Shown piece by piece: positions 1-64,000 of a stretch of 64,000 bases of DNA. Numbering within the stretch: position 1 is the first letter of the stretch; each line of letters starts with the position of its first letter. The stretch comes from Elusimicrobiota bacterium (lineage in GTDB: Bacteria; Elusimicrobiota; Elusimicrobia; 2-02-FULL-39-32). The stretch covers positions 1-64,000 of the forward strand of contig JACPBF010000003.1 of assembly GCA_016180425.1 (NCBI GenBank), read 5' to 3'. The notes under the pieces were generated by a model, which made no database searches, was not told where the DNA came from, and worked only from the letters and a program-made list of their open reading frames with translations. The position numbers were made by a program, and so were the translations under genes.

Positions 1-64
1 TGAATCGGACAATGACTAAAAGAAGTGTTCCCAATGTTTAAATCTATGAGGATTTGATATGTAA

Positions 65-178
65 ATAGGACTTGATAAGCGCAACACTTTCAGATATGTT
101 ACCTTGAATTTTAAAGCCATCTATGCAGAGGGAGAGACGGATGAGCTGGCAAGTTGTAAGGAATACTTACAATTTTAA
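65..178 (+). other. Possible 3' remnant of an unidentified gene
   Basis: A short open stretch that ends at a TAA at 176-178 encodes a plausible-looking C-terminal peptide (it includes FKAIYAEGETDELASCKEYL). A stop at 62-64 closes it on the 5' side, so if it is coding it is either the tail of a frameshifted gene or chance. It lies directly upstream of, and partly overlaps, the Bro-N gene. No family was recognised. It does not resemble the end of cas7, which would be expected before cas4 in a subtype I-C locus. Confidence 0.2.
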
Positions 179-218
179 AAAGAGGAAGCAAGAGAGTTAT
201 GAAAAGGGAGCAATCTTA

Positions 219-1076
219 ATGCAAACAGAAACTAAAATTGCTATTTTTAAAGGAAATAAAATCAGAAGGGCATTATATCAAAACGAGTGGTGGTTTTCGG
301 TAGTAGATATTATGGAGGCTCTTACCGGAAGCGTTGATGCCGGCGCGTATTGGAGAAAGCTGAAGCAGCGGTTAAAAGAGGAGGGGGGTGAGGTCGTGAC
401 ATTTTGTCACGGACTGAAATTAGAAGCATCCGACGGTAAAAAATATGAAACTGATTGCGCCAATACGGAAGGCATATTTCGCATCATCCAATCAATTCCC
501 TCTCCCAAAGCGGAACCGTTTAAACGCTGGCTGGCGAAAGTGGGGTACGAGCGAGTGCAGGAAATAGCAAACCCTGAACTTGCGACGAAAAGGACTCGCT
601 TGATTTACAAACTTAAAGGTTATAGCGATGATTGGATTGAAAAGCGCATGCGCGGTATTGCCATCCGGGAAGAATTAACCGATGAATGGCAAAAGCGCGG
701 CGCGAAAGAAGAGAAAGATTATGAAATTTTAACTGCGCAGATATCCAAAGCCGCCTTTGGCGTTACGCCCAGCGAGTACAAGGAACTCAAAGGGTTAAAG
801 CGAGAAAATTTGCGCGATCATATGGATGACTTTGAGTTGATTTTTACCATGTTGGGTGAGCGCGCGACTACGGAGATTCACCGTAACGAAAATTCACAAG
901 GCACAAAAAAGCTTAAGTCCGATGCTCAAGCCGGCGGCGGCATTGCTGGCAATGCCCGTAAAGCTCTGGAAAAACGACTTAAAAGGCCGATTGTTTCCCA
1001 TCATAATTATTTGAAAGAAAAAGAATCACAGCTAAAATTGAGCAACAAGATCGTTAAGAATATTGATGAAATTTGA
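219..1076 (+). CDS. Bro-N domain protein (phage antirepressor-like)
   Basis: The N-terminal 100 residues match the Bro-N fold seen in phage antirepressors and baculovirus BRO proteins: a short beta-strand start, then WWFSVVDIMEAL, a charged helix region and a GIFRIIQSIPSPKAEPFKRW helix. The C-terminal half is charged and helical and of unknown role. The start at 219 is chosen because an AGGGAG-like Shine-Dalgarno sequence ends about 8 bases upstream. An in-frame ATG at 123 would add a 32-residue basic tail with no homology-like character. The stop overlaps the cas4 start by one base (TGATG), so the two are probably translated together. Function is unknown; DNA binding is inferred from the family. 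Confidence 0.65.
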   Translation: MQTETKIAIFKGNKIRRALYQNEWWFSVVDIMEALTGSVDAGAYWRKLKQRLKEEGGEVVTFCHGLKLEASDGKKYETDCANTEGIFRIIQSIPSPKAEPFKRWLAKVGYERVQEIANPELATKRTRLIYKLKGYSDDWIEKRMRGIAIREELTDEWQKRGAKEEKDYEILTAQISKAAFGVTPSEYKELKGLKRENLRDHMDDFELIFTMLGERATTEIHRNENSQGTKKLKSDAQAGGGIAGNARKALEKRLKRPIVSHHNYLKEKESQLKLSNKIVKNIDEI

Positions 1077-1705
1077 TGTATACGGACGATGACTATATTC
1101 CCCTTTCGGCGTTGCAACATTTTTTATTCTGTGAGCGGCAATGCGCGTTGATCCATATCGAGCAGATGTGGGAAGAAAATGTGTTTACGGCTGAAGGAAG
1201 GATTATGCATGAGAATGCGCATGAAGAGAAGTTTGAGACTATCGCTGGTATGCGAATCGAGCGGGGGTTGCCGTTGCGTTCGCAAACTCTTGGATTAAAT
1301 GGAAAAGCGGACGTGGTTGAGTTTCACAAAAAAGAAGACGGCAGGTGGAATCCATTCCCTGTAGAGTATAAACACGGCAAACCCAAGATCAATAATTGTG
1401 ATAAGGTTCAGCTTTGCGCTCAGGCCATCTGTCTTGAAGAGATGCTGGGGGTTAATATCCCTGCGGGCGCTCTCTTTTACGGCAAGACACGGCATCGTCT
1501 AAACGTAGAGTTCGACAATGCAGTACGTCTGGAAACCCAAAGCGCCGCTCAAAGCGTGCATGAGCTTATACGCAATGGCAAAACGCCTAAACCTGTTTAT
1601 GAAAAAAAGTGCGAGGCATGCTCCCTTCTGAATGTGTGTATGCCCAAAACTTTTGATCGCGTATTTTCGGTAACGGAGTATTTGCGGGAGTATTCAAAAG
1701 GATGA
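1076..1705 (+). CDS. cas4: CRISPR-associated exonuclease Cas4 (subtype I-C-like)
   Basis: This is a RecB-family nuclease that, in CRISPR systems, trims prespacers with Cas1-Cas2. The N-terminus IPLSALQHFLFCERQCALIH is characteristic of type I Cas4. Cys19 and Cys23 near the start and the C-terminal CEACSLLNVC cluster would form the Fe-S site. GKADVVEF and VEYKHGK carry the RecB-type Asp and E-x-K residues. The ATG at 1076 is preferred over a TTG one codon earlier. The gene appears intact at 209 residues. It overlaps the cas1 stump by ATGA, the usual cas4-cas1 order, but the cascade genes normally upstream are replaced by a Bro-N gene. With cas1 broken and cas2 absent, it has no visible adaptation partner here. 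Confidence 0.88.
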   Translation: MYTDDDYIPLSALQHFLFCERQCALIHIEQMWEENVFTAEGRIMHENAHEEKFETIAGMRIERGLPLRSQTLGLNGKADVVEFHKKEDGRWNPFPVEYKHGKPKINNCDKVQLCAQAICLEEMLGVNIPAGALFYGKTRHRLNVEFDNAVRLETQSAAQSVHELIRNGKTPKPVYEKKCEACSLLNVCMPKTFDRVFSVTEYLREYSKG

Positions 1706-1950
1706 AAAAATATCTGAATACTCTATTCGTTACGACACAGGGCGCGTATCTTTCAAAAGAAGGTGAGACTGTTGTGGTGTCGGTTGAAAGAGAAACGCGT
1801 CTGCAAGCGCCTATCCATACTCTAGGAGGCATCGTTTGTTTTGGGAATGTGATGATGAGCCGGTTCTACTTTTTGACCATCCTCTATTCGCAAATGTCGC
1901 GCCCCGCACGGGCGCGTGGATTGACAAAAATTGTGCAATTTCACATTTGA
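1702..1950 (+). pseudogene. cas1: Truncated cas1 (5' stump only)
   Basis: The first ~50 residues read as a subtype I-C Cas1 N-terminus (MKKYLNTLFVTTQGAYLSKE, then PIHTLGGIVCFGNV). Similarity stops at about base 1850. The remaining 32 codons run through spacer-like DNA and a CRISPR repeat and end by chance at 1950. Full Cas1 is about 340 residues, so all catalytic residues are lost. The structure suggests a deletion from within cas1 through cas2 and the leader into the repeat array. The start codon overlaps the cas4 stop. Confidence 0.85.
1896..1927 (+). CRISPR. Orphan subtype I-C-type CRISPR repeat (single copy)
   Basis: A 32-base unit begins GTCGCGCCCCGCACGGG and continues GCGTGGATTGAC. This matches the subtype I-C repeat style, including the GTCGC start and the GTGGATTGA tail. 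It can fold with a 7-bp stem (CGCGCCC at 1898-1904, GGGCGCG at 1910-1916). Its last bases (ACAA) deviate from the usual AAAC, as in terminal degenerate repeats. No second copy is nearby, so this is an array remnant. The ~36 bases upstream may be the last spacer. Confidence 0.75.
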
Positions 1951-1975
1951 CATAATGTAGTAAAAATACTACATT
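1947..1975 (+). promoter_or_regulatory. Promoter of the HTH/nucleotidyltransferase pair
   Basis: A perfect -35 TTGACA (1947-1952), a 17-base spacer and a -10 TACATT (1970-1975; 4 of 6 consensus) precede the ATG at 1984. Transcription would begin within a base or two of the start codon, giving a leaderless or nearly leaderless mRNA. No Shine-Dalgarno sequence is present. Confidence 0.6.
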
Positions 1976-1977
1976 AT
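1952..1977. promoter_or_regulatory. Perfect palindromic operator
   Basis: An 11-bp perfect inverted repeat (ATAATGTAGTA at 1952-1962, TACTACATTAT at 1967-1977) is separated by four A residues. It fills the promoter spacer and covers the -10 element. That position suits autorepression by the XRE-type protein encoded immediately downstream. The binding partner is inferred. Confidence 0.7.
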
Positions 1978-1983
1978 CTATAA

Positions 1984-2484
1984 ATGATACCATTCAATCA
2001 AACGGTTCTTTTGTGGCGGTTGCATAGGGGATTGGCTCAAAGCGCTTTGGCCATCAAAGCTGGCATCCCTAGATCTAACCTTTCAGATATAGAAAGAGGG
2101 AAAAAAGAGGTTTCCTTAAAAACTGTCCGCGCATTAGCGCAGAGTCTAGATTTAAAACCCGGGGTTTTAGTGGATGGAATAGGCCCCATGGAGGTAGAAA
2201 CAATTCCCTCTATGACTCGCGTCATCCTAGAACGGATAGCCGATGCCGCAGCTTTCAATAAACATCTTTCAAGCGTGCAAGAGCAAAAAATTGTAGAACA
2301 GCTTAGAGAAATTTTAAGCTCACGTTTAGAGGTTTATGGCCAGGGGCTGAGAAAGGGGAAAAAAAGGAAGCAAAAATTTTCCAGATCGTGGATTTCACTT
2401 TCCTATCTTCCCTCTTCAGTTTTAAATAGTTTAATTGAACGAGTTATAGAAAAAAAGGCTTTAAAATGGAAAAAAGACAGATAG
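1984..2484 (+). CDS. XRE-family HTH regulator, probable antitoxin-like partner
   Basis: Residues 8-60 form a Cro/CI-type helix-turn-helix (LLWRLHRGLAQSALAIKAGI, SNLSDIERGKKEVSLKTVRALAQSL). The C-terminal 90 residues are charged and not recognised; they may contact the partner. The 3' end overlaps the following nucleotidyltransferase-like gene by 19 bases, so the two form an operon. A perfect palindrome lies on the promoter, consistent with autoregulation. The arrangement resembles HTH/nucleotidyltransferase toxin-antitoxin modules (AbiE-like or MNT-type), but this assignment is inference from context. Confidence 0.7.
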   Translation: MIPFNQTVLLWRLHRGLAQSALAIKAGIPRSNLSDIERGKKEVSLKTVRALAQSLDLKPGVLVDGIGPMEVETIPSMTRVILERIADAAAFNKHLSSVQEQKIVEQLREILSSRLEVYGQGLRKGKKRKQKFSRSWISLSYLPSSVLNSLIERVIEKKALKWKKDR

Positions 2485-3086
2485 AGCGTTTCTTTCAAAT
2501 TTTATCTGGATTTGTTCCGGGAAAGTGTAGAGTAATTCTTACCGGGGCGGCAGCTGGATCCCTCTTAGGTTCGGTTCGGCTAAGCCGGGATATAGATTTT
2601 GCTATTGAGCTCTTAGGGAATCAGGATGCCTGGGAAAAGTTAGAAGCGGCCATTCGTAAAACAGAGCAGTTAACTGGAGTTCCCGCGCAATATGCTCAAG
2701 ATATTAGTCGCTGGGGGATGGTTTCTCTCTTAGATTATAAAAAACATACCACTCTGTACCGTCGTTTTAATCTTTTGGAGGTTAGAATTCTTGAGCCATC
2801 CTATTGGTCTTTAGGAAAAATATCTAGGTTTCTTGATCCAGACATTCAAGATATAATTTCTGTTTTTAAGAAGCAGAAAATTTCGCAAGACAAACTTGTA
2901 ACCATTTGGGGACGTGCCTTAAAAAACAGTCCACCATCTTCCCATTTATTTCAGTTTAGAAGACAAGCAGAAGAGTTCTTGCGAGTGTGGGGAAAATCCA
3001 TTTGGGGGCAACAATTCAATTTTGATAAAACAGTCCAACTTTTTTATAAAGAAGCTGGCATTTTCCAATTCCTTAAAACCTGGTAG
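2466..3086 (+). CDS. Nucleotidyltransferase-fold protein (DUF6036/AbiEii-like)
   Basis: The segment LTGAAAGSLLGSVRLSRDID at residues ~26-45 has the nucleotidyltransferase pattern of a glycine-rich loop followed by D-x-D (DID). Such proteins transfer a nucleotide to tRNA or protein targets in AbiEii and MenT toxins; others of this fold are housekeeping. The C-terminal 100 residues are helical and unrecognised. Translation is probably coupled to the upstream HTH gene through a 19-base overlap. It sits beside CRISPR debris, as in a defence island. A toxin role is plausible, not shown. Confidence 0.6.
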   Translation: MEKRQIERFFQILSGFVPGKCRVILTGAAAGSLLGSVRLSRDIDFAIELLGNQDAWEKLEAAIRKTEQLTGVPAQYAQDISRWGMVSLLDYKKHTTLYRRFNLLEVRILEPSYWSLGKISRFLDPDIQDIISVFKKQKISQDKLVTIWGRALKNSPPSSHLFQFRRQAEEFLRVWGKSIWGQQFNFDKTVQLFYKEAGIFQFLKTW

Positions 3087-3130
3087 CTCAACCTATTTTT
3101 AACCCCGGGTTTAAGCATGAAATAGAGTGC

Positions 3131-3886
3131 TCAATCAGTGAGTTTATAGGATTCAGCTAATTTTCTGAAAACAGAGATTGCTTTTTTTTCTTTTTTTCCT
3201 AAACGATATTGAAATCCTTGCAGATAGTCTTGGGCTTGGGAGTAGTCCCAATCAACTTTTTTTTTAAACCATTGAATCGCTTGGATTTTTTGTTCCCCGC
3301 AGGACTCTAAATTTGTCTTTAACCATTGAGCAATCAGCTCTTTAGCTTTTGAAGAAAGTTCTTTTCTAACCATCCAGCGGGCAAAAACAAATGGAAGTTT
3401 TTGCCATTTAAACCATTCATCCCCAAGGTCAGTAATGGTTTTAAAACCATTTTCAGAAATTTTTTTTAGGGCCGCGTCTCCAATATAGAGCTGGGCATCA
3501 TCCTTGTTTTTAAACCCAAGATGAAATTTCGCTTTGATTTTGTATTTTTTTTCTAAAAGAATTTTTAAAAGACAGACAGAAGTTACAGAGTGATCGCTAA
3601 GTCCAATGGTTGCATTGAAAAGAGACTGAATGGGTTTTTTGGAAAAAAGAAGAACACTTTTAGCTCGGTTTTTAACCGCTATTCCCAGCCCTGCAAGTTC
3701 CTCATAATTCTCCTCAAGTTTAAAAGAATCTACTAAGGAGATAGGTCCAGCGTCTATTTTTTTCCTTTTGGCCAATAACCCCATTTTTTTTGGGCTGCAG
3801 GGAATATATGCGAATTTTTTTAAATCTTTTTTCCAATAAAATGGAGCGCAGTTTAAATAAGGGATTTCTGCAATCTTAAAACGCAC
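3131..3886 (-). CDS. mqnA: Chorismate dehydratase MqnA (futalosine pathway)
   Basis: MqnA dehydrates chorismate to 3-enolpyruvyl-benzoate, the first step of the futalosine route to menaquinone. The protein has the periplasmic-binding-like MqnA fold: IPYLNCAPFYW near the N-terminus, GPISLVDSFKL, the IGLSDHSVTS segment, IGDAAL, and DLGDEWFKWQKLPFVFARW near residue 170-190. Length (251) is normal. The start is GTG and overlaps the end of mqnE by 11 bases. The other pathway genes (mqnB, C, D) are not in the window. Confidence 0.88.
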   Translation of the reverse strand: MRFKIAEIPYLNCAPFYWKKDLKKFAYIPCSPKKMGLLAKRKKIDAGPISLVDSFKLEENYEELAGLGIAVKNRAKSVLLFSKKPIQSLFNATIGLSDHSVTSVCLLKILLEKKYKIKAKFHLGFKNKDDAQLYIGDAALKKISENGFKTITDLGDEWFKWQKLPFVFARWMVRKELSSKAKELIAQWLKTNLESCGEQKIQAIQWFKKKVDWDYSQAQDYLQGFQYRLGKKEKKAISVFRKLAESYKLTD

Positions 3887-4961
3887 AAGTCTCTTCTTTT
3901 TTTTCTGAAATGATATTGTATAAGGCGTCTCGTTGGGCAGGCATTCTTTTTGCGGAAAGAATCAACGCTTCTAAACGTTCTTTTGCCATGGAGGAAGGGC
4001 TTTTTGCGTCCGCTGCATGCATAATTTTTTCTTCTCCAATAGTGCCGTCTAAATCATCCGCTCCAAAATTGAGCGCCATGGACGCGGTTTCTTCGCCCAT
4101 AGTAACCCAATAAGATTTTATGTGATCAAAATTATCTAGTAAAATGCGAGCAATCGCAATGGTTTTTAGATCATCAATACTTGAGGTCTGTTTTGTAGTT
4201 ACATTCCCTTTTCCCGGCTGAAAAGCAAGTGGAATAAAAGAAAGAAATCCTTTTGTTTTATCCTGCAAATCTCTTAACTTTAGCATGTGATCAATGCGTT
4301 CTTCATGGGTTTCAATATGTCCGTAAAGGAGAGTAGCATTGGAACGAATTCCTAACTTATGCGCGGTTTGGTGAATCTCTAGCCAGCGGTTCGCTCCGAT
4401 TTTAAAAGGAAAAAGAGCTTTTCTCACCCTTTCAGAAAAAACTTCAGCTCCGCCTCCGGGCAGACAGACTAACCCAGCCTCTTTAAGTTTAAGCAGAATT
4501 TCTTTTATGGAACAATGTTCTCTGCGGCTAAAAAAATCAATTTCAACCGCGGTATAGGCTTTAATTTGAAGTTGAGAAAAATTTTTATGAATGGTCTTAA
4601 CAATATTGAGATAATATTCAAAAGGCCATTCTGCATAAAGTCCCCCAACAATATGAACTTCATTGATCGCTTGGGAACATTGACTTAAGATTTCTTCCAA
4701 AGTCATGGCATAAGCATTCTCTTTATTTTTTTTTGTGGCAAAATCACAAAATTTACAAGATAGGACACAGATGTTTGTGGGATTAATTTGCCGATTGAGC
4801 ACATAGGTCACGCGTTTTCCATTCTTTTTTTCTTTAATAAAGTTAGCCATCTTGCCAATCTCTATTATTTTTTGGCATTCCATCAGTTCCAGAGCTTCTT
4901 CTTTTGAGACTCTTTCCTCCTGATTAATTTTTTCCCAAATGCGTTCAATAATATTAGTCAT
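3876..4961 (-). CDS. mqnE: Aminofutalosine synthase MqnE (radical SAM)
   Basis: This radical SAM enzyme joins 3-enolpyruvyl-benzoate to a SAM-derived adenosyl group to give aminofutalosine. The cluster motif CVLSCKFC (C-x3-C-x2-C) lies at about residue 66-73. The family-typical segments SNATLLYGHIETHEERIDH and FGADDLDGTIGEEKI follow. These favour MqnE over the related cyclase MqnC. The 361-residue length fits. It is the first gene of a two-gene operon with mqnA, the usual partner, supporting menaquinone-based respiration. Confidence 0.85.
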   Translation of the reverse strand: MTNIIERIWEKINQEERVSKEEALELMECQKIIEIGKMANFIKEKKNGKRVTYVLNRQINPTNICVLSCKFCDFATKKNKENAYAMTLEEILSQCSQAINEVHIVGGLYAEWPFEYYLNIVKTIHKNFSQLQIKAYTAVEIDFFSRREHCSIKEILLKLKEAGLVCLPGGGAEVFSERVRKALFPFKIGANRWLEIHQTAHKLGIRSNATLLYGHIETHEERIDHMLKLRDLQDKTKGFLSFIPLAFQPGKGNVTTKQTSSIDDLKTIAIARILLDNFDHIKSYWVTMGEETASMALNFGADDLDGTIGEEKIMHAADAKSPSSMAKERLEALILSAKRMPAQRDALYNIISEKKEETCAF

Positions 4962-4988
4962 AAAATTTTCAGAATCCGAAGCGTGAAT

Positions 4989-5696
4989 TTATAGGTATGA
5001 ACATTGGAGTAGATTTTGAATTTCTATTCCCTCTAGAGAATCCAGCACAACCTCTGCATTTTCCAATTCTTTTTTAGAGTAAGAATTTGTGATCGCGATG
5101 CATTTCATGCCTGCTTTTTGCGCAGCTTTTATTCCGTGTATAGAGTCCTCAATCGCGCAGCATTCCGAAGCTTTTAAAGGCCTGTTTTTAAAACGCGCCA
5201 TTTCATTCAATTTTTTAAGAGCTCTTAAGTAGCATTCTGGATCTGGTTTACCTTTTTTTATATCTTCCGCGCTGATGATCACTGAAAAATCTTGAAGGAT
5301 TTTTGCGCTTTTTAAGATGGTTTTGATTTCATTTTTTAATGCGCCTGAAACTACAGCTAACCTATAGTTTTTTTTGTGTTTATTCACAAAGGAAACAACC
5401 CCTGGGAAAATGCGCAAACGATTTTTTATAGTTTTTTTATAATACGCGGCTTTTCTGGCAATGAGTTCTTTTATGCGGCTTTTGCTAACTTTTTGTTTGT
5501 GGAGTCTTAGCGCCTCTTGAAAACAGGAACGGTCGTCCATGGCAAGGTATTTTTCAAAGTAATCTTTTTTTGTAAGAGGAATCCCTTCTTCTTTTAAAAC
5601 TTTTTGAAAGAGTTCTAAATGAATGGGTTCATCATCTGCGATTACTCCATTGCAATCAAAAAGAATCGCGTGGATTAGATGTTTTCTTTTTTCCAC
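4989..5696 (-). CDS. HAD-superfamily phosphatase/phosphoglucomutase-like protein
   Basis: The fold is that of beta-phosphoglucomutase-like HAD hydrolases: LFDCNGVIADDEP at the N-terminus (nucleophile Asp14), a helical cap, VVSGAL (motif II), KKGKPDPECYL (motif III) and CCAIEDSIHGIKAA (motif IV). The second motif I acid, normally Asp at +2, is Asn16. That alters or lowers phosphatase chemistry, although HAD subfamilies with an N at this place exist. The 5' end overlaps the upstream peroxiredoxin-like gene by 22 bases. Substrate unknown. Confidence 0.78.
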   Translation of the reverse strand: MEKRKHLIHAILFDCNGVIADDEPIHLELFQKVLKEEGIPLTKKDYFEKYLAMDDRSCFQEALRLHKQKVSKSRIKELIARKAAYYKKTIKNRLRIFPGVVSFVNKHKKNYRLAVVSGALKNEIKTILKSAKILQDFSVIISAEDIKKGKPDPECYLRALKKLNEMARFKNRPLKASECCAIEDSIHGIKAAQKAGMKCIAITNSYSKKELENAEVVLDSLEGIEIQNLLQCSYL

Positions 5697-6217
5697 TTAA
5701 TGGTGCAACCAATCGCAAAGGTTTCTGGTTCTTTTATTGGTTTGCCAGAAAGCAGGGAATTGAGCGCCTCTCTTAAATAGGTTCGTGTTACTTTTTTCGG
5801 CTCTTGCCAGTTATCGTCAATTTTTCCGATATATTGGAGTTCTCTTTTTTGGTCAAAAAGAAAAATCTGCGGGGTATGAGTTGCCCCATAATTTTTAGCC
5901 ACGCTTTGAGAATCATCCCTTAAATAAAGAAAATTAAATTTTTTTTCCTGAGCTCTCTTTTTCATATTTTCAAAATTGTCTTCCGGATAGGTTGTAGAGT
6001 CATTAGAATTAATCGCTACAACCTGCACTCCTTTGTCAGCATAATCTTTTTGAAGCGCAATGATTCGATCCTCATAGGCTTGCACATAAGGGCAATGGTT
6101 GCAGGAGAAAATAAGAATCAGAGCTTTTTTATCTTTTAAATCTTCCAGGGAATAGTTTTTTCCATCTACTCCTGTCAAATTAAAATCAATCGCTTTTGCG
6201 CCCAGTGTAGGGGTCAT
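5675..6217 (-). CDS. Thioredoxin-fold peroxiredoxin-like protein (AhpC/TSA group)
   Basis: The protein has the PRX-like layout: GAKAIDFNLTGVDGKNYSL, then IFSCNHCPYVQAYEDRI with a C-x-x-C redox pair (CNHC) at about residue 39-42, AINSND, and THTPQIFLFD with the cis-Pro of the thioredoxin fold. Such proteins are thiol-disulphide reductases or peroxidases, probably cytoplasmic as no signal peptide is seen. A clear GGGAGGAAAG Shine-Dalgarno sequence precedes the ATG at 6217. It is co-transcribed with the HAD gene, which it overlaps. Confidence 0.8.
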   Translation of the reverse strand: MTPTLGAKAIDFNLTGVDGKNYSLEDLKDKKALILIFSCNHCPYVQAYEDRIIALQKDYADKGVQVVAINSNDSTTYPEDNFENMKKRAQEKKFNFLYLRDDSQSVAKNYGATHTPQIFLFDQKRELQYIGKIDDNWQEPKKVTRTYLREALNSLLSGKPIKEPETFAIGCTIKWKKENI

Positions 6218-6327
6218 TTAGCTTTCCTCCCAATTTTAAATTGTTTTTTATTTAGAAAGCCCAGTAAACTATTGAGTTAAAACGCAGCGCAACATTCTAA
6301 AAAATTATTTTATTGCAGCCATCTATT

Positions 6328-6395
6328 TAGTTTCTGCACTGAAAGTCTCAAAATCCTTGCATCTCGTAACGAAAGCACTTTCAGTGCAGAAACTA
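6328..6395. repeat. Perfect 19-bp inverted repeat with 30-base loop
   Basis: TAGTTTCTGCACTGAAAGT at 6328-6346 is exactly complementary to 6377-6395. The right arm contains the stop codon of the minus-strand CsgG-like gene. No U-tract follows on either strand, so it is not a classical terminator. It could be an mRNA 3'-end stabilising hairpin or a REP/MITE-like element. Confidence 0.75.
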
Positions 6396-6989
6396 TTTAG
6401 ATTCATTGATCACTTTTGCGATCGCATCCGCAGACTGGTTTAAAGAAGAGCTTAAATTCTTAAATGGATAGAACATATTGACATTATTAGCTTCAACTTC
6501 TTTTGAGCAGACCACCCGGGCAGACTCTATTTCTACTAAACGAAAGGTGATCAGAGTTTTTACAAAGGGCAATCTAAACCAGTGGCGGCCATATTGGTTA
6601 ATGCTCCCCATCAGGATTGCTTGAGCCCCTAAAACTTTCCCCATATTGACCGCAGTCTCGTTTTCTACAGCTCCGCTTGTTTGCAGCTTTTGTTCTTTCA
6701 GCAAGTTTTCTAACTCCTGCCTTTCTATAATTTGGAAGCGGGGGTTAGAACTTAGACGCGCAATAATTTTTTCTTGCAGTTCCAAGGATGGAGCTGGGAA
6801 TTTGTCAATTGAATATTTGTTGGTTCTTGAATCTTTAAAAGGGAATATGGCGATCCGCGTGATTTGAGGCGCAATCGTCGCTGTTTTGTTAGGAAATATT
6901 TTAGTGCTTCTCCAATAACAGCCTTGTTCCAAAAGAATGAGGCAAACCGCACTTAAAAGTCCTAAAATTTTGAACCACTGTTTTTTCAT
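6393..6989 (-). CDS. CsgG-like secreted protein, possible lipoprotein
   Basis: After a signal-peptide-like N-terminus (MKKQWFKILGLLSAVCLILL followed by EQGC) comes a CsgG/FlgO-like domain: ITRIAIFPFKD, LQEKIIARLSSNPRFQIIERQELENLLKEQ, VNMGKVLGAQAILMGSINQYG and a C-terminal strand segment. Such domains sit in the outer-membrane or periplasmic part of assembly and export complexes. Cys at EQGC may be lipidated, but Glu at -3 is atypical for a lipobox. The ATG at 6989 is preferred over one at 7025 that would put extra residues before the signal peptide. It is divergent from the cold-shock gene. Confidence 0.62.
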   Translation of the reverse strand: MKKQWFKILGLLSAVCLILLEQGCYWRSTKIFPNKTATIAPQITRIAIFPFKDSRTNKYSIDKFPAPSLELQEKIIARLSSNPRFQIIERQELENLLKEQKLQTSGAVENETAVNMGKVLGAQAILMGSINQYGRHWFRLPFVKTLITFRLVEIESARVVCSKEVEANNVNMFYPFKNLSSSLNQSADAIAKVINESK

Positions 6990-7036
6990 AATTTTTTCAC
7001 CATAAAATTTAATAAATTTTAGCATGAGGAAACTCG

Positions 7037-7065
7037 TTGCGATATTATACTATATCTGCTATAAT
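7037..7065 (+). promoter_or_regulatory. Promoter of the cold-shock gene
   Basis: -35 TTGCGA (7037-7042), a 17-base spacer and a perfect -10 TATAAT (7060-7065) lie 75 bases before the csp start codon. This gives a 5' leader of about 70 bases, in keeping with cold-shock genes. An ATTATA at 7044-7049 could serve as the -10 of the divergent gene. Confidence 0.65.
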
Positions 7066-7140
7066 TCATATGCCTTAGCAAAGCCGGATCTCAAATTTAA
7101 AGAGATTTGAAATTTACAGATTCAAAAGGAGTCGTTAGCA

Positions 7141-7341
7141 ATGAAGGGAACAGTTAAGTGGTTTAATGATCAAAAAGGATACGGGTTTATAACGCCAGAA
7201 GATGGGTCAAAAGATTTGTTTGTTCATCATTCTGCAATAAAAATGGATGGGTTTAAAAGCCTTTCAGAAAATCAGAAAGTTGAATTTGAAATGGAGCAAA
7301 CCGACAAAGGTCCAAAAGCAGCCAATGTCCGTCCGGTATAA
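7141..7341 (+). CDS. Cold-shock domain protein (CspA family)
   Basis: This 66-residue single-domain protein has the RNA-binding motifs KGYGFI (RNP1) and LFVHHSAI (RNP2) of the CSD family. It acts as an RNA chaperone in the cytoplasm. A strong AAAGGAG Shine-Dalgarno sequence precedes the ATG. The gene is monocistronic, with a leader of about 70 bases upstream and an intrinsic terminator downstream. Confidence 0.96.
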
Positions 7342-7369
7342 ACTCTAACTTTTAATAAGTTAAACTATA

Positions 7370-7400
7370 AAAACCCATACCTTAAAAGTATGGGTTTTTT
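7370..7400 (+). terminator. Intrinsic terminator of the cold-shock gene
   Basis: AAAACCCATAC at 7370-7380 pairs with GTATGGGTTTT at 7388-7398 (11 bp) across a 7-base loop, and the 3' arm merges into a run of six T. The A-rich 5' arm lets it also work for minus-strand transcripts arriving from the DUF4321-like gene. Confidence 0.88.
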
Positions 7401-7431
7401 GTTGTATTAGGTGTAATCGGTTTAGAGAAAA

Positions 7432-7698
7432 TTATTTTAAAAAGGTTTTAAAAATATAGGCTGAGAATAAAATGCCCAGAACAGATGGAACATTAAATTT
7501 TAGGAGACAGCCAAAGGTTAGCTCTAAAACGCGCAAGTCTAAAGTGGTGGGTGAAAGTCCCGCTGATATTTCTTTGGAAAAAAGATCATAAATAATTCCA
7601 TCTGGAAAAGCATGTCCAATAAAACCGCCAATGAAGCTCCCCAAAAGCGCCCCAACCACAATCACAATAATACCCATGAATAAATTTTTTCCTTCCAT
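7432..7698 (-). CDS. Small membrane protein, DUF4321-like
   Basis: An 88-residue protein with two hydrophobic segments: residues ~6-28 (glycine-rich, FMGIIVIVVGALLGSFIGGF) and ~70-86. Between them lies SAGLSPTTLDLRVLELTFG, which resembles DUF4321 proteins. Role unknown; probably inner membrane. An AAAGGAG Shine-Dalgarno sequence precedes the ATG. It is transcribed with or before cutA but separated by 73 bases. Confidence 0.7.
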   Translation of the reverse strand: MEGKNLFMGIIVIVVGALLGSFIGGFIGHAFPDGIIYDLFSKEISAGLSPTTLDLRVLELTFGCLLKFNVPSVLGILFSAYIFKTFLK

Positions 7699-7771
7699 AC
7701 TTTTCTCCTTTAACCTGAAGGTTCCATTTTAGAAGCAAAATTCAGGTTCAACCCTTAAGAAACATTTGGTT

Positions 7772-8101
7772 TTAACCCCTATGGGGTTTTAAAGATCTAG
7801 TAATCCAATTTAAGTAGTCTGGATTGCCCTCTTCTATAGGCAACGCAATGATTTCCGGAACAGAGTAGGAATGGATTGACTTAACTTTCTTAATTAATTG
7901 TTTTAAAACTGATTTTTTAGTTTTTACGATAAGAAGGGATTCTTTTGCAGTTTCGATTTTTCCTTGCCACCAATATCTGGAAAGAATTTGAGGAATAATA
8001 TTGACGCAGGCAGCCAGATGTTCTTCTAGGAGCATTTTAGAAATTTGTTCTGCTTGCTTTTGGTCTTGCGTAGTCAGGAGGACAACTTTAAAAAAACTCA
8101 T
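7772..8101 (-). CDS. cutA: CutA1 divalent-ion tolerance protein
   Basis: The 109-residue protein has the trimeric CutA1 signature: VVLLTTQDQKQAEQISKMLL at the start, LAACVNIIPQILSRYWWQGK and SYSVPEIIALPIEEGNPDYL at the end. CutA1 proteins are linked to copper tolerance, though their molecular role is unclear. It is monocistronic in appearance. Confidence 0.9.
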   Translation of the reverse strand: MSFFKVVLLTTQDQKQAEQISKMLLEEHLAACVNIIPQILSRYWWQGKIETAKESLLIVKTKKSVLKQLIKKVKSIHSYSVPEIIALPIEEGNPDYLNWITRSLKPHRG

Positions 8102-8221
8102 AAATTCAAATATATCAAAAACAGTCTTATTCAGGCAACTCTATAGGAGACTTGAACTATTGATATGTGGGTTTGGTGCGAACCAATGATTTATTACAGA
8201 GCCATGCTTGGATCAATTTTG

Positions 8222-8227
8222 TATAAT
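8222..8227 (+). promoter_or_regulatory. Candidate -10 element ahead of pepQ
   Basis: A perfect TATAAT lies 8 bases before the pepQ ATG, which has no Shine-Dalgarno sequence. A transcript started here would be almost leaderless. No good -35 hexamer is seen at 16-18 bases upstream, so this is a weak call. If real, it opens the long plus-strand run. Confidence 0.4.
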
Positions 8228-8235
8228 GAATTCTT

Positions 8236-9282
8236 ATGAATTATAAAAAAAGAAGGGATCATTTAAGAGATGGCTGCAAAGAAAAAAAAGTAGAGGGGTT
8301 TTTAACCTTTGATTTCTTTGACGTTCTTTATTTGAGCGGATTTCCATCTGAGGGTTGTTTTTTTCTAGGAACAAAAAGCGGGGATGTTCTATTTGCTCCT
8401 TTGCTTTTAGCGGAACAGGCCAGAATTTTAACAGATGGGGAGATGAAAGTGGTTTCAGAAAAGAAACTTTTAGAATCTCTCCAGCAAATTATTCAGAGAG
8501 AATCTTTAAAGCGCATTGGATATGATCCTAGTAAGGTATCTTATTCTCTTTATAAAGCATTTTCTTTATTTAAAAGCGTGCAGTGGATTCCTTTGGAAGG
8601 CTTTATCTTAAACCAAAGGATGATTAAGGATCAGGATGAAATCCTTCAAATTTCTCAAGCTTGTCATATTACCCACCAGTCTTGCCTTGAGACTTTTAAA
8701 AAGTTAAAAGAGAACATGACAGAACAGGAACTGGCGCATGTTTTAGAAAATCTATTTTATGAAAATGGAGCCAGAAAAGTCGCTTTTGAGACGATTGTGG
8801 CTTTTGGGGAACATTCTAGTTATCCTCACCATGTGGTTACTATGAAAAAATTAAAGAAAAATAGTCCAGTTTTAATGGATTTAGGCTGCATGGTCAATGG
8901 CTATAGGTCTGATTTGACGCGTACCAGTGTTTTTGGTAAAATAACGCCCCAATTCCATAAAATTTATGAGATTGTAAAAAAAGCCCAAGCTGAAGGGATT
9001 TCTTTAGTTCAACATGGAATTTCAGCTGGCCAGGTGGATGCTGCTTGCCGAGATTTTATTGCTAAAGCAGGTTTTGCAGATTTTTTTATTCATGGCACGG
9101 GCCATGGGGTTGGTCTAGAGATACATGAACCGCCCCGTTTAGGCATGGGATCAAAAGAGATTTTAAAAGAGGGCATGGTAGTGACAGTGGAGCCTGGCAT
9201 TTATCTGCCGGGTGAGTTTGGCGTGCGCATTGAAGATACGTTGCTTGTTAAAAAAAATGGATGTGAGGTTTTAACCAAATGA
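8236..9282 (+). CDS. pepQ: Xaa-Pro aminopeptidase/dipeptidase (M24 family)
   Basis: The creatinase-like N-terminal domain (residues 1-125) is followed by the pita-bread metalloprotease domain. Metal ligands are visible in DLGCMVNGYRSDLTR (two Asp), HGTGHGVGLEIHE (His), VTVEPGIY (Glu) and VRIEDT (Glu). It cleaves Xaa-Pro bonds in peptides in the cytoplasm. The end overlaps efp by 4 bases (ATGA), a common bacterial pepQ-efp pairing. Confidence 0.9.
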   Translation: MNYKKRRDHLRDGCKEKKVEGFLTFDFFDVLYLSGFPSEGCFFLGTKSGDVLFAPLLLAEQARILTDGEMKVVSEKKLLESLQQIIQRESLKRIGYDPSKVSYSLYKAFSLFKSVQWIPLEGFILNQRMIKDQDEILQISQACHITHQSCLETFKKLKENMTEQELAHVLENLFYENGARKVAFETIVAFGEHSSYPHHVVTMKKLKKNSPVLMDLGCMVNGYRSDLTRTSVFGKITPQFHKIYEIVKKAQAEGISLVQHGISAGQVDAACRDFIAKAGFADFFIHGTGHGVGLEIHEPPRLGMGSKEILKEGMVVTVEPGIYLPGEFGVRIEDTLLVKKNGCEVLTK

Positions 9283-9836
9283 TTAGCACAGCAGATTTTA
9301 AAAACGGCATTCTTTTTGAAAGCGAGGGAGCTATTTATCAAGTGGTTTGGTTTCAGCATCACAAACCCGGTAAAGGCGGGGCTGTGATGCGCACTAAACT
9401 AAAAAATGTCCGCACAGGCTCTATTACAGATCAAACTTTTAAGTCAGGAGAAAAATTTAAAGAAGTGAGCATGCAAAGAAAGAAAAATCAGTTTCTTTAT
9501 AGCGATGAGAGAGCCTGCACTTTTATGGATGTGTCAACCTATGAACAAATTGCTGTTCCCAAGAAAAAAGTGGAGGATCTGTTAAAATTTTTAAAAGAAG
9601 GTTTAGAAGTGGATGCTCTTTATTTGGGGGAGGAATTTTTAGCTTTGGATTTGCCTGCTTCAGTAGAGTTGAAAGTGGTTCAAACAGTTCCAGGCATTAA
9701 GGGTGATTCTGTCTCCAACATGACTAAACCCGCCACCTTAGAAACAGGGGTGGAACTTTCAGTTCCTCTTTTTATTAAAGAAGGTGATTCTATCCGCGTG
9801 GATACCCGCACGGGCGAATATGTGTCCAGGGTTTAA
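9279..9836 (+). CDS. efp: Translation elongation factor P
   Basis: EF-P rescues ribosomes stalled at polyproline stretches. The three-domain length (185) and the segments HHKPGKGGAVMRTKLKN, SVELKVVQTVPGIKGDSVSN and SIRVDTRTGEYVSRV are typical. Lys32 in KPGKGGA is at the site modified by beta-lysylation in E. coli. No modification enzyme (EpmA/EpmB) or rhamnosyl system is in this window. Coupled to pepQ by an ATGA overlap. Confidence 0.96.
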   Translation: MISTADFKNGILFESEGAIYQVVWFQHHKPGKGGAVMRTKLKNVRTGSITDQTFKSGEKFKEVSMQRKKNQFLYSDERACTFMDVSTYEQIAVPKKKVEDLLKFLKEGLEVDALYLGEEFLALDLPASVELKVVQTVPGIKGDSVSNMTKPATLETGVELSVPLFIKEGDSIRVDTRTGEYVSRV

Positions 9837-9930
9837 ATCCGATAAGGAATGGCAGAGAATGAAAATTTTTTGGACTCTCGTGTGGGGCACACTACATTAG
9901 GCAATATTTTGGTTCAAAGGATGAAAGAGA

Positions 9931-10434
9931 ATGGATAAAAACGATCCACAAAAGAATAATTCTGTAAAAAATCAGGGCGATCCAGACAGGCAGGCCTTAA
10001 AAGATATTTTGAATTTTATGGAAAATACGGATTTAGAACTGATTCAAATAGAAAGAAATGGCAAGAAAATTGTTTTGCGCAGATCGAGCGTAGCTGCGAT
10101 TAAAAATCAAAAGAGTCTGCAAGAAAATGGGCAGATAAAAGAAAAAGAAAAAGAATCTGAAACCAGCCCTGTTTTTTCCATTCGGTCTCCGATTGTCGGA
10201 CGATTTTATAGCTCTATGGGAAGAGACCTTCCTGCTTTGGCTGTAGAGGGAGGGAGAGTGACTGCGGGCCAAAAAGTAGCGATTGTGGAAGCCATGAAAA
10301 TTAAAAAAGAGGTTTTTTCCGCTTATACTGGCAAAGTGTCAAGGATTTTAGTAAAAAACGGGGATCCTGTGGAATATGGACAGGAACTCTTTCAGATCGT
10401 TTTAGAAGAAGAGAACGAAAAGAAAAATGTTTAA
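9931..10434 (+). CDS. accB: Biotin carboxyl carrier protein of acetyl-CoA carboxylase
   Basis: The protein carries the biotin shuttled between carboxylase subunits for malonyl-CoA synthesis. Residues ~20-52 form the N-terminal helical part, residues ~55-80 a charged linker, and residues 82-160 the biotinyl domain. Lys123 in VEAMKIKKEV is the biotin site; the usual EAMKLMNE is varied after the Met-Lys. It overlaps accC by 8 bases, the classic accBC operon. Confidence 0.95.
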   Translation: MDKNDPQKNNSVKNQGDPDRQALKDILNFMENTDLELIQIERNGKKIVLRRSSVAAIKNQKSLQENGQIKEKEKESETSPVFSIRSPIVGRFYSSMGRDLPALAVEGGRVTAGQKVAIVEAMKIKKEVFSAYTGKVSRILVKNGDPVEYGQELFQIVLEEENEKKNV

Positions 10435-11782
10435 AAAAATACTGATCGCTAATCGCGGAGAAATTGCTTTACGGGTGATTCGCGCCTGCCGCGAAATGGG
10501 AATTAAAACCGTCACGATTCACTCGGAAGCGGATCGGGAGAGCCTGCACGTAAGAAACGCGGATCAATCCATATGCGTTGGACCCGGTCCTGCCTCAGAC
10601 AGTTATTTAAATGTCCCCAGCATTATTTCTGCTTGTGAAATTTCTGGAGCAGACGCAGTGCATCCTGGCTATGGATTCCTTTCAGAAAATGAAGATTTTG
10701 CGGAAGTTTGTGAAGCGCACAAACTCACTTTTATCGGGCCTAGTAAAGATGCGATTGCTATGATGGGCAATAAAATCCAGGCAAAGAAAATTGCAAGAAA
10801 GGCTGGAGTAGAATTGATTCCAGGATCAGAGGATCCTGTGTCTCCTGAAGATCCTAACCTTTTAAAGCTTGCAAGAAAAATTGGCTATCCTTTGATTGTA
10901 AAAGCTTCTGGCGGAGGCGGCGGAAAAGGCATGAGGATTGTGACCCATGAAGAGGCTTTAATTGAGATGGTTCGTTTGGCTTCTAATGAAGCTAAACTAT
11001 CTTTTGGAGATGGCAGTGTTTATTTGGAACGATATTTTGAAGAGCCTCGTCACGTAGAAGTTCAAATTTTAGCGGACAAAGAGGGAAAAGTGATTTATTT
11101 GCCAGAAAGGGATTGTTCTGTGCAAAGAAGGTATCAGAAACTGATTGAAGAAACTCCTTCTCCTCAGGTGGATTCTAAATTAAGAAAAAAATTAGGGAAA
11201 GCCGCGCGTAAAATTGCAGAAGAAGTTGGTTATACCACAGTAGGCACCATCGAATTTTTACTGGATAAAGAAGATCGTTTTTATTTTATGGAGATGAACA
11301 CTCGTATTCAAGTAGAACACCCGGTTACTGAAATGGTCACAGGTTTAGATCTGGTAAAATGGCAAGTGCGTTTAAGCGCAGGGGAAAGATTAGATTTTGA
11401 CGAGGATGATATACGGATTCGAGGGCATGCCATGGAATGCCGCATCAATGCGGAAGATCCAGAGCATGACTTTGTGCCTAACCCAGGAAAAATTGAACAG
11501 GTGATTTTTCCCGGAGGGCCTGGAGTAAGAATTGACAGCCATATTTTTGCAGGCTATACCGTGCCATCTTATTACGATTCTCTTATAGCTAAGGTGATTG
11601 TAAATCATACGGACAGGGAATCCACTATTATTCGCATGCGCAGAGCTTTAGATGAATTTAAAATTGAAGGCATTAAAACAACCATTTCTTTTCATAAAAA
11701 AGTGCTGGAACATGATAGTTTCCGTTATGGGGATATTACCACTAATTTTGTGGCAAAACATATTTTTGGTAATGGAAGATGA
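10427..11782 (+). CDS. accC: Biotin carboxylase subunit of acetyl-CoA carboxylase
   Basis: An ATP-grasp enzyme that carboxylates the biotin on AccB. It begins KILIANRGEIALRVIRACRE, has the glycine-rich loop KASGGGGGKGMRIV, the catalytic MEMNTRIQVEHPVTEMVTG and the C-terminal domain ending near residue 445. Length 451 matches the family. Translation is coupled to accB. The accA/accD partners are not in the window. Confidence 0.97.
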   Translation: MFKKILIANRGEIALRVIRACREMGIKTVTIHSEADRESLHVRNADQSICVGPGPASDSYLNVPSIISACEISGADAVHPGYGFLSENEDFAEVCEAHKLTFIGPSKDAIAMMGNKIQAKKIARKAGVELIPGSEDPVSPEDPNLLKLARKIGYPLIVKASGGGGGKGMRIVTHEEALIEMVRLASNEAKLSFGDGSVYLERYFEEPRHVEVQILADKEGKVIYLPERDCSVQRRYQKLIEETPSPQVDSKLRKKLGKAARKIAEEVGYTTVGTIEFLLDKEDRFYFMEMNTRIQVEHPVTEMVTGLDLVKWQVRLSAGERLDFDEDDIRIRGHAMECRINAEDPEHDFVPNPGKIEQVIFPGGPGVRIDSHIFAGYTVPSYYDSLIAKVIVNHTDRESTIIRMRRALDEFKIEGIKTTISFHKKVLEHDSFRYGDITTNFVAKHIFGNGR

Positions 11783-11923
11783 ATTTTCTCCACACTTTTC
11801 TTGCTTTTACTCCAGAAGCGACATTAGATTCAAAAAATTCATTTCGATTCGCGCAACCAAGTTCAGTTCTGGGGCTTTAAGTTGTCCTTTAAGATTTCCC
11901 TTTAAATTTTTAAAGTTAAATGC

Positions 11924-12406
11924 ATGAAAACAAAAATTGTTTCCCGCAATCGCCTTGCCAAAATTTTGCAAAAGGAAAAAAATAAAAAAAAGATTGTTTT
12001 TACAAATGGTTGTTTTGATCTTTTGCATTTAGGCCATCTGCGCTTGTTGCAAGGAGCAAAAAAATGCGGAGATCTTTTGGTAGTTGCTCTTAATTCAGAT
12101 GAATCTGTTAGGCGGATTAAAGGGCCTTTGAGGCCATTGCTGAATGAACGCGCAAGGGCAGAACTCATTGCCGCATTGGAGATTGTGGATTATGTCACTT
12201 TTTTTTCAGAGGAAACCCCGGAAAAAACAATTCAACTTTTGAACCCAGATATTCTTGTAAAAGGAAGCGATTATTCTTTGGAACAAATTGTGGGCAGGAA
12301 TCATGTTTTAAAAGTAGTGCGCATTCCTTTGATTCAGGGCTATTCTACCAGTAGTTTAGTAACAAAGATAATCAAGTCTTATGGGCGTACCCAAAAGATC
12401 AGGTAA
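11924..12406 (+). CDS. rfaE2: Heptose 1-phosphate adenylyltransferase (HldE C-domain/RfaE2-like)
   Basis: A stand-alone cytidylyltransferase-fold enzyme: FTNGCFDLLHLGHLRLLQGA holds the HxGH nucleotide-binding motif, and YSTSSLVTKI is the C-terminal ISTTKI-like motif. In LPS synthesis it makes ADP-heptose from heptose 1-phosphate. The kinase half (RfaE1) is not adjacent. A 141-base gap without recognised content separates it from accC. With lpxA it supports an LPS-bearing outer membrane. Confidence 0.88.
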   Translation: MKTKIVSRNRLAKILQKEKNKKKIVFTNGCFDLLHLGHLRLLQGAKKCGDLLVVALNSDESVRRIKGPLRPLLNERARAELIAALEIVDYVTFFSEETPEKTIQLLNPDILVKGSDYSLEQIVGRNHVLKVVRIPLIQGYSTSSLVTKIIKSYGRTQKIR

Positions 12407-12505
12407 CACCCATGTCTCGAGAGAGCATTTTTCACCAAGTGGTGAAGGGGTCTGGAGACGAACAAATCTCCTTAGGTGAGGATTTGGGGGCGCGGTTCAA
12501 ATCAT

Positions 12506-12526
12506 CTCTCTTGCAAAGAGAGTTTT
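12506..12526 (+). terminator. Candidate intrinsic terminator after rfaE2
   Basis: CTCTCTT (12506-12512), loop GCA and AAGAGAG (12516-12522) form a perfect 7-bp stem followed by TTTT. The stem has moderate GC content and the U-tract is short, so termination may be partial. Confidence 0.55.
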
Positions 12527-12529
12527 AAA

Positions 12530-12545
12530 AGTTCATGCTGATAAA
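12530..12545 (+). repeat. Copy of a 16-base intergenic repeat
   Basis: AGTTCATGCTGATAAA occurs here and again exactly at 61034-61049. Its inner 11 bases also occur inverted at 50030-50040. All three lie in intergenic DNA. At this copy the other arm of the hairpin seen at 61033-61070 is missing. Confidence 0.5.
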
Positions 12546-12590
12546 GCGCTATAGAAAAATAAGGATTTTGGAAAAGCATTTATTGTTTTT

Positions 12591-13019
12591 ATGAAACGCG
12601 AAAAAGTCCCTGAGCAATATTTAAGGGTATTAGATGCGAATTTGAATCGTTGTAGAGAGGGTTTAAGGGTTCTGGAAGATACCGCTCGTTTTGTTTGGCA
12701 GAAAGAGTCCTACTTTTTTCAGTTTCGCGGTCAGAGACACTCTTTAGATCGCATGACAAGAAAATTTTTGCCGCAATTAATCTCTTCCAGGGCAAGCCAA
12801 AGCGATAGGGGTAGAACTGTTAAAGAAGGTAACAGAAAAAAAATTAAAGATTTGGTATGCGCGAATTTTAGGAGGTGTGAGGAGTCTTTAAGAGTTTTGG
12901 AAGAATATGGGAAATTGCTTTCTAAAAAGAGCTCTCCCAAATTTAAAGAAATCCGTTATAGAATCTACGATTTAGAAAAAGATGTCTATCATCTTCATGA
13001 TTTAAAAGAGCCTTCGTAG
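12591..13019 (+). CDS. ThiD2-like protein (stand-alone)
   Basis: The 142-residue protein resembles the ThiD2 domain that, in cyanobacteria and others, is fused to the N-terminus of ThiE and is proposed to phosphorylate hydroxymethylpyrimidine phosphate. It contains two related helices: DANLNRCREGLRVLEDTARF at the start and CANFRRCEESLRVLEEYGKL in the second half, suggesting an internal duplication. Here it is a separate gene 71 bases before thiE, so the two likely work together in thiamine synthesis. The kinase role is from the family, not shown. Confidence 0.75.
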   Translation: MKREKVPEQYLRVLDANLNRCREGLRVLEDTARFVWQKESYFFQFRGQRHSLDRMTRKFLPQLISSRASQSDRGRTVKEGNRKKIKDLVCANFRRCEESLRVLEEYGKLLSKKSSPKFKEIRYRIYDLEKDVYHLHDLKEPS

Positions 13020-13090
13020 TAGAAGCGACGGAACCCGAAGGGAAGATCGCTCCGTAGTTCTATTTTTGTAGGTTGAACCCTTAATTTTAA

Positions 13091-13768
13091 ATGAAAGATA
13101 CCTTAAGAGAAAAATTAAAGCGCGCGAAACTGTATGCTATTACTGCTCAGCCAAAGCCTGATAAAACTTATTTAGAAATGGTAAAAGCAGCTTTGATGGC
13201 AGGAGTTGAAGTCATTCAGTTAAGAGAAAAACATCTTTCTTCTAAAGAATTTCTTTTTTTAGCCAAATCCTTAAAGGAACTTTGTCATCTTTATGGAGCT
13301 CTTTTTATTGTCAATGACCGTTTAGATTTGGCGCTTGCTTCTGGCGCGGATGGAGTGCATCTGGGGCAGGAGGATTGTCCTTTGCCAGATGCTCTGAGAA
13401 TCGTGAATCAGTTTTATGGAAGTTCCTATTTAAAAAAAGAGATTCCTTTTCTCTTAGGAAGTTCCACCCATTCTTTAGAGCAAGCCTTAAAAGCTGAAGA
13501 AGAAGGCGCGGATTATTTAGGCTGCGGTCCAATTTTTGCCACTCCTACGAAACCGGACCGCGCTGCGATAGGGTTGGAATTAATAAAAGAATATGGGAAA
13601 AGAATTCATATCCCATTTTTCGCTATTGGCGGAATTGACCCAACCAATATAGAGCAGGTTTTAAAAACAGGAGCAAAGGCGATAGCTGTGGTTAGAGCAG
13701 TATTTGCCAGCGAGGATATTCAAGGTTCTGTTCATTCTTTGAAAGAAACCATAGGTCGTTATGCTTAA
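13091..13768 (+). CDS. thiE: Thiamine phosphate synthase
   Basis: ThiE joins the pyrimidine and thiazole halves of thiamine. The TIM-barrel motifs are clear: VIQLREKHLSSKEF, FIVNDRLDLALASGADGVHL, LLGSSTHSLEQA, DYLGCGPIFATPTKPDRAAIG and FFAIGGIDPTNIEQVLKTGA. Length 225 is normal. The last 8 bases overlap thrB. No TPP riboswitch motif (CUGAGA with ACCUGA) was seen upstream. Confidence 0.95.
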   Translation: MKDTLREKLKRAKLYAITAQPKPDKTYLEMVKAALMAGVEVIQLREKHLSSKEFLFLAKSLKELCHLYGALFIVNDRLDLALASGADGVHLGQEDCPLPDALRIVNQFYGSSYLKKEIPFLLGSSTHSLEQALKAEEEGADYLGCGPIFATPTKPDRAAIGLELIKEYGKRIHIPFFAIGGIDPTNIEQVLKTGAKAIAVVRAVFASEDIQGSVHSLKETIGRYA

Positions 13769-14705
13769 AAAGCAAATTAAAGTTAGAGTCCCAGCGACTT
13801 CTGGTAATTTAGGGTCAGGTTTTGACGCATTAGGGATCGCTCTTAATCTTTATAATACGATTGAACTTTTTTGCGAAAAAAAAATAGGTAAGGATCAAAA
13901 TCATAAACATTTATTAACCATTGAAATCAAAGGAGAAGGCAAAGGCTCCTTGCCAGAAGATGAATCCAATGTGGTTTGGCAAGGGATCCAGAAGGTATTG
14001 AAGAAAAAAGGGTTTCCTATTCAATCTTTTTCTTTTTATTTAAAGCTAGAAAATAAAATCCCTTTGGCTAAGGGGTTAGGTTCTAGCGCTGGGGCCCGAG
14101 TAGGCGGAATTTTAGCAGGCAGTGGTTTGCTTAATAATTCTTTAAGTCAAATGGAGATTTTAAATTTAGCTGCTGCCATGGAAGGTCATCCAGACAATGC
14201 GGCGCCAGCAGTGATGGGCGGATTAGTTGCTTCTTGTCTAGTTGAGGGAGAAGTGCAAGCGATAAGGTTAAATCCGCCAAGGGAGCTTTGCGCAGTTGTT
14301 TGTCTTCCGGAATTTGAGCTTTCTACAGAGAAAGCCCGTAAAATTTTGCCTTCACATGTTTCCAGAGAAGATGCGGTTTTTAATCTGCAAAGGACCGCTC
14401 TTTTTTTAGCTTCTTTTTTTACAAAAAATTTTAGCTGTTTAAAAGAAGCGATGCAGGATCGTTTACATCAGAATTATCGGAAAAAATTAATTCCAGGATT
14501 TGATCAGGTGGTTAAGAATGGTTATGATCAAGGCGCATTGGGAGTGGCTCTTTCTGGAGCTGGTCCTTCACTCTTAGCTTTTGCTTATCCTAAAAACGCA
14601 AAAAAAGTAGGAGAAGCAATGGAAAAAGGATTTTTAAAATATGGAAAAAAAGCTTCTAGTTTTATTTTGAATTTTGATTTTAAAGGGGCGCAAAATTTAT
14701 GTTAA
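13761..14705 (+). CDS. thrB: Homoserine kinase (GHMP family)
   Basis: It phosphorylates homoserine in threonine synthesis. [20 protein letters not shown] is the family N-terminus, [16 protein letters not shown] is the ATP loop (GLGSSA), and [11 protein letters not shown] is the C-terminal GHMP motif. Length 314 is usual. It overlaps thiE by 8 bases and lysC by 7, so it is tightly coupled. Homoserine dehydrogenase and threonine synthase are not in the window. Confidence 0.9.
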
Positions 14706-15922
14706 AGCAGGTGGTCATGAAATTTGGCGGCTCTTCTGTAGCGGATGCGGAAAAAATAAAAAAGGTTGCTTCTAGGATTAAAGAGGCTAGAAAGTTAGGA
14801 GATCATGTGGTGGTTGTGGTTTCTGCCCCAGGAGATACCACAGACGATCTTTTGGAAATGGCGCACAAAATTACTGATTCCCCTTCAGAGCGGGAGTTAG
14901 ACATGCTTTTGGCAACAGGGGAACAGGTCTCTATCGCCTTGCTTTCCATGGCGCTTCATTCTTTGAAGACAGATGCGGTTTCTTTGACTGGTCCGCAAGC
15001 AGGCATTTATGCGGATGCGAACCATACTAGAGCGCGGATCACAAAAATATTGCCCACAAAAATTCATTCAGAATTGGCTAAAGGCAAGGTAGTGATTGTG
15101 GCCGGGTTTCAAGGAATGAATCCGAACCAGGATATAACTACTTTAGGCAGGGGCGGGTCAGATTTAACCGCAGTGGCTTTGGCTGCTGCTATCAGCGCGG
15201 ATCGTTGTGAAATTTATACAGATGTAAAAGGGGTTTATACCGCAGATCCTAGAGTTGTGAAGGAAGCAAAAAAATTAGATAGAATTTCTTATGATGAAAT
15301 GTTGGAATTAGCTGGAGCTGGATCTCAAGTGATGCAGGCTCGTTCCATTGAAGTGGCTAAAAAATATAATGTGGAGCTCCATGTTCGTTCCACTTTTTCA
15401 GAGGATGAGGGAACATGGATCGTGAGGGAGGTGAGGGGCATGGAAGATGTGGTGGTTTCAGGCATTGCATTTGACAGGAATCAGGCAAAACTTTCTATTT
15501 TAGAAATTGAAGACCGTCCGGGAGTGGCTGCTAAAATTTTTGGAGCTTTAGCGGATGTCAGGATCAATGTGGACATGATCATTCAGTCCGCAGCCAGTGG
15601 ATTTTCTAATGACATCTCTTTTACAGTGGCGCGCACAGATCTAAAAAAGGCCATGCCCATTTTAGAAAAAGTAAAAGAGGAATTGGGCGCTAAAGATATT
15701 TTATGCGAGGAAAAAGTGGCAAAGGTCGCGATTGTGGGAGTGGGCATGAGGAGCCATCCGGGAGTAGCTGCTAAGATGTTTCAAACTTTAGCAAAAGCAA
15801 AGATTAATATTGAAATGATTTCCACCTCAGAGATTAAAGTGGCTTGCGTGCTGAAAGAAGAAGATTGTGAAAACGCGGTTAAAGTTTTGCACAAGGCTTT
15901 TAATTTAAATTCTAAATCATGA
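14699..15922 (+). CDS. lysC: Aspartate kinase
   Basis: First step of lysine, threonine and methionine synthesis. The kinase domain has [39 protein letters not shown] and [17 protein letters not shown]. Two C-terminal ACT domains (from about residue 265) include [20 protein letters not shown] and [20 protein letters not shown], implying feedback control by lysine and/or threonine. Length 407 fits monofunctional enzymes. It overlaps cimA by 4 bases. Confidence 0.96.
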
Positions 15923-17502
15923 TAGAAAAAAGAGAAGTAAAACTTTTTGATACCACTCTGCGGGATGGATCTCAAGGGGCTGGGGTCTCTTTTTCCGTAG
16001 AAGATAAGCTCAAAATCGCTTTGGCTTTGGATCGGCTGGGCATCCATTACATTGAAGGAGGCTGGCCAGGATCTAATCCTAAAGATGAAGTTTTTTTTAA
16101 ACAAGCAAAAAAACTTAAATTGAAATTTTCTAAATTAACAGCTTTTGGCTCTACTCGCAGAAAAGATAAAACAGCGGAACAAGATCCCAACCTGAAATCT
16201 ATTCTAAAGGTAAAAACTCCTTGCGCTTGTATTTTTGGAAAGTCCTGGGACTTTCAGGTGATCCATGCTTTAAGAGCCTCTTTAGAAGATAATTTAAAGA
16301 TGATTTATGATTCAGTCCGGTATTTAAAATCTAAAGGATTGGAAGTCATTTATGACGCGGAACATTTTTTTGACGGTTTTAGAGCCAATCCAGATTATGC
16401 TTTAGCCACCATCGCTTCTGCAAAAAAAGCAGGCGCTGGCAATATCACTTTATGCGATACTAACGGAGGCTCCATTCCTTCTCAAATCGCAGAGATTGTA
16501 AAAAAAGTTAGAAGTTCTAATCCTAAGCTAGCTTTGGGAGTGCATACCCATAATGATTCTGATTGCGCTGTAGCCAATGCCATTACTGCGGTGGAGGAAG
16601 GCTGCAGTTTAGTTCAGGGAACCATCAACGGTTATGGGGAGAGGTGCGGCAACTCAAACCTTGTTTCCATTATTGCAAATTTAAAGTTAAAACTAGGCAT
16701 ATCCGTCTTGTCAGAGGAACAACTCCAATCTCTAACGGAGATTTCTCGGTATGTTTCTGAAATCGCGAATATTGTGCCAAACGATCATCAGCCTTACGTG
16801 GGTTTTTCCGCTTTTGCGCATAAGGGGGGAGTGCATGTTTCTGCCATGGCCCGGCATATCCAGACTTATGAACATATTGACCCTGCCATTGTGGGCAATA
16901 CGCGTAGAATTTTGATTTCAGAACTTTCTGGCCAAGCGAATGTATTGTTAAAAGCAAAGGAATTAAAATTAGATTTTTCTAAAAATACGAGCTTGGTAAA
17001 ACAGGTGATTGATACCATTAAAAAAATGGAGCATCAAGGGTATCAATTTGAAGGCGCAGAAGCAACCTTTGCGATTTTAGTGCGCAAGGCTTTAAACCAG
17101 CATAAGACTTTTTTTGAGTTAATAGGTTTTAAGGTGAGCGATGAAAAACAAAAAGCAGATGGTAAAGTGGTTTCAAAAGCAGAGCTAAAATTAAGAGTGA
17201 TGGGAGTGTCCCAACATACGGTATCTGAAGGGGACGGCCCGGTGAATGCGTTAGATAATGCGTTAAGAAAAGCTCTGGAAAAATTTTATCCTTCTTTAAA
17301 AACAATGTCCTTAACTGATTTTAAGGTGCGGGTGATCAATGCCCAGGCAGGCACTAAAGCCAAAGTAAGGGTGTATATTGAATCTAGAGATGAAAAGGAT
17401 GAGTGGGGCTGTATTGGGGTTTCGGAAAACATCATTGAAGCTTCTTGGAAAGCTTTGGTGGACTCCATAGAATATAAATTATTAAAAGATGGAGTAGAAT
17501 AA
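15919..17502 (+). CDS. cimA: (R)-citramalate synthase
   Basis: This HMGL-like enzyme condenses pyruvate with acetyl-CoA to citramalate, a threonine-independent route to isoleucine. It has [40 protein letters not shown] and [15 protein letters not shown] (metal His residues in HTHND), plus a C-terminal LeuA-like dimer regulatory domain from about residue 390. Length 527 and sequence style fit the long CimA family rather than LeuA. It sits between lysC and ilv genes, supporting the isoleucine role. Confidence 0.9.
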
Positions 17503-17545
17503 GATTTAAAATGCTATAATTATTTTTTTATAGTTTTTAAAAAAC

Positions 17546-19126
17546 ATGGGTAGAAAAAAGAGAAAAGAAAATAAGAAGCAGAAGAATCCTTTACAGCTTA
17601 AAGAGGCTGTACATTCCCGCATTGGGATTATTGGCTGGAATTCTCCTAGATTTTTGGAGTCGCATTCTCAGTTTATGGAAGCATTAAAAACCAATATCGC
17701 CTCTTGCGACCTCGCCCCTGTTTTTTTTGGGATTTCCGGCAGTTTGGATCAGCTTGATTTTGGCCTTTCTAACGGGCAGAAAAAACCTTCTCATGCTTCT
17801 CTTCCTTTATTTTATCATCTCCCATCCAGAGACATGGCAGCAGATCAAATTGAGATGATCGCGTGTGAGGAGCGTTTAGCAGGATTGGTGATGATCCCTT
17901 GGTCCATTAATTCTTTAGTGGGCATGCTTATGGCAACAGTGCGTTCAGGGCTTCCCGCAGTTTTTATGCCCTCTTATTCCAGTTGGAATCGTCTTTATAA
18001 TGCAGGCGCAGCTGCAGAAAATAAGGAGGCTTCATTTTTAGCTCTTCCCTACAGTTCCTGTTCCATGCTTTTACTTTTAGAAGTATTTGGTTTGGCGAAA
18101 ATGGGAAGTTTAGAGAAGATTGTAAAACAGGAATCTTTAGCTCTTTCCGAAGATTTAAACGAAAGCGCTAAATGGTGCGGGCAAAGAATTTTTGAGATGG
18201 TGAAACAAAAAGTTTCTGTTCGAAGATTTTTTTCTGAAGCCTCAATTCATAATGCGATTGCTGTGGACATGGCTTTAGGCGGCAGTTCTGAAACTGTATT
18301 GCATTTGGCAGCCTTGGCTCACGAAGCAGGAGTGCCTTTGCCATTGGCGATTTTTAGTCAATTTGCAAAAGTGCCGCAACTGATTGGCATGGACCGTTCC
18401 GGCAATTTGAGTTTGGCTGAGTTTGAGAAATGCGGAGGTTTAGCGCCTCTTCTTAGCGCTCTTTACAGTTTTTTAAAGCCCAGCCCTACAGTGATGGGAA
18501 AAAATATCGTGGATATCGCCAAAGCAAGCCATGAGATGCGCAGTTCATTTAAAGTGAATAACCCTGTTAAAAAAGTTGGGGGACTTAAAATTCTTTATGG
18601 CTCTTTAGCAAAAGAAGGCGCGCTTTTCAGAGTTTCCGCATTAAAAGAAAATTGGCTTTCTTATTCTGGAAAAGTAAAAGTTTTTAATTCTGAAGCAGCT
18701 TGTATGGAAGCGGTTCTAAATAAAAAGATTAAAAAGGGAGAGATTTTAGCTGTGCGTTATTCTGGGCCTAGAGGAACCCCTGGCATGCCTGCTTTAGAGG
18801 GGTTAAAAGCAGCGCTATCTGCCATGGATTTAGAGGAAGACGTCGCAATTTTAACAGACGGCAGGATGCCTAATTCAGGGAAGACTCCGGTCATTTCTCA
18901 CATTAGTCCGGAAGCGGCTGTGGGCGGCGCATTTTCTATTTTGGAAGATGGGGACACTGTGATTTGGAATTTTTTAGAAGGGACATTAACTGCTCGTTTA
19001 ACAGAAACAGAAATTAAGGTGAGGCTTTCCCGTTGGAAAGCTCAAGGGTCAGAACCAAAGAATAGTTTCCTTCACCGTTATTTAAAACATGTTTCTTCAA
19101 CTGTTCAAGGAGCAAAATTAATTTAG
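17546..19126 (+). CDS. IlvD/Edd-like protein lacking canonical catalytic ligands
   Basis: The overall fold is that of dihydroxy-acid dehydratases: GLPAVFMPSYSSW, GGSSETVLHLAALAHEAGV (residues 245-263), LKILYGSLAKEGA, RYSGPRGTPGMPAL and ILTDGRMPNSGK (435-445) all align by eye. Yet the invariant CDK motif (Fe-S Cys plus Mg ligands) is replaced by PWSIN at 118-122, and the first cluster Cys has no counterpart in WNSPRFLES. Only Cys172 matches the third ligand, in a degraded CPGAGSC motif. The base Ser after TDGR is replaced (MP instead of FS). A lysine-rich tail of ~14 residues starts the protein. It abuts ilvB with no gap. It may be a pseudoenzyme, a scaffold or an enzyme with new chemistry. 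Confidence 0.8.
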   Translation: MGRKKRKENKKQKNPLQLKEAVHSRIGIIGWNSPRFLESHSQFMEALKTNIASCDLAPVFFGISGSLDQLDFGLSNGQKKPSHASLPLFYHLPSRDMAADQIEMIACEERLAGLVMIPWSINSLVGMLMATVRSGLPAVFMPSYSSWNRLYNAGAAAENKEASFLALPYSSCSMLLLLEVFGLAKMGSLEKIVKQESLALSEDLNESAKWCGQRIFEMVKQKVSVRRFFSEASIHNAIAVDMALGGSSETVLHLAALAHEAGVPLPLAIFSQFAKVPQLIGMDRSGNLSLAEFEKCGGLAPLLSALYSFLKPSPTVMGKNIVDIAKASHEMRSSFKVNNPVKKVGGLKILYGSLAKEGALFRVSALKENWLSYSGKVKVFNSEAACMEAVLNKKIKKGEILAVRYSGPRGTPGMPALEGLKAALSAMDLEEDVAILTDGRMPNSGKTPVISHISPEAAVGGAFSILEDGDTVIWNFLEGTLTARLTETEIKVRLSRWKAQGSEPKNSFLHRYLKHVSSTVQGAKLI

Positions 19127-20863
19127 ATGGAAAAAACAGGCGCTGAAATTATTGTAGAGTGTTTGGAAAGAGAGGGAGTGGAGTTCATTTTTGGGATTCC
19201 AGGAGGCTGCAATCTGCCCTTTTTTGACAAGCTTTACGATTCAAAGATAAGACTGATTCTTACTCGTCATGAGCAGGGAGCTTCTCACATGGCAGATGGG
19301 TATGCTCGCTCTACAGGCAAGGTCGGGGTTTGCACAGCTACCTCTGGACCTGGAGCCACTAATCTTGTAACAGGTCTTGCTACCGCTCATATGGACTCCA
19401 TCCCTTTAGTGGCGATTACTGGACAAGTGAGGACGGATGTGATCGGTTCTGACGCTTTCCAAGAAGCGGACGCCATTGGCTGCACGCGTCCTGTGACCAA
19501 ACATAATTATTTAGTAAAAGATGTGAAGGATTTGGCTCATGTGATTCGGGAAGCGTTTTATATCGCTTCTACGGGGCGGCCCGGTCCAGTGCACATTGAT
19601 GTGCCAGTGGATATTCAGCGGGCAAAAATTGAATTTAGTTATCCTGAAAAAATTTCTATTCGCTCTTATTCACCTACGATTAAAGGCCACCCTCTGCAAA
19701 TTAAAAAAGCTTTAGAGCTTATTAAAGCAGCTGAGCGTCCTTTGCTTTATGTGGGAGGGGGAACCATTCTCTCTGGAGCAACCAAAGAATTAAGAACTTT
19801 GGCGGAAAAAGCAAATATCCCGGTAGCCACAACTTTAATGGCTAACGGCGCAATGCCTTTTGACCATCCTCTTTATTTAGGACCTTTAGGAATGCACGGC
19901 AAGTATTCTACTAACACTGCCATGCAAAAATGCGATTTAATGATTTCTTGCGGGGCGCGGTTTGACGATCGAGTGACAGGAAAACTCTCTAGTTTTTCTC
20001 CCCATTCTAAAAAAATTCATTTTGACATTGATCCTGCCAATATTGGCAAAAGCGTGGCTGTGGATGTTCCTGTGGTGGGAGATTTAAAAACTGTTTTAAA
20101 AGAATTAAATGATCAAATGCCGGAGAAAAATCATAAGCTCTGGCTTGAACAAATTAAGGAATGGGAGCAAAAACATCCTTTTAGCTATAAAGAAGATCAG
20201 GGGAAAGATCCTTTTATAAAACCTCAGTACGTGATTCAAGAACTTCATCGTTTGACTAAAGGGGAAGCTATTATTACCACTGGCGTGGGTCAACACCAAA
20301 TGTGGGCCATGCAGTGGTATCCTTGTAAATACCCGCGCCATTTTCTAACTAGCGGCGGGTTAGGCACCATGGGGTATGGGTTTCCCTCCAGCATTGGGGC
20401 CAAGCTCGCTTTTCCTGAAAAGCCTGTGATCTGCATTGACGGCGATGGTTCTTTTCAGATGACCATGAGTGAAATGGCTACAGCGATCCATGAAAAAGTA
20501 AAGGTGATCGTGATTATTTTAAATAATTATTATTTAGGCATGGTGCGTCAATGGCAAGAGCTTTTTTATAAGGAACGTTTTTCCGCTTCCTGCTTAACAG
20601 CGCAGGGAGGCCGCCGCACAAAAGAGAATGAGCCGGATCCAAGATCTTTAAAGTATATTCCTGACTTTGTTAAGTTTGCGGAAGCTTATGGCGCTTTGGG
20701 CTTGCGGTTAACTCATAAGGAAGAGGTGGAAGGGGCGCTAAAGCAGGCGCTGGATTCAAAAGTTCCTGTAATTTTGGATGTGATCATCCATCCAGAAGAA
20801 AAGGTGTTCCCCATGGTTCCAGCCGGGGCAGGGTTGGACGACATTATTGTAGATATGGCTTGA
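19127..20863 (+). CDS. ilvB: Acetolactate synthase, large subunit
   Basis: This ThDP enzyme makes acetolactate or acetohydroxybutyrate. GIPGGCNLPFFDKLY, the catalytic Glu in LTRHEQGASHMADGYARS, GPGATNLVTGLATA, and the ThDP motif GDGSFQMTMSEMATAI with NNYYLG are seen. Length 578 is normal. The ATG follows directly after the stop of the IlvD-like gene, so translation is probably linked. The regulatory subunit ilvH follows. Confidence 0.96.
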   Translation: MEKTGAEIIVECLEREGVEFIFGIPGGCNLPFFDKLYDSKIRLILTRHEQGASHMADGYARSTGKVGVCTATSGPGATNLVTGLATAHMDSIPLVAITGQVRTDVIGSDAFQEADAIGCTRPVTKHNYLVKDVKDLAHVIREAFYIASTGRPGPVHIDVPVDIQRAKIEFSYPEKISIRSYSPTIKGHPLQIKKALELIKAAERPLLYVGGGTILSGATKELRTLAEKANIPVATTLMANGAMPFDHPLYLGPLGMHGKYSTNTAMQKCDLMISCGARFDDRVTGKLSSFSPHSKKIHFDIDPANIGKSVAVDVPVVGDLKTVLKELNDQMPEKNHKLWLEQIKEWEQKHPFSYKEDQGKDPFIKPQYVIQELHRLTKGEAIITTGVGQHQMWAMQWYPCKYPRHFLTSGGLGTMGYGFPSSIGAKLAFPEKPVICIDGDGSFQMTMSEMATAIHEKVKVIVIILNNYYLGMVRQWQELFYKERFSASCLTAQGGRRTKENEPDPRSLKYIPDFVKFAEAYGALGLRLTHKEEVEGALKQALDSKVPVILDVIIHPEEKVFPMVPAGAGLDDIIVDMA

Positions 20864-20932
20864 AACCAAATCTACTGATTCCATGATTGCTTAAAAATGG
20901 AATCGGAGATTTTTGTAAAGGCAGGGTTATTA

Positions 20933-21445
20933 ATGAAAGATAAAAGTTTTGAACCTAAGCACACTATTTCCATTTTAGTGGAAAATAAAGCGGGCGTACT
21001 AGCCAGAATTTCTGGTCTATTTTCCGCGCGCGGTTTTAATATTGATTCTTTAGCTGTGGGAGAAACAGACGACCCTACAGTTTCGCGGATGACCATTGTG
21101 GTTAAAGGGGATGAAAAAATTCTGGAGCAGGTTGAAAAACAGTTAAACAAATTAGTGGATGTGATCAAACTAGGGGACTATATCGAGACCCCGCATTTAG
21201 AAAGAGATTTAGCTTTGATTAAAGTAAAAGCGGATAAGAATGATCGTTCTGAACTTTTGCAAATCGTAGATATTTTTAGGGCAAAAATCGTGGATGTGGC
21301 GGACCATTCTGTGATTATTGAAGTGACAGGAGATGAAAATAAGATCGAAGCCTTGATTCGCATGCTTGGATCTTTTGGAATTTTAGAGATGAGCCGAACA
21401 GGAATTGTGGCTATGGCGCGCGGCAATAAGTCATTGACTATTTAG
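20933..21445 (+). CDS. ilvH: Acetolactate synthase, small (regulatory) subunit
   Basis: An ACT-domain protein that activates IlvB and confers valine feedback. HTISILVENKAGVLARISGL and FSARGFNIDSLAVGETDDP mark the ACT domain, followed by the C-terminal ALS_ss_C domain. The ATG at 20933 gives the usual ~170 residues and has a GCAGGG-like ribosome site. An in-frame ATG at 20897 would add 12 residues and has no Shine-Dalgarno sequence. Confidence 0.93.
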   Translation: MKDKSFEPKHTISILVENKAGVLARISGLFSARGFNIDSLAVGETDDPTVSRMTIVVKGDEKILEQVEKQLNKLVDVIKLGDYIETPHLERDLALIKVKADKNDRSELLQIVDIFRAKIVDVADHSVIIEVTGDENKIEALIRMLGSFGILEMSRTGIVAMARGNKSLTI

Positions 21446-21524
21446 TTTAATGATATTAGGAAATGAAAAATAGAAACGAAATTCATTTCTTAAATTGTAG
21501 ATTCAAATAGAGGAGATCAGTTTC

Positions 21525-22538
21525 ATGGCAAAACATTATTCAGAGAAAAATGCGGATCTAAAATTTTTGAAAGGGAAAAAAATTGTTATTTTAGGTTATG
21601 GATCACAAGGGCATGGCCAGGCTCTTAATTTACGAGACAGCGGATTGAACGTCATGGTTTCAGTGCGTAAAGGCGGCCGGGGTTATAATCTGGCTTTGAA
21701 ACATGGCTGGCAGGAAGGAAAAAATCTTTTTACAAATAATAAAGAAGCGGTGAAGGGAGCGGATTGGGTCCATTTTCTTCTGCCAGATGAAACCCAAAAA
21801 GAGGTTTGGGAAAATGATGTTCTGCCAAATTTTAAAAAAGGAGCTGTCTTGGGCTTTTCTCATGGATTCAATATTCGGTTTAGTCAGATTGTTCCTCCCA
21901 AAGAAGCGGATGTGATTTTAGTCGCGCCTAAAGGGCCGGGACATTTGGTGCGAAGAACTTATGAAGAAGGTAAAGGCACCCCAGCCCTGATAGCTATAGA
22001 ACAAAATTATTCTAAAAAGGCTTTGCAGTTGGCTCTTGCTTATTCCAAAGGCATTGGGGCTACCCGAGCAGGAGTGATTGAAACTACTTTTTCTGAGGAA
22101 ACAGAAACCGATAATTTTGGAGAACAGTGCGTGCTTTGCGGAGGCGTGGTTGACTTGATTAAAGCAGGTTTTGAAACTTTGGTGGAAGCTGGTTATCAAC
22201 CAGAAATCGCTTATTTTGAGTGTTTGCATGAACTAAAATTGATTACAGATTTGATTCAAGAAGGCGGAATCTCTTGGATGAACTATTCTATCTCAGACAC
22301 TGCTGAATATGGGGAATATAGCCGGGGCCCGCGTTTAGTGAATGAAAAGACAAAAGAGGAAATGAGGAAAATTTTAGGTGAAATTCGTTCGGGTCAGTTT
22401 GCCAAAGAATATCTGCTGGAAAATAAAGTAGGCCGACCGGTATTCAATTCTTCCAGAAAAAATTTAGAGAATCATCCCATTGAAAAAGTGGGAGCTGAGT
22501 TAAGAGCCATGATGCCCTGGCTTAAAAAAAAGGAATAG
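21525..22538 (+). CDS. ilvC: Ketol-acid reductoisomerase (class I)
   Basis: It rearranges and reduces acetolactate to dihydroxyisovalerate. The Rossmann motif is [20 protein letters not shown]; the loop SVRKGGRG would bind NADPH phosphate through its basic residues (inferred). The knotted domain has [20 protein letters not shown] and [20 protein letters not shown]. Length 337 is class I. A GAGGAGA Shine-Dalgarno sequence precedes the ATG. The gap to secY is only 6 bases. Confidence 0.97.
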
Positions 22539-22544
22539 CCTCCC

Positions 22545-23873
22545 ATGCTAAAATCATTTGCGGATATTTTTCAGGTTCCAGAATTAAAGAAGAAAGTCCT
22601 GATTACCATTGGGATCTTAACAGCTTATCGTTTGGGAGCAGTGGTCCCTTTGCCGGGAATTAATGGGGAGGCGATGCGGCTTCTTTTTGAAACTCAAAGA
22701 AATACCCTTTTAGGCTTTTTAGATATTTTTTCTGGAGGAGCTTTAGGCAGGTTTTCTATTTTTTCCATGGGGATTATGCCCTATATTAATTCTTCCATTA
22801 TTATGAGTCTTTTGCAGGGCGCTCATGTTTTTCCTTATTTGGACCACCTTCAAAAAGAAGGAGAGCTTGGCAGAAAAAAACTAAATCAGATTACCCGGTA
22901 TTTAACCATGGTTCTAGGCGTGATTCAATCCTTTGGTTTAGTCTATAGTCTTGCGCGTCTCCCTACTCCAGGGGGAGTGCCGATCGTGGACAATTTAACT
23001 GTTGGTTTTTACGCTTTGAGCGTACTAACTTTGATGACCGGCACCATGTTTGTGATGTGGATGGGAGAACAGATCACGGAGTTTGGAGTTGGCAATGGGA
23101 TTTCTTTGATTATTTTTACAGGCATTGTGGTGGGGCTTCCCAGGGGGATTCAAGATCTTTTTCGGCTTTTAAGAATTGAAGAAATCTCTATTTTTGGCGC
23201 TCTATTTTTATTAACTGTTGTTTTAGGGTTTACTGCTTTTACAGTGCTGGTTGAAACCGGACAAAGAAAAATTATGGTGCAGTACGCAAAAAGGGTTGTA
23301 GGACGCAGAGTCATGGGAGGCACCAGCACTTTTTTGCCAATTAAAGTGGATACTTCCGGAGTGATCGCGGTTATTTTTGCGGTTTCCATTCTTTCCGTGC
23401 CGGTTACGATTGCGCAGTTTTTTCCAGAATCCCCCATCGCAGTTCAGTTTATGAGTCTTTGGAATCGAGGCGGCTGGCTGTATGAGGTGATTTACGCCAG
23501 CTTGATTGTTTTCTTTTGTTATTTTTATAATTCCATCCAATTTAACCCAATAGATTTGGCTGAAAATATGAAAAAATGGGGTGGATTTATTCCCGGGATA
23601 AGGCCTGGAGAAGCGACCGCTCAGTACATTCAAAAAATTTTAGAGAGGATTACTTTGTGGGGGGCGCTTTTTATTGTAATGATTGCGATTTTGCCGGACA
23701 TTTTAAGAAAGCAGCTCAATGCCCCGTTCTTTTTTGGAGGCACTTCTTTACTGATTGCGGTCGGAGTCGCATTAGATACTATTGGCCAGATAGAGTCTCA
23801 CTTGATCATGCGTCATTATGAGGGTTTTATGAAAAAATCCCGGATCAAGGGCCGATGGTTTAATGTGAAATAG
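22545..23873 (+). CDS. secY: Protein translocase subunit SecY
   Basis: The channel subunit of the Sec translocon: about ten membrane segments, PLPGINGEAMRLLF early, FSMGIMPYINSSIIMSLLQG (plug and TM2), GTSLLIAVGVALDTIGQIES near the C-terminus. Length 442 is normal. In most bacteria secY follows rplO in the spc operon; here it follows ilvC by 6 bases. The downstream order adk-map-infA-rpmJ is conventional. Confidence 0.97.
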   Translation: MLKSFADIFQVPELKKKVLITIGILTAYRLGAVVPLPGINGEAMRLLFETQRNTLLGFLDIFSGGALGRFSIFSMGIMPYINSSIIMSLLQGAHVFPYLDHLQKEGELGRKKLNQITRYLTMVLGVIQSFGLVYSLARLPTPGGVPIVDNLTVGFYALSVLTLMTGTMFVMWMGEQITEFGVGNGISLIIFTGIVVGLPRGIQDLFRLLRIEEISIFGALFLLTVVLGFTAFTVLVETGQRKIMVQYAKRVVGRRVMGGTSTFLPIKVDTSGVIAVIFAVSILSVPVTIAQFFPESPIAVQFMSLWNRGGWLYEVIYASLIVFFCYFYNSIQFNPIDLAENMKKWGGFIPGIRPGEATAQYIQKILERITLWGALFIVMIAILPDILRKQLNAPFFFGGTSLLIAVGVALDTIGQIESHLIMRHYEGFMKKSRIKGRWFNVK

Positions 23874-23902
23874 AACTTAAATCTTCCTCTCTTCCAGCAT
23901 AA

Positions 23903-24550
23903 ATGAATCTTATTTTATTAGGCCCTCCTGGTTCAGGTAAAGGAACTCAAAGCTCGCGCCTTGCAAAAGAGTTTAAGATTGCTCATATTTCTACCGGAGA
24001 AATTTTGCGCGAAGCCGTGCGTTCAAAAAGTTATTTAGGAGAAAAAGCGAATCATTATATTCATACAGGCCAATTAGTGCCGGATGAAGTTATGATTGAG
24101 ATCGTTCAAGAAAGGTTAAAGGCTTTAGATTGTAAACAGGGGTTTCTTTTAGACGGATTCCCGCGCACCATCCATCAGGCAGAAATGTTAGATGCGTTTA
24201 CCCGGATTCATCTGGTGGCTGCCCTAAAAGTAGAAGAAGAAGAATGCGTGCGAAGATTAGCCAGTAGAAAAACTTGCCCAGGGTGCGGATTAACTTATAA
24301 CCCGGTGAATCATCCTCCAAAAAAAGAGAATGTTTGCGATCAGTGCGGCGCGGTTTTAATTTTAAGAGGAGACGATAAACCAGAAACCGTAAGAGAAAGG
24401 CTAAAAGTTTATCAAAAATTAACAGCTCCTTTAATTGAATATTATCAAAGAACAGGACGTTTAGAGTTTGTGGATGGAACTCTTTCTCCAGATAAAATTT
24501 TGCAAAATGTAAAAAATATGCTACAATCTAAAATTTCGCTGTGGAAATAA
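23903..24550 (+). CDS. adk: Adenylate kinase (zinc-type)
   Basis: It interconverts ATP+AMP and 2 ADP. The P-loop LLGPPGSGKGTQ, LLDGFPRTIHQAEML and the long LID domain are clear. Four cysteines (125, 128, 145, 148) in the LID form a structural zinc site. Length 215. It is part of the secY-adk-map segment of the ribosomal operon. Confidence 0.97.
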   Translation: MNLILLGPPGSGKGTQSSRLAKEFKIAHISTGEILREAVRSKSYLGEKANHYIHTGQLVPDEVMIEIVQERLKALDCKQGFLLDGFPRTIHQAEMLDAFTRIHLVAALKVEEEECVRRLASRKTCPGCGLTYNPVNHPPKKENVCDQCGAVLILRGDDKPETVRERLKVYQKLTAPLIEYYQRTGRLEFVDGTLSPDKILQNVKNMLQSKISLWK

Positions 24551-24556
24551 AAATTT

Positions 24557-25303
24557 GTGGAATTAAAAAGCGAACAAGAGATTGAGCATTTAAAGACTTC
24601 TGGTCGCTTAGCTCGTCAACTATTAAATGCGGTTTGTAAAGAAGTTAAGGCTGGAATTACCACTGAAGATTTAGACGAATGCGCGGCAAAATGGATTAAG
24701 CAGCATGACGCTAAACCTGCTTTTTTGAATTATCGAGGGTATCCTAAAACCATTTGTGTTTCTATTAATGAGGAAGTGGTGCATGGAATTCCTGGCCCTA
24801 GAAAAATTGTAAACGGCGATATTGTCAGCATAGATGTTGGTCTTTTTTATGAAGGTTGGTGTGGAGATACCGCAAAAACCATTCCTGTTGGCGCCATTTC
24901 TGAAAGCGCTCAAAAATTGCTAAGAGTTTCAGAACAAGCTTTGGATGAAGCGATTAAAGCTGCGCGGATGGGGAATCGGATTGGGGACATATCCTATGCC
25001 ATGCAGTCAGTTTCAGAGAGTCAGGGATTTCATGTGGTTCGCAATTATGGAGGACATGGAATTGGACGGGCCATGCATGAAGATCCTCATGTGCCTTGTT
25101 TGGGACAGCCTGGAACAGGGGCTCTGATCAGAGATGGATTGGTCTTAGCATTAGAAGTGATGGTCAACTGCGGAACTCCTCATGTGGTGCATAAACCAGA
25201 CGGCTGGACTGTGCTTACAGAAGATCGCTCTCTTTCAGCGCATTATGAGCACATGGTTGCGATACTGGATGGTAAAACAGAACTTTTGACAGCGGCAGCT
25301 TAA
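24557..25303 (+). CDS. map: Methionine aminopeptidase, type I
   Basis: It removes initiator Met from new proteins. The metal ligands lie in VSIDVGLFYEGWCGDTAKT (two Asp), NYGGHGIGRAMHEDPHVP (His), LALEVMVNCG (Glu) and the final Glu near YEHMVAI. The start appears to be GTG at 24557, 6 bases after the adk stop, with a weak ribosome site. Length 248 is usual. Confidence 0.95.
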   Translation: MELKSEQEIEHLKTSGRLARQLLNAVCKEVKAGITTEDLDECAAKWIKQHDAKPAFLNYRGYPKTICVSINEEVVHGIPGPRKIVNGDIVSIDVGLFYEGWCGDTAKTIPVGAISESAQKLLRVSEQALDEAIKAARMGNRIGDISYAMQSVSESQGFHVVRNYGGHGIGRAMHEDPHVPCLGQPGTGALIRDGLVLALEVMVNCGTPHVVHKPDGWTVLTEDRSLSAHYEHMVAILDGKTELLTAAA

Positions 25304-25320
25304 AAAAAATTTAAAAATTT

Positions 25321-25569
25321 ATGGCAAAAGAAGAAAAAATTGAAGTGGACGGAAAAGTTTTAGAAGCTCTGCCCAATGCGATGTTCCGAGTTGAGATTGA
25401 CGGCGGGCATAAGATATTAGCCCATATATCTGGAAAAATGCGTATGCATTATATCCGTATCTTAACCGGGGATACGGTTCGGGTAGAAATGTCTCCCTAT
25501 GATTTGACTCGCGGCAGAATTATTTATAGAGGCGTTAAACAGGAACCTAAAAGTTCAGAAGTTAGATAG
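25321..25569 (+). CDS. infA: Translation initiation factor IF-1
   Basis: An 82-residue OB-fold protein with [40 protein letters not shown] and [11 protein letters not shown], all typical of IF-1. It carries a short extra C-terminal tail of about ten residues. Located at the standard place between map and rpmJ. Confidence 0.96.
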
Positions 25570-25594
25570 ATCGGGAAAAAAATTAGGAGTTTTT

Positions 25595-25708
25595 ATGAAA
25601 GTGCGAGCATCCGTAAAACCGATTTGTGATAAGTGCCGAGTCATCCGGCGCAAAGGCGTGGTTCGGGTCATTTGCAAAGAACCCAGACACAAACAAAGGC
25701 AAGGGTAA
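25595..25708 (+). CDS. rpmJ: 50S ribosomal protein L36 (zinc-binding form)
   Basis: A 37-residue gene that is easy to miss. It reads [20 protein letters not shown] and ends [10 protein letters not shown]. Cys11, Cys14, Cys27 and His32 form the zinc site of C+ type L36. TTAGGAG precedes the ATG. It lies between infA and rpsM as in most bacteria. Confidence 0.97.
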
Positions 25709-25716
25709 AATAAATT

Positions 25717-26115
25717 ATGGCTAGAATTGCTGGAGTAGAAATACCAAGACATAAACGGATTGACATTGCGTTATCCTATATTTATGGGGTTGGCAGGCCT
25801 TTGACAGAAAAAATTTTAGCGGAAACCGGGGTGCAAGCTGGAATACGAGTGAAAGATTTATCGGACGCGGATATTAATAAATTAAATAATTATATTTCTC
25901 AAAATATTAAAGTGGAAGGGGATCTGCGCAGAGAAGTTCAACAAAATGTGCGTCGTTTAATAGAAATTGGATCTTACCGGGGATTGCGCCACAGAAGGAA
26001 TTTGCCGCTGCGCGGTCAAAGGACGCGCACCAATGCTCGTACCCGTAGAGGCAAGAGAAAAACCGTGGGTTCCGCAAGAGCTGAAGAGAGAAAAGCTCCA
26101 GCTCCGGCAAAGTAG
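25717..26115 (+). CDS. rpsM: 30S ribosomal protein S13
   Basis: [36 protein letters not shown] and the basic tail [20 protein letters not shown] are diagnostic. Length 132 includes a slightly long C-terminal tail ([10 protein letters not shown]). It opens the alpha-operon segment rpsM-rpsK-rpsD-rpoA-rplQ. Confidence 0.97.
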
Positions 26116-26132
26116 TTTAGGAGATTTTAATC

Positions 26133-26558
26133 ATGGCAGAGATCAAAAAAACAACACCTGTTGCTTCTCCCTCAACCAAGGGAACAAGCCGTCGCAAAAA
26201 AGTTTGGAGAAATATAGGTTTAGCTAAAGTCTGCATTCAATCTTCATTTAATAATACGATTGTGAGTATTACGGATGAGATTGGGAATACCATTGCTTGG
26301 GCATCTTCCGGATCTTGTGGTTTTAAAGGAACAAAAAAAGGAACGCCTTTTGCCGCTTCCGTAGCAGCGGAAACAGTGGCAAAGAAAGCGTTGGAAGCAG
26401 GCGTAAAACAGGTGATGGTTTTAGTCAGGGGACCAGGTTCTGGCAGAGAAACCGCAATTAGATCTTTACAGGCCTCTGGTTTATCTGTTTTAGCTATTCG
26501 AGATGTAACGCCTCTTCCGCATAATGGCTGTCGTCCGCCAAAACCGCGCAGGGTTTAA
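26133..26558 (+). CDS. rpsK: 30S ribosomal protein S11
   Basis: [38 protein letters not shown] and the basic end [12 protein letters not shown] are standard S11 features. A 24-residue Ser/Thr/Lys-rich N-terminal extension precedes the core. Length 141. Confidence 0.97.
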
Positions 26559-26588
26559 GTAAAGGAAAAAAAGTTAAGGGGGTTTTTA

Positions 26589-27221
26589 GTGTCTAGGTAT
26601 ATTGGTCCAGTTTGTAAGTTGTGCAGAAGAGAAGGAACAAAACTTTTCTTAAAAGGGGATAAATGTTTTAGTAAATGTATTTTAGAAAAGCGTAAAGAAA
26701 TACCGGGACAACATGGCAAGGGATTCCGCGCAAAAAAAGTTTCAGAATATCATAAACGTTTAAGAGAAAAACAAAAATTAAAACGTTTAATTGGGGTTTC
26801 AGAACGTCCATTCCGCCGTTATTTTGAATCCGCTTCCAGGAAAAAAGGCTTAACTGGAGAAAATTTATTAGTTTTGTTGGAAACAAGACTAGACAATGTG
26901 GTGCACCGGTTAGGTTTTTCAGTTTCTAGAGTTGCAGCCAGGCAAATGGTTCTTCATGGGCATGTGCTGGTCAATGGCAAGGCTGTCAACATCCCCTCTT
27001 ATCAGTTAAAGCCCGGGGATCAGGTTGTTTTAAAAGAAGGTTCCCGTGAGAATAGTCATTTTAAAAAATGGTGGGAACAGACACACGAGTCTTCTAATTT
27101 ACCTTCTTGGTTAGAAAGTAATTTTGAGAAATTCAGCGGGCAAGTGAAGAACTGGCCATTAAGGGACGAAATCTCTTTTCCTGTAAATGAACAGTTGATT
27201 GTAGAATTATATTCCAAATAG
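26589..27221 (+). CDS. rpsD: 30S ribosomal protein S4 (zinc-binding form)
   Basis: RYIGPVCKLCRREGTKLFLK with Cys9, Cys12, Cys26 and Cys30 makes this the zinc-ribbon (C+) S4. The S4 RNA-binding domain follows (RLDNVVHRLGFSVSRVAARQ, HGHVLVNGKAVNIPSYQLKPG). The start is GTG at 26589. S4 often represses the alpha operon post-transcriptionally; no site was identified here. Confidence 0.97.
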   Translation: MSRYIGPVCKLCRREGTKLFLKGDKCFSKCILEKRKEIPGQHGKGFRAKKVSEYHKRLREKQKLKRLIGVSERPFRRYFESASRKKGLTGENLLVLLETRLDNVVHRLGFSVSRVAARQMVLHGHVLVNGKAVNIPSYQLKPGDQVVLKEGSRENSHFKKWWEQTHESSNLPSWLESNFEKFSGQVKNWPLRDEISFPVNEQLIVELYSK

Positions 27222-27246
27222 GAAATATGCGTGGAGGAATTAAGGC

Positions 27247-28209
27247 ATGAAATTGCATGATCTAGTATTACCTGAAAAAATTCAGTTTGAAAAAGAAAAA
27301 ATTACGGAGAATTACGGTAAATTTACTGCCGAGCCTTTTGAAAGAGGTTATGGTCATACCGTTGGAAATTCATTGCGCAGAATTCTTTTATCCTCTTTAG
27401 AAGGGGCTGCTGTCACTGCTTTAAGAATTCCAGGCGTGCCTCATGAATATTCCACGGTTCGTGGAGTAAAAGAAGACGTGATGGAGATTATTTTAAATCT
27501 AAAGAAGCTTCGTTTTAAGGTTTATTCCTCCCAAACTGAAATTTTGCGTTTAAATGTTTCTAAAAAAAGCGAAGTTTTAGCCAGCGCGTTTGAAGAAAAT
27601 TCTAATATTGAAATTGTAAATAAAGATTTGGTTTTGGCTCACCTCGACCCAGGGGGTAAGCTGGAATTAGAAATTGAAGTTTCTTTAGGCAGAGGATATC
27701 TTCCTGCGGAAAGAAATAAGCGGGCAGATCGCCCTGTGGATTTTATCGCTACAGATGCTCTTTTTTCTCCTGTAACTAAAGTTTATTATGAGGTAGAAAA
27801 CGCGCGCGTGGGCCAAATTACAGATTATGACCGTTTGATCTTAGAGGTTTGGACTGACGGCTCTATTGCTCCAATAGACGCCATGGCCTATTCCGCCAAA
27901 ATATTAAAAGACAGCCTTTCAGTGTTTATCCCTGTGGAGGAAGAAAAAGTTCCACCCCCTTTGGCGCTTTCCTCATCTTCTCAAGAAAAACAGGTCTCCA
28001 ATGACATATTAAGTAAATCTGTTTCAGAACTGAATCTTTCTGTTCGGGCCATGAATTGTTTAAAAAACGCTAAAATTAGTTCTGTGCAGGAGTTGGTGAG
28101 CAAAACTGAAGAAGAACTTCTTTCTTATAAAAATTTTGGAAAAGTTTCTTTAACTGAAATTAAAGAGAAGTTAAAGGAAGTAAGCCTTTCTTTAGGAATG
28201 GAAATATAA
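27247..28209 (+). CDS. rpoA: RNA polymerase alpha subunit
   Basis: The N-terminal assembly domain has EPFERGYGHTVGNSLRRILL and LDPGGKLELEIEVSLGRGYL. The linker is near residues 235-255, and the C-terminal domain has helix-hairpin-helix segments (LNLSVRAMNCLKNAKISSVQ, LLSYKNFGKVSLTEIKEKL) that touch UP elements and activators. Length 320 is normal. Confidence 0.97.
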   Translation: MKLHDLVLPEKIQFEKEKITENYGKFTAEPFERGYGHTVGNSLRRILLSSLEGAAVTALRIPGVPHEYSTVRGVKEDVMEIILNLKKLRFKVYSSQTEILRLNVSKKSEVLASAFEENSNIEIVNKDLVLAHLDPGGKLELEIEVSLGRGYLPAERNKRADRPVDFIATDALFSPVTKVYYEVENARVGQITDYDRLILEVWTDGSIAPIDAMAYSAKILKDSLSVFIPVEEEKVPPPLALSSSSQEKQVSNDILSKSVSELNLSVRAMNCLKNAKISSVQELVSKTEEELLSYKNFGKVSLTEIKEKLKEVSLSLGMEI

Positions 28210-28219
28210 AGCGCGACCC

Positions 28220-28570
28220 ATGAAGACTTTTGCCGGCAGAAAATTAGGACGCAAACCAGGACACCGTTCAGCTTTATTAAAGAATATGGCGGAGAGCCTG
28301 CTTCAAAACGAAAAGATTATTACTACTTTTCCAAAAGCTAAAGAAATAGCCCGTACTGTTGAAAAGATCATTACAGATGCCAAGGCCGGAGGATTTAACG
28401 CGCATAGGCAAGTGGCAAAGGCGATACATCAAGAACTTATTCGGCGCAAATTATTTGATACGATTGTTCCCAGATACCTTTCTAGAAATGGAGGTTATAC
28501 TCAAGTTATTAGAAATGGTCAGCGCACAGGCGATGCCGCTCCAATGGCAGTTGTGCGTTTACTTCCTTAA
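28220..28570 (+). CDS. rplQ: 50S ribosomal protein L17
   Basis: GRKLGRKPGHRSALLKNMAE is the L17 start; the protein ends with RNGQRTGDAAPMAVVRLL. Length 116. It closes the ribosomal segment; mreB follows after 22 bases, so shape genes may share its transcript. Confidence 0.97.
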   Translation: MKTFAGRKLGRKPGHRSALLKNMAESLLQNEKIITTFPKAKEIARTVEKIITDAKAGGFNAHRQVAKAIHQELIRRKLFDTIVPRYLSRNGGYTQVIRNGQRTGDAAPMAVVRLLP

Positions 28571-28592
28571 AAATAACATTCCTTAACTCTAA

Positions 28593-29621
28593 ATGTTTAA
28601 CGCTTTCTTAGGACTTTTTTCCAATGACATGGGAATTGACTTAGGCACAGCCAATACCCTGGTTTATGTTAAAGGTCAAGGGATTGTTTTGCGCGAGCCG
28701 TCCGTGGTAGCCATAGAAAAAGATACCCGCGACGTGATCGCTATTGGCGTAGAAGCAAAGCGGATGTTGGGTAAAACTCCAGCCAATATTATTGCGGTTC
28801 GGCCCTTGCGCAATGGGGTGATTGCGGATTTTGAAGTTACGCAGCAGATGATCCGCTATTTTATTAAAAAAGTCCATAATAGAAGAAGTCTCTTGCATCC
28901 TAGAATTGTGATTGGCATCCCTTCTGGAATTACAGAGGTGGAACGAAGAGCAGTAAGAGAATCCGCAGAGCAGGCAGGAGCCAGAGAGGTCTATTTAATT
29001 GAAGAGCCCATGGCTGCTGCAATTGGAGCCAACCTTCCCATTAGCGAACCTTATGGCAACATGATTGTGGACATTGGCGGAGGCACCACTGAAGTAGCTG
29101 TGATTTCTTTAAGCGGGATGGTGGTCTCTAAATCTTTGGATGTAGCTGGAGATGAAATGGATGAGTCCATTGTCCAATATTTTAGAAAGAAATATAATCT
29201 TCTGATTGGGGATATGACTGCGGAAGATGTAAAAATTAAGATTGGATCAGTTTATCCTACATTGGAAAACCAATCCATGGAAGTGAAAGGCCGCGACCAA
29301 GTCACTGGACTTCCTAAAACGATTAGTATTACTTCTGAAGAGGTGCGGCAGTCTCTGACAGAATCCATGCAGTTAATTGTGGATGTGATTAAAGAAACTT
29401 TAGAAGAAACGCCTGCGGAACTTTCTGCTGACTTGGTAGATCGAGGCATTGTTTTGGCCGGTGGAGGAGCTTTAATTCGAGGCATGGCAGATTTAATTTC
29501 TCAGGAAACAGAGTTGCCTGTAAATTTAGCGCCGGAACCATTGACCTGTGTTGCTTTAGGAGCTGGCAGATACTTAGAAGAAATAGACAATCTAAAGATT
29601 CGCAGTCGTCTTCGCCGTTAA
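28593..29621 (+). CDS. mreB: Rod shape-determining actin homologue MreB
   Basis: MreB filaments guide lateral wall growth. The actin-fold motifs are [20 protein letters not shown] (phosphate 1), [19 protein letters not shown] (phosphate 2) and [20 protein letters not shown] (adenosine). Length 342. First gene of mreBCD-mrdA-rodA, so cells are probably rod-shaped. Confidence 0.97.
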
Positions 29622-29637
29622 CCCTCTTTTCAATCAG

Positions 29638-30498
29638 TTGAGTCCCTTAAGGCGTTGGGAACACTATCGTCTTTCCAGAAATACCATCCTTTGTTTTAGT
29701 CTTCTTTTTATATCATTTCTTTGCATGACATTGCGCTTGAATAAAACCGTGGAGAATTCAAGAAAATTTTTTTTATATTGGTTGTTGCCTACTTATGAAA
29801 TAACTTTTAAAAGTGTTGAAGCTGGAAAAGGAATAGGGTTTCGTTTAAAAGAATTAGTTTTGGCGCATAAAGAAAATGAAATTTTAAAGGAAAAATTAAA
29901 ACAAGTTCCTCTCTTGGAAGATACTCTGCGGGAAACCTTAAAGGAAAATTTAAGATTAAAAGAACTTTTAAATTTAAAATCCGCCACATTTTTTAAGACC
30001 ATCCCTGCGCAAGTGATCTCCAGAGACCCTGAACATTGGAATCAGATTTTGTACATTAATTGCGGACTTAAAGAGGGAGTGGAACCCATGGTTCCAGTTT
30101 TAGGGTTTAGATCAGACTCTAATAATGAAAAACATTTGATCGCTGGTGTCATTGGGCGGATTCTAGAATCTACTGCTCATAGCAGCAAGGTTCTTCTCAT
30201 ATCAGATCCTTTATCCTCTATTGCCGTGACTTTACCCCGCACTCAAGATCAGGGACTGCTTCAGGGAGAAGGTTTTGTAAATATTTCGCTTGATTATTTG
30301 GACCCAAGCGCGCAGATAGAGATAGGAGAGGAGGTTCGCACCAGTGGTTTAGGAGGAGTATTTCCACCGGGTCTATTGGTTGGAAGGGTCGCAAAAATAT
30401 TAGATTCCCAAGAATTTAAAAAAGTCCAAGTGCGTTCCGCAATTCCTTTAGGCCGCATAAAAGAAGTATTGGTATTGCTTCCTAATAAAAAACAATGA
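29638..30498 (+). CDS. mreC: Rod shape-determining protein MreC
   Basis: One membrane helix at residues ~17-32, a coiled coil at ~65-110 (KENEILKEKLKQVPLLEDTL) and a C-terminal beta domain (VSRDPEHWNQILYINCGLKE, GLGGVFPPGLLVGRVAKILD) match MreC. The start is TTG at 29638. It links MreB to the periplasmic wall enzymes. The last 4 bases overlap mreD. Confidence 0.93.
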   Translation: MSPLRRWEHYRLSRNTILCFSLLFISFLCMTLRLNKTVENSRKFFLYWLLPTYEITFKSVEAGKGIGFRLKELVLAHKENEILKEKLKQVPLLEDTLRETLKENLRLKELLNLKSATFFKTIPAQVISRDPEHWNQILYINCGLKEGVEPMVPVLGFRSDSNNEKHLIAGVIGRILESTAHSSKVLLISDPLSSIAVTLPRTQDQGLLQGEGFVNISLDYLDPSAQIEIGEEVRTSGLGGVFPPGLLVGRVAKILDSQEFKKVQVRSAIPLGRIKEVLVLLPNKKQ

Positions 30499-30992
30499 TT
30501 CAAAAACTATTTTTTTGGGGATTTACCATTTTAGCTATTTTTTTGCTGCAAATGAGTTTAGAGCAGCCTCTTTTAATATTTAATACTTTTCCAAATTTTT
30601 TACTTTTATCAGTAGTTTTTTTTGCTTTATCTTTTGGTCCCATGGAGGGAATGCTATTAGGTTTTATTTGGGGATTTTTGCAAGATTTTGCAAGCAATTC
30701 GCTTTTTGGCTCACAAGCCTTTATGCTGACTTTGGCGGGTTATTCTGTAGGTAAAATTAGAAAAGATATTGATCAGGGAAAACCTCTAGCTCAGATTGGT
30801 TTGGTTTTATTCATGTCCTTTATTAATCTATTTGGGCTTTTCTTTTTTGAAATTTTGTTTAGGAATTCCTTTATTTCATCTTGGATCCTCCCTTCTTTTT
30901 TTCAAATGATTTATACCAGTTTTTTCACGCCTCTTTTTTTTATTTTATTGCGCAATTGGTGTAAATTTTTAAGTGATTTTAAAGCGCAGTAG
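30495..30992 (+). CDS. mreD: Rod shape-determining membrane protein MreD
   Basis: A 165-residue hydrophobic protein with about five membrane helices and the MreD pattern FLLLSVVFFALSFGPMEGML, GFLQDFASNSLFGSQAFMLT. Position after mreC and size support the call. It is translationally coupled to mreC by ATGA. Confidence 0.88.
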   Translation: MIQKLFFWGFTILAIFLLQMSLEQPLLIFNTFPNFLLLSVVFFALSFGPMEGMLLGFIWGFLQDFASNSLFGSQAFMLTLAGYSVGKIRKDIDQGKPLAQIGLVLFMSFINLFGLFFFEILFRNSFISSWILPSFFQMIYTSFFTPLFFILLRNWCKFLSDFKAQ

Positions 30993-31019
30993 AACAGGAG
31001 CGTCTAAAATGAAGGGAAG

Positions 31020-32867
31020 ATGAACCGCATGCAATCTTTTAGATTAAGTGAAGTTGAAGAGCGCATAAAAATAGCTGCTTTACTATTTTTCATCTTTTTT
31101 TGTTTTCTTTTTTTTCGTCTTTTTTATTTACAAGTGATTCGAGGAGAGTATTTTAAAAAAGCCGCTGAAGCTAATCGCACGGCTCTTTTTTTTGAACGGG
31201 CTCCCCGGGGCAGAATCATAGATAGAGAGGAAAAAATTTTAGCGGATAATAACCCAAGTTTTGTTGTTTTTTTTGCTCCTTTTAATTTAAAAAATGAGAA
31301 ACAGGAAACATTTTACGCGCTTCTTTCCTCCATCCTGCATCTAAAGGAAGAAGATTTAAAATTAAAATTAAAGGGGGCATTTAAACATGGAAGCATGGTC
31401 CGTTTAGCGGAGCATCTTTCTAAGGATTCAGCTTTTTCCATATTGGAACATAGGCCGGAATTGCCCGGGGTTTCCATCGTTACAGAGATGCAAAGAAGAT
31501 ATCCTGAGGGCAGAGCTGCTTCTCATCTAGTTGGCTATTTAGGTAAAGTCTCGGAGGCGGAGCTGCGGGAGGTTGCTTTTGAAGGAACTTCTGGTGAATT
31601 ATTAATTGGGAAAACGGGATTAGAAAAAATTTTTGATTCTTTTTTAAGAGGAAAACATGGGGGCTTAAGAATGGAAGTGGATGCTTTGGGGCGCTCTTTA
31701 AGGATCCTGGATAGAAAAAAAACAGTTTCTGGCTATGAGATTAGGACTACCATTGATTTAAAAATTCAAAAAGCCGCGGAAGAGGCTTTAGAAAAACAAG
31801 GGAAACCGGGGGCAGTGGTAGCCATCTCGCCAAAGTCAGGAGAGATACTCGCTTTTGCTTCTTATCCTTCATTTGATCCTAATGTATTTATTGAAGGGAG
31901 CTTAACTAAAACAGATCATTCCCTGCCCCACGAACTTCTAGAGAGAAAAGATCTTCCTTTTTTTAATCGAGCGATTCAAGCCACTTATCCCGCAGGGTCT
32001 ATTTTTAAAATTATCGTGGCAGCCAGCGCCCTAGAAGCAAGAAAAGTAACTGTTACCCAAAATTTTTATTGCCCGGGATATTATATCTTAGGAGGACAAG
32101 GGGGAAAAAAATTTTATTGTTGGAAAAAAGAAGGACATGGTCTAGTAAATTTAGAACAGGCGATAGAACAATCTTGTAATGTCTATTTTTATCATTTGGG
32201 TTTAAGAGTAGGTCCAGATTTAATAGAAGCTATGGCTAAAAAATTTAATTTAGGGAGCGCAACCGGCATAGAACTGCAAGGAGAAAAAAATGGATTTATA
32301 CCGGGACGCTCCATGTTTAAAGAAGGAAGGCGCAGGTGGTTTGACGGTGATACTCTTAATTTTTCAATTGGCCAAGGAACGGTTTTAGTGACTCCTTTAC
32401 AAGCAGCTCAGATGATCGCGATTGTGGCTAATCGAGGCAAGGTGGTTCGCCCTTATTTTTGGTTAGAAATCAAAAAACCTGATGGTGAAATTGTGGCGGT
32501 TAACAAACCTCAACTCTTAGATCAAGTTATTTTAAGCGATGAGACTTGGAATTTTTTAAATCATGCTTTGAGTTTAGTGGTAGATCAGGGCACAGGCCAG
32601 GCAGCTAAAGTGGATGGAATTAAAATCGCTGGAAAAACAGGCACGGCTCAAAATCCTCATGGAAAAGATCATGCTTGGTTTGTGGCTTATGCTCCGGTTC
32701 AAGACCCTAAGATTGCCTTGAGCGTGTTTGTGGAACACGGAATAAAAGGTTCAGCGGCTGCTGCTCCTATAGCACGGGAAGTATTGTCCGCGGCTTTTGA
32801 CCGCGAGCTTGAGCTTAATCTTAAGAAACACGATTCAAAAGCTCTCTTGCCCGAAGATTTTGAATGA
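31020..32867 (+). CDS. mrdA: Penicillin-binding protein 2 (elongasome transpeptidase)
   Basis: It cross-links peptidoglycan during elongation. A single N-terminal membrane anchor (residues ~18-40) is followed by the pedestal domain and transpeptidase domain. Active-site motifs are S327-I-F-K, S385-C-N and K539-T-G. Length 615 is typical. It is the cognate partner of RodA. A 161-bp palindrome separates it from rodA. Confidence 0.95.
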   Translation: MNRMQSFRLSEVEERIKIAALLFFIFFCFLFFRLFYLQVIRGEYFKKAAEANRTALFFERAPRGRIIDREEKILADNNPSFVVFFAPFNLKNEKQETFYALLSSILHLKEEDLKLKLKGAFKHGSMVRLAEHLSKDSAFSILEHRPELPGVSIVTEMQRRYPEGRAASHLVGYLGKVSEAELREVAFEGTSGELLIGKTGLEKIFDSFLRGKHGGLRMEVDALGRSLRILDRKKTVSGYEIRTTIDLKIQKAAEEALEKQGKPGAVVAISPKSGEILAFASYPSFDPNVFIEGSLTKTDHSLPHELLERKDLPFFNRAIQATYPAGSIFKIIVAASALEARKVTVTQNFYCPGYYILGGQGGKKFYCWKKEGHGLVNLEQAIEQSCNVYFYHLGLRVGPDLIEAMAKKFNLGSATGIELQGEKNGFIPGRSMFKEGRRRWFDGDTLNFSIGQGTVLVTPLQAAQMIAIVANRGKVVRPYFWLEIKKPDGEIVAVNKPQLLDQVILSDETWNFLNHALSLVVDQGTGQAAKVDGIKIAGKTGTAQNPHGKDHAWFVAYAPVQDPKIALSVFVEHGIKGSAAAAPIAREVLSAAFDRELELNLKKHDSKALLPEDFE

Positions 32868-32878
32868 AAGAAGATTCT

Positions 32879-33039
32879 AACCCGGATTTTGCATTAGGAC
32901 GTTGGATTCGACGAGCGATGACGGACTTTTTTGTCCTCAAAAAGCTCGACCGTAGCCAACGCTACGCTCTCACTTTTTTCGTCAAAAAAGTCTCGTCCTC
33001 ACTCGTCTCTTCCCACACGCCTAATGCAAAATACGGGTT
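32879..33039. repeat. 161-bp imperfect palindrome between mrdA and rodA
   Basis: Two ~79-base arms mirror each other around GTAGC CAAC GCTAC (32952-32965). Outer ends AACCCGGATTTTGCATTAGG (32879-32898) and the complement of 33019-33039 differ by one base before minor shifts. The middle keeps ACTTTTTTG-like blocks on both sides. Shorter hairpins occur inside, such as 32972-32991 (ACTTTTTT, loop CGTC, AAAAAAGT). It resembles a MITE or large REP-type hairpin. The likely rodA start codon lies in its right arm. Confidence 0.85.
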
Positions 33040-34412
33040 CTAAAGCTCCTCTTTTTTTTTCCTTAATTCCTCAAGAAGATTCGTTTGTTTCTAGATTTTT
33101 TAAACATATGGATTGGAACTTATTGATTGATGTTTTAGCTTTAACACTGATAGGTTTCCTCATGATTTATTCTGCAAGTTTAAGATTTCAAAGGCAGGAA
33201 ATTTTTTTAGGAAAACAGTTTTTAGCGTTTTTGATTGGGTTCCTTTTATTAGCTTTATTTTCAATTTTAAATTATCAGATTTTCTATCAGCACCCTCGAT
33301 TTTTATTTTTGGTTTCAGTTTTTCTTTTGCTTTTAGTGCTTTTTATAGGGAAAAGTTATAGAGGGGCTAAATCCTGGTTTATGCTTGGCCCTTTTTCTTT
33401 CCAGCCCACTGAGATTTCTAAACTATTAGTGATTTTAATCCTGGCTAGCTGGTGTGGAAAGCGCGAGCGGGACATGACTCAATTAAAGAATATCCTAGTT
33501 CCTTTTTTACTGATTTTTTCGCATGTTTTTTTAATTTTATTGCAGCCGGATTTTGGCTCCACCCTGGTTTATTTTCCGATCTTAATTGGGATGATGTTTA
33601 TCGCAGGGGTCCCTTCTTTTTTCCTTTTCGCGATTCTTTTTTATTTGGGAGTGACTGCGGGCAGCATTCTTCTGCACACTTATTTATCATTGTCTCCATT
33701 TTTGGTTATGAAGAATTCATTTATTTCATTTTTGTATAGAGGATTAAGTTTGTCCAAAGAATTTTTTCTGATTCATTTGGGAATCGTTCTATTTTTATTT
33801 ATTTGTTGGTGGTTTCTAAGGGGTTTAAAATTTCGGAATTTTGGTTTTTATTTTGTTAATCTTTTTTTGCTTATTTTTTTAGGACTTTTTAGCAGTTCCC
33901 TGGTGACGGGTCTGCTTAAATCTTATCAAAGAAAAAGACTTATAGTTTTTTTTAATCCGGAAATTGATCCCACAGGTTCTGGCTATCATGTGATTCAATC
34001 CGTGATTACTTTAGGTTCCGGTAAAGTTTTAGGTAAAGGGCTTTTTTCAGGCACCCAAAGCAGGCTGGGCTTTTTGCCGGAGCAACATACAGATTTTATC
34101 TTTTCTGTTTTAGGGGAAGAGCTGGGTTTTCTTGTGAGCGGTTTAGTGATCCTGCTTTACTTAGGGTTAGTCTGGAGAGCTTTTTTGATTGCGGAAAGCT
34201 CCAGAGACTTTTTTGGAGCTTTAGTCGCTTCTGGAATTGGCACGATGTTTGCCTTTTATGCTATTCTTAATTTAGCTATGGTTATGGGGCTTGCTCCAGT
34301 AACAGGGCTTCCTTTGCCATTTTTATCTTATGGAGGATCTTCTTTGATTTCTTCTTTAGCCGCAGTTGGAATTCTTTTATCCATACATATCCGTAGATTT
34401 ACCTACACATGA
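33024..34412 (+). CDS. rodA: Peptidoglycan glycosyltransferase RodA
   Basis: SEDS-family polymerase that extends glycan strands with PBP2. About ten membrane helices; the family segments SYRGAKSWFMLGPFSFQPTE, LQPDFGSTLVYFPI and PLPFLSYGGSSLISSLAAVG are present. The start is uncertain: ATG 33024 lies inside the palindrome, ATG 33108 would begin right before the first helix (MDWNLLIDVLAL), and neither has a Shine-Dalgarno sequence. A TTG at 32931 would translate most of the palindrome and is unlikely. Overlaps the next gene by 4 bases. Confidence 0.93.
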   Translation: MQNTGSKAPLFFSLIPQEDSFVSRFFKHMDWNLLIDVLALTLIGFLMIYSASLRFQRQEIFLGKQFLAFLIGFLLLALFSILNYQIFYQHPRFLFLVSVFLLLLVLFIGKSYRGAKSWFMLGPFSFQPTEISKLLVILILASWCGKRERDMTQLKNILVPFLLIFSHVFLILLQPDFGSTLVYFPILIGMMFIAGVPSFFLFAILFYLGVTAGSILLHTYLSLSPFLVMKNSFISFLYRGLSLSKEFFLIHLGIVLFLFICWWFLRGLKFRNFGFYFVNLFLLIFLGLFSSSLVTGLLKSYQRKRLIVFFNPEIDPTGSGYHVIQSVITLGSGKVLGKGLFSGTQSRLGFLPEQHTDFIFSVLGEELGFLVSGLVILLYLGLVWRAFLIAESSRDFFGALVASGIGTMFAFYAILNLAMVMGLAPVTGLPLPFLSYGGSSLISSLAAVGILLSIHIRRFTYT

Positions 34413-36994
34413 TTGAGACTTCTTCTCTAATTTTAAATCCTTTAAGAGTTAAGAGACAAAGAGAAAGCCAATATGAATCCCTTTTGTCTTACGTGCAAAA
34501 ACCCAGCCGCTATATTGGCAGAGAATGGAACGCCTATTTTCCATCTGAAGAATTTCGTAAAAACAGCGTTAGCGTTTGCCTTGCTTTCCCTGACCTTTAT
34601 GAAACTGGCTTTGCAAACACCGGCATAGGAATCCTTTATTCTTTGATCAATCGTCGCAAGGATGCGTACGCTGAACGTCTTTATGCAATAGACAATGATC
34701 TAGCCCAACTTTTAAGGCAAAAGAATCTTCCTTTATTTTCTTTAGAAACCCAGACCCCAATCTCTGAATTTGACATTCTTGGTTTTGGACTTCCCTATGA
34801 GCTTTGTTACACCAATATTCTGGAGATGCTGGATTTATCCGGGCTGCCTTTAAGATCAAAGTTTAGAGATGCTTCCTATCCTTTAGTGATTGGAGGAGGA
34901 CCTTGCGCCGTAAATCCAGAGCCGCTTGCGGATTTTTTCGATTGCATTGTTTTAGGGGATGGGGAAGAGGCAATGGCTGAAATCATTGAAAAATTTAAAG
35001 AGTATAAATTATTTAAAACTAAAAAAGAAGAGCTGCTTTTAGAGCTGGCAAAAATCAAAGGGGTTTATGTGCCCAGCCTTTATGAAGTGGACTATTGTGA
35101 AGATCAAACCATTAAGAAGATATTTCCAAAATTTTCCGGAATCCCTGAAAAAATTTCTTATCGTCAAACTCAAATTGGAGTTTTTGAAAATAATGGTTTT
35201 TCATTTCCCACAGCGCCTGTTGTGCCATTTGTGCAAACAGTGCATGATCGCTTGAATGTGGAGATCCAAAGAGGCTGCCCTTGGAGATGCAGATTTTGTC
35301 AGGCGGGATTTTCTTATCATAGCTATAGAGAAAGAAACAAAGATGAACTGGTAGAAATCATTGAAAAAGGGCTTCAGAATACAGGCTATGACGCGGTCAC
35401 TTTAGCCGGACTTTCCGCCGCGGATTATAGGGAGATTGTTCCTCTTTTAGAAACTCTTTCAGAAAAGCTAACCCCCAGAAGAATTTCGATTGGTCTTCCT
35501 TCTACTCGAGCGGATCGTTTTACTTTAGCTTTAGCTGAAATCCTGCAAACTGTCAGGAGACAATCCCTTACCTTTGCGCCAGAAGCAGGCACTGAGCGTT
35601 TGCGCAGAGTCATACGAAAAGAATTGCAGGAATCGGAAATTCGCGCAACTTTAAAAATGGCTTATCAGCATGGATGGAAAAATGTAAAACTCTATTTTAT
35701 GTATGGGCTTCCTACAGAAACAAAAGAGGATTTAAACGGCATTGTGCAAGTGGTTCAGCACTCAAGAAAAGAGAATCCAGGGCTTTCTTTAACTTTAACG
35801 CTCTCGCCTTTTGTGCCTAAACCACATACGCCTTACCAGTGGCAGGCGCAAGATCAGCAGGAAGTTCTTAAAAGTAAACTCCAATTCTTGCGTAAAAATT
35901 TGCCAGCTCAAATTCGAGCTCATGGTTTAGAACAGATTGAATTAGAGGGCTTACTGTCCAGAGGGGATCGTCGCGCCTCTTATTTATTGGAAACAGCTTG
36001 GAATTTTGGCGCAAAATTTGATGAATGGAGCGAGAGGTTTCAACCCCAAATATGGAAAAAAGCCTGTGATCAAACTAAAATTTTTCCTGAATTTTATTGT
36101 TATCGGCAGAGAACGGTTCAGGAAATTTTTCCATGGGATCATTTGGAGGGAGGTCCAGAAAAAAAAGCGCTTTGGAACGATTGGCAAACCGCTTTATGCC
36201 AAGCTGAAGCTCCTGTGCCTGAAAACCCTCATTTAAAGCCAAGACCTGAAATCAGAACTTTTTCCAAGATTGAGAAAGCTCAAAAGATTCTGGATAAAAC
36301 CGTGCAGAGAATTCGATTTAGACTTGCCCGCAAAGGCTTGGTTCGCTTTCTTTCTCATTTAGAACAGATTGAAATGATCCGCAGAACCATTCGCAGGGCA
36401 GAGTTTCCAGTTTGTTTTACTTCTGGATTTCATCCTCAAATGAAAATTTCATTTGGGCCTGCGATCAGCGTAGGGACTGAATCTGAATGCGAATATTTTG
36501 AGGCAGATTTTTATAGTAAAATAAATATTGAGGAAGTAAAAAAGAGATTCTTGTCTGTTCTTCCCAGCGGTTTTTCTCTTGTTAGTTTAAGCTCTGTGCC
36601 GGTTTTTTTTCCGTCTCTTGAATCTTTAATTACAAGAGTAGATTATGAAATAAGCGTTCCAGAACATTTTTTTGTTGAAAAATTAAAAGAGGAAGATTTG
36701 AACATAGAAAATTTTTTAAATCAGCCGGATCTATTTTTGGAGAAACTTAAAAAAGGGACTCAAGAAATCATTCGAATTCCTATTAAGCCTCTTATTTTGA
36801 ATCTGGCTTGGCTGGAAGGAAGACAAGAAAAAACTCTAACTCTACATTTAAGATTTGGTCCTGGAAAAAACGTAAAGCCGGAACAAGTGGTTTCGCTTTT
36901 TTTAAAACTAAGCCCAGAGGAATCGCGTTCTCTTTTAGTGACGCGGAAAAGTTTTTTTGTGGAAAGATTTGAAGGTTCTTATGTTGAACCTTAA
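34409..36994 (+). CDS. Radical SAM protein fused to DUF2344 domain
   Basis: Residues ~1-590 form a B12-binding-like N-terminal region plus radical SAM core, with cluster motif CPWRCRFCQAGFSYHSYRER (C-x3-C-x2-C). Residues ~630-861 form a DUF2344 domain (RFRLARKGLVRFLSHLEQIE, TSGFHPQMKISFGPAISVG). The two halves are separate genes in some bacteria and fused in others, and they usually sit next to rng, as here. The role is probably RNA or ribosome modification, but is unproven. Confidence 0.88.
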   Translation: MIETSSLILNPLRVKRQRESQYESLLSYVQKPSRYIGREWNAYFPSEEFRKNSVSVCLAFPDLYETGFANTGIGILYSLINRRKDAYAERLYAIDNDLAQLLRQKNLPLFSLETQTPISEFDILGFGLPYELCYTNILEMLDLSGLPLRSKFRDASYPLVIGGGPCAVNPEPLADFFDCIVLGDGEEAMAEIIEKFKEYKLFKTKKEELLLELAKIKGVYVPSLYEVDYCEDQTIKKIFPKFSGIPEKISYRQTQIGVFENNGFSFPTAPVVPFVQTVHDRLNVEIQRGCPWRCRFCQAGFSYHSYRERNKDELVEIIEKGLQNTGYDAVTLAGLSAADYREIVPLLETLSEKLTPRRISIGLPSTRADRFTLALAEILQTVRRQSLTFAPEAGTERLRRVIRKELQESEIRATLKMAYQHGWKNVKLYFMYGLPTETKEDLNGIVQVVQHSRKENPGLSLTLTLSPFVPKPHTPYQWQAQDQQEVLKSKLQFLRKNLPAQIRAHGLEQIELEGLLSRGDRRASYLLETAWNFGAKFDEWSERFQPQIWKKACDQTKIFPEFYCYRQRTVQEIFPWDHLEGGPEKKALWNDWQTALCQAEAPVPENPHLKPRPEIRTFSKIEKAQKILDKTVQRIRFRLARKGLVRFLSHLEQIEMIRRTIRRAEFPVCFTSGFHPQMKISFGPAISVGTESECEYFEADFYSKINIEEVKKRFLSVLPSGFSLVSLSSVPVFFPSLESLITRVDYEISVPEHFFVEKLKEEDLNIENFLNQPDLFLEKLKKGTQEIIRIPIKPLILNLAWLEGRQEKTLTLHLRFGPGKNVKPEQVVSLFLKLSPEESRSLLVTRKSFFVERFEGSYVEP

Positions 36995-37119
36995 CCCGAA
37001 TCATTATTTGGGTAAACTAGAATTCCTTAAGTTGGTTAGGGGATGGGATGATTTTCTCTCCCTTTTTATAACCAACAGAGAAATCTGGTTAAAAATTTTG
37101 ATCTTGGAAGGAGATGCTT

Positions 37120-38571
37120 ATGAAGCAAGAGATTATTGCCAACTGTACCCAGGAAGAAACAAGGGTGGCTGTTTTAGAGGATGGGCGGCTTGTAGAACTG
37201 GGAATTGAAAGAAGGGGCTCGGAAAAGATTGTTGGGAATATTTATAAAGGCAGGGTAGAAAATGTTTTGCCTGGAATCTCCAGCGCTTTTGTCAATATTG
37301 GACTTGAAAAAAATGCCTATCTTTATATTTCTGACATTATTGACCAATCTCCTAATTCTAAAGGGGACACCCCAAATAAACCTATAGATCAAATTTTAAA
37401 ACGCGGAGAAATTATCCTTGTGCAGATCGCTAAAGAAGCGATTGGCACTAAAGGGGTTAAAGTCTCCATGGACATATCTTTACCCGGCAGGTTCTTGGTC
37501 TATTTGCCTTATCAGTCAACGATCGGCATATCTAAGAATATTGAAGAGGAAAGTGAGCGCCGCCGTTTAAAAGATATGCTTGAAAATTTTCGGCCTAAAA
37601 AAGGCGGTTTTATAGCTCGCACAGAGTCTGAAGGGATTGAAGAAAGAGATCTAAAAAGAGAAATCCGTTATCTTTGCCGTCTCTGGGAAAATATTCAAAG
37701 ACGCACTGAAAACGCTCCCCCTGCAAGCTTGGTGCATAAAGATTTGGGCTTGGTGTTTCAAACAGTTAGGGATGTTCTTTCAGAAGAGACATCTGTATTC
37801 ATGATTGACTCTAAATCGGAAAAAGAAGAGGTGCTTGGTTTTGTGCAGATGCTTTCCCCTGAACTTTCAAACCGCATCCAGTTATTTGAAGGCAATACCG
37901 CAATTTTTGACGCTTTTAAGGTAGAAAAAGAGTTTGACAATCTTCTATCTTCTCGGCTCAGTTTACCTTCTGGCGGGACCATTATCATTCAGGAAGCAGA
38001 ATCCCTTTGCGCCATTGATGTCAATACAGGGAAATTCACTGGAAAAGAATCTCAAGAAGAGACTGTAACTCAAACGAACATTGAAGCTGCAGAAGAGACT
38101 GCCCGACAACTGCGCTTAAGAAATATTGGCGGGATTATAGTGATTGATTTTATTGACATGCGAAGAGCCAGAAATCGGCAAAAAGTGGTGGAAGTGCTTT
38201 ACCGGGCCACATCCAGAGACCGAGCTAAGATTAAGATTTTGCCGATTACAAGACTGGGGTTGGTAGAAATGACACGGGAAAGGAAAAGAGAATCCATGCT
38301 TTCTACGCTCTGCCAGCCCTGTTTAGACTGTGAGGGATCTGGAATGGTTTTTTCCAATGAATCTATTTTTATTAAAGTAAAAAAAGAGGTGCTTAAATTA
38401 ACTCAAGGACGTCCAGAAGGTAAATTAAGAATTGTCCTTCATCCAGAAGTGGCTGCCTACTTTTTAGAGAGAATGGAACAGTTAAAAAAATCTGTTCGCA
38501 GAAATTTTGAATTAGAAAAGGACGGGACTCTGCCTTATGATGATTACCGTCTGATTATTGAAGAGCAATGA
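37120..38571 (+). CDS. rng: Ribonuclease G/E family endonuclease
   Basis: S1-like domain at residues ~35-125 (GNIYKGRVENVLPGISSAFV), RNase E/G catalytic core with IDVNTGKFTGKESQEETVTQ and GGIIVIDFIDM holding metal-binding Asp residues, and the zinc-link-like CQPCLDCEGSG. It matures 16S rRNA and degrades mRNA. ATG 37120 is chosen because AAGGAG is 6 bases upstream; ATG 37114 abuts the AAGGAG. Overlaps lpxA by 4 bases. Confidence 0.95.
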   Translation: MKQEIIANCTQEETRVAVLEDGRLVELGIERRGSEKIVGNIYKGRVENVLPGISSAFVNIGLEKNAYLYISDIIDQSPNSKGDTPNKPIDQILKRGEIILVQIAKEAIGTKGVKVSMDISLPGRFLVYLPYQSTIGISKNIEEESERRRLKDMLENFRPKKGGFIARTESEGIEERDLKREIRYLCRLWENIQRRTENAPPASLVHKDLGLVFQTVRDVLSEETSVFMIDSKSEKEEVLGFVQMLSPELSNRIQLFEGNTAIFDAFKVEKEFDNLLSSRLSLPSGGTIIIQEAESLCAIDVNTGKFTGKESQEETVTQTNIEAAEETARQLRLRNIGGIIVIDFIDMRRARNRQKVVEVLYRATSRDRAKIKILPITRLGLVEMTRERKRESMLSTLCQPCLDCEGSGMVFSNESIFIKVKKEVLKLTQGRPEGKLRIVLHPEVAAYFLERMEQLKKSVRRNFELEKDGTLPYDDYRLIIEEQ

Positions 38572-39338
38572 TTCATCCCACAGCAGTTATAAATCCAAAA
38601 GCAAAAATTGCTAGTGACGTAGAAGTTGGACCCTACGTTATTATTGGTTCTGATGTTTCCATCGGCACAGGCACAAAAATTTCTTCGCATGCAGTTATAG
38701 CTGGCTTTACAGAAATTGGCTGCAATAATCTGATTGGCGTTGGCGCAGTGATTGGGTTAGAACCCCAAGATTTGGCTTATCAAAATGAAAAATCTTTTGT
38801 AAGAATTGGAAACTCAAACAATATTAGAGAATATGTGCAGATCCATCGGGGCACAAAAGAGGGCAGTTCCACGATTATTGGGGATCACAACTTTTTTTTA
38901 GGTTTTTCTCATGTGGCCCACAACTGTAAAGTAGGCAGTCATGTTATTGTAGCTAACGGAGCTTTGCTTGCAGGATATGTGGAAGTGGAAGATTATGCGT
39001 TTATTTCCGGGCTTTGTTTGGTGCATCAGTTTACGCGCATTGGGGAATCTGCCATGATGCGGGGAGGATCCCGTATTTCTCTTGACCTTCCGCCTTATTG
39101 CATTGCGGATGATGCCAATACCATTCGTGGAATTAATACCATAGGGTTAGAAAGGAGGGGTTTTTCTAAAATAGTTGTGCGGGAAATTAAAAAAAATTAT
39201 AAAGAGCTTTTTTATTCTTCCAAACCATTGGCAGAATCAATTAAAGACCGTCTTGCTCAAGAATCCTCAAAAGAAATCCTGCATTTTTTAGAGTTTATAA
39301 AAGCAGCCGAGCGCGGCATCTGCCGCCCGCAAATTTAA
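38568..39338 (+). CDS. lpxA: UDP-N-acetylglucosamine acyltransferase LpxA
   Basis: The first enzyme of lipid A synthesis. Hexapeptide repeats build the left-handed beta helix (IHPTAVINPKAKIASDVEVG, NNIREYVQIHRGTKEGSSTI). The catalytic His lies in FLGFSHVAHNCKVGSHVI. A C-terminal helical domain follows (RRGFSKIVVREIKKNYKELF). Length 256 is standard. Its last 44 bases overlap the end of the convergent sugar kinase gene. Other lpx genes are outside the window. Confidence 0.96.
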   Translation: MIHPTAVINPKAKIASDVEVGPYVIIGSDVSIGTGTKISSHAVIAGFTEIGCNNLIGVGAVIGLEPQDLAYQNEKSFVRIGNSNNIREYVQIHRGTKEGSSTIIGDHNFFLGFSHVAHNCKVGSHVIVANGALLAGYVEVEDYAFISGLCLVHQFTRIGESAMMRGGSRISLDLPPYCIADDANTIRGINTIGLERRGFSKIVVREIKKNYKELFYSSKPLAESIKDRLAQESSKEILHFLEFIKAAERGICRPQI

Positions 39339-40110
39339 GATTTTTTAGGAAATGTTTTAGAAAAAAACGATTTTTAAATAGCCCTCCTTGCAAACTAACA
39401 TGAACTTGATCGTTCAAATCAAGTTTTTCCGCCACGGTTACAACTAACCCTGCAAGATGATTGATAGCTTCGGATACAATTTCACAAGGGAGAGGTTCTT
39501 TTTTTTCTGCGCGTTCAATAATATTTTTTGCTAAGGCTGCTATTTCTCGGATGGATTTATTATCTTCATTTTTATTTAACCTAAATATTTTATTAGGCAA
39601 TGAGGAGCAAGATTTTTTTTGAATTCCTTTAAGAAATTTTTTTCCAATCCAATAGCCTGAACCTTCATCCCCTTTTTTAGCTCCTAACCCCCCAGCTCTT
39701 GCCCGGCGGCCTTCAATATCTTTTCCATAGGCGATTGAGCCAGTCCCAGCGATAAGAATAATCCCGGGTTTTGTTCCAAAGGTGTTCTCATGCGCCATTT
39801 CTACATCGGATAGAACAATGACTTTCTTTGCTAAGTTTTTTAGTTTAAGAAAAAGCATCCTTTTATCCTTTTTTTTCCATACACCTTTTGCCCCAATCTT
39901 AAGCTGATATAATCGCTTCACTCTCCATTTATTGAGATTAGATTGAATTAAGCGAGAGATTTGCTCAAGCGGGAGGGAGGGAACTTTTAATCTTCGGGTT
40001 TTTTTGTTTTTTTTGTTGGTTAAAACTAATCGTATCCATGTTCCTCCATAGTCAATAGAAAGCGTATTGATCGTTTCTTTTAGAATTTGTTTTTCAGTAT
40101 AAAGTTTCAA
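39295..40110 (-). CDS. BadF/BadG-type ATPase, probable N-acetylglucosamine kinase
   Basis: An ASKHA-fold protein with the first phosphate loop LSIDYGGTWIRLVLTNKK, the second IAGTGSIAYG and GDEGSGYWIGKKFL, the pattern of GlcNAc kinases in the BcrAD_BadFG family. At 271 residues it is somewhat short. The start appears to be TTG at 40110. It lies 19 bases after nagZ, so it probably phosphorylates the GlcNAc that NagZ releases during wall recycling. The 3' end overlaps lpxA on the opposite strand. Confidence 0.75.
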   Translation of the reverse strand: MKLYTEKQILKETINTLSIDYGGTWIRLVLTNKKNKKTRRLKVPSLPLEQISRLIQSNLNKWRVKRLYQLKIGAKGVWKKKDKRMLFLKLKNLAKKVIVLSDVEMAHENTFGTKPGIILIAGTGSIAYGKDIEGRRARAGGLGAKKGDEGSGYWIGKKFLKGIQKKSCSSLPNKIFRLNKNEDNKSIREIAALAKNIIERAEKKEPLPCEIVSEAINHLAGLVVTVAEKLDLNDQVHVSLQGGLFKNRFFLKHFLKNLKFAGGRCRARLLL

Positions 40111-40129
40111 ATATTTTTCTCTGGATAGA

Positions 40130-41719
40130 TTAGATAGAGGGGAGAAAGATTTTATCTATGCATGCTTTAATTTGGCAGGCGCGATAGCCAAAGTTAGTGA
40201 TACAGGCTGCTGACTTTTTAACCATTTCAATATCATAAGGATCGCGCAAGAGAATGATGATTACCTCTTTTTTAGAATCCTGGACCAGTTCCAAAAGTTT
40301 TTTGTTGGAAGCGTAAAGATGCGCATCAATACAGAATAAGATGATCCTTTCAACATTTTCAATGGACAATTTAATTGCTTCTATCTCTTCATTTAAAGGT
40401 TCAATCGCAGTAATAAAAATATTGGGTTTTAAATTAAACTGCTTAAAACAGTTCAGCAAAAACTTTTTTTCATTCTGGAGTTCTTTTTCTATCATGATTT
40501 TTTTTGCAAGTTCTGAAAATCTTGGGAAAATAATCAGAGTTTTCTTCATTTTTTTATTAGTGATTTTCTCTGTTGGATATAGCATTGCCCTTCGTGGGCG
40601 CGGACTATTATTTTTTGTCTTAAGCGGCAGAATTTTATTTTTGTCAAGAAGAATTGTGACTGATTCTCGTGTAATTTTCTGAACGATTTCCTCTCCATTT
40701 TTTTCTGGGTGAGGAGTGTCTCCCTCAAATCTTTTTCTTCTTTTATTTTGAAGCTGGTTAATCCGTTCTGTAGATTCTTCTAGTTCTTTGATGGGCAACT
40801 GATTGCTTTTATATGCATCCACTAATTTCTGGAAGACTTCTTTTTGCGCGTTTAAATCATGGCAGACTAAAAGAATATCGTGTCCAGCTTGAACCGCTTT
40901 GACAGCAGCCTCTCCAATAGGGCAAACCGCTTTGATAGCGCCCATTTCCAGATCATCACTAGAAATAATTCCTTTAAAATTTAATTCTTTTCTTAAAGTA
41001 TCGTGAATAATTTTCCTAGAAAATGTGGCAATTGTCTGGGGAGTTGGATCTAATTTGGGATAGTAGGGATGGGAAGACATAATCATGTCAATTCCAATTT
41101 CAATGGCTTTTATAAATGGTTTAAGGTGAGATTTTTTCATCTCAGCCCAACTGGATTGGATCACTGGCAGCCCTAAATGCGCATCTACCGGCGCATGACC
41201 CTTGCCGGGAAAATGTTTGGCGCAGGCTGAGAGCCCATGTTCTTGCATTGCCTTGATTCTAGCGCAGCCCATTTCAGATACTAGTTTCCAATCCTTACCA
41301 TAGGAACGAATCCCAATATTTGGACTATAGGCATCTGTTAAAACATCTAGAACCGGGGATAAATTTACATCTATTCCTAATCGTCTTAATTCTTTAGCTT
41401 CTATTTTTCCTTGAAGTCTGGCATACTCAATTTTTTCTGTTTTGCCTAACGCAAGATTATCTGGAAAAATAGTAACGCCTTTTTCAAACATGATCACTCT
41501 TCCACCTTCATGATCCGCCATGACTAGCAGTTTTCTTTGCAAGGCAAGTTCCAAATCTTGAATTAATTTTTTTAGCTGGCCAGGATTTTCAAAGTTAATG
41601 CGGTATAGGATGAGCCCCCCTGCGCGCAGTTCTTTAAAGTGATTTACTATTTCCGGAGTGATTTTTGTGCCAGGGATTCCAATGACTAATCGTTTTCCAA
41701 CTAATTCTTCTAAATTCAT
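40130..41719 (-). CDS. nagZ: Beta-N-acetylhexosaminidase NagZ-type (GH3)
   Basis: The GH3 barrel has VMADHEGGRV, GIDVNLSPVLDV, the NagZ loop AKHFPGKGHAPVDAHLGLP with its His, and SSDDLEMGAI holding the nucleophile Asp. It removes GlcNAc from muropeptides. The protein (529) has a C-terminal GH3-C-like domain of ~180 residues that short NagZ enzymes lack. No signal peptide is seen, suggesting a cytoplasmic location. A TAAAAT (minus strand, 41726-41731) sits 6 bases before the ATG. Confidence 0.9.
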   Translation of the reverse strand: MNLEELVGKRLVIGIPGTKITPEIVNHFKELRAGGLILYRINFENPGQLKKLIQDLELALQRKLLVMADHEGGRVIMFEKGVTIFPDNLALGKTEKIEYARLQGKIEAKELRRLGIDVNLSPVLDVLTDAYSPNIGIRSYGKDWKLVSEMGCARIKAMQEHGLSACAKHFPGKGHAPVDAHLGLPVIQSSWAEMKKSHLKPFIKAIEIGIDMIMSSHPYYPKLDPTPQTIATFSRKIIHDTLRKELNFKGIISSDDLEMGAIKAVCPIGEAAVKAVQAGHDILLVCHDLNAQKEVFQKLVDAYKSNQLPIKELEESTERINQLQNKRRKRFEGDTPHPEKNGEEIVQKITRESVTILLDKNKILPLKTKNNSPRPRRAMLYPTEKITNKKMKKTLIIFPRFSELAKKIMIEKELQNEKKFLLNCFKQFNLKPNIFITAIEPLNEEIEAIKLSIENVERIILFCIDAHLYASNKKLLELVQDSKKEVIIILLRDPYDIEMVKKSAACITNFGYRACQIKACIDKIFLPSI

Positions 41720-42004
41720 ATTTTGATTTTATCAAAAAATAGTTTGATTTCCCCATTTTTCTCTTACTGGTTTCTCTAAATTTTTTGTTGTATGGAGATG
41801 GTTTTTTATAAAAAAGTTGGGTGAAAAACGGTTGATCTGTAACGTTCTTTTCAAGACATTGGGAACATAAAGCAAGACAGTAGCCGCAGTAGTTTTCTCT
41901 TTTTGCTACTTTTTCTCTTTGTGAATTTTGTGGATAGAGTGGATAAGATTTGAGCTAGACATAATTGTAAAGGTGCTGTAGATTTGAATGGGAGGTAAAC
42001 TCTC

Positions 42005-42478
42005 ATGAAACGGAAACGGTGTCGATGCTGCCACAAGTTATACCAACCATACGCGCAGACCTAGCGACGACAGAAGACGTGTTCTAAAGAATCCTGCCGA
42101 GCCTGGAGGAGAACAGAAGCGTGGAAGAAGTGGGGTATGAAACATCCCTTTAACACGAATGGGAATCCAGTTAAACAGAAGAAATGGCGTGAAGAACATC
42201 CGGGATATTATCTGAGATGGAGGAAAATTCACCCGGGTTATGTGAACAAAAACCGCAAGGCACAGAGACGTCGAGATGCCAAGAAAAGAGGGTTTCTTGC
42301 AAAACCAAACGAATGGAGTGGGTTTTGTATTGAAAGATTAAGGGAAATCCGTACTTTAAATCATCTTGCAAAACCAAACGATTCAATTGACCATCTTTGT
42401 CGGTATTTACTGGATGAGAAACGTCTTGCAAAACCAAACGAATGGGGAGGTATGGTTGGATTATTGCAGAATACCTAG
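42005..42478 (+). pseudogene. IS accessory zinc-ribbon ORF with in-frame amber codon
   Basis: Reading from ATG 42005 gives MKRKRCRCCHKLYQPYAQT, a TAG at 42062-42064, then RRQKTCSKESCRAWRRTEAW and on to 42478 in the same frame. Cys6/Cys9 and Cys26/Cys31 make a zinc ribbon only if the TAG is bypassed. The rest (HPGYYLRWRKIHPGYVNKN) is typical of small basic proteins found before transposases. A shorter product could start at ATG 42137, without the zinc site. TAG ends normal genes here (for example rpsM), so a nonsense mutation is likelier than recoding. Confidence 0.7.
42295..42445 (+). repeat. Three direct repeats inside the IS
   Basis: The 17-base core CTTGCAAAACCAAACGA starts at 42296, 42365 and 42425 (spacings 69 and 60). 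Copies 1 and 3 extend further to ATGG. In the reading frame they give LAKPNEW, LAKPNDS and LAKPNEW. They may be peptide repeats, or DNA sites (iterons) placed just before the transposase gene. Confidence 0.75.
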
Positions 42479-42523
42479 GGTTAAGAAAATTTAATCCATA
42501 AGTATTATGAGGAGGATTCTGCA

Positions 42524-43792
42524 ATGAAGTTAGGACGGATTTATAAGAGGAGTGAAAAGATTAGCAAACTCCAATTACATAAACGAATCAGTTGGAGGAC
42601 AGTATGGCAAATTGTGCAAGCCTTTGTAAGCCGACAAATGAGTGAGAAGATGGCCTGCCAATCTCTAGAGATTTCCCGAGCTCGGTTATATGTCCTGCGA
42701 CAAAAGTGGCTCAAAGTCCCTCGGGCAGATCAGGTGACTCCCCAGTGGCTGTATCAGAAGTCGAACAGTCTTCGTCTGTCTTCACGAGTTTGCCATTACT
42801 TAGAAGAGGAGATTCGCTATATTAAAACAGACTCGGAATATTTTAAGAATCATTTCAATTTTGCTTTTCTAGCTCAACAATGCCATCAGAGGTTTGGAAA
42901 ACGTTTGCGTAGAAATACTCTGCGCCGCTGGGCTATCCGGGAAGGACTCTATCATCCTGAGCAGGACTCCACAAGTAAAGCGTATGTGCGCTTTGAGATG
43001 GGGGCGATTGGTTTACTTTGGCAACACGATAGCTCTCATCACGGTTGGCTCCCCCTGACTCGCCGTAACGATGTATTGATTCTGACCAAAGATGATCATT
43101 CTAGAAAAGTCGTTGGAGGTCTATTAGTTCCCAGAGACACCTCCTGGCATCATCTGTGTGTGGTCAGAGAAAGCATAGAAACCTATGGGTGTCCTGTAGC
43201 CTACTATCTGGATAACTTTAGTATCTTTCGTCCTAAGACAGAGCCTCAGACTCAATTTTCTCGGGCATTATCTACTGCGGAGATCAATTTGAAGTTTACC
43301 GCTAAAGCTCATCCCGAAGCAAAAGGCAAGATAGAAAAACAATTTGATTATTTCCAAAGGCGGATCCCTTATTTGTGCGAACGGTATCGGATCACTAGCC
43401 TAAAAGAAGCGAATAAAATTCTTCGAGATGAGATCCATTATTACAATGATTCCCACATTCATGCGGAAACAGGAGAAATCCCAAACAAACGTTGGAATAA
43501 AGCACTCCTGGAAAAAAGATCTTTCCTTAAGCCAATTCCACAGGGAGTTTCTCTGGATATCGCTTTTTCTCTACACTATCCCAGGGCGGTCAGGGGAGAT
43601 GGTACAATCTCTTTTGCAGGAAAATTCTGGAAAGTACCAAACGCTCCTCGCTATCAGAAAGTGACTATTGCTTTAAAACCACCCACTTCGTCTCGAAGAC
43701 CTCTTACGGAAATTTTTATCCTTCACAAAGGTTCAACTCTTGCTCACTTCGTCCTTACTAAAGGAGAATCTCTGCAAGAACCATTGAATTAG
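42524..43792 (+). CDS. DDE transposase, integrase-core (rve) type
   Basis: 422 residues: an N-terminal HTH region (residues ~20-65) and an integrase core with probable catalytic Asp169 (LLWQHDSSHHGW), Asp230 (AYYLDNFSIF) and Glu271 (HPEAKGKIEKQF). A C-terminal beta-rich segment follows. GAGGAGG precedes the ATG. The frame is full length, so the enzyme may be active. The IS family is not certain; it is nearest in style to IS481/ISNCY-like elements. Confidence 0.85.
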   Translation: MKLGRIYKRSEKISKLQLHKRISWRTVWQIVQAFVSRQMSEKMACQSLEISRARLYVLRQKWLKVPRADQVTPQWLYQKSNSLRLSSRVCHYLEEEIRYIKTDSEYFKNHFNFAFLAQQCHQRFGKRLRRNTLRRWAIREGLYHPEQDSTSKAYVRFEMGAIGLLWQHDSSHHGWLPLTRRNDVLILTKDDHSRKVVGGLLVPRDTSWHHLCVVRESIETYGCPVAYYLDNFSIFRPKTEPQTQFSRALSTAEINLKFTAKAHPEAKGKIEKQFDYFQRRIPYLCERYRITSLKEANKILRDEIHYYNDSHIHAETGEIPNKRWNKALLEKRSFLKPIPQGVSLDIAFSLHYPRAVRGDGTISFAGKFWKVPNAPRYQKVTIALKPPTSSRRPLTEIFILHKGSTLAHFVLTKGESLQEPLN

Positions 43793-43945
43793 ACATTGAT
43801 CCTTCGATCTCTAAAGAGAAGCTAACCACAACTCATTAGGGGCACTTGATAGAGATCGTTACAGTTCCATTTTAAATTCTCTCGAGACTCGAGTGAACAA
43901 GTGTCTTGCTTTGCGTTCCTAAACGTCTCGTTTTGAGGTTACAGA

Positions 43946-44344
43946 TCAAGAAAGATAAATATCGCGGATAGAACCAAATGGAAGCACAAGAGTTGAAAGC
44001 CAAGTTTCCACATCTTTAGGTGTAGATTGTTTAAAGTCAGGAGTGGTATGAACCGCATTGGGCGCGATTGAGATTTTGTCTGGGACCGCAAAGCCAAGGT
44101 GTTGAGCTTGCGGCACTTGCGCTAAGAGCTGGTATTCTTCTTGGGTGAGTTTAGAAGGTAACTGAGCAGGAATTTGAGGTTGTTCTAAGGTTTCCTCATT
44201 GTTCAATCTTTGCGCTGCTTTTCTGCGTTCTTCCCAAATGCTTGCTTCTGCTAAGTGAACAGCAATGACATTCGAATAAAAAAATACAATGGAAAGAAAA
44301 AGACAAAAGCTTGGTTTTATTTTTTTATGCATAAATTTTGGCAT
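43946..44344 (-). pseudogene. Secreted protein gene truncated by the IS
   Basis: The start encodes a signal peptide (PSFCLFLSIVFFYSNVIAVH, cut probably after AEA), then a helical, Gln/Glu-rich segment and LSTLVLPFGSIRDIYLS. The TGA stop lies in the right inverted repeat of the IS, so the native C-terminus is gone. DNA left of the IS does not continue it convincingly, implying loss of flanking sequence. The GSIRDIY motif reminds me of a family of large secreted proteins in Omnitrophota, but that is memory-based and unsure. A cyclic-di-GMP riboswitch and terminator precede it. Confidence 0.65.
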
Positions 44345-44354
44345 GATAGAAAAT

Positions 44355-44389
44355 AAAAAACCCTTACCTCTTAAGATTATAGTAAGGGC
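44355..44389 (-). terminator. Riboswitch expression platform: intrinsic terminator
   Basis: On the minus strand GCCCTTAC (44382-44389) pairs with GTAAGGG (44361-44367) and is followed by TTTTTT (44355-44360). It lies 11 bases before the start codon of the truncated secreted-protein gene and after the aptamer. Its 5' strand GCCCUUA is also complementary to UAAGGGC in the aptamer (44532-44538), a ready-made antiterminator. Confidence 0.8.
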
Positions 44390-44430
44390 AAAATAATTTA
44401 CAAAATAAACGCTGCCGGGAATATTCCCAG

Positions 44431-44550
44431 CTTCGGCAGTCTGGCGATCCTATAAAAAAAGTCCTTTAGCAATACTTTAGGACTACTCTTACAGGATCCA
44501 TGACTTTGCGTCCCCTGATTACTCAGGCTTTGCCCTTATCGTCCTATAGG
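44431..44550 (-). ncRNA. Cyclic di-GMP-I (GEMM) riboswitch aptamer
   Basis: The minus-strand RNA has the GEMM landmarks in order: AUAAGGGCAAAGCC (complement of 44526-44539), GGGACGCAAAG (44504-44514), a variable stem (GGAUCCUGUA pairing with UAUAGGAUC) containing an extra hairpin (AGUCCU ... AGGACU), and the 3' part GAUCGCCAGACUGCCGAAG ending at 44431. The G in the middle of AGGGCAAA corresponds to the guanine-contacting position of c-di-GMP-specific members. Downstream are a GGGAATATTCCC palindrome and a terminator. Confidence 0.82.
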
Positions 44551-44597
44551 TATAACAGGAATCCACTTAGAATTCAAGGGGAAAAGTTAAAAATAGT

Positions 44598-44626
44598 TTG
44601 ACAGAAAGTTTACTTCATATTATAAT
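44598..44626 (+). promoter_or_regulatory. Consensus sigma-70 promoter of the RHH/PIN pair
   Basis: Perfect TTGACA (44598-44603), 17-base spacer and perfect TATAAT (44621-44626). The -10 sits in the palindromic ATTATAAT, which could be an operator for the RHH protein. Leader of about 27 bases with a strong AGGAGG (44647-44652). Confidence 0.85.
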
Positions 44627-44659
44627 GTAATACAAAGATGGCTCTTAGGAGGCGGTTTG

Positions 44660-44881
44660 ATGAATACAGTCATTTTTACATTAAGACTCCCTGGTTTGGT
44701 GCGCAAGGATCTAAAAAAAATTAGCAAAGAGGAAAAAATTCCAATAGGTCAAATTATTAGAGAGGCTTTGGAACGCTATATTGCAGTAAAACGATTTAGA
44801 TCATTGAGAAAAAAGACATTGCCCTTTGCTGAAGCTCAAGGTTTAATTACAGATGAAGATGTGTTTGAAGCTATTTCTTGA
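44660..44881 (+). CDS. Ribbon-helix-helix (CopG-like) antitoxin
   Basis: A 73-residue protein whose first ~45 residues fit the RHH fold: a strand (VIFTLRLPG) then two helices (LVRKDLKKISKEEKIPIGQI and IREALERYIAVK). The tail would wrap the toxin. AGGAGG lies 7 bases before ATG 44660. The stop overlaps the PIN gene (TTGA). It probably represses its own consensus promoter as dimers, a family trait. Confidence 0.8.
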   Translation: MNTVIFTLRLPGLVRKDLKKISKEEKIPIGQIIREALERYIAVKRFRSLRKKTLPFAEAQGLITDEDVFEAIS

Positions 44882-45273
44882 GAATAGTTTTTGACTCTAA
44901 TATCCTTGTAGCTGCCTTTGCTACACGTGGTCTATGCAATGAAATCTTTGAGCTTTGTTTAGTTCAACATCAAATCTTTTTATCCGGTGGTATCCTGCAA
45001 GAAGTTAAAAAAACTTTAGGAGTGAAGATTCATCTCCCTGAAAAGAGAGTCCAAGAAATAATAAAATTCTTGCAAAGTAAGACCACCTTAGTACAGCCTT
45101 CTGAATGTGATAAAAAGCAGTGTAGGGATCCTAATGACCTTTTTGTCTTAGGAACTGCTGCAAGCGCCAGAGCTGACCTCTTGATTAGCGGAGATCATGA
45201 TTTATTAATTCTAAAGCAATATGGGAATACCAAAATTGTAACCCCAAGAGAATCTTTAGAATTTATGAAATAA
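44878..45273 (+). CDS. PIN-domain toxin (VapC-like ribonuclease)
   Basis: The 131-residue protein has the PIN acids: Asp in IVFDSNILVAAFATRG at the start, Glu in SGGILQEVKK, Asp residues in CRDPNDLFVLGTA, and Asp in LLISGDHDLLIL. It matches the PIN group typed as putative toxin components (COG1569-like). The start is TTG at 44878, overlapping the antitoxin stop by 4 bases, which ties toxin synthesis to antitoxin translation. RNA target unknown. Confidence 0.82.
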   Translation: MRIVFDSNILVAAFATRGLCNEIFELCLVQHQIFLSGGILQEVKKTLGVKIHLPEKRVQEIIKFLQSKTTLVQPSECDKKQCRDPNDLFVLGTAASARADLLISGDHDLLILKQYGNTKIVTPRESLEFMK

Positions 45274-45398
45274 TTTTTCACTATTTTTTCTCTCCCCATT
45301 AAAATACAAAATTAGCAATCTCCTTCCTTCGTGATTCTCCACATTTAGCTAACTCATAAACCTCATGTCTAAAATGAGGGAGCAGTATATCATCGGGG

Positions 45399-45427
45399 TT
45401 GCAATAAAGTCATTTCTCTGATATATC
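45399..45427 (+). promoter_or_regulatory. Candidate promoter of the secreted orphan
   Basis: TTGCAA (45399-45404), 17-base spacer, TATATC (45422-45427), about 30 bases before the ATG at 45457. Upstream, CCTCAT ... ATGAGG (45361-45379) can form a small hairpin. Moderate matches only. Confidence 0.4.
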
Positions 45428-45456
45428 TATAAAGGGGCGTATGAGAGAATATCTAA

Positions 45457-45990
45457 ATGAAAATAAGATGGATTTTAAATCTATATTGGATAGTAGTGTT
45501 ATTTGTCAGTTTAACCCAAGCTGAAGAGATAAAGAAAAATAGTCAAAAAAAAGAAACTGGCCAAAAAAACGCGCTTCTCTTAAACGAAAAACGAGTTTTT
45601 TCACCTTTTACCCCTCAAACAAAATATAATGAACCTTGGGATTTAATAGAGTTGATTCCTGTGGTCAGAGACATTAATCGGATGATCCCAAGACGTTTTT
45701 CTCTTGTCCATCATGAATTTCAGCTAGCGCCTAATCAACTAATTATTCAAAATAGTCTCTTTGAGCCTAAAATAAAATCCAGACCAAAAAATTCAATTAT
45801 TGCTCTTCACTATTCTGGCGGTTTTAGCTCAGGTTTTGGCACACAATTAGAGGTGCCTTTGTTCTATTCTTCGGTTATTGGGGTTTCTGAGTGGTCTAGG
45901 TACCCAGTAGGCAGCTATAAGATGATCATCCAGCAAAGCGACTTTTCTATTTCAGAAACTCTTTTTATTAGAGCCCAAACTAAATTTTAA
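45457..45990 (+). CDS. Secreted protein of unknown function
   Basis: 177 residues. The start (MKIRWILNLYWIVVLFVSLT, then QAEEIKK) is a plausible signal peptide with cleavage near Ala22. A Lys-rich linker follows, then a region with strand-like segments (HHEFQLAPNQLIIQNSLFEP, SIIALHYSGGFSSGFGTQLE) and a conserved-looking hydrophobic end. No family recognised. It stands alone, convergent with the deacetylase gene, with 9 bases between the stops. Confidence 0.6.
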   Translation: MKIRWILNLYWIVVLFVSLTQAEEIKKNSQKKETGQKNALLLNEKRVFSPFTPQTKYNEPWDLIELIPVVRDINRMIPRRFSLVHHEFQLAPNQLIIQNSLFEPKIKSRPKNSIIALHYSGGFSSGFGTQLEVPLFYSSVIGVSEWSRYPVGSYKMIIQQSDFSISETLFIRAQTKF

Positions 45991-45999
45991 GCTATCGTC

Positions 46000-46800
46000 T
46001 TATGGCTCAAGAATTTGATGAATAGTTACAATCGAGAAATTCCTTTTTTTAGCTTCTTCAATAATGAGAGGAAGAAGATTTAAGGTTTTTTCTCGATGAC
46101 GGCCTCCATCGTGAAAAAGAAGGATAGCTCCCGGCTTTATATTCTGAAGATACTCCTTTAAAAGACGGTCTTCAGAAATCTTTAACCAATCTTTGCCAAA
46201 AGTCCAGTTTACCAAACACAACTTAAACTCTTTACCAATTTCTTTCATCCAAGAACGATGGTATCCATGAGGCATGCGGCATATTTCTGGAGATTTCCCT
46301 GTAGCCTGAACTATCAAATCTCTAGACTTTTGAATCTCTTCCTTTACCTTTAATTTTGTTTTTTCCAAACCAAATTTTCTCTCATAAGTATAAAAATTAA
46401 TATGGCTGTAAGTATGATCTCCAATTTCATGTCCCCTTTTTAAAACCTCTTTGGCCAGTTCTGGTCTTAACTCTACCTGATCCCCATTCATAAAAAATGT
46501 TGCTTTTACCTGATAATGATCCAAGAGATCTAATATCTTTAGTGTCCATTCTCCCGGACCATCGTCAAAAGTCAAAGCTATGGCTTTCTTATTTTTGTTT
46601 CCATCCGCATGAAATGATCCTGGGGAGCAAGCTAAAAGTTTTGATTGAATAAAAAATGTAAAAAGAATTAATCCAAATAATTGAATTGGATTTTTTGCCT
46701 CGATTCTCACAATCAATTGAGTTATACGGGTTAAGAATAGTCTGATGGGCGAGTGTCCTGAAAAAAACAATTCAAAAAAAATTTTTACAACTCTACCCAT
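46000..46800 (-). CDS. Polysaccharide deacetylase (NodB homology), membrane-anchored
   Basis: A hydrophobic N-terminal segment (residues ~37-58) precedes a CE4 domain: ALTFDDGPGEWT (catalytic Asp pair), HEIGDHTYSH (metal His residues), RMPHGYHR, and ILLFHDGG near the end. Such enzymes deacetylate N-acetyl sugars in wall or capsule polymers outside the cytoplasm. The 5' end overlaps the methyltransferase gene by 8 bases, so they form a pair. Confidence 0.85.
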   Translation of the reverse strand: MGRVVKIFFELFFSGHSPIRLFLTRITQLIVRIEAKNPIQLFGLILFTFFIQSKLLACSPGSFHADGNKNKKAIALTFDDGPGEWTLKILDLLDHYQVKATFFMNGDQVELRPELAKEVLKRGHEIGDHTYSHINFYTYERKFGLEKTKLKVKEEIQKSRDLIVQATGKSPEICRMPHGYHRSWMKEIGKEFKLCLVNWTFGKDWLKISEDRLLKEYLQNIKPGAILLFHDGGRHREKTLNLLPLIIEEAKKRNFSIVTIHQILEP

Positions 46801-47887
46801 GGGTCTCTTTTATACCTAAAACCCCTGGTTTAGGCACAAATCCGTGAGGAAGGATCCTTAAAACTTTAAAGCCATTCTTTTCAAACCATTGGCAAAGCTC
46901 TTCTTTCGTATGATGGCTCTGGTAAGGAGGGGAAAGCCAATCAAAATTTTCCTGAAGCCTCACTCTCCAAAGAGGATGAACAGAAAAGGTAAGGTACTGA
47001 ATCAAAGGGATTTTTCCAATGAGAGCTAACGGGTAACAAAGCGCATACAAAAGATTTTGGGGAATATGAATGGTAAAGGAACGCAAGCTATTGCTTATAA
47101 ACTCTCTTATGCTAACAATCAGCCAAACTAAAAATATCATTTTTCTTAATCCTTGCCGATCCTGCCGAAGAGGATTAGTTTTAAAATTTTTATAGGTTCC
47201 ATTGGTTCCGTAAACCCAAATCGTCATTTGTCCCTGTGGTTTAACACATTCACTTAAATTTTTCACTGATTGTTCCGCAGAAGGCGTGTGGTGAACCACT
47301 CCTAAACTATAGACAATGTCAAACTTCTTAGGTTTTAAAGGAATAGAAAGAAGATTGCCCTGAACCAAATGGAGTCTTTTAGATTTTACAGCCAAATCCC
47401 ATAACCTGATTAATGCTGGCCCTAAGTCTAAAGCAACGACTTCTGCTCCCAAATGATGCGCAACCCGTGTGTATCTACCCATGCCGCACCCTGCATCTAA
47501 AACCCATTTTCCTTTCCATTCATCTTCTGAAATTTGTGTCTCTTCTAAAAATATCTTTTGATCTTCAGGCAAGGAACCTGGATATTTTAGCCATTCCATG
47601 CCAAATTTTCTTTGAGTCTCTCCATGAACTTTTTCAAAATCTTTTTCCTCCCCTATTTCTTTTAAAAGTTGAGGGTATTTTTTAAAAAATTCAGGAAAAA
47701 TAGAGCTTGCGTTAGGCACAAATCTAGGGATGCCTTCAATAATAGGAAAAGATTTTTTGCAGTTTTGACAGCGAAGAATTCCCTCAATTATCTCTTTGCA
47801 AAGAAAATCTTCTTCTCTAAAAATAGAGAGTTCTAAACTGTTTCTGCAATCAGGACAGTGTAAAAAATTTAAAAAATTATGTTTCAT
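46793..47887 (-). CDS. SAM-dependent methyltransferase with N-terminal zinc-ribbon
   Basis: Residues 1-60 form a Trm112-like zinc ribbon (LHCPDCRNSLEL, ILRCQNCKKSFPIIEGIPRF). The class I methyltransferase domain follows with motif I VLDAGCGMGRYTRVAHHLGA and IVYSLGVVHHTPS. A hydrophobic stretch near residues 240-280 suggests membrane contact. The substrate is unknown; coupling with a polysaccharide deacetylase hints at glycan or lipid-linked sugar methylation (inference). Confidence 0.8.
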   Translation of the reverse strand: MKHNFLNFLHCPDCRNSLELSIFREEDFLCKEIIEGILRCQNCKKSFPIIEGIPRFVPNASSIFPEFFKKYPQLLKEIGEEKDFEKVHGETQRKFGMEWLKYPGSLPEDQKIFLEETQISEDEWKGKWVLDAGCGMGRYTRVAHHLGAEVVALDLGPALIRLWDLAVKSKRLHLVQGNLLSIPLKPKKFDIVYSLGVVHHTPSAEQSVKNLSECVKPQGQMTIWVYGTNGTYKNFKTNPLRQDRQGLRKMIFLVWLIVSIREFISNSLRSFTIHIPQNLLYALCYPLALIGKIPLIQYLTFSVHPLWRVRLQENFDWLSPPYQSHHTKEELCQWFEKNGFKVLRILPHGFVPKPGVLGIKETHG

Positions 47888-47910
47888 TACACAGGCGTAA
47901 CGCTTCTTTT

Positions 47911-49125
47911 CTACACAATCTTTTTAGGATCATTAAAAAAGTCTTCTAAAGATAATTGTTTAAAATCTTTATATTTGTTGTTCGTACTGATGACAACGCA
48001 TTCGGCCTCAGGGTATCTTTTTTTAAAAATTTTAAGTCCGCTTAAATCTGATGATGCCTTCCCAGATTTTACCTCAACTCCTATCAGCTTTTGGCCGTAT
48101 CGGATCACATAATCAACCTCATCTTGGCGATCCCTCCAATAGAATAGCTCTCCTCCTGCTTGTTCAAGCATTGGGGTAAGAGCAGCGCCCACGCAATTTT
48201 CAACCAGACGACCTCTCCATACGGCATCCATATCTCGTTTATTCAGATTTGGAAAAACAATTGAGTTAATAAGACTATTATCTCTTAGAACAATCTTAGG
48301 AATAGACCCTCTCCTGCGTAATTGGCTTCCGCTCCACTTAGAAAGAGGGTTTACAAAAAAAGCTGCGGATAAGAGGTGTAAATAATTTGCGATTGTAACT
48401 GTATTCCCCGCATCCATGAGCTGTCCCATCATTTTGGTATAACTAACGATTTCTGCGGGGTGAGCGCAAGCCATGCCAAAAACTTGTCTTAAAAGCGCAG
48501 GTTTTTGAACTGTGGCCATCAAAAGCACATCTTTTCCAATGACCGTTTCTATAAGCGCATCGCGTATATAGCGAGACCAGCGGACAGGATCATCCCTTAA
48601 GCTAAGCGCTCCAGGGTATCCACCAAAAAGAAAATAATCTTCTAAACTTAAATTAAAATAATTGTGGCACTCTTTATATTGCCAATGAGGATGACGATGA
48701 AGCTCAAAGCGGCCAGCTAAACTCTCTATCAAACCCTTTTGCACCAAAAGGGCAGAAGAGCTTAAAACTAAAACCCGCAGATTTGTTTTCTGTCGGCGAT
48801 CTTGATCTGCTAATTTTTTGACCAGTTCGCTCCAATGGGGGATTTTCTGAACTTCATCTAGAATTAAAAAAGATCGTTCTGAACTGGAATAGCTGAGGCG
48901 GCGAGCTCTTTCCCAATGAGTAGAAATCCATTCAATATTAGGAGTATCCGGTGAATCCGCAGTTGCGTAAATTTTAGGCCCTTTCCACCTTTCCAGGATT
49001 TGCAAAGCCATAGTTGTTTTTCCAACTTGTCTAGGTCCAATCACCACCTGAATAAGAGAGGGTTCTCCTGTAAGCGCATTCCAGAGCTCATCAAAAAGAT
49101 GGGGGCGAACATAAGGTTTGCTCAT
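47911..49125 (-). CDS. AAA ATPase with DUF4143 domain
   Basis: Walker A IGPRQVGKTTMALQIL and Walker B SFLILDEVQKIPHW lie in the N-terminal AAA_14 domain. The DUF4143 part has FVNPLSKWSGSQLRRRGSIP and a PDDEXK-like segment (FYWRDRQDEVDYVI, GVEVKSGKASSD) near the end. Such proteins are widespread accessory ATPases without a firm role. ATG 49125 (MSKPYV) is preferred because the promoter would start the mRNA there; an ATG at 49143 overlaps the promoter spacer. Confidence 0.85.
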   Translation of the reverse strand: MSKPYVRPHLFDELWNALTGEPSLIQVVIGPRQVGKTTMALQILERWKGPKIYATADSPDTPNIEWISTHWERARRLSYSSSERSFLILDEVQKIPHWSELVKKLADQDRRQKTNLRVLVLSSSALLVQKGLIESLAGRFELHRHPHWQYKECHNYFNLSLEDYFLFGGYPGALSLRDDPVRWSRYIRDALIETVIGKDVLLMATVQKPALLRQVFGMACAHPAEIVSYTKMMGQLMDAGNTVTIANYLHLLSAAFFVNPLSKWSGSQLRRRGSIPKIVLRDNSLINSIVFPNLNKRDMDAVWRGRLVENCVGAALTPMLEQAGGELFYWRDRQDEVDYVIRYGQKLIGVEVKSGKASSDLSGLKIFKKRYPEAECVVISTNNKYKDFKQLSLEDFFNDPKKIV

Positions 49126-49131
49126 AGACCA

Positions 49132-49160
49132 AGCATACACCATGTTTTAGACGATGTCAA
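49132..49160 (-). promoter_or_regulatory. Promoter of the AAA ATPase gene
   Basis: Read on the minus strand: perfect TTGACA (49155-49160), 17-base spacer, TATGCT (49132-49137, 4 of 6). The -10 ends 6 bases before ATG 49125, so the mRNA would be leaderless. No Shine-Dalgarno sequence is seen. Confidence 0.6.
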
Positions 49161-49246
49161 CAAACTACTTAATGTAATGAGTAAAATGGGTTTCCATATT
49201 AAGCCCGACTTTCTAATTTTGCGGTTAAAATTCTTGATGCTCTTCG

Positions 49247-49972
49247 TTATCTCAAATACTTAAAAATTTGATAAAAAGTAATGGCAGCGCTGGCGGAAAC
49301 ATTGAGCGAAGCTATTTTTTTTGTTTGAGGTATGCTAATAAGACAATCGCACTGTTTTTTTAAAACAGGTTTTAAACCCCGATGTTCATTGCCAAATAAC
49401 ACGGCTAGAGGAAACTGTAACGTCACGGATTCTAAAGAAACAGGGCTTTGCACATCCGTGCCCAATATGAAAAAACCTTTTTCTTTTAAACGTTCAACGG
49501 CAACAGTTAGATTTGAAATTTCAAAAATAGGCAAATGTGCAAAAGCTCCGCTGGAAGATTTGATCACGCTTGGGCTAATAGAAGCAGATCTCCATTTGGG
49601 AAGCACCAGAGCTGAACAACCAAAACAGACTGCGCTGCGCAAAATTGCTCCTAAATTTTGAGGGTCTTGAATCTCATCCAGCAGCGTCACATAATGATTC
49701 TTACTCCGTGGTAGATGAGAAAAAATATTTTTAAACTCTTTTATAGGACAATCTTCTATTTCCAAAAGAATTCCTTGATGGTTCTCTGGAAATTTTTGAT
49801 CCATCCATTTTCTATCAACAAGCTCTACAGGAATTTTTTTCCCTTTGGCAAGTTCTAAAATTGAAGAAATCTCATTTGTTTTTTCAGAGACGCTGATATA
49901 GACTTTTTTAACGTTCAATTCTGAATTTAAAAATTCAAATGCAGGCTGCCTTCCATAAATCCATTGAGACAT
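49247..49972 (-). CDS. rlmB: 23S rRNA (guanosine-2'-O-)-methyltransferase RlmB-like (SpoU/TrmH)
   Basis: N-terminal substrate domain (IYGRQPAFEFLNSELNVKKV) and SPOUT catalytic domain with LLDEIQDPQNLGAILRSAVC, FGNEHRGL and SIPQTKKIASLNVSASAAIT, the three SpoU motifs. ATG 49972 has AAGGA upstream and gives the usual N-terminus; an in-frame TTG farther up (50026) is unlikely. Last gene of the minus-strand housekeeping run, next to cysS as in many bacteria. Confidence 0.9.
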   Translation of the reverse strand: MSQWIYGRQPAFEFLNSELNVKKVYISVSEKTNEISSILELAKGKKIPVELVDRKWMDQKFPENHQGILLEIEDCPIKEFKNIFSHLPRSKNHYVTLLDEIQDPQNLGAILRSAVCFGCSALVLPKWRSASISPSVIKSSSGAFAHLPIFEISNLTVAVERLKEKGFFILGTDVQSPVSLESVTLQFPLAVLFGNEHRGLKPVLKKQCDCLISIPQTKKIASLNVSASAAITFYQIFKYLR

Positions 49973-50029
49973 AAAAATCCTTTTATCTAGTCCATCCTGA
50001 TAAACTGTTTTCGTAGCAGGGTGCAAGGC

Positions 50030-50040
50030 TTTATCAGCAT
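50030..50040 (-). repeat. Inverted copy of the ATGCTGATAAA motif
   Basis: The 11-base core shared with 12530-12545 and 61034-61049 occurs here on the minus strand, in the short gap between cysS and rlmB. Confidence 0.4.
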
Positions 50041-50043
50041 AAT

Positions 50044-51426
<1,383 letters not shown>

Positions 51427-51437
51427 TCAAAAGGAAA

Positions 51438-51914
51438 CTATGAAACTTGAACCAAAGCCACTGCATAAGCAGCCATGCCTTGTTTTTTTCCAACAAAACC
51501 CATTCTTTCATTGGTAGAGGCTTTAATGCCAATCTGAGAAGGAAGACATTTTAAGGAAAGAGAAACTTCTTTTTTCATTTTTGTTATATAGGGGCTGATC
51601 TTAGGCTCTTCTGAAAGAAGGACCGCGTCTATATTCATAATTTTAATTTTTTTCTTTTTAAAAATCTCAAAAACTTTTTTAAGAAAAACATGGCTGGACG
51701 CATTTTTCCAACGAGGATCTTTATTGGAAAAATAAGCGCCAATATCGGAAAGTCCTGCTGCGCCTAGGAGCGCATCCACAATCGCGTGTAAAAGCACATC
51801 CGCATCCGAATGACCTTCCAGCCCTTTAGAATAAGGGATCTTAACACCCCCTAAAAATAAAGAGCGTCCTTTTACTAACTTGTGCGCATCATATCCTAAG
51901 CCAACTCTTAACAT
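51438..51914 (-). CDS. ispF: 2-C-methyl-D-erythritol 2,4-cyclodiphosphate synthase
   Basis: MEP-pathway enzyme for isoprenoids. GLGYDAHKLVKGRSLFLGGV, EGHSDADVLLHAIVDALLGA (zinc Asp/His) and ASTNERMGFVGKKQGMAAYA are diagnostic. Length 158. Confidence 0.97.
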   Translation of the reverse strand: MLRVGLGYDAHKLVKGRSLFLGGVKIPYSKGLEGHSDADVLLHAIVDALLGAAGLSDIGAYFSNKDPRWKNASSHVFLKKVFEIFKKKKIKIMNIDAVLLSEEPKISPYITKMKKEVSLSLKCLPSQIGIKASTNERMGFVGKKQGMAAYAVALVQVS

Positions 51915-51963
51915 TTTAATAAAAACAAGTTACCCTCAAGAATCAATTTTGTTGAATCTGGAA

Positions 51964-52680
51964 TTATAATTGCTCCATTAAAATCGCTTCTGCTAAAATT
52001 AAATCTTTAGGGGTTGTGATTTTAATATTTTCATAAGAACCCGGCACAATTTGCACTTTATAGCCTAAAGATTCAGCTAAAGAAGCATCGTCTGTATAAC
52101 GACTGCGATTTGTTTGAAACTGGGGGTGATTCAAACTGTGCATCTCTGCCAGAAGGTCTCTCTTAAAAACCTGCGGGGTTTGAGCCAGCCAAGCGCGATC
52201 CCGCGGAATGGTTCTTTTAATTTGTAGATTTTCCTGAACCATTTTAATGGTATCTTGAGCAGGAATAGCTAAAATACTCGCTCCTGTCTTAAAAGCCGCT
52301 TTAAAGCACTTCTCAATCAATGCGCTGGATACAAAAGGCCGGGCTCCATCGTGAATTCCTACCCACTCGCATTCTTTGGGAAGAACTCTAAAAGCCTTGC
52401 GGCTAGAATCCACTCTTTCTTTCCCGCCTTTAACAATTTTGAAAACTTTTTTAAAACCCCAAGAATGAATTAACCTCTTAAAAATCGCCAAATAAGCTTT
52501 AGGCGCAACTACAACGACTCTGTCCAAGATCGTTGTCTCTTCCAAAACTTTTAAACTCCAATAAAGAAGAGGTTTGCCTAAAATTTCAAGCAGCATTTTA
52601 GGCTGGGATTTCCCCATCCTTTTTCCAACTCCAGCAGCTAAAAGGATTAAAACTTTTTTAGGAACGGTTTTGGAACTCAC
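51964..52680 (-). CDS. ispD: 2-C-methyl-D-erythritol 4-phosphate cytidylyltransferase
   Basis: VLILLAAGVGKRMGKSQPKM is the nucleotide loop; GIHDGARPFVSSALIEKCF and RYTDDASLAESLGYKVQIVP complete the family pattern. Length 238. The start is GTG at 52680, overlapping the PIN-TRAM gene by 23 bases. Confidence 0.95.
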   Translation of the reverse strand: MSSKTVPKKVLILLAAGVGKRMGKSQPKMLLEILGKPLLYWSLKVLEETTILDRVVVVAPKAYLAIFKRLIHSWGFKKVFKIVKGGKERVDSSRKAFRVLPKECEWVGIHDGARPFVSSALIEKCFKAAFKTGASILAIPAQDTIKMVQENLQIKRTIPRDRAWLAQTPQVFKRDLLAEMHSLNHPQFQTNRSRYTDDASLAESLGYKVQIVPGSYENIKITTPKDLILAEAILMEQL

Positions 52681-53671
52681 CAGCTTGTAAATTCTCTTTA
52701 GGCCTTGTAAAAATCATTCTGCCTGCAGAGGTTTGTAGGATGGTAGAAACAATCACCTCTATTTTTTTGCCAACCAGCCTCCTCCCCTCTTCCACAATCA
52801 CCATGGTTCCATCATCCAGATAAGCCACTCCTTGATCTTTTTCTTTTCCCTCTTTAACCACAAAAATATTCATGACTTCTCCCGGCAAAACCACAGCTTT
52901 TAAAGCATTGGCTAAATCATTGATGTTGAGCACCCGCACCCCTTGCACAGAAGCGATTTTATTTAAATTAAAATCTGTGGTTAAAATCCGGGCTTTTAGA
53001 TCTTTTGCAAGCTCAACCAGCTTTGCATCCACCTCTTTAAGTTCAGAAAAATCTTTTTCAAAAACTGTCACAGGGTTTTCTGTCAGCTGCTGCAAATGAG
53101 CAATAATATCTAATCCTCTTCTGCCTCTTTGCCTTTTAATTGGGTCTGCGGAATCTGCTAAAACATGCAGCTCATTTAAAACAAAACGAGGCACCAGCAG
53201 CCGACCTACTACGAATCTTGTTTCACAAATATCCGTAATTCTGCCGTCAATAATAACGGAAGTGTCTAATATAATAATTTCCTGGCCCCGTTTTTTAGCG
53301 GTGGGAATAAAAATATTGCGGTCCAGAAGTTCTACCTCTTCTTTTTTGTGTATTGCCACCACCATGCCTAAATAGGTCAGCAAAACATTAATCAATAAAG
53401 AATACCTATGAATCCTGTCATATAAAGTAGCATCCACCACCATGTAAGTAATATAATCTATCACCTTTGCGGAAATAAGTCCTAAAATTGAGCCTAGAAC
53501 TCCTGCTATCAAATTATCCAAAGGGATGCGTTCAATAACAATCTCCGCTAAAATCACTAAAAGAGAACAAAGAACGCCGACAAGAATTCCTCTGGCAGTA
53601 TGAGCGATTTGCAGCCAGCCAATGGTAGGGCCGGCAATAATAACTAGAACTCGAATAATCCATCGTATCAT
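52658..53671 (-). CDS. PIN-TRAM domain membrane protein (YacL-like)
   Basis: Four N-terminal hydrophobic helices (residues ~1-105), then a PIN domain (IIILDTSVIIDGRITDICET, LTTDFNLNKIASVQGVRVL) and a C-terminal TRAM domain (KEKDQGVAYLDDGTMVIVEE). The family is conserved next to radA and ispD in many bacteria; it is a probable RNA-binding or nuclease protein of unknown job. Confidence 0.9.
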   Translation of the reverse strand: MIRWIIRVLVIIAGPTIGWLQIAHTARGILVGVLCSLLVILAEIVIERIPLDNLIAGVLGSILGLISAKVIDYITYMVVDATLYDRIHRYSLLINVLLTYLGMVVAIHKKEEVELLDRNIFIPTAKKRGQEIIILDTSVIIDGRITDICETRFVVGRLLVPRFVLNELHVLADSADPIKRQRGRRGLDIIAHLQQLTENPVTVFEKDFSELKEVDAKLVELAKDLKARILTTDFNLNKIASVQGVRVLNINDLANALKAVVLPGEVMNIFVVKEGKEKDQGVAYLDDGTMVIVEEGRRLVGKKIEVIVSTILQTSAGRMIFTRPKENLQAGEFQNRS

Positions 53672-55053
53672 AAAGAGTGTGCCTCCTTTGATTTAATCCA
53701 ACGCACAGCTTCCTCTAAAGTTTCTACTGGAACAATTTTTATTTTATGGGAATGAATTTTTTCTTTTAAATTTGCTTTAGGAATCACAGCCCAATCTAAA
53801 CCTAAACGTTCAGCTTCATTTAAACGATCTTCAATTCTGGGAACAGATCTTACTTCTCCGCCTAAACCAACCTCTCCAATCAAAAGACCATTGGATGAGA
53901 TAAAATTGCCATAGGCGCTGGCAATAGCCGAAGCCACCCCTAAATCGCTTGCAGGTTCTTTAACCTTAGCTCCTCCAGTCACATTCAAGAAAACATCTTG
54001 CGTCTCTAAATGGTAGGAGAGCCTTTTTTCTAACACAGCCATCATTAAAAGCGCCCGGTTAAAATCCAAGGAGGTGACCATCCGTCTAGGGATTCCAAAA
54101 TGAGTTCGGCTGACCAAAGCTTGAATTTCCAACAAAAGGGGTCTCGAACCTTCCATGGTGCCTACGATCACAGAACCCGGAGCATTGTGTCTTTCACTTA
54201 AAAAAATTTGAGATAAATTTGGCACCTCTATTAAACCATTTTCTTTCATTTCAAATAGCGCGATTTCGGAAGTAGGGCCAAACCGATTTTTATACACGCG
54301 CAAAATACGGTAACTTTGCTGCGGCTCATTTTCAAAATAAAGAACTGTATCCACCATGTGTTCCAAAACTTTTGGCCCGGCAAAATCCCCTTCTTTTGTG
54401 ACATGCCCTAACAAAAACACAGTGATCCTCATGGCTTTAGCGCAACGCAAAAATTCAGCGCTGCATTCCCGTATTTGCCCTACAGATCCAGGAAGAGAAC
54501 TGAAATCATTCAAATAGGTTGTTTGAATGGAATCAATGATTAAAAAGTCAGGAGACATTTTTCTTACATTTTCTAAAATATTTTCTAAATTGGTTTCAGA
54601 TAATAAATAAAGATTAGGGGAATAAATACCTAAACGGTCTGCTCTGGATTTAACTTGTTCTTGGGACTCTTCTCCAGACACATAGAGCACCTTTTTATTT
54701 TTTCCCAGATTAGAAGCAATTTCTAAAACTAAAGTGGATTTGCCAATCCCCGGAGCTCCGCCTAAAAGAATAAGGTTGCCCGGCACAAGACCTCCGCCCA
54801 CAATACGATCAAATTCAGCAATTCCAGAACTGGTTCGATTAAATTCGCGCGTAGAAATTTCAGATAAAAGATTTACAGAGGAAGTAAAATCAGTTAAATT
54901 TCTATGAGCAAAAGAGCTGGGGGAAGAAACTTTTTCTTCAGTTAATGTATTCCAATTTCCGCAGTCCGGACATTTTCCCAGCCATTTGAATGAAGAGTAT
55001 CCGCAGGATTCACAGCGAAAGAGGGTCTTATTCTTTGAGATTTTAACAGCCAT
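53668..55053 (-). CDS. radA: DNA repair protein RadA (Sms)
   Basis: N-terminal zinc finger FRCESCGYSSFKWLGKCPDC, RecA-like core with Walker A LLGGAPGIGKSTLVLEIA, the RadA-specific YKNRFGPT, and a C-terminal Lon-like domain (ETQDVFLNVTGGAKVKEPAS). It drives branch migration in recombination. Length 461. Overlaps the PIN-TRAM gene by 4 bases. Confidence 0.96.
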   Translation of the reverse strand: MAVKISKNKTLFRCESCGYSSFKWLGKCPDCGNWNTLTEEKVSSPSSFAHRNLTDFTSSVNLLSEISTREFNRTSSGIAEFDRIVGGGLVPGNLILLGGAPGIGKSTLVLEIASNLGKNKKVLYVSGEESQEQVKSRADRLGIYSPNLYLLSETNLENILENVRKMSPDFLIIDSIQTTYLNDFSSLPGSVGQIRECSAEFLRCAKAMRITVFLLGHVTKEGDFAGPKVLEHMVDTVLYFENEPQQSYRILRVYKNRFGPTSEIALFEMKENGLIEVPNLSQIFLSERHNAPGSVIVGTMEGSRPLLLEIQALVSRTHFGIPRRMVTSLDFNRALLMMAVLEKRLSYHLETQDVFLNVTGGAKVKEPASDLGVASAIASAYGNFISSNGLLIGEVGLGGEVRSVPRIEDRLNEAERLGLDWAVIPKANLKEKIHSHKIKIVPVETLEEAVRWIKSKEAHSL

Positions 55054-56439
55054 TTAACGCGCAAAACTAACAAACCCAAAAAGGTAAGCTAGATCCCTAT
55101 CCTCAAATATAAGGTGAGTGTTTAAATTATATTGACGAATTTCAGCAATATCTTCCATGGCTGCTCCCAAATAGACCCAGCGGTTTATTCTATATTTTGC
55201 GCCAAGGTTATATTGTGGATTAGAAAATTTTCTCTCTTGACCAGCTGCCCCCCTAGTTTCATTGCGAGGGAAATCAAAAGCCTGGAGATTAAGTTCAACT
55301 TTTCTGTAAGTATCCCCTGAATCTTTATCTTGAATTGAATTCTTAAAAGGATAATATTTTAATCCAACCCCTGCGCTAGAGCGGATCGCTCCTGCTTCCA
55401 GTGTTACATGCCCAAACTCCTTTCCTAAAACCGCAGTGATCGTATTTTTCTTTTCATAATCTCCAACATTCCTAAACTCATCTTTTCTATCCCCTGCATT
55501 ATTTATCCCAAGGTAATAATATTTTTTTTCTCTGGGCTGGAGCCTGATCCCGGCATCTCCATGAGCGCTAGAGGATCCCGGCGCTGCCCTTAACTGAAAT
55601 TCCCAGAAAGAACGCATCTTAGTAAATCGGGCTAAAACATCTTTGGCAGATTCTGCTGTTTGTTTTAAATGGGTCACTGTTTTTTTAACTTCATCTCCCA
55701 TCTCTTTATCGCTCACAAGTCTGCCCACAGCGCCCTCTCCACTTTGCACTTTTTGAACCAAATCATCTAATCGTTCTAACAAAGAACGCAATTTAGCAAT
55801 GGAAGCTTCAATATCTTCTTTCTTAGTAGAAGTTATGTGGTGCAAATCACTCGCCATGCCTTTTAAATCCACACTAAATTCATTTAAATTTCGCACCAAC
55901 TCAGTTAATTCCTGCTTCTGCAAACCAATCGCTGCATTTAAAGATGCTGACACAGAACGTAAATTAGCAAAGGTCGCCTTTAAATCATCCCCAATGCCCC
56001 CTTTTCCATCCTTACCTTCTACTAAATCTGCCAGACGATCCATTAAATCACTAAAAGAGCGAGCCACATCTCCATAAAGAATATCCCCATCTTTTAATCT
56101 AGTTTTTTCCGGGCTGCCTGGCTGTAAATCCAAAAACTGGGAACCTATGAGACCAATCAGCCTAACTCGAACCCGAGCATTTTCATAAATAGGAACATCG
56201 TTATCAATTTTAACTACAACCTTTGCCTGACCTTCAGCTAATTCAATTTTCTCCACGCGGCCAATTTCTACCCCTGCAATTTTCACAGGACTTTTATTTC
56301 TTAAACCTTGCACGTCCTTAAAAATAAAATAAAGTTTATATCTTTTTTCCAACCTCACGTCGCTTAATTTCATGACCCCAACAATGGAAACAATAAAAGA
56401 AAAAAGCACAAAAACTCCAATTTTAGTTTCTATGTTCAT
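55054..56439 (-). CDS. mlaD: MlaD-type MCE protein with beta-barrel-like C-terminal region
   Basis: N-terminal membrane helix (KIGVFVLFSFIVSIVGVMKL), one MCE domain (YFIFKDVQGLRNKSPVKIAG, VEIGRVEKIELAEG), a long helical region (~145-280) and a C-terminal ~170 residues rich in amphipathic strands ending in LFGFVSFAR, as in outer-membrane barrels. Short MlaD is ~180 residues, so the tail is a large addition. It binds lipids for transport between membranes. ATG 56439 is used; an upstream in-frame ATG at 56472 lies inside mlaF. Confidence 0.85.
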   Translation of the reverse strand: MNIETKIGVFVLFSFIVSIVGVMKLSDVRLEKRYKLYFIFKDVQGLRNKSPVKIAGVEIGRVEKIELAEGQAKVVVKIDNDVPIYENARVRVRLIGLIGSQFLDLQPGSPEKTRLKDGDILYGDVARSFSDLMDRLADLVEGKDGKGGIGDDLKATFANLRSVSASLNAAIGLQKQELTELVRNLNEFSVDLKGMASDLHHITSTKKEDIEASIAKLRSLLERLDDLVQKVQSGEGAVGRLVSDKEMGDEVKKTVTHLKQTAESAKDVLARFTKMRSFWEFQLRAAPGSSSAHGDAGIRLQPREKKYYYLGINNAGDRKDEFRNVGDYEKKNTITAVLGKEFGHVTLEAGAIRSSAGVGLKYYPFKNSIQDKDSGDTYRKVELNLQAFDFPRNETRGAAGQERKFSNPQYNLGAKYRINRWVYLGAAMEDIAEIRQYNLNTHLIFEDRDLAYLFGFVSFAR

Positions 56440-57196
56440 TGTTTTTGTGCCCTGGAATAGGAATAGGTCCAAAACTTGAACCAGAGATAAATTGCCGCAA
56501 AATTGGATTTTTAGAATTTTGAATCTGTTGAGGAGTTCCTATCTCTAAAATTTTACCCTCATAAAGCATGGCGATTCTATCAGAAATTTTATATGCGGAT
56601 TTCATGTCATGGGTCACTGCAATCGCTGTGGTTTGAGTTTCTTTTTTAAGTTTTAAGATCAGGTCATTGATCACATCAGACATCACAGGATCTAGACCTG
56701 TGGTGGGTTCATCATAAAGCAAAATTTTGGGATTTAAAGCTATGGCCCGGGCAATGCCCACTCTTTTTTTCATGCCTCCAGAAAGCTGGGCTGGCTTTAA
56801 ATTCTCTATTCCAGAAAGACCTACCAAAGAGAGCTTATCCTGCACAATTTTTTTAGCTTCATGTTCACTAAATTTTAAAAGATTATAAAGACCAAAAGAA
56901 ACATTTTCAGCCACAGTTAAAGAGTCAAAAAGTGCTGCTTCTTGAAACACATATCCTATCATTTTTTGCACTTCTTGTAACTCTTCCTCTTCTAAATGAA
57001 CAATATCTTTCTGGTCAATAGAAATTTTCCCCTGATCTGGTTTAATCAATCCTACAATCTGTTTTAAAAGCACTGATTTGCCTGAGCCTGACCCCCCAAT
57101 AATAGTTAAAACCTCTCCTTTATCCACCTCAAATGAAATACCCTGATGCACAATTTTTCTGCCAAAACATTTGAATAAATCAGATATCTGGATCAT
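56423..57196 (-). CDS. mlaF: ABC transporter ATP-binding protein MlaF-like
   Basis: Walker A GGSGSGKSVLLKQIVGL, signature LSGGMKKRVGIARAIA, Walker B ILLYDEPTTGLDPV and the H-loop VTHDMKSAYKISD. It powers the MlaE permease. The stop of mlaE-to-start spacing is an ATGA overlap, and it overlaps mlaD by 17 bases. Confidence 0.95.
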   Translation of the reverse strand: MIQISDLFKCFGRKIVHQGISFEVDKGEVLTIIGGSGSGKSVLLKQIVGLIKPDQGKISIDQKDIVHLEEEELQEVQKMIGYVFQEAALFDSLTVAENVSFGLYNLLKFSEHEAKKIVQDKLSLVGLSGIENLKPAQLSGGMKKRVGIARAIALNPKILLYDEPTTGLDPVMSDVINDLILKLKKETQTTAIAVTHDMKSAYKISDRIAMLYEGKILEIGTPQQIQNSKNPILRQFISGSSFGPIPIPGHKNNEHRN

Positions 57197-57996
57197 CCGA
57201 TTCTAAAGGCCACCAGCAAAGCTGTTAAAAAATAATCCCCCACTAAGACTAAAACCATGGAGACTACGACTGCAGAGGTCGTGGACTGTCCCACTCCTTC
57301 TGCGCCCCCCTCAGTGGTTAAACCTTCATAACAGGAAATAGTAATAATGATTAACCCAAAAACCACTGCTTTGATTAAGCCGTGCAAAACTTCTCTAATC
57401 TGCATGATATAGATTTCATCAAAATAAACATTGGGAGGAATGCCAAACCTTAAATGAGCAATAAGAAAACCGCCTAAAATTCCAATAAAGTCAGAATAAA
57501 TCACTAACAAAGGCAGCATCAGCATGGCAGCCAGAAACCTGGGAACAGCTAAATATTTTATGGGATTGGTTCCCAAAGTATAAAGCGCGTCAATCTGTTC
57601 TGTGACTTTCATGGTGCCTAATTCAGCTGCAACCGCTGCCCCCACCCTGCCTGCAAAAACAAGGGAAGTTAATACAGGTCCCAACTCTTTACAAATAGAA
57701 GCCCCGACTAACCGCCCTACATAAAGAGGTTCGTTAAAAACTTTAATAAAAGAGTAGCCGGATTGTAAGGCTAAAACCATGCCTGTAAAAAATAGGGTTA
57801 GGGATGTAACTGGAAAGGTTCTAGCTCCCATCTCCAAAAGCTGTAAAAAAACATTTCTACGATTTAAAGGAGCATGAAAAAACCAATAAAAAGTTCTTTT
57901 AACTAAAACCACAATCTCGCCGCAGATTTCAGAACTTCTTAATATCTTTTTGCCAATGTGAGAAAAAAAATTGTTCTGTTTTAAATCAGTATGCAT
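57193..57996 (-). CDS. mlaE: ABC lipid-transport permease MlaE-like
   Basis: About five membrane helices with the MlaE motifs FFTGMVLALQSGYSFIKVF, LTSLVFAGRVGAAVAAELGT and MKVTEQIDALYTLGTNPIKY. With MlaF and the MCE protein it forms an inner-membrane complex for phospholipid traffic. Length 267. Confidence 0.95.
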   Translation of the reverse strand: MHTDLKQNNFFSHIGKKILRSSEICGEIVVLVKRTFYWFFHAPLNRRNVFLQLLEMGARTFPVTSLTLFFTGMVLALQSGYSFIKVFNEPLYVGRLVGASICKELGPVLTSLVFAGRVGAAVAAELGTMKVTEQIDALYTLGTNPIKYLAVPRFLAAMLMLPLLVIYSDFIGILGGFLIAHLRFGIPPNVYFDEIYIMQIREVLHGLIKAVVFGLIIITISCYEGLTTEGGAEGVGQSTTSAVVVSMVLVLVGDYFLTALLVAFRIG

Positions 57997-57997
57997 A

Positions 57998-59167
57998 TCA
58001 AACCAAGTCCACCCTACCTACTCTGGATCCTATATTACAAAAAATTTCGTAAGCGCTAGTTTGGCAGAGCTCTGCCATCTCCTCTACAGAAATGGTTTCT
58101 TTCCCTTGCTCTCCAATTAAAACCACCTCATCCCCAACTCTCACCTCCTGGCATTCAGTTACATCCAGCATGGTCATGTCCATGGTGACACGGCCAATAA
58201 CAGGAACTCTTTTTCCATTTACCAAAACAACTCCTTTATTAGAAAGAGAACGCCGGTATCCATCCGCATAGCCAAAAGCAGCAGTAGCGATTTTAGAAAC
58301 TCTTTTTGTAACAAAAGTTCCTAAATAGCTAATGGGCGTTTTAGCAGGCACTTCTTTTAAAAATACGATCCTGCTTTTCCAACTAAGCACTTTTTTAAGT
58401 TTTAATTTTTTTTCTCCCTGAAAAGGATTGATTCCATAAAGTGAGATTCCAGGCCTGACTAAACTAAAACGACTTTCTGGATATTTGATGAGCGCCGCGG
58501 AATTTGCGCAATGCACATACCGCGCATAAATTTTTTTTTGAGAAAGAAGAGAGATAAAATTCGTAAAAGTCTCTATTTGAAATTTCGTAAATTTAGGATC
58601 TTCCGCTGAACCGGAAAAATGAGTGTAAATTCCTTCTAATTTTAAAGATGAAAACTCTAAAATTTTCTGAATAAAATCCAGACCATTTTTAATATTCACG
58701 CCGATCCTGTTCATTCCAGTGTCCAATTTTGCGTGAACCAGAGCGCGCAAGCCGCATTTTATTGCCATTTCCTCACAAGCGCGCGCAGACTCTATGCTTG
58801 CCACTGTGATTCTAATCCCATTTTTAATTGCGGTTTCCAAACTAGAATTTGGAAAAATATTGCCCAGGATCAAAATAGGCGCATTCAAATGAGCTTCTTT
58901 TAAAGTCAGCGCCTCTTCTAAAGAAGTAACTCCAAAAAAACTAGAGCCGCATTCACTTAAACTCTTAGCTACAGGCGCTAACCCATGTCCATAACCATTT
59001 GCTTTAACCACAGAAAGAATGGAAACTTTTGGAGAAACCAGCCTGCTTAGTTGGAAAAAATTTTCTTTAAGATTTTTATGATTAATTTCTACCCAGGCGG
59101 GCCGATGCAAAGAAAGATTGGAATCTAAGGAAAAAGATTCAGTCTGCTTCAGGTTCAAGATTCTCAA
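57998..59167 (-). CDS. alr: Alanine racemase
   Basis: PLP enzyme supplying D-alanine for peptidoglycan. The PLP Lys is in LSVVKANGYGHGLAPVAKSL, the catalytic Tyr region is VRPGISLYGINPF, and the C-terminal beta domain has GRVTMDMTMLDV and EIFCNIGSRVGRV. Length 389. The start overlaps the dnaB end by 29 bases. Confidence 0.95.
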   Translation of the reverse strand: MRILNLKQTESFSLDSNLSLHRPAWVEINHKNLKENFFQLSRLVSPKVSILSVVKANGYGHGLAPVAKSLSECGSSFFGVTSLEEALTLKEAHLNAPILILGNIFPNSSLETAIKNGIRITVASIESARACEEMAIKCGLRALVHAKLDTGMNRIGVNIKNGLDFIQKILEFSSLKLEGIYTHFSGSAEDPKFTKFQIETFTNFISLLSQKKIYARYVHCANSAALIKYPESRFSLVRPGISLYGINPFQGEKKLKLKKVLSWKSRIVFLKEVPAKTPISYLGTFVTKRVSKIATAAFGYADGYRRSLSNKGVVLVNGKRVPVIGRVTMDMTMLDVTECQEVRVGDEVVLIGEQGKETISVEEMAELCQTSAYEIFCNIGSRVGRVDLV

Positions 59168-60503
59168 AACGAGCGCACTCTTTTAAAAAAATTAGATCAA
59201 TTTCTCCTAAAGGGCCGTTTCTTTGTTTAGCAATAATAAGTTTTGCCTTGCGCAAAAGTTCTTCGTCAGGATCTTTTTTATACATCGCTTCTCTATAAAT
59301 AAAGCCAACCAGATCCGCGTCTTGTTCCAGGGCGCCGGATTCGCGCAAATCTGAAAGTTGTGGTTTTCCTTCCCGTCCTCTTTCTTCCGGAGAGCGATTG
59401 AGCTGGGAAAGAGCAATAATCGGAACATTTAAATCCCGCGCCAGACCTTTTAAAGAGCGGGAGATTTCAGCAATTTCATTTTGACGATTTTCCGGATTTT
59501 TTCTAGAACCCTGCATCAACTGAAGATAATCAATGATGATCAGGGATAACGGAATCCCTTTAGAAGCCAGCTGCGCAGCCATTCTGCGCGCGCTGGAACG
59601 CAAAGTAAGGATCGTCATGGCTGAACTAGAATAATCCAAATAAATCGGCGCTTCCGATAAGAGTTCTGCTTTTCTGGTAATGATTGGCCAATCCGACTTT
59701 TTAAAAAAACCTGTTCTTAAACTCTGCAAAGGGATGGAACTAATGGAACTTAAAAGACGCATGCCAATCTCCTGCTGGCTCATCTCTAATGAAAAAATCG
59801 CTACCGGTAGTTTCTTCTTTACAGCCGCATGCAAAGCTATATTTAAAGCTAACGCGGTTTTTCCCACACCAGGCCTGGCAGCCAGAATCACTAAATTCCC
59901 CGGCTGAAAACCAGCAGTCATGTCATCAAAACGCTTAAATCCGGAAGGCACTCCTGTGACTGTTTCTTTTCTTTGATGCAGAACTTCCAAATTCTCAATC
60001 ATTTCGTGAATCATATCTGAAAGAGGAGCAAGCCCTGTCCGTGCCCTTTTATCCGCAATAGAATAGATGAGCCCTTCAGCTTTGTCCAAGAGACTATTCG
60101 CCCCTTCATTTTCCTGAAAGCACTCTCCTACCATTTGCGTGGCTGCGCGAATTAAATCCCGCAAAATCGCTTTTTCCTTAACAATTTCCGCATAATTATC
60201 AATATGAGCGGCTGTGGCCACTGTGTTGATCAATTCCGCAATATACTCTGCCCCTCCCGCTGAACTTAAATAATTCATTGTTCTTAACTCTTCCGCAAGA
60301 GTCACAGTATCCACGACCCGATTGTTTAAAGAAAGGGTTTTAATCACAGAAAAAATTTTTTGATTTTGTTCTTCGTAAAAGCTTTTTTCGTCTAAAAGCT
60401 CTAAAGCTCTTTCCAGAGCTTCACGGTCAATCAGCATGGAGCCTAAAACTGCTCTTTCTGCTTCTTGAGAGTAAGGAGGGACTTTATCTAATAGTTGTAC
60501 CAT
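59139..60503 (-). CDS. dnaB: Replicative DNA helicase DnaB
   Basis: N-terminal helical domain (PPYSQEAERAVLGSMLIDRE), RecA-like helicase domain with LAARPGVGKTALALNIALHA (Walker A), LIIIDYLQLM (Walker B) and IALSQLNRSPEERG. It unwinds DNA at forks. Length 454, no intein. Follows rplI, a common arrangement. Confidence 0.97.
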   Translation of the reverse strand: MVQLLDKVPPYSQEAERAVLGSMLIDREALERALELLDEKSFYEEQNQKIFSVIKTLSLNNRVVDTVTLAEELRTMNYLSSAGGAEYIAELINTVATAAHIDNYAEIVKEKAILRDLIRAATQMVGECFQENEGANSLLDKAEGLIYSIADKRARTGLAPLSDMIHEMIENLEVLHQRKETVTGVPSGFKRFDDMTAGFQPGNLVILAARPGVGKTALALNIALHAAVKKKLPVAIFSLEMSQQEIGMRLLSSISSIPLQSLRTGFFKKSDWPIITRKAELLSEAPIYLDYSSSAMTILTLRSSARRMAAQLASKGIPLSLIIIDYLQLMQGSRKNPENRQNEIAEISRSLKGLARDLNVPIIALSQLNRSPEERGREGKPQLSDLRESGALEQDADLVGFIYREAMYKKDPDEELLRKAKLIIAKQRNGPLGEIDLIFLKECARFENLEPEAD

Positions 60504-60570
60504 GATTTCGCAATGCTAGAGGCGCCTTATAAAAATAGCGGAACTACCTGGCTTTTGACAGTTTTAAAGT

Positions 60571-61020
60571 TTACGAACTCTTAGGAAGAACTTTAACTTT
60601 TAGGGAAGGGGTTACTTGTGAATGGAGTTTAAGAGTAACCTGATATTCCCCTAACATTTTTATAGGCGCGTCCAAAATAATATTTTTCTTGTCAATAGAA
60701 AAACCTTTTTCTAAAAGAGCGTCGGCAATCCCTTGAGCTGTAATTGAACCGAAAAGATGTTCTTCGCGGCCCGCGTTAGCGTAAAGATCTAATGTAATAT
60801 TTTGAATTTCTGAGGCAAGGCTCTTTGCCTTTTCTAAACTTTGTTCTAGCTCAATCTTTCTATTTTTCTTTTCTGATTCCCATCTTTTTAAATTAGCCGG
60901 CGTTGCCGGATGAGCTATCTGCCTTGGCAAAAGATAATTGCGGGCAAAACCATTTGCCACCTCTTTAACTTCACCGGCAGTTCCTATCTTAACTATATCT
61001 TGAAAAAGAATAACTTTCAT
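60571..61020 (-). CDS. rplI: 50S ribosomal protein L9
   Basis: MKVILFQDIVKIGTAGEVKE and VANGFARNYLLPRQIAHPAT are the L9 N-domain; a long helix and C-domain follow. Length 149. Part of rpsF-ssb-rpsR-rplI. Confidence 0.97.
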   Translation of the reverse strand: MKVILFQDIVKIGTAGEVKEVANGFARNYLLPRQIAHPATPANLKRWESEKKNRKIELEQSLEKAKSLASEIQNITLDLYANAGREEHLFGSITAQGIADALLEKGFSIDKKNIILDAPIKMLGEYQVTLKLHSQVTPSLKVKVLPKSS

Positions 61021-61032
61021 TTTTTCTTAAAT

Positions 61033-61070
61033 TAGTTCATGCTGATAAAATGCTTTCGCAGCATGAACTA
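61033..61070. repeat. 12-bp inverted repeat between rpsR and rplI
   Basis: TAGTTCATGCTG (61033-61044) and its exact complement (61059-61070) flank a 14-base loop. The right arm includes the rpsR stop. The left arm plus ATAAA recurs at 12530-12545. It is not followed by a U-tract and may be an mRNA processing or stabilising hairpin. Confidence 0.7.
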
Positions 61071-61358
61071 GATAACCGCAAAAGGGAGCATGGCGATATC
61101 CCGGGCTCTTTTTATAGCTGAACCCAAACCCCTTTGATGCGTGGAGCAAACTCCGGTGGAGCGGGAAGAAAAAATTTTGCCTCTTTCAGAAATAAAATTT
61201 CTTAAAAGATTCACATTCTTAAAATCAATATAACTAATTTTATCCACGCAAAAACGGCATACTTTTCTGCGCAAAAATGGTTTTTTAAAACGGCCTTTAG
61301 GCCCAGGAGCTCCGCTTGGCCTAGAATAACCTTGTGGTCTATGAGGTAGTTGTGCCAT
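61068..61358 (-). CDS. rpsR: 30S ribosomal protein S18 (zinc-binding form)
   Basis: The core CRFCVDKISYIDFKNVNLL and KRARDIAMLPFAV are S18. Cys34, Cys37, Cys71 and His74 (CSTH) make a zinc site, the C+ type. A Pro/Gly-rich N-terminal tail of ~25 residues extends the protein to 96. Confidence 0.97.
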   Translation of the reverse strand: MAQLPHRPQGYSRPSGAPGPKGRFKKPFLRRKVCRFCVDKISYIDFKNVNLLRNFISERGKIFSSRSTGVCSTHQRGLGSAIKRARDIAMLPFAVI

Positions 61359-61371
61359 AAAAATTATTCAC

Positions 61372-61842
61372 CTAAAATGGAATTTCTTCTTCCACCGATT
61401 CGTTTGAAGCTGTTTCTGCTTCATCATTTATTTGAGCCTGCTCAGTCTGGGGAGATGCATCTCTTGCGCCTTGACTCCCTTGACTAACCTCGCTCTTTTC
61501 TAAAAATTGGATTCTACGCGTGTCCACTTCTATGCTAGTCCGCTTTTGCCCATCTTTAGTTTCCCAGTTTCTAGAACGTAAACGTCCTTCCACGTAAACC
61601 GGGCTCCCTTTTTTTAAGCGTTCACTGCATCTTTGCGCTGTTTCCCGCCAAACCACCACAGGAATAAAAGAAGTATCATCTTTCCATTCTCCTGTAGCGT
61701 CTTTATATCTTCTATTGATAGCAAGATCTATTCGGCAGACAGCTTGACCTTTGCCAGTAAATCTTAGTTCAGGATCCCGAGTAAGTCTGCCAACTAACCT
61801 CACATCATTTAATTCATGAAGGCGAAGAGTGATAGGTGACAT
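61372..61842 (-). CDS. ssb: Single-stranded DNA-binding protein
   Basis: OB-fold with NDVRLVGRLTRDPELRFTGK, FIPVVVWRETAQRCSERLKK and KGSPVYVEGRLRSRNWETKD. The acidic, Gln/Ala-rich tail ends EEIPF, the partner-binding tip. Length 156. Lies between rpsF and rpsR as usual. Confidence 0.97.
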   Translation of the reverse strand: MSPITLRLHELNDVRLVGRLTRDPELRFTGKGQAVCRIDLAINRRYKDATGEWKDDTSFIPVVVWRETAQRCSERLKKGSPVYVEGRLRSRNWETKDGQKRTSIEVDTRRIQFLEKSEVSQGSQGARDASPQTEQAQINDEAETASNESVEEEIPF

Positions 61843-61861
61843 GTTTTAAGAGCTCCTAATT

Positions 61862-62269
61862 TTAAGAAACAGGAGCTAAAGGAGGATTGGGAGATGGAGC
61901 AGCTGGAGGCAAAGGAACAGCATTTGCATCTTCCGCGGCTTCAGCCGCTGCTTTTATTTGCGGGCGAATCTTTTCTAAATGTCTGGGATCTACTTTCACA
62001 GTAAGTCCTTTTAAAATGCTATCCGTAATTCTGTAATGCCGGGTTAACATCCCTGGAACTTTAGGGGATGCTTCAAAAATAAGATAAACATAAAAACCAT
62101 CCCGGCAGCGCTTAATAGGATAAGAGAGTTTTCTTCTGCCCCAGAGTTCTGCAGTGTTCACTTTACCTTCTGAATGAGTGATCAGGGACTTTACTTTTTC
62201 TAAAGTGGCTTCCAGTTTTTCCTGAGAAATCTCACCCGGACATATAAAAATTGTTTCATACGTATTCAT
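61862..62269 (-). CDS. rpsF: 30S ribosomal protein S6
   Basis: MNTYETIFICPGEISQEKLE, ELWGRRKLSYPIKRCRDGFY and HYRITDSILKGLTVKVDPR are S6. An Ala/Pro-rich tail follows. ATG 62269 gives the standard N-terminus; a TTG four codons earlier is possible. Opens the rpsF-ssb-rpsR-rplI set. Confidence 0.95.
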   Translation of the reverse strand: MNTYETIFICPGEISQEKLEATLEKVKSLITHSEGKVNTAELWGRRKLSYPIKRCRDGFYVYLIFEASPKVPGMLTRHYRITDSILKGLTVKVDPRHLEKIRPQIKAAAEAAEDANAVPLPPAAPSPNPPLAPVS

Positions 62270-62306
62270 AGCGGTTTTCAATCATAGCAAATAGTTCTGG
62301 TCGGAA

Positions 62307-63389
62307 TCAACTGCGAAAATGAAAATAACAAACATCCCCATCCTGAATCTGGTAATCTTTGCCCTCAGAACGTTTTAACCCTTTTTCCGCTAGAACTTTC
62401 TCTGATCCCCAACGATCAATCTCTTGAAAATGATAAACCTCTGCTCGGATAAAACCTTTGGCAATGTCCGTATGAATTTGACCAGCAGCAGACTGGGCAG
62501 AACTCCCTTTTGGCACTGTCCAGGCTCTGGCCTCATCGGATCCAGTAGTTAAAAAAGTAACTAAATTTAAAAGTTTATAAGATTCACGAATCAGTTTTTC
62601 CAAACCAGTTTCCTTCATTCCTAAAGCTTCCCGAAAACTCTTTTTTTCATCCTCACTGGTCAGCTGGAGAAGCTCAGATTCAATCTTAGCTGAAATGGTT
62701 AAGGAACTAGCCCCTTGGCTTTCACTATAATTTTTAAAATTTTGAACTAAAGAATCTTTTTCAAAATTGGAATCTTCTCCCACATTGCCAACATAAAGCA
62801 TGGGTTTGGCTGTAAGCAAAAAATAGGGTTTAAGCTCTTCTGGAGAAAGACCAGATTTGCGCGCAGGTTTCCCCTGATTCAAAACTTTTTCTATTTTTTC
62901 TAAATGTTCCAATCTCAGTTTAGATTCTTTGTCTCCAGAACGAGCAGAGCCTTGGCACTTGTCAATCTGTTTTTCTATGGTTTGAAGATCCGCAAGATTA
63001 AGTTCTGTTTCAATCACTTCTATATCTCTAATAGGATCTATGCCTCCCATGGTATGCACCACATCCGGATCTTGAAATAAACGAACCACATGCACAATCG
63101 CATCCACTTCCCGAATATTAGCTAAAAATTGATTTCCCAGACCCTCGCCAGAACTCGCTCCTTTGACTAAGCCTGCAATATCCACGAATTTAATGAAAGC
63201 TGGGGTAACTTTTTCCGGATTAAAAATTTCCTTTAAGCGTTTAAGGCGCTGATCCGGCACACTCACAACACCCACATTGGGCTCAATAGTGGTAAAAGGA
63301 TAGTTAGAAGAAGGGGCATGAGCAGAAGTTAAAGCGTTAAAAAGGCTGGATTTCCCTACATTGGGCAGACCAACAATACCGATTTCCAT
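62307..63389 (-). CDS. ychF: Ribosome-associated ATPase YchF (OLA1)
   Basis: P-loop IGIVGLPNVGKSSLFNALTS, switch segment FVDIAGLVKGASSGEGLGNQ, an altered G4 motif typical of YchF (ATP preference), and the C-terminal TGS domain (ARAWTVPKGSSAQSAAGQIH, GKDYQIQDGDVCYFHF). Length 360. Begins 2 bases after proB. Confidence 0.96.
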   Translation of the reverse strand: MEIGIVGLPNVGKSSLFNALTSAHAPSSNYPFTTIEPNVGVVSVPDQRLKRLKEIFNPEKVTPAFIKFVDIAGLVKGASSGEGLGNQFLANIREVDAIVHVVRLFQDPDVVHTMGGIDPIRDIEVIETELNLADLQTIEKQIDKCQGSARSGDKESKLRLEHLEKIEKVLNQGKPARKSGLSPEELKPYFLLTAKPMLYVGNVGEDSNFEKDSLVQNFKNYSESQGASSLTISAKIESELLQLTSEDEKKSFREALGMKETGLEKLIRESYKLLNLVTFLTTGSDEARAWTVPKGSSAQSAAGQIHTDIAKGFIRAEVYHFQEIDRWGSEKVLAEKGLKRSEGKDYQIQDGDVCYFHFRS

Positions 63390-63391
63390 AC

Positions 63392-64000
63392 TTATGGAAG
63401 CAAAACTAAAGAATCTCGATGAATCACTTCAACTTGAACCGTATTTTTAATAATTTTTTTAATTTCGCTGGATTTTCTTCCTTTAATTTTTTGAAGCTCA
63501 TCAGAAGAAAAAGAGACAATGCCTCTGGCAAATTCCTGGCCATCTTCAGCTTTTACCCTCACCACATCTTTTTTAACAAAATTTCCTTTGACCTCTAAAA
63601 CCCCTGCTGGCAAAAGGCTCACTTTTCTCCCTTTTAAAATAAGCTCTGCTCCCTGATCCACAAAAATTTCTCCCTTTGGAACCGCGCTAAATAGGATCCA
63701 TTTTTCTTTGGCTGTCAGAGAGCCTGCAGGAACAAATTTTGTTCCAATAGGCTCCCCGCTTAAGATTTCGCTTAAAACATTTTTTCTAAACGCATTGGCA
63801 ATGATCATGGTAACACTGCTAGCTGTAGCGATCTTTGCCGCATCTATTTTAGATGCCATGCCTCCGGTCCCCAAACTGCTTTTTATCCCTTTCCAAACTA
63901 ACTTTTCAATTTCCGGAGTTATTTGAGGAATCAAAGGAAGTATCTCTGATTCTTTGCCTTTTTGAGAAGAATAAAGACCATCCACATCGCTTAAAATCAC
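63392..64000 (-). CDS. proB: Glutamate 5-kinase, C-terminal part (cut by window edge)
   Basis: The visible 202 residues hold the end of the amino-acid-kinase domain (ILSDVDGLYSSQKG, GTGGMASKIDAAKIATASSV) and a PUA domain (LPAGVLEVKGNFVKKDVVRV, FARGIVSFSSDEL). It catalyses the first step of proline synthesis. The N-terminal half lies beyond base 64000. Confidence 0.93.
   Translation of the reverse strand: MILSDVDGLYSSQKGKESEILPLIPQITPEIEKLVWKGIKSSLGTGGMASKIDAAKIATASSVTMIIANAFRKNVLSEILSGEPIGTKFVPAGSLTAKEKWILFSAVPKGEIFVDQGAELILKGRKVSLLPAGVLEVKGNFVKKDVVRVKAEDGQEFARGIVSFSSDELQKIKGRKSSEIKKIIKNTVQVEVIHRDSLVLLP

Follow-up and report, generated by a model that had tools for sequence, protein, structure and literature searches.

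The 64,000-nucleotide stretch of Elusimicrobiota DNA analyzed here (the window) carries a gene run in the order accBC-rfaE2-thiE-thrB-lysC-cimA-X-ilvB-ilvN-ilvC-secY-adk-map-ribosomal genes. X denotes a gene of the IlvD/Edd fold between cimA and ilvB, that is, in the slot of the dihydroxy-acid dehydratase (DHAD), where an earlier note on this DNA had placed it with coordinates that agree with ours. The genes and the segments of X are as follows.

13761..15922, plus strand: thrB and lysC, 5' genes of the same run as cimA and X.
15919..17502, plus strand: cimA, of the citramalate/2-isopropylmalate synthase type, named by translation and homology; 5' neighbor of X.
17546..19126, plus strand: X, an IlvD/Edd-fold gene without ligands (526 aa), a putative pseudoenzyme gene.
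17816..17869, plus strand: helix 91-108 of X (SRDMAADQIE), predicted counterpart of the central helix of the IlvD/EDD dimer interface, by analogy with PMC5770437.
17897..17914, plus strand: codons P118-W-S-I-N-S123, which in the alignment replace T-N-C-D-K-I (Cys ligand, Mg-Asp, and carbamyl-Lys).
18029..18064, plus strand: codons 162-173 (A-S-F-L-A-L-P-Y-S-S-C-S), aligned to the third-Cys segment GSCQGLYTANT, with Leu165 at the ligand Cys.
18761..18763, plus strand: codon Ser406, which replaces the Mg-ligand Glu (RYEGP).
18854..18880, plus strand: TDGR-MPNSG (437-445), with TDGR retained and the catalytic Ser loop FSGGT gone.
19127..20863, plus strand: ilvB, acetolactate synthase large subunit; 3' neighbor of X.
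20897..21445, plus strand: ilvN, acetolactate synthase small subunit.
21525..22538, plus strand: ilvC, ketol-acid reductoisomerase.

The stop codon of X abuts the start codon of ilvB (TAG-ATG, with the ATG at 19127), and a GGAG-like site lies within the 3' end of X, ahead of ilvB. The zero gap to ilvB, to which the earlier note had drawn attention, holds in the window, but across relatives the spacing ranges from 0 to about 400 nt. X is probably coexpressed with the operon. In the same run, a 142-aa protein is encoded directly 5' of thiE (12591-13019 and 13091-13768, respectively); it is a separate gene in several relatives, and the 342-aa thiE ORF of locus L037 suggests a fusion with it there. 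Elsewhere in the window, a c-di-GMP-I riboswitch (44432-44544, minus strand; Rfam RF01051, 57 bits) lies 5' of a short secreted-type ORF (43946-44344, 132 aa), which is similar to the beginning of a 1651-aa protein in locus L044 and may be truncated by a transposase-like gene (42524-43792).

X belongs to the IlvD/Edd superfamily, as indicated by its matches to Pfam PF00920 (118.4 bits; cut-off, 27) and PF24877 (168.8 bits; cut-off, 27.7), although its best stretch in the N-terminal domain match is the distal half alone (residues 171-321), and its score against the NCBIfam ilvD equivalog TIGR00110 is 292.2 bits, below the cut-off of 618.15. An AlphaFold2 model (pLDDT, 84.1; pTM, 0.86) gave a confident two-domain DHAD fold, with pLDDT values of <50 limited to the N-terminal tail (1-21) and loops 71-87 and 152-162. 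The best PDB matches of the model were DHADs, with Synechocystis 6nte at the top (TM, 0.80/0.87), and the 25 matches at E values of ≤0.001 were IlvD/EDD chains only. From the conserved helix 91-108 only, X may be expected by analogy to form a dimer. Intact enzymes have an N-terminal recognition helix that reaches the active site of the partner (PMC5770437, PMC11316719), and the motif of this helix is largely gone at the N terminus of X. At the same place (window 17546-17600), X of the window and of a same-genus relative has a lysine-rich tail, MGRKKRKENKKQKN, in which residues 1-25 include 10 K/R; some X proteins lack this basic tail.

Residues were compared by aligning X with 19 intact IlvDs from Elusimicrobiota and Desantisbacteria. 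Their roles in the superfamily are known from crystal structures and mutagenesis (PMC5770437, PMC9314677); the CDK motif (PROSITE motif 1) provides a Cys ligand, the Mg-binding Asp, and the carbamylated Lys (PMC5770437). The conserved N-C-D-K (118-121) corresponds to W-S-I-N (119-122) in X, with Cys119 replaced by Ser, Asp120 by Ile, and Lys121 by Asn. S-I-N thus stands at 120-122 in place of CDK, and among the X proteins with a residue there, C119 and D120 were present in 0/11 and K121 in 1/11. The third ligand, Cys192, is Leu165 in X, Thr197 is Ser, and none of the X proteins has the cluster Cys of the GSC(Q/G)G segment. Furthermore, the Mg ligand Glu429 is replaced by Ser406 and the base Ser465 by Pro442, SGGT (465-468) having become PNSG; the catalytic Ser after TDGR-[FL] (PROSITE motif 2) was found in only 1 of 13 X proteins. 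Retained are the Mg-ligand Asp78 (Asp68 in X numbering), the Arg of TDGR (Arg440), and R404.

The alignment bears out what the earlier note had read from the letters, i.e., PWSIN in the place of CDK, MP instead of FS after TDGR, and the retention of GGSSETVLHL and TDGR. Its statement that X lacks most Fe-S ligands was right as to the loss and too cautious as to the extent, all ligands being gone. The first Cys is absent as it had said, but this is not a diagnostic sign, as E. coli-type DHADs likewise lack it (PGH, not PCN, in the alignment); this Cys is conserved in one subfamily only (PMC5770437). Displacement of the ligands elsewhere in X is contradicted by the alignment, in which C172 pairs with the N of TAN and not with the ligand Cys. 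A sequencing or frame error is excluded because the ligand-free state recurs in many independent assemblies.

The genome of the window (2.6 Mb, 98% complete) encodes one further IlvD, of 560 aa, on contig C18 (G000:C18; L001 883-2562), which is not adjacent to ilv genes and is about 29% identical to X. Its motifs are all intact (PCN, GGCDKNM, GSCGG, RYEGP, and TDGRFSGG), its score of 769.5 bits is above the ilvD equivalog cut-off of 618, and its GCDKNM motif points to a [2Fe-2S]-type DHAD (PMC9314677). A leuC gene was also found in this genome. Since this full-length canonical ilvD, for which a search had been recommended, is present in the same genome, the DHAD step appears to be covered without X, the unlinked dehydratase doing the chemistry. 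With the C18 protein above the cut-off and X below it, this fits the earlier suggestion that another dehydratase supplies the pathway and that X is a noncatalytic paralogue. A second kind of unlinked IlvD, with GEGxHMIPA, PGH, and NCDKIVP, occurs in genomes G032 (L025 733-2487) and G039 (L036 712-2451); it scores above the ilvD cut-off and clusters close to E. coli IlvD, and G039 has both kinds.

Using the X profile, we found an IlvD-like protein in 20 of 235 genomes of the class Elusimicrobia, with no match in the others. X was present in 15 of these 20, distributed over four families (8 genomes in the window's family, f1; 4 in f4; 2 in f6; and 1 in f12). All 15 have X directly 5' of ilvB and a CDK-type IlvD elsewhere, unlinked, and cimA lies 5' of X in 12/12 genomes whose contig reaches far enough. 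X was not found in G007 (73% complete), G012, G013, G039, and G217. Because the last four have an intact ilvD and no X, X is dispensable in some lineages. In G012 and G039, neither cimA nor X was found beside the usual ilvB within the sequence stretch examined; the best ilvB of G013 and of G217 belongs to a different type. The unlinked IlvD of G011 (L035 717-2478) is frame-split, probably by an assembly error, because cimA (L048 144-1677) is split in the same assembly, probably likewise in error.

Among other Elusimicrobiota lineages, the majority of genomes giving a match have a single IlvD. The 18 IlvDs of the operon slot from these lineages (L083-L100; slot IlvDs) all have NCDK and FSGG, with a cimA-like gene adjacent in all and ilvB on the opposite side in most. 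The proteins of L005 and L006 (Endomicrobia and Desantisbacteria), considered as further odd IlvDs, are intact E. coli-type enzymes. Ligand-free IlvDs may exist in other phyla, which were covered by one pattern scan of limited sensitivity.

In an IQ-TREE phylogeny of 49 proteins, all X proteins formed one clade (99/99) adjoining the slot IlvDs, and when E. coli Edd, with its very long branch, was left out, X and the slot IlvDs were on one side of a 100/99 branch; the X branches are long, and long-branch effects call for caution in reading the tree. The ligand-free form is hence a clade with conserved operon context, always before ilvB, a point on which the earlier note had proposed a check. 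A tree constraining X together with the unlinked IlvDs was rejected (p-AU, 1.7e-55), and with it X as a recent duplicate of the unlinked ilvD. Synteny independently agrees with the tree, cimA-X-ilvB corresponding to cimA-intact ilvD-ilvB in other classes. Since the slot enzymes are intact elsewhere and the tree joins X to the slot, X is, on sequence evidence, a descendant of the ancestral operon DHAD whose catalysis was emptied. Nearly all X proteins lack CDK, Cys192, and the Ser loop, whereas Glu429 is retained in those of f6 and f12 and Asp78 in those of f1 and f4. This suggests a common first loss of catalytic residues, with later losses occurring separately. The unlinked DHADs occupy two separate regions of the tree, so that at least two kinds of DHAD would act as catalysts beside X, and the unlinked enzyme was probably the later supplier, taking over before catalysis was lost.

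Selection was assessed from the dN/dS ratio between the window genome and a same-genus relative. X showed 30.5 changes at 1226 nonsynonymous sites and 49.5 at 352 synonymous sites (dN/dS, 0.162), and neutral evolution was rejected (p=1.4e-14). The ratio was 0.066 in cimA, 0.026 in ilvB, 0.045 in ilvC, and 0.059 in the unlinked ilvD; thiE, thrB, and adk gave values of 0.2-0.28. Selection on X is more relaxed than that on ilvB, ilvC, secY, cimA, and the unlinked ilvD. Because its ratio exceeds those of cimA, ilvB, and ilvC, the constraint on X is moderate, and X evolves faster than these genes. The low dN/dS, the rejected neutrality, and the confident DHAD fold model speak against a decaying pseudogene. 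X thus combines lost catalytic residues with purifying selection, as would be expected of a pseudoenzyme subunit of the pDHO or HisZ kind.

Over 18 first-shell positions selected by us, the mean entropy was 0.03 in the slot IlvDs (rest, 0.75), 1.13 in f1 X proteins (rest, 1.00; not significant), and 1.60 in f4, f6, and f12 X proteins (rest, 1.13; p=0.007), where these sites vary more than the others. The pocket is freed of constraint, and the rest of the fold is retained. X keeps 51% of slot-conserved residues in the C-terminal domain and 38% in the N-terminal domain; helix 91-108 (54% retained) ranks with the better-preserved parts of the N-terminal third, and helix 487-496 near the C terminus is among the least variable. 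The replacements at the CDK site, Cys192, and the base loop vary between X subgroups (WSIN, DSHK, EQND, and DRSE), and P-W-S is fixed in the former CDK loop of f1 X proteins, which could reflect packing or a new site.

We propose, with a probability of about 0.6, that X is a pseudo-dihydroxy-acid dehydratase, i.e., an emptied, noncatalytic slot DHAD working by protein-protein contact with a co-encoded enzyme. The original ilvD of a cimA-ilvD-ilvB-ilvN-ilvC operon in Elusimicrobiota would be the ancestor of X. In the class Elusimicrobia, an unlinked intact IlvD would have taken over the reaction, after which X would have lost its Fe-S and Mg ligands and the catalytic Ser. Keeping its two-domain fold and coproduced with CimA, IlvB, IlvN, and IlvC, it would serve as an assembly or stabilizing subunit, possibly a regulatory one, of a co-encoded enzyme. 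Acetolactate synthase or CimA seems a likelier partner than the unlinked DHAD because X tracks cimA-ilvB and occurs alongside unlinked DHADs of various kinds; the naming of these two is nevertheless tentative. That the operon DHAD turned into a noncatalytic subunit of acetolactate synthase or CimA, in a hybrid complex of branched-chain amino-acid synthesis new among bacteria, is rather doubtful. A prozyme completing the active site of a DHAD is unlikely: with most of the recognition-helix motif gone, X could probably not complete the site of a partner, and there are several kinds of unlinked DHAD, some in genomes without X.

X might instead be a regulator of the operon or of acetolactate synthase, acting by binding to the operon's nucleic acid or to a metabolite of the pathway, such as dihydroxyisovalerate or one of the branched-chain 2-oxo acids. 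This is conceivable from its operon position, its retained fold with R404 and TDGR, and the precedent of HisZ, a paralogue that acts as a regulatory subunit (PMC9734150), and the basic tail in the window X and its same-genus relative would suit contact with nucleic acid. However, that tail is not in all X proteins, Pfam reveals no known DNA/RNA-binding domain in X, the surroundings of the operon yielded no known riboswitch or leader, and the former pocket shows no extra conservation; we regard a regulator as unlikely. The former pocket also bears on whether X uses the same cavity for another reaction, one that needs no cluster. Purifying selection on a full-length fold, the fixed P-W-S loop in the window's family, and a few persisting Mg-side residues (Asp68 and Arg440) would be compatible with a new enzyme, but the chemistry of the superfamily rests on the cluster, Mg, and Ser (PMC5770437, PMC9314677), and what stands in for CDK, Cys192, and the base loop varies from one subgroup to another. 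The former pocket has lost its conservation across X proteins, in f4, f6, and f12 even falling below the rest; this disfavors the different chemistry offered by the earlier note, a reading that seems improbable to us.

We give equally little credence to X as a functionless relic that persists because its disruption would harm the translation or transcription of ilvB. The TAG-ATG junction, the GGAG-like site inside the end of X, and its faster evolution than its neighbors would accord with a relic, but the junction spacing varies, the dN/dS of 0.16 departs from neutrality, and fold-defining residues are retained across four families. Moreover, neither of the two split copies of X is a true gene fission: the break in G008 coincides with an N-gap, and that in G032, a contaminated MAG, with an indel in a run of G.

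DHAD is an essential Fe-S enzyme and a target of herbicides and antifungals. Emptied biosynthetic enzymes are known (pDHO and HisZ), and in open-access papers we found no published ligand-free IlvD and no such report for DHAD. The case of X is clean: the slot is the same, its enzyme is intact in sister classes and emptied in one class, and X is still selected, the chemistry having apparently passed to unlinked enzymes of at least two lineages. The putative pseudo-DHAD is a testable system for the change of an enzyme into a structural or regulatory protein, and annotation by fold or operon position would miscall it as ilvD.

The nearest clade to X, the slot IlvDs of other Elusimicrobiota (e.g., L083 1441-3087), shares its fold and its place between cimA and ilvB; these enzymes, of E. 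coli type and [4Fe-4S]-like by motif, have NCDK, GSCQG, RYEGP, and FSGG, whereas X lacks the cluster ligands and the base. The unlinked C18 IlvD is of the same superfamily but, unlike X, has intact PCN, GCDKNM, GSCGG, and FSGG and lies outside the ilv operon and on another branch of the tree. AstD of Aspergillus terreus (PDB 9ix7), a structural match to X, is likewise a second copy of the DHAD fold beside a housekeeping enzyme; however, it is fungal, and its active site is not emptied, AstD being a self-resistance version of DHAD that keeps catalysis. HisZ is derived from histidyl-tRNA synthetase. It is the regulatory subunit of the short-form ATP phosphoribosyltransferase (PMC9734150) and so, like X, a repurposed paralogue in an amino-acid pathway; its partner and allostery are demonstrated, whereas the partner of X is proposed. 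pDHO is an inactive dihydroorotase chain required for the ATCase of Pseudomonas aeruginosa (PMC7053772). Although it is unrelated to X in fold and pathway, and its partner is known whereas that of X is proposed, pDHO is an inactive homologue of a biosynthetic enzyme that became a necessary structural subunit of another pathway enzyme, as we propose for X.
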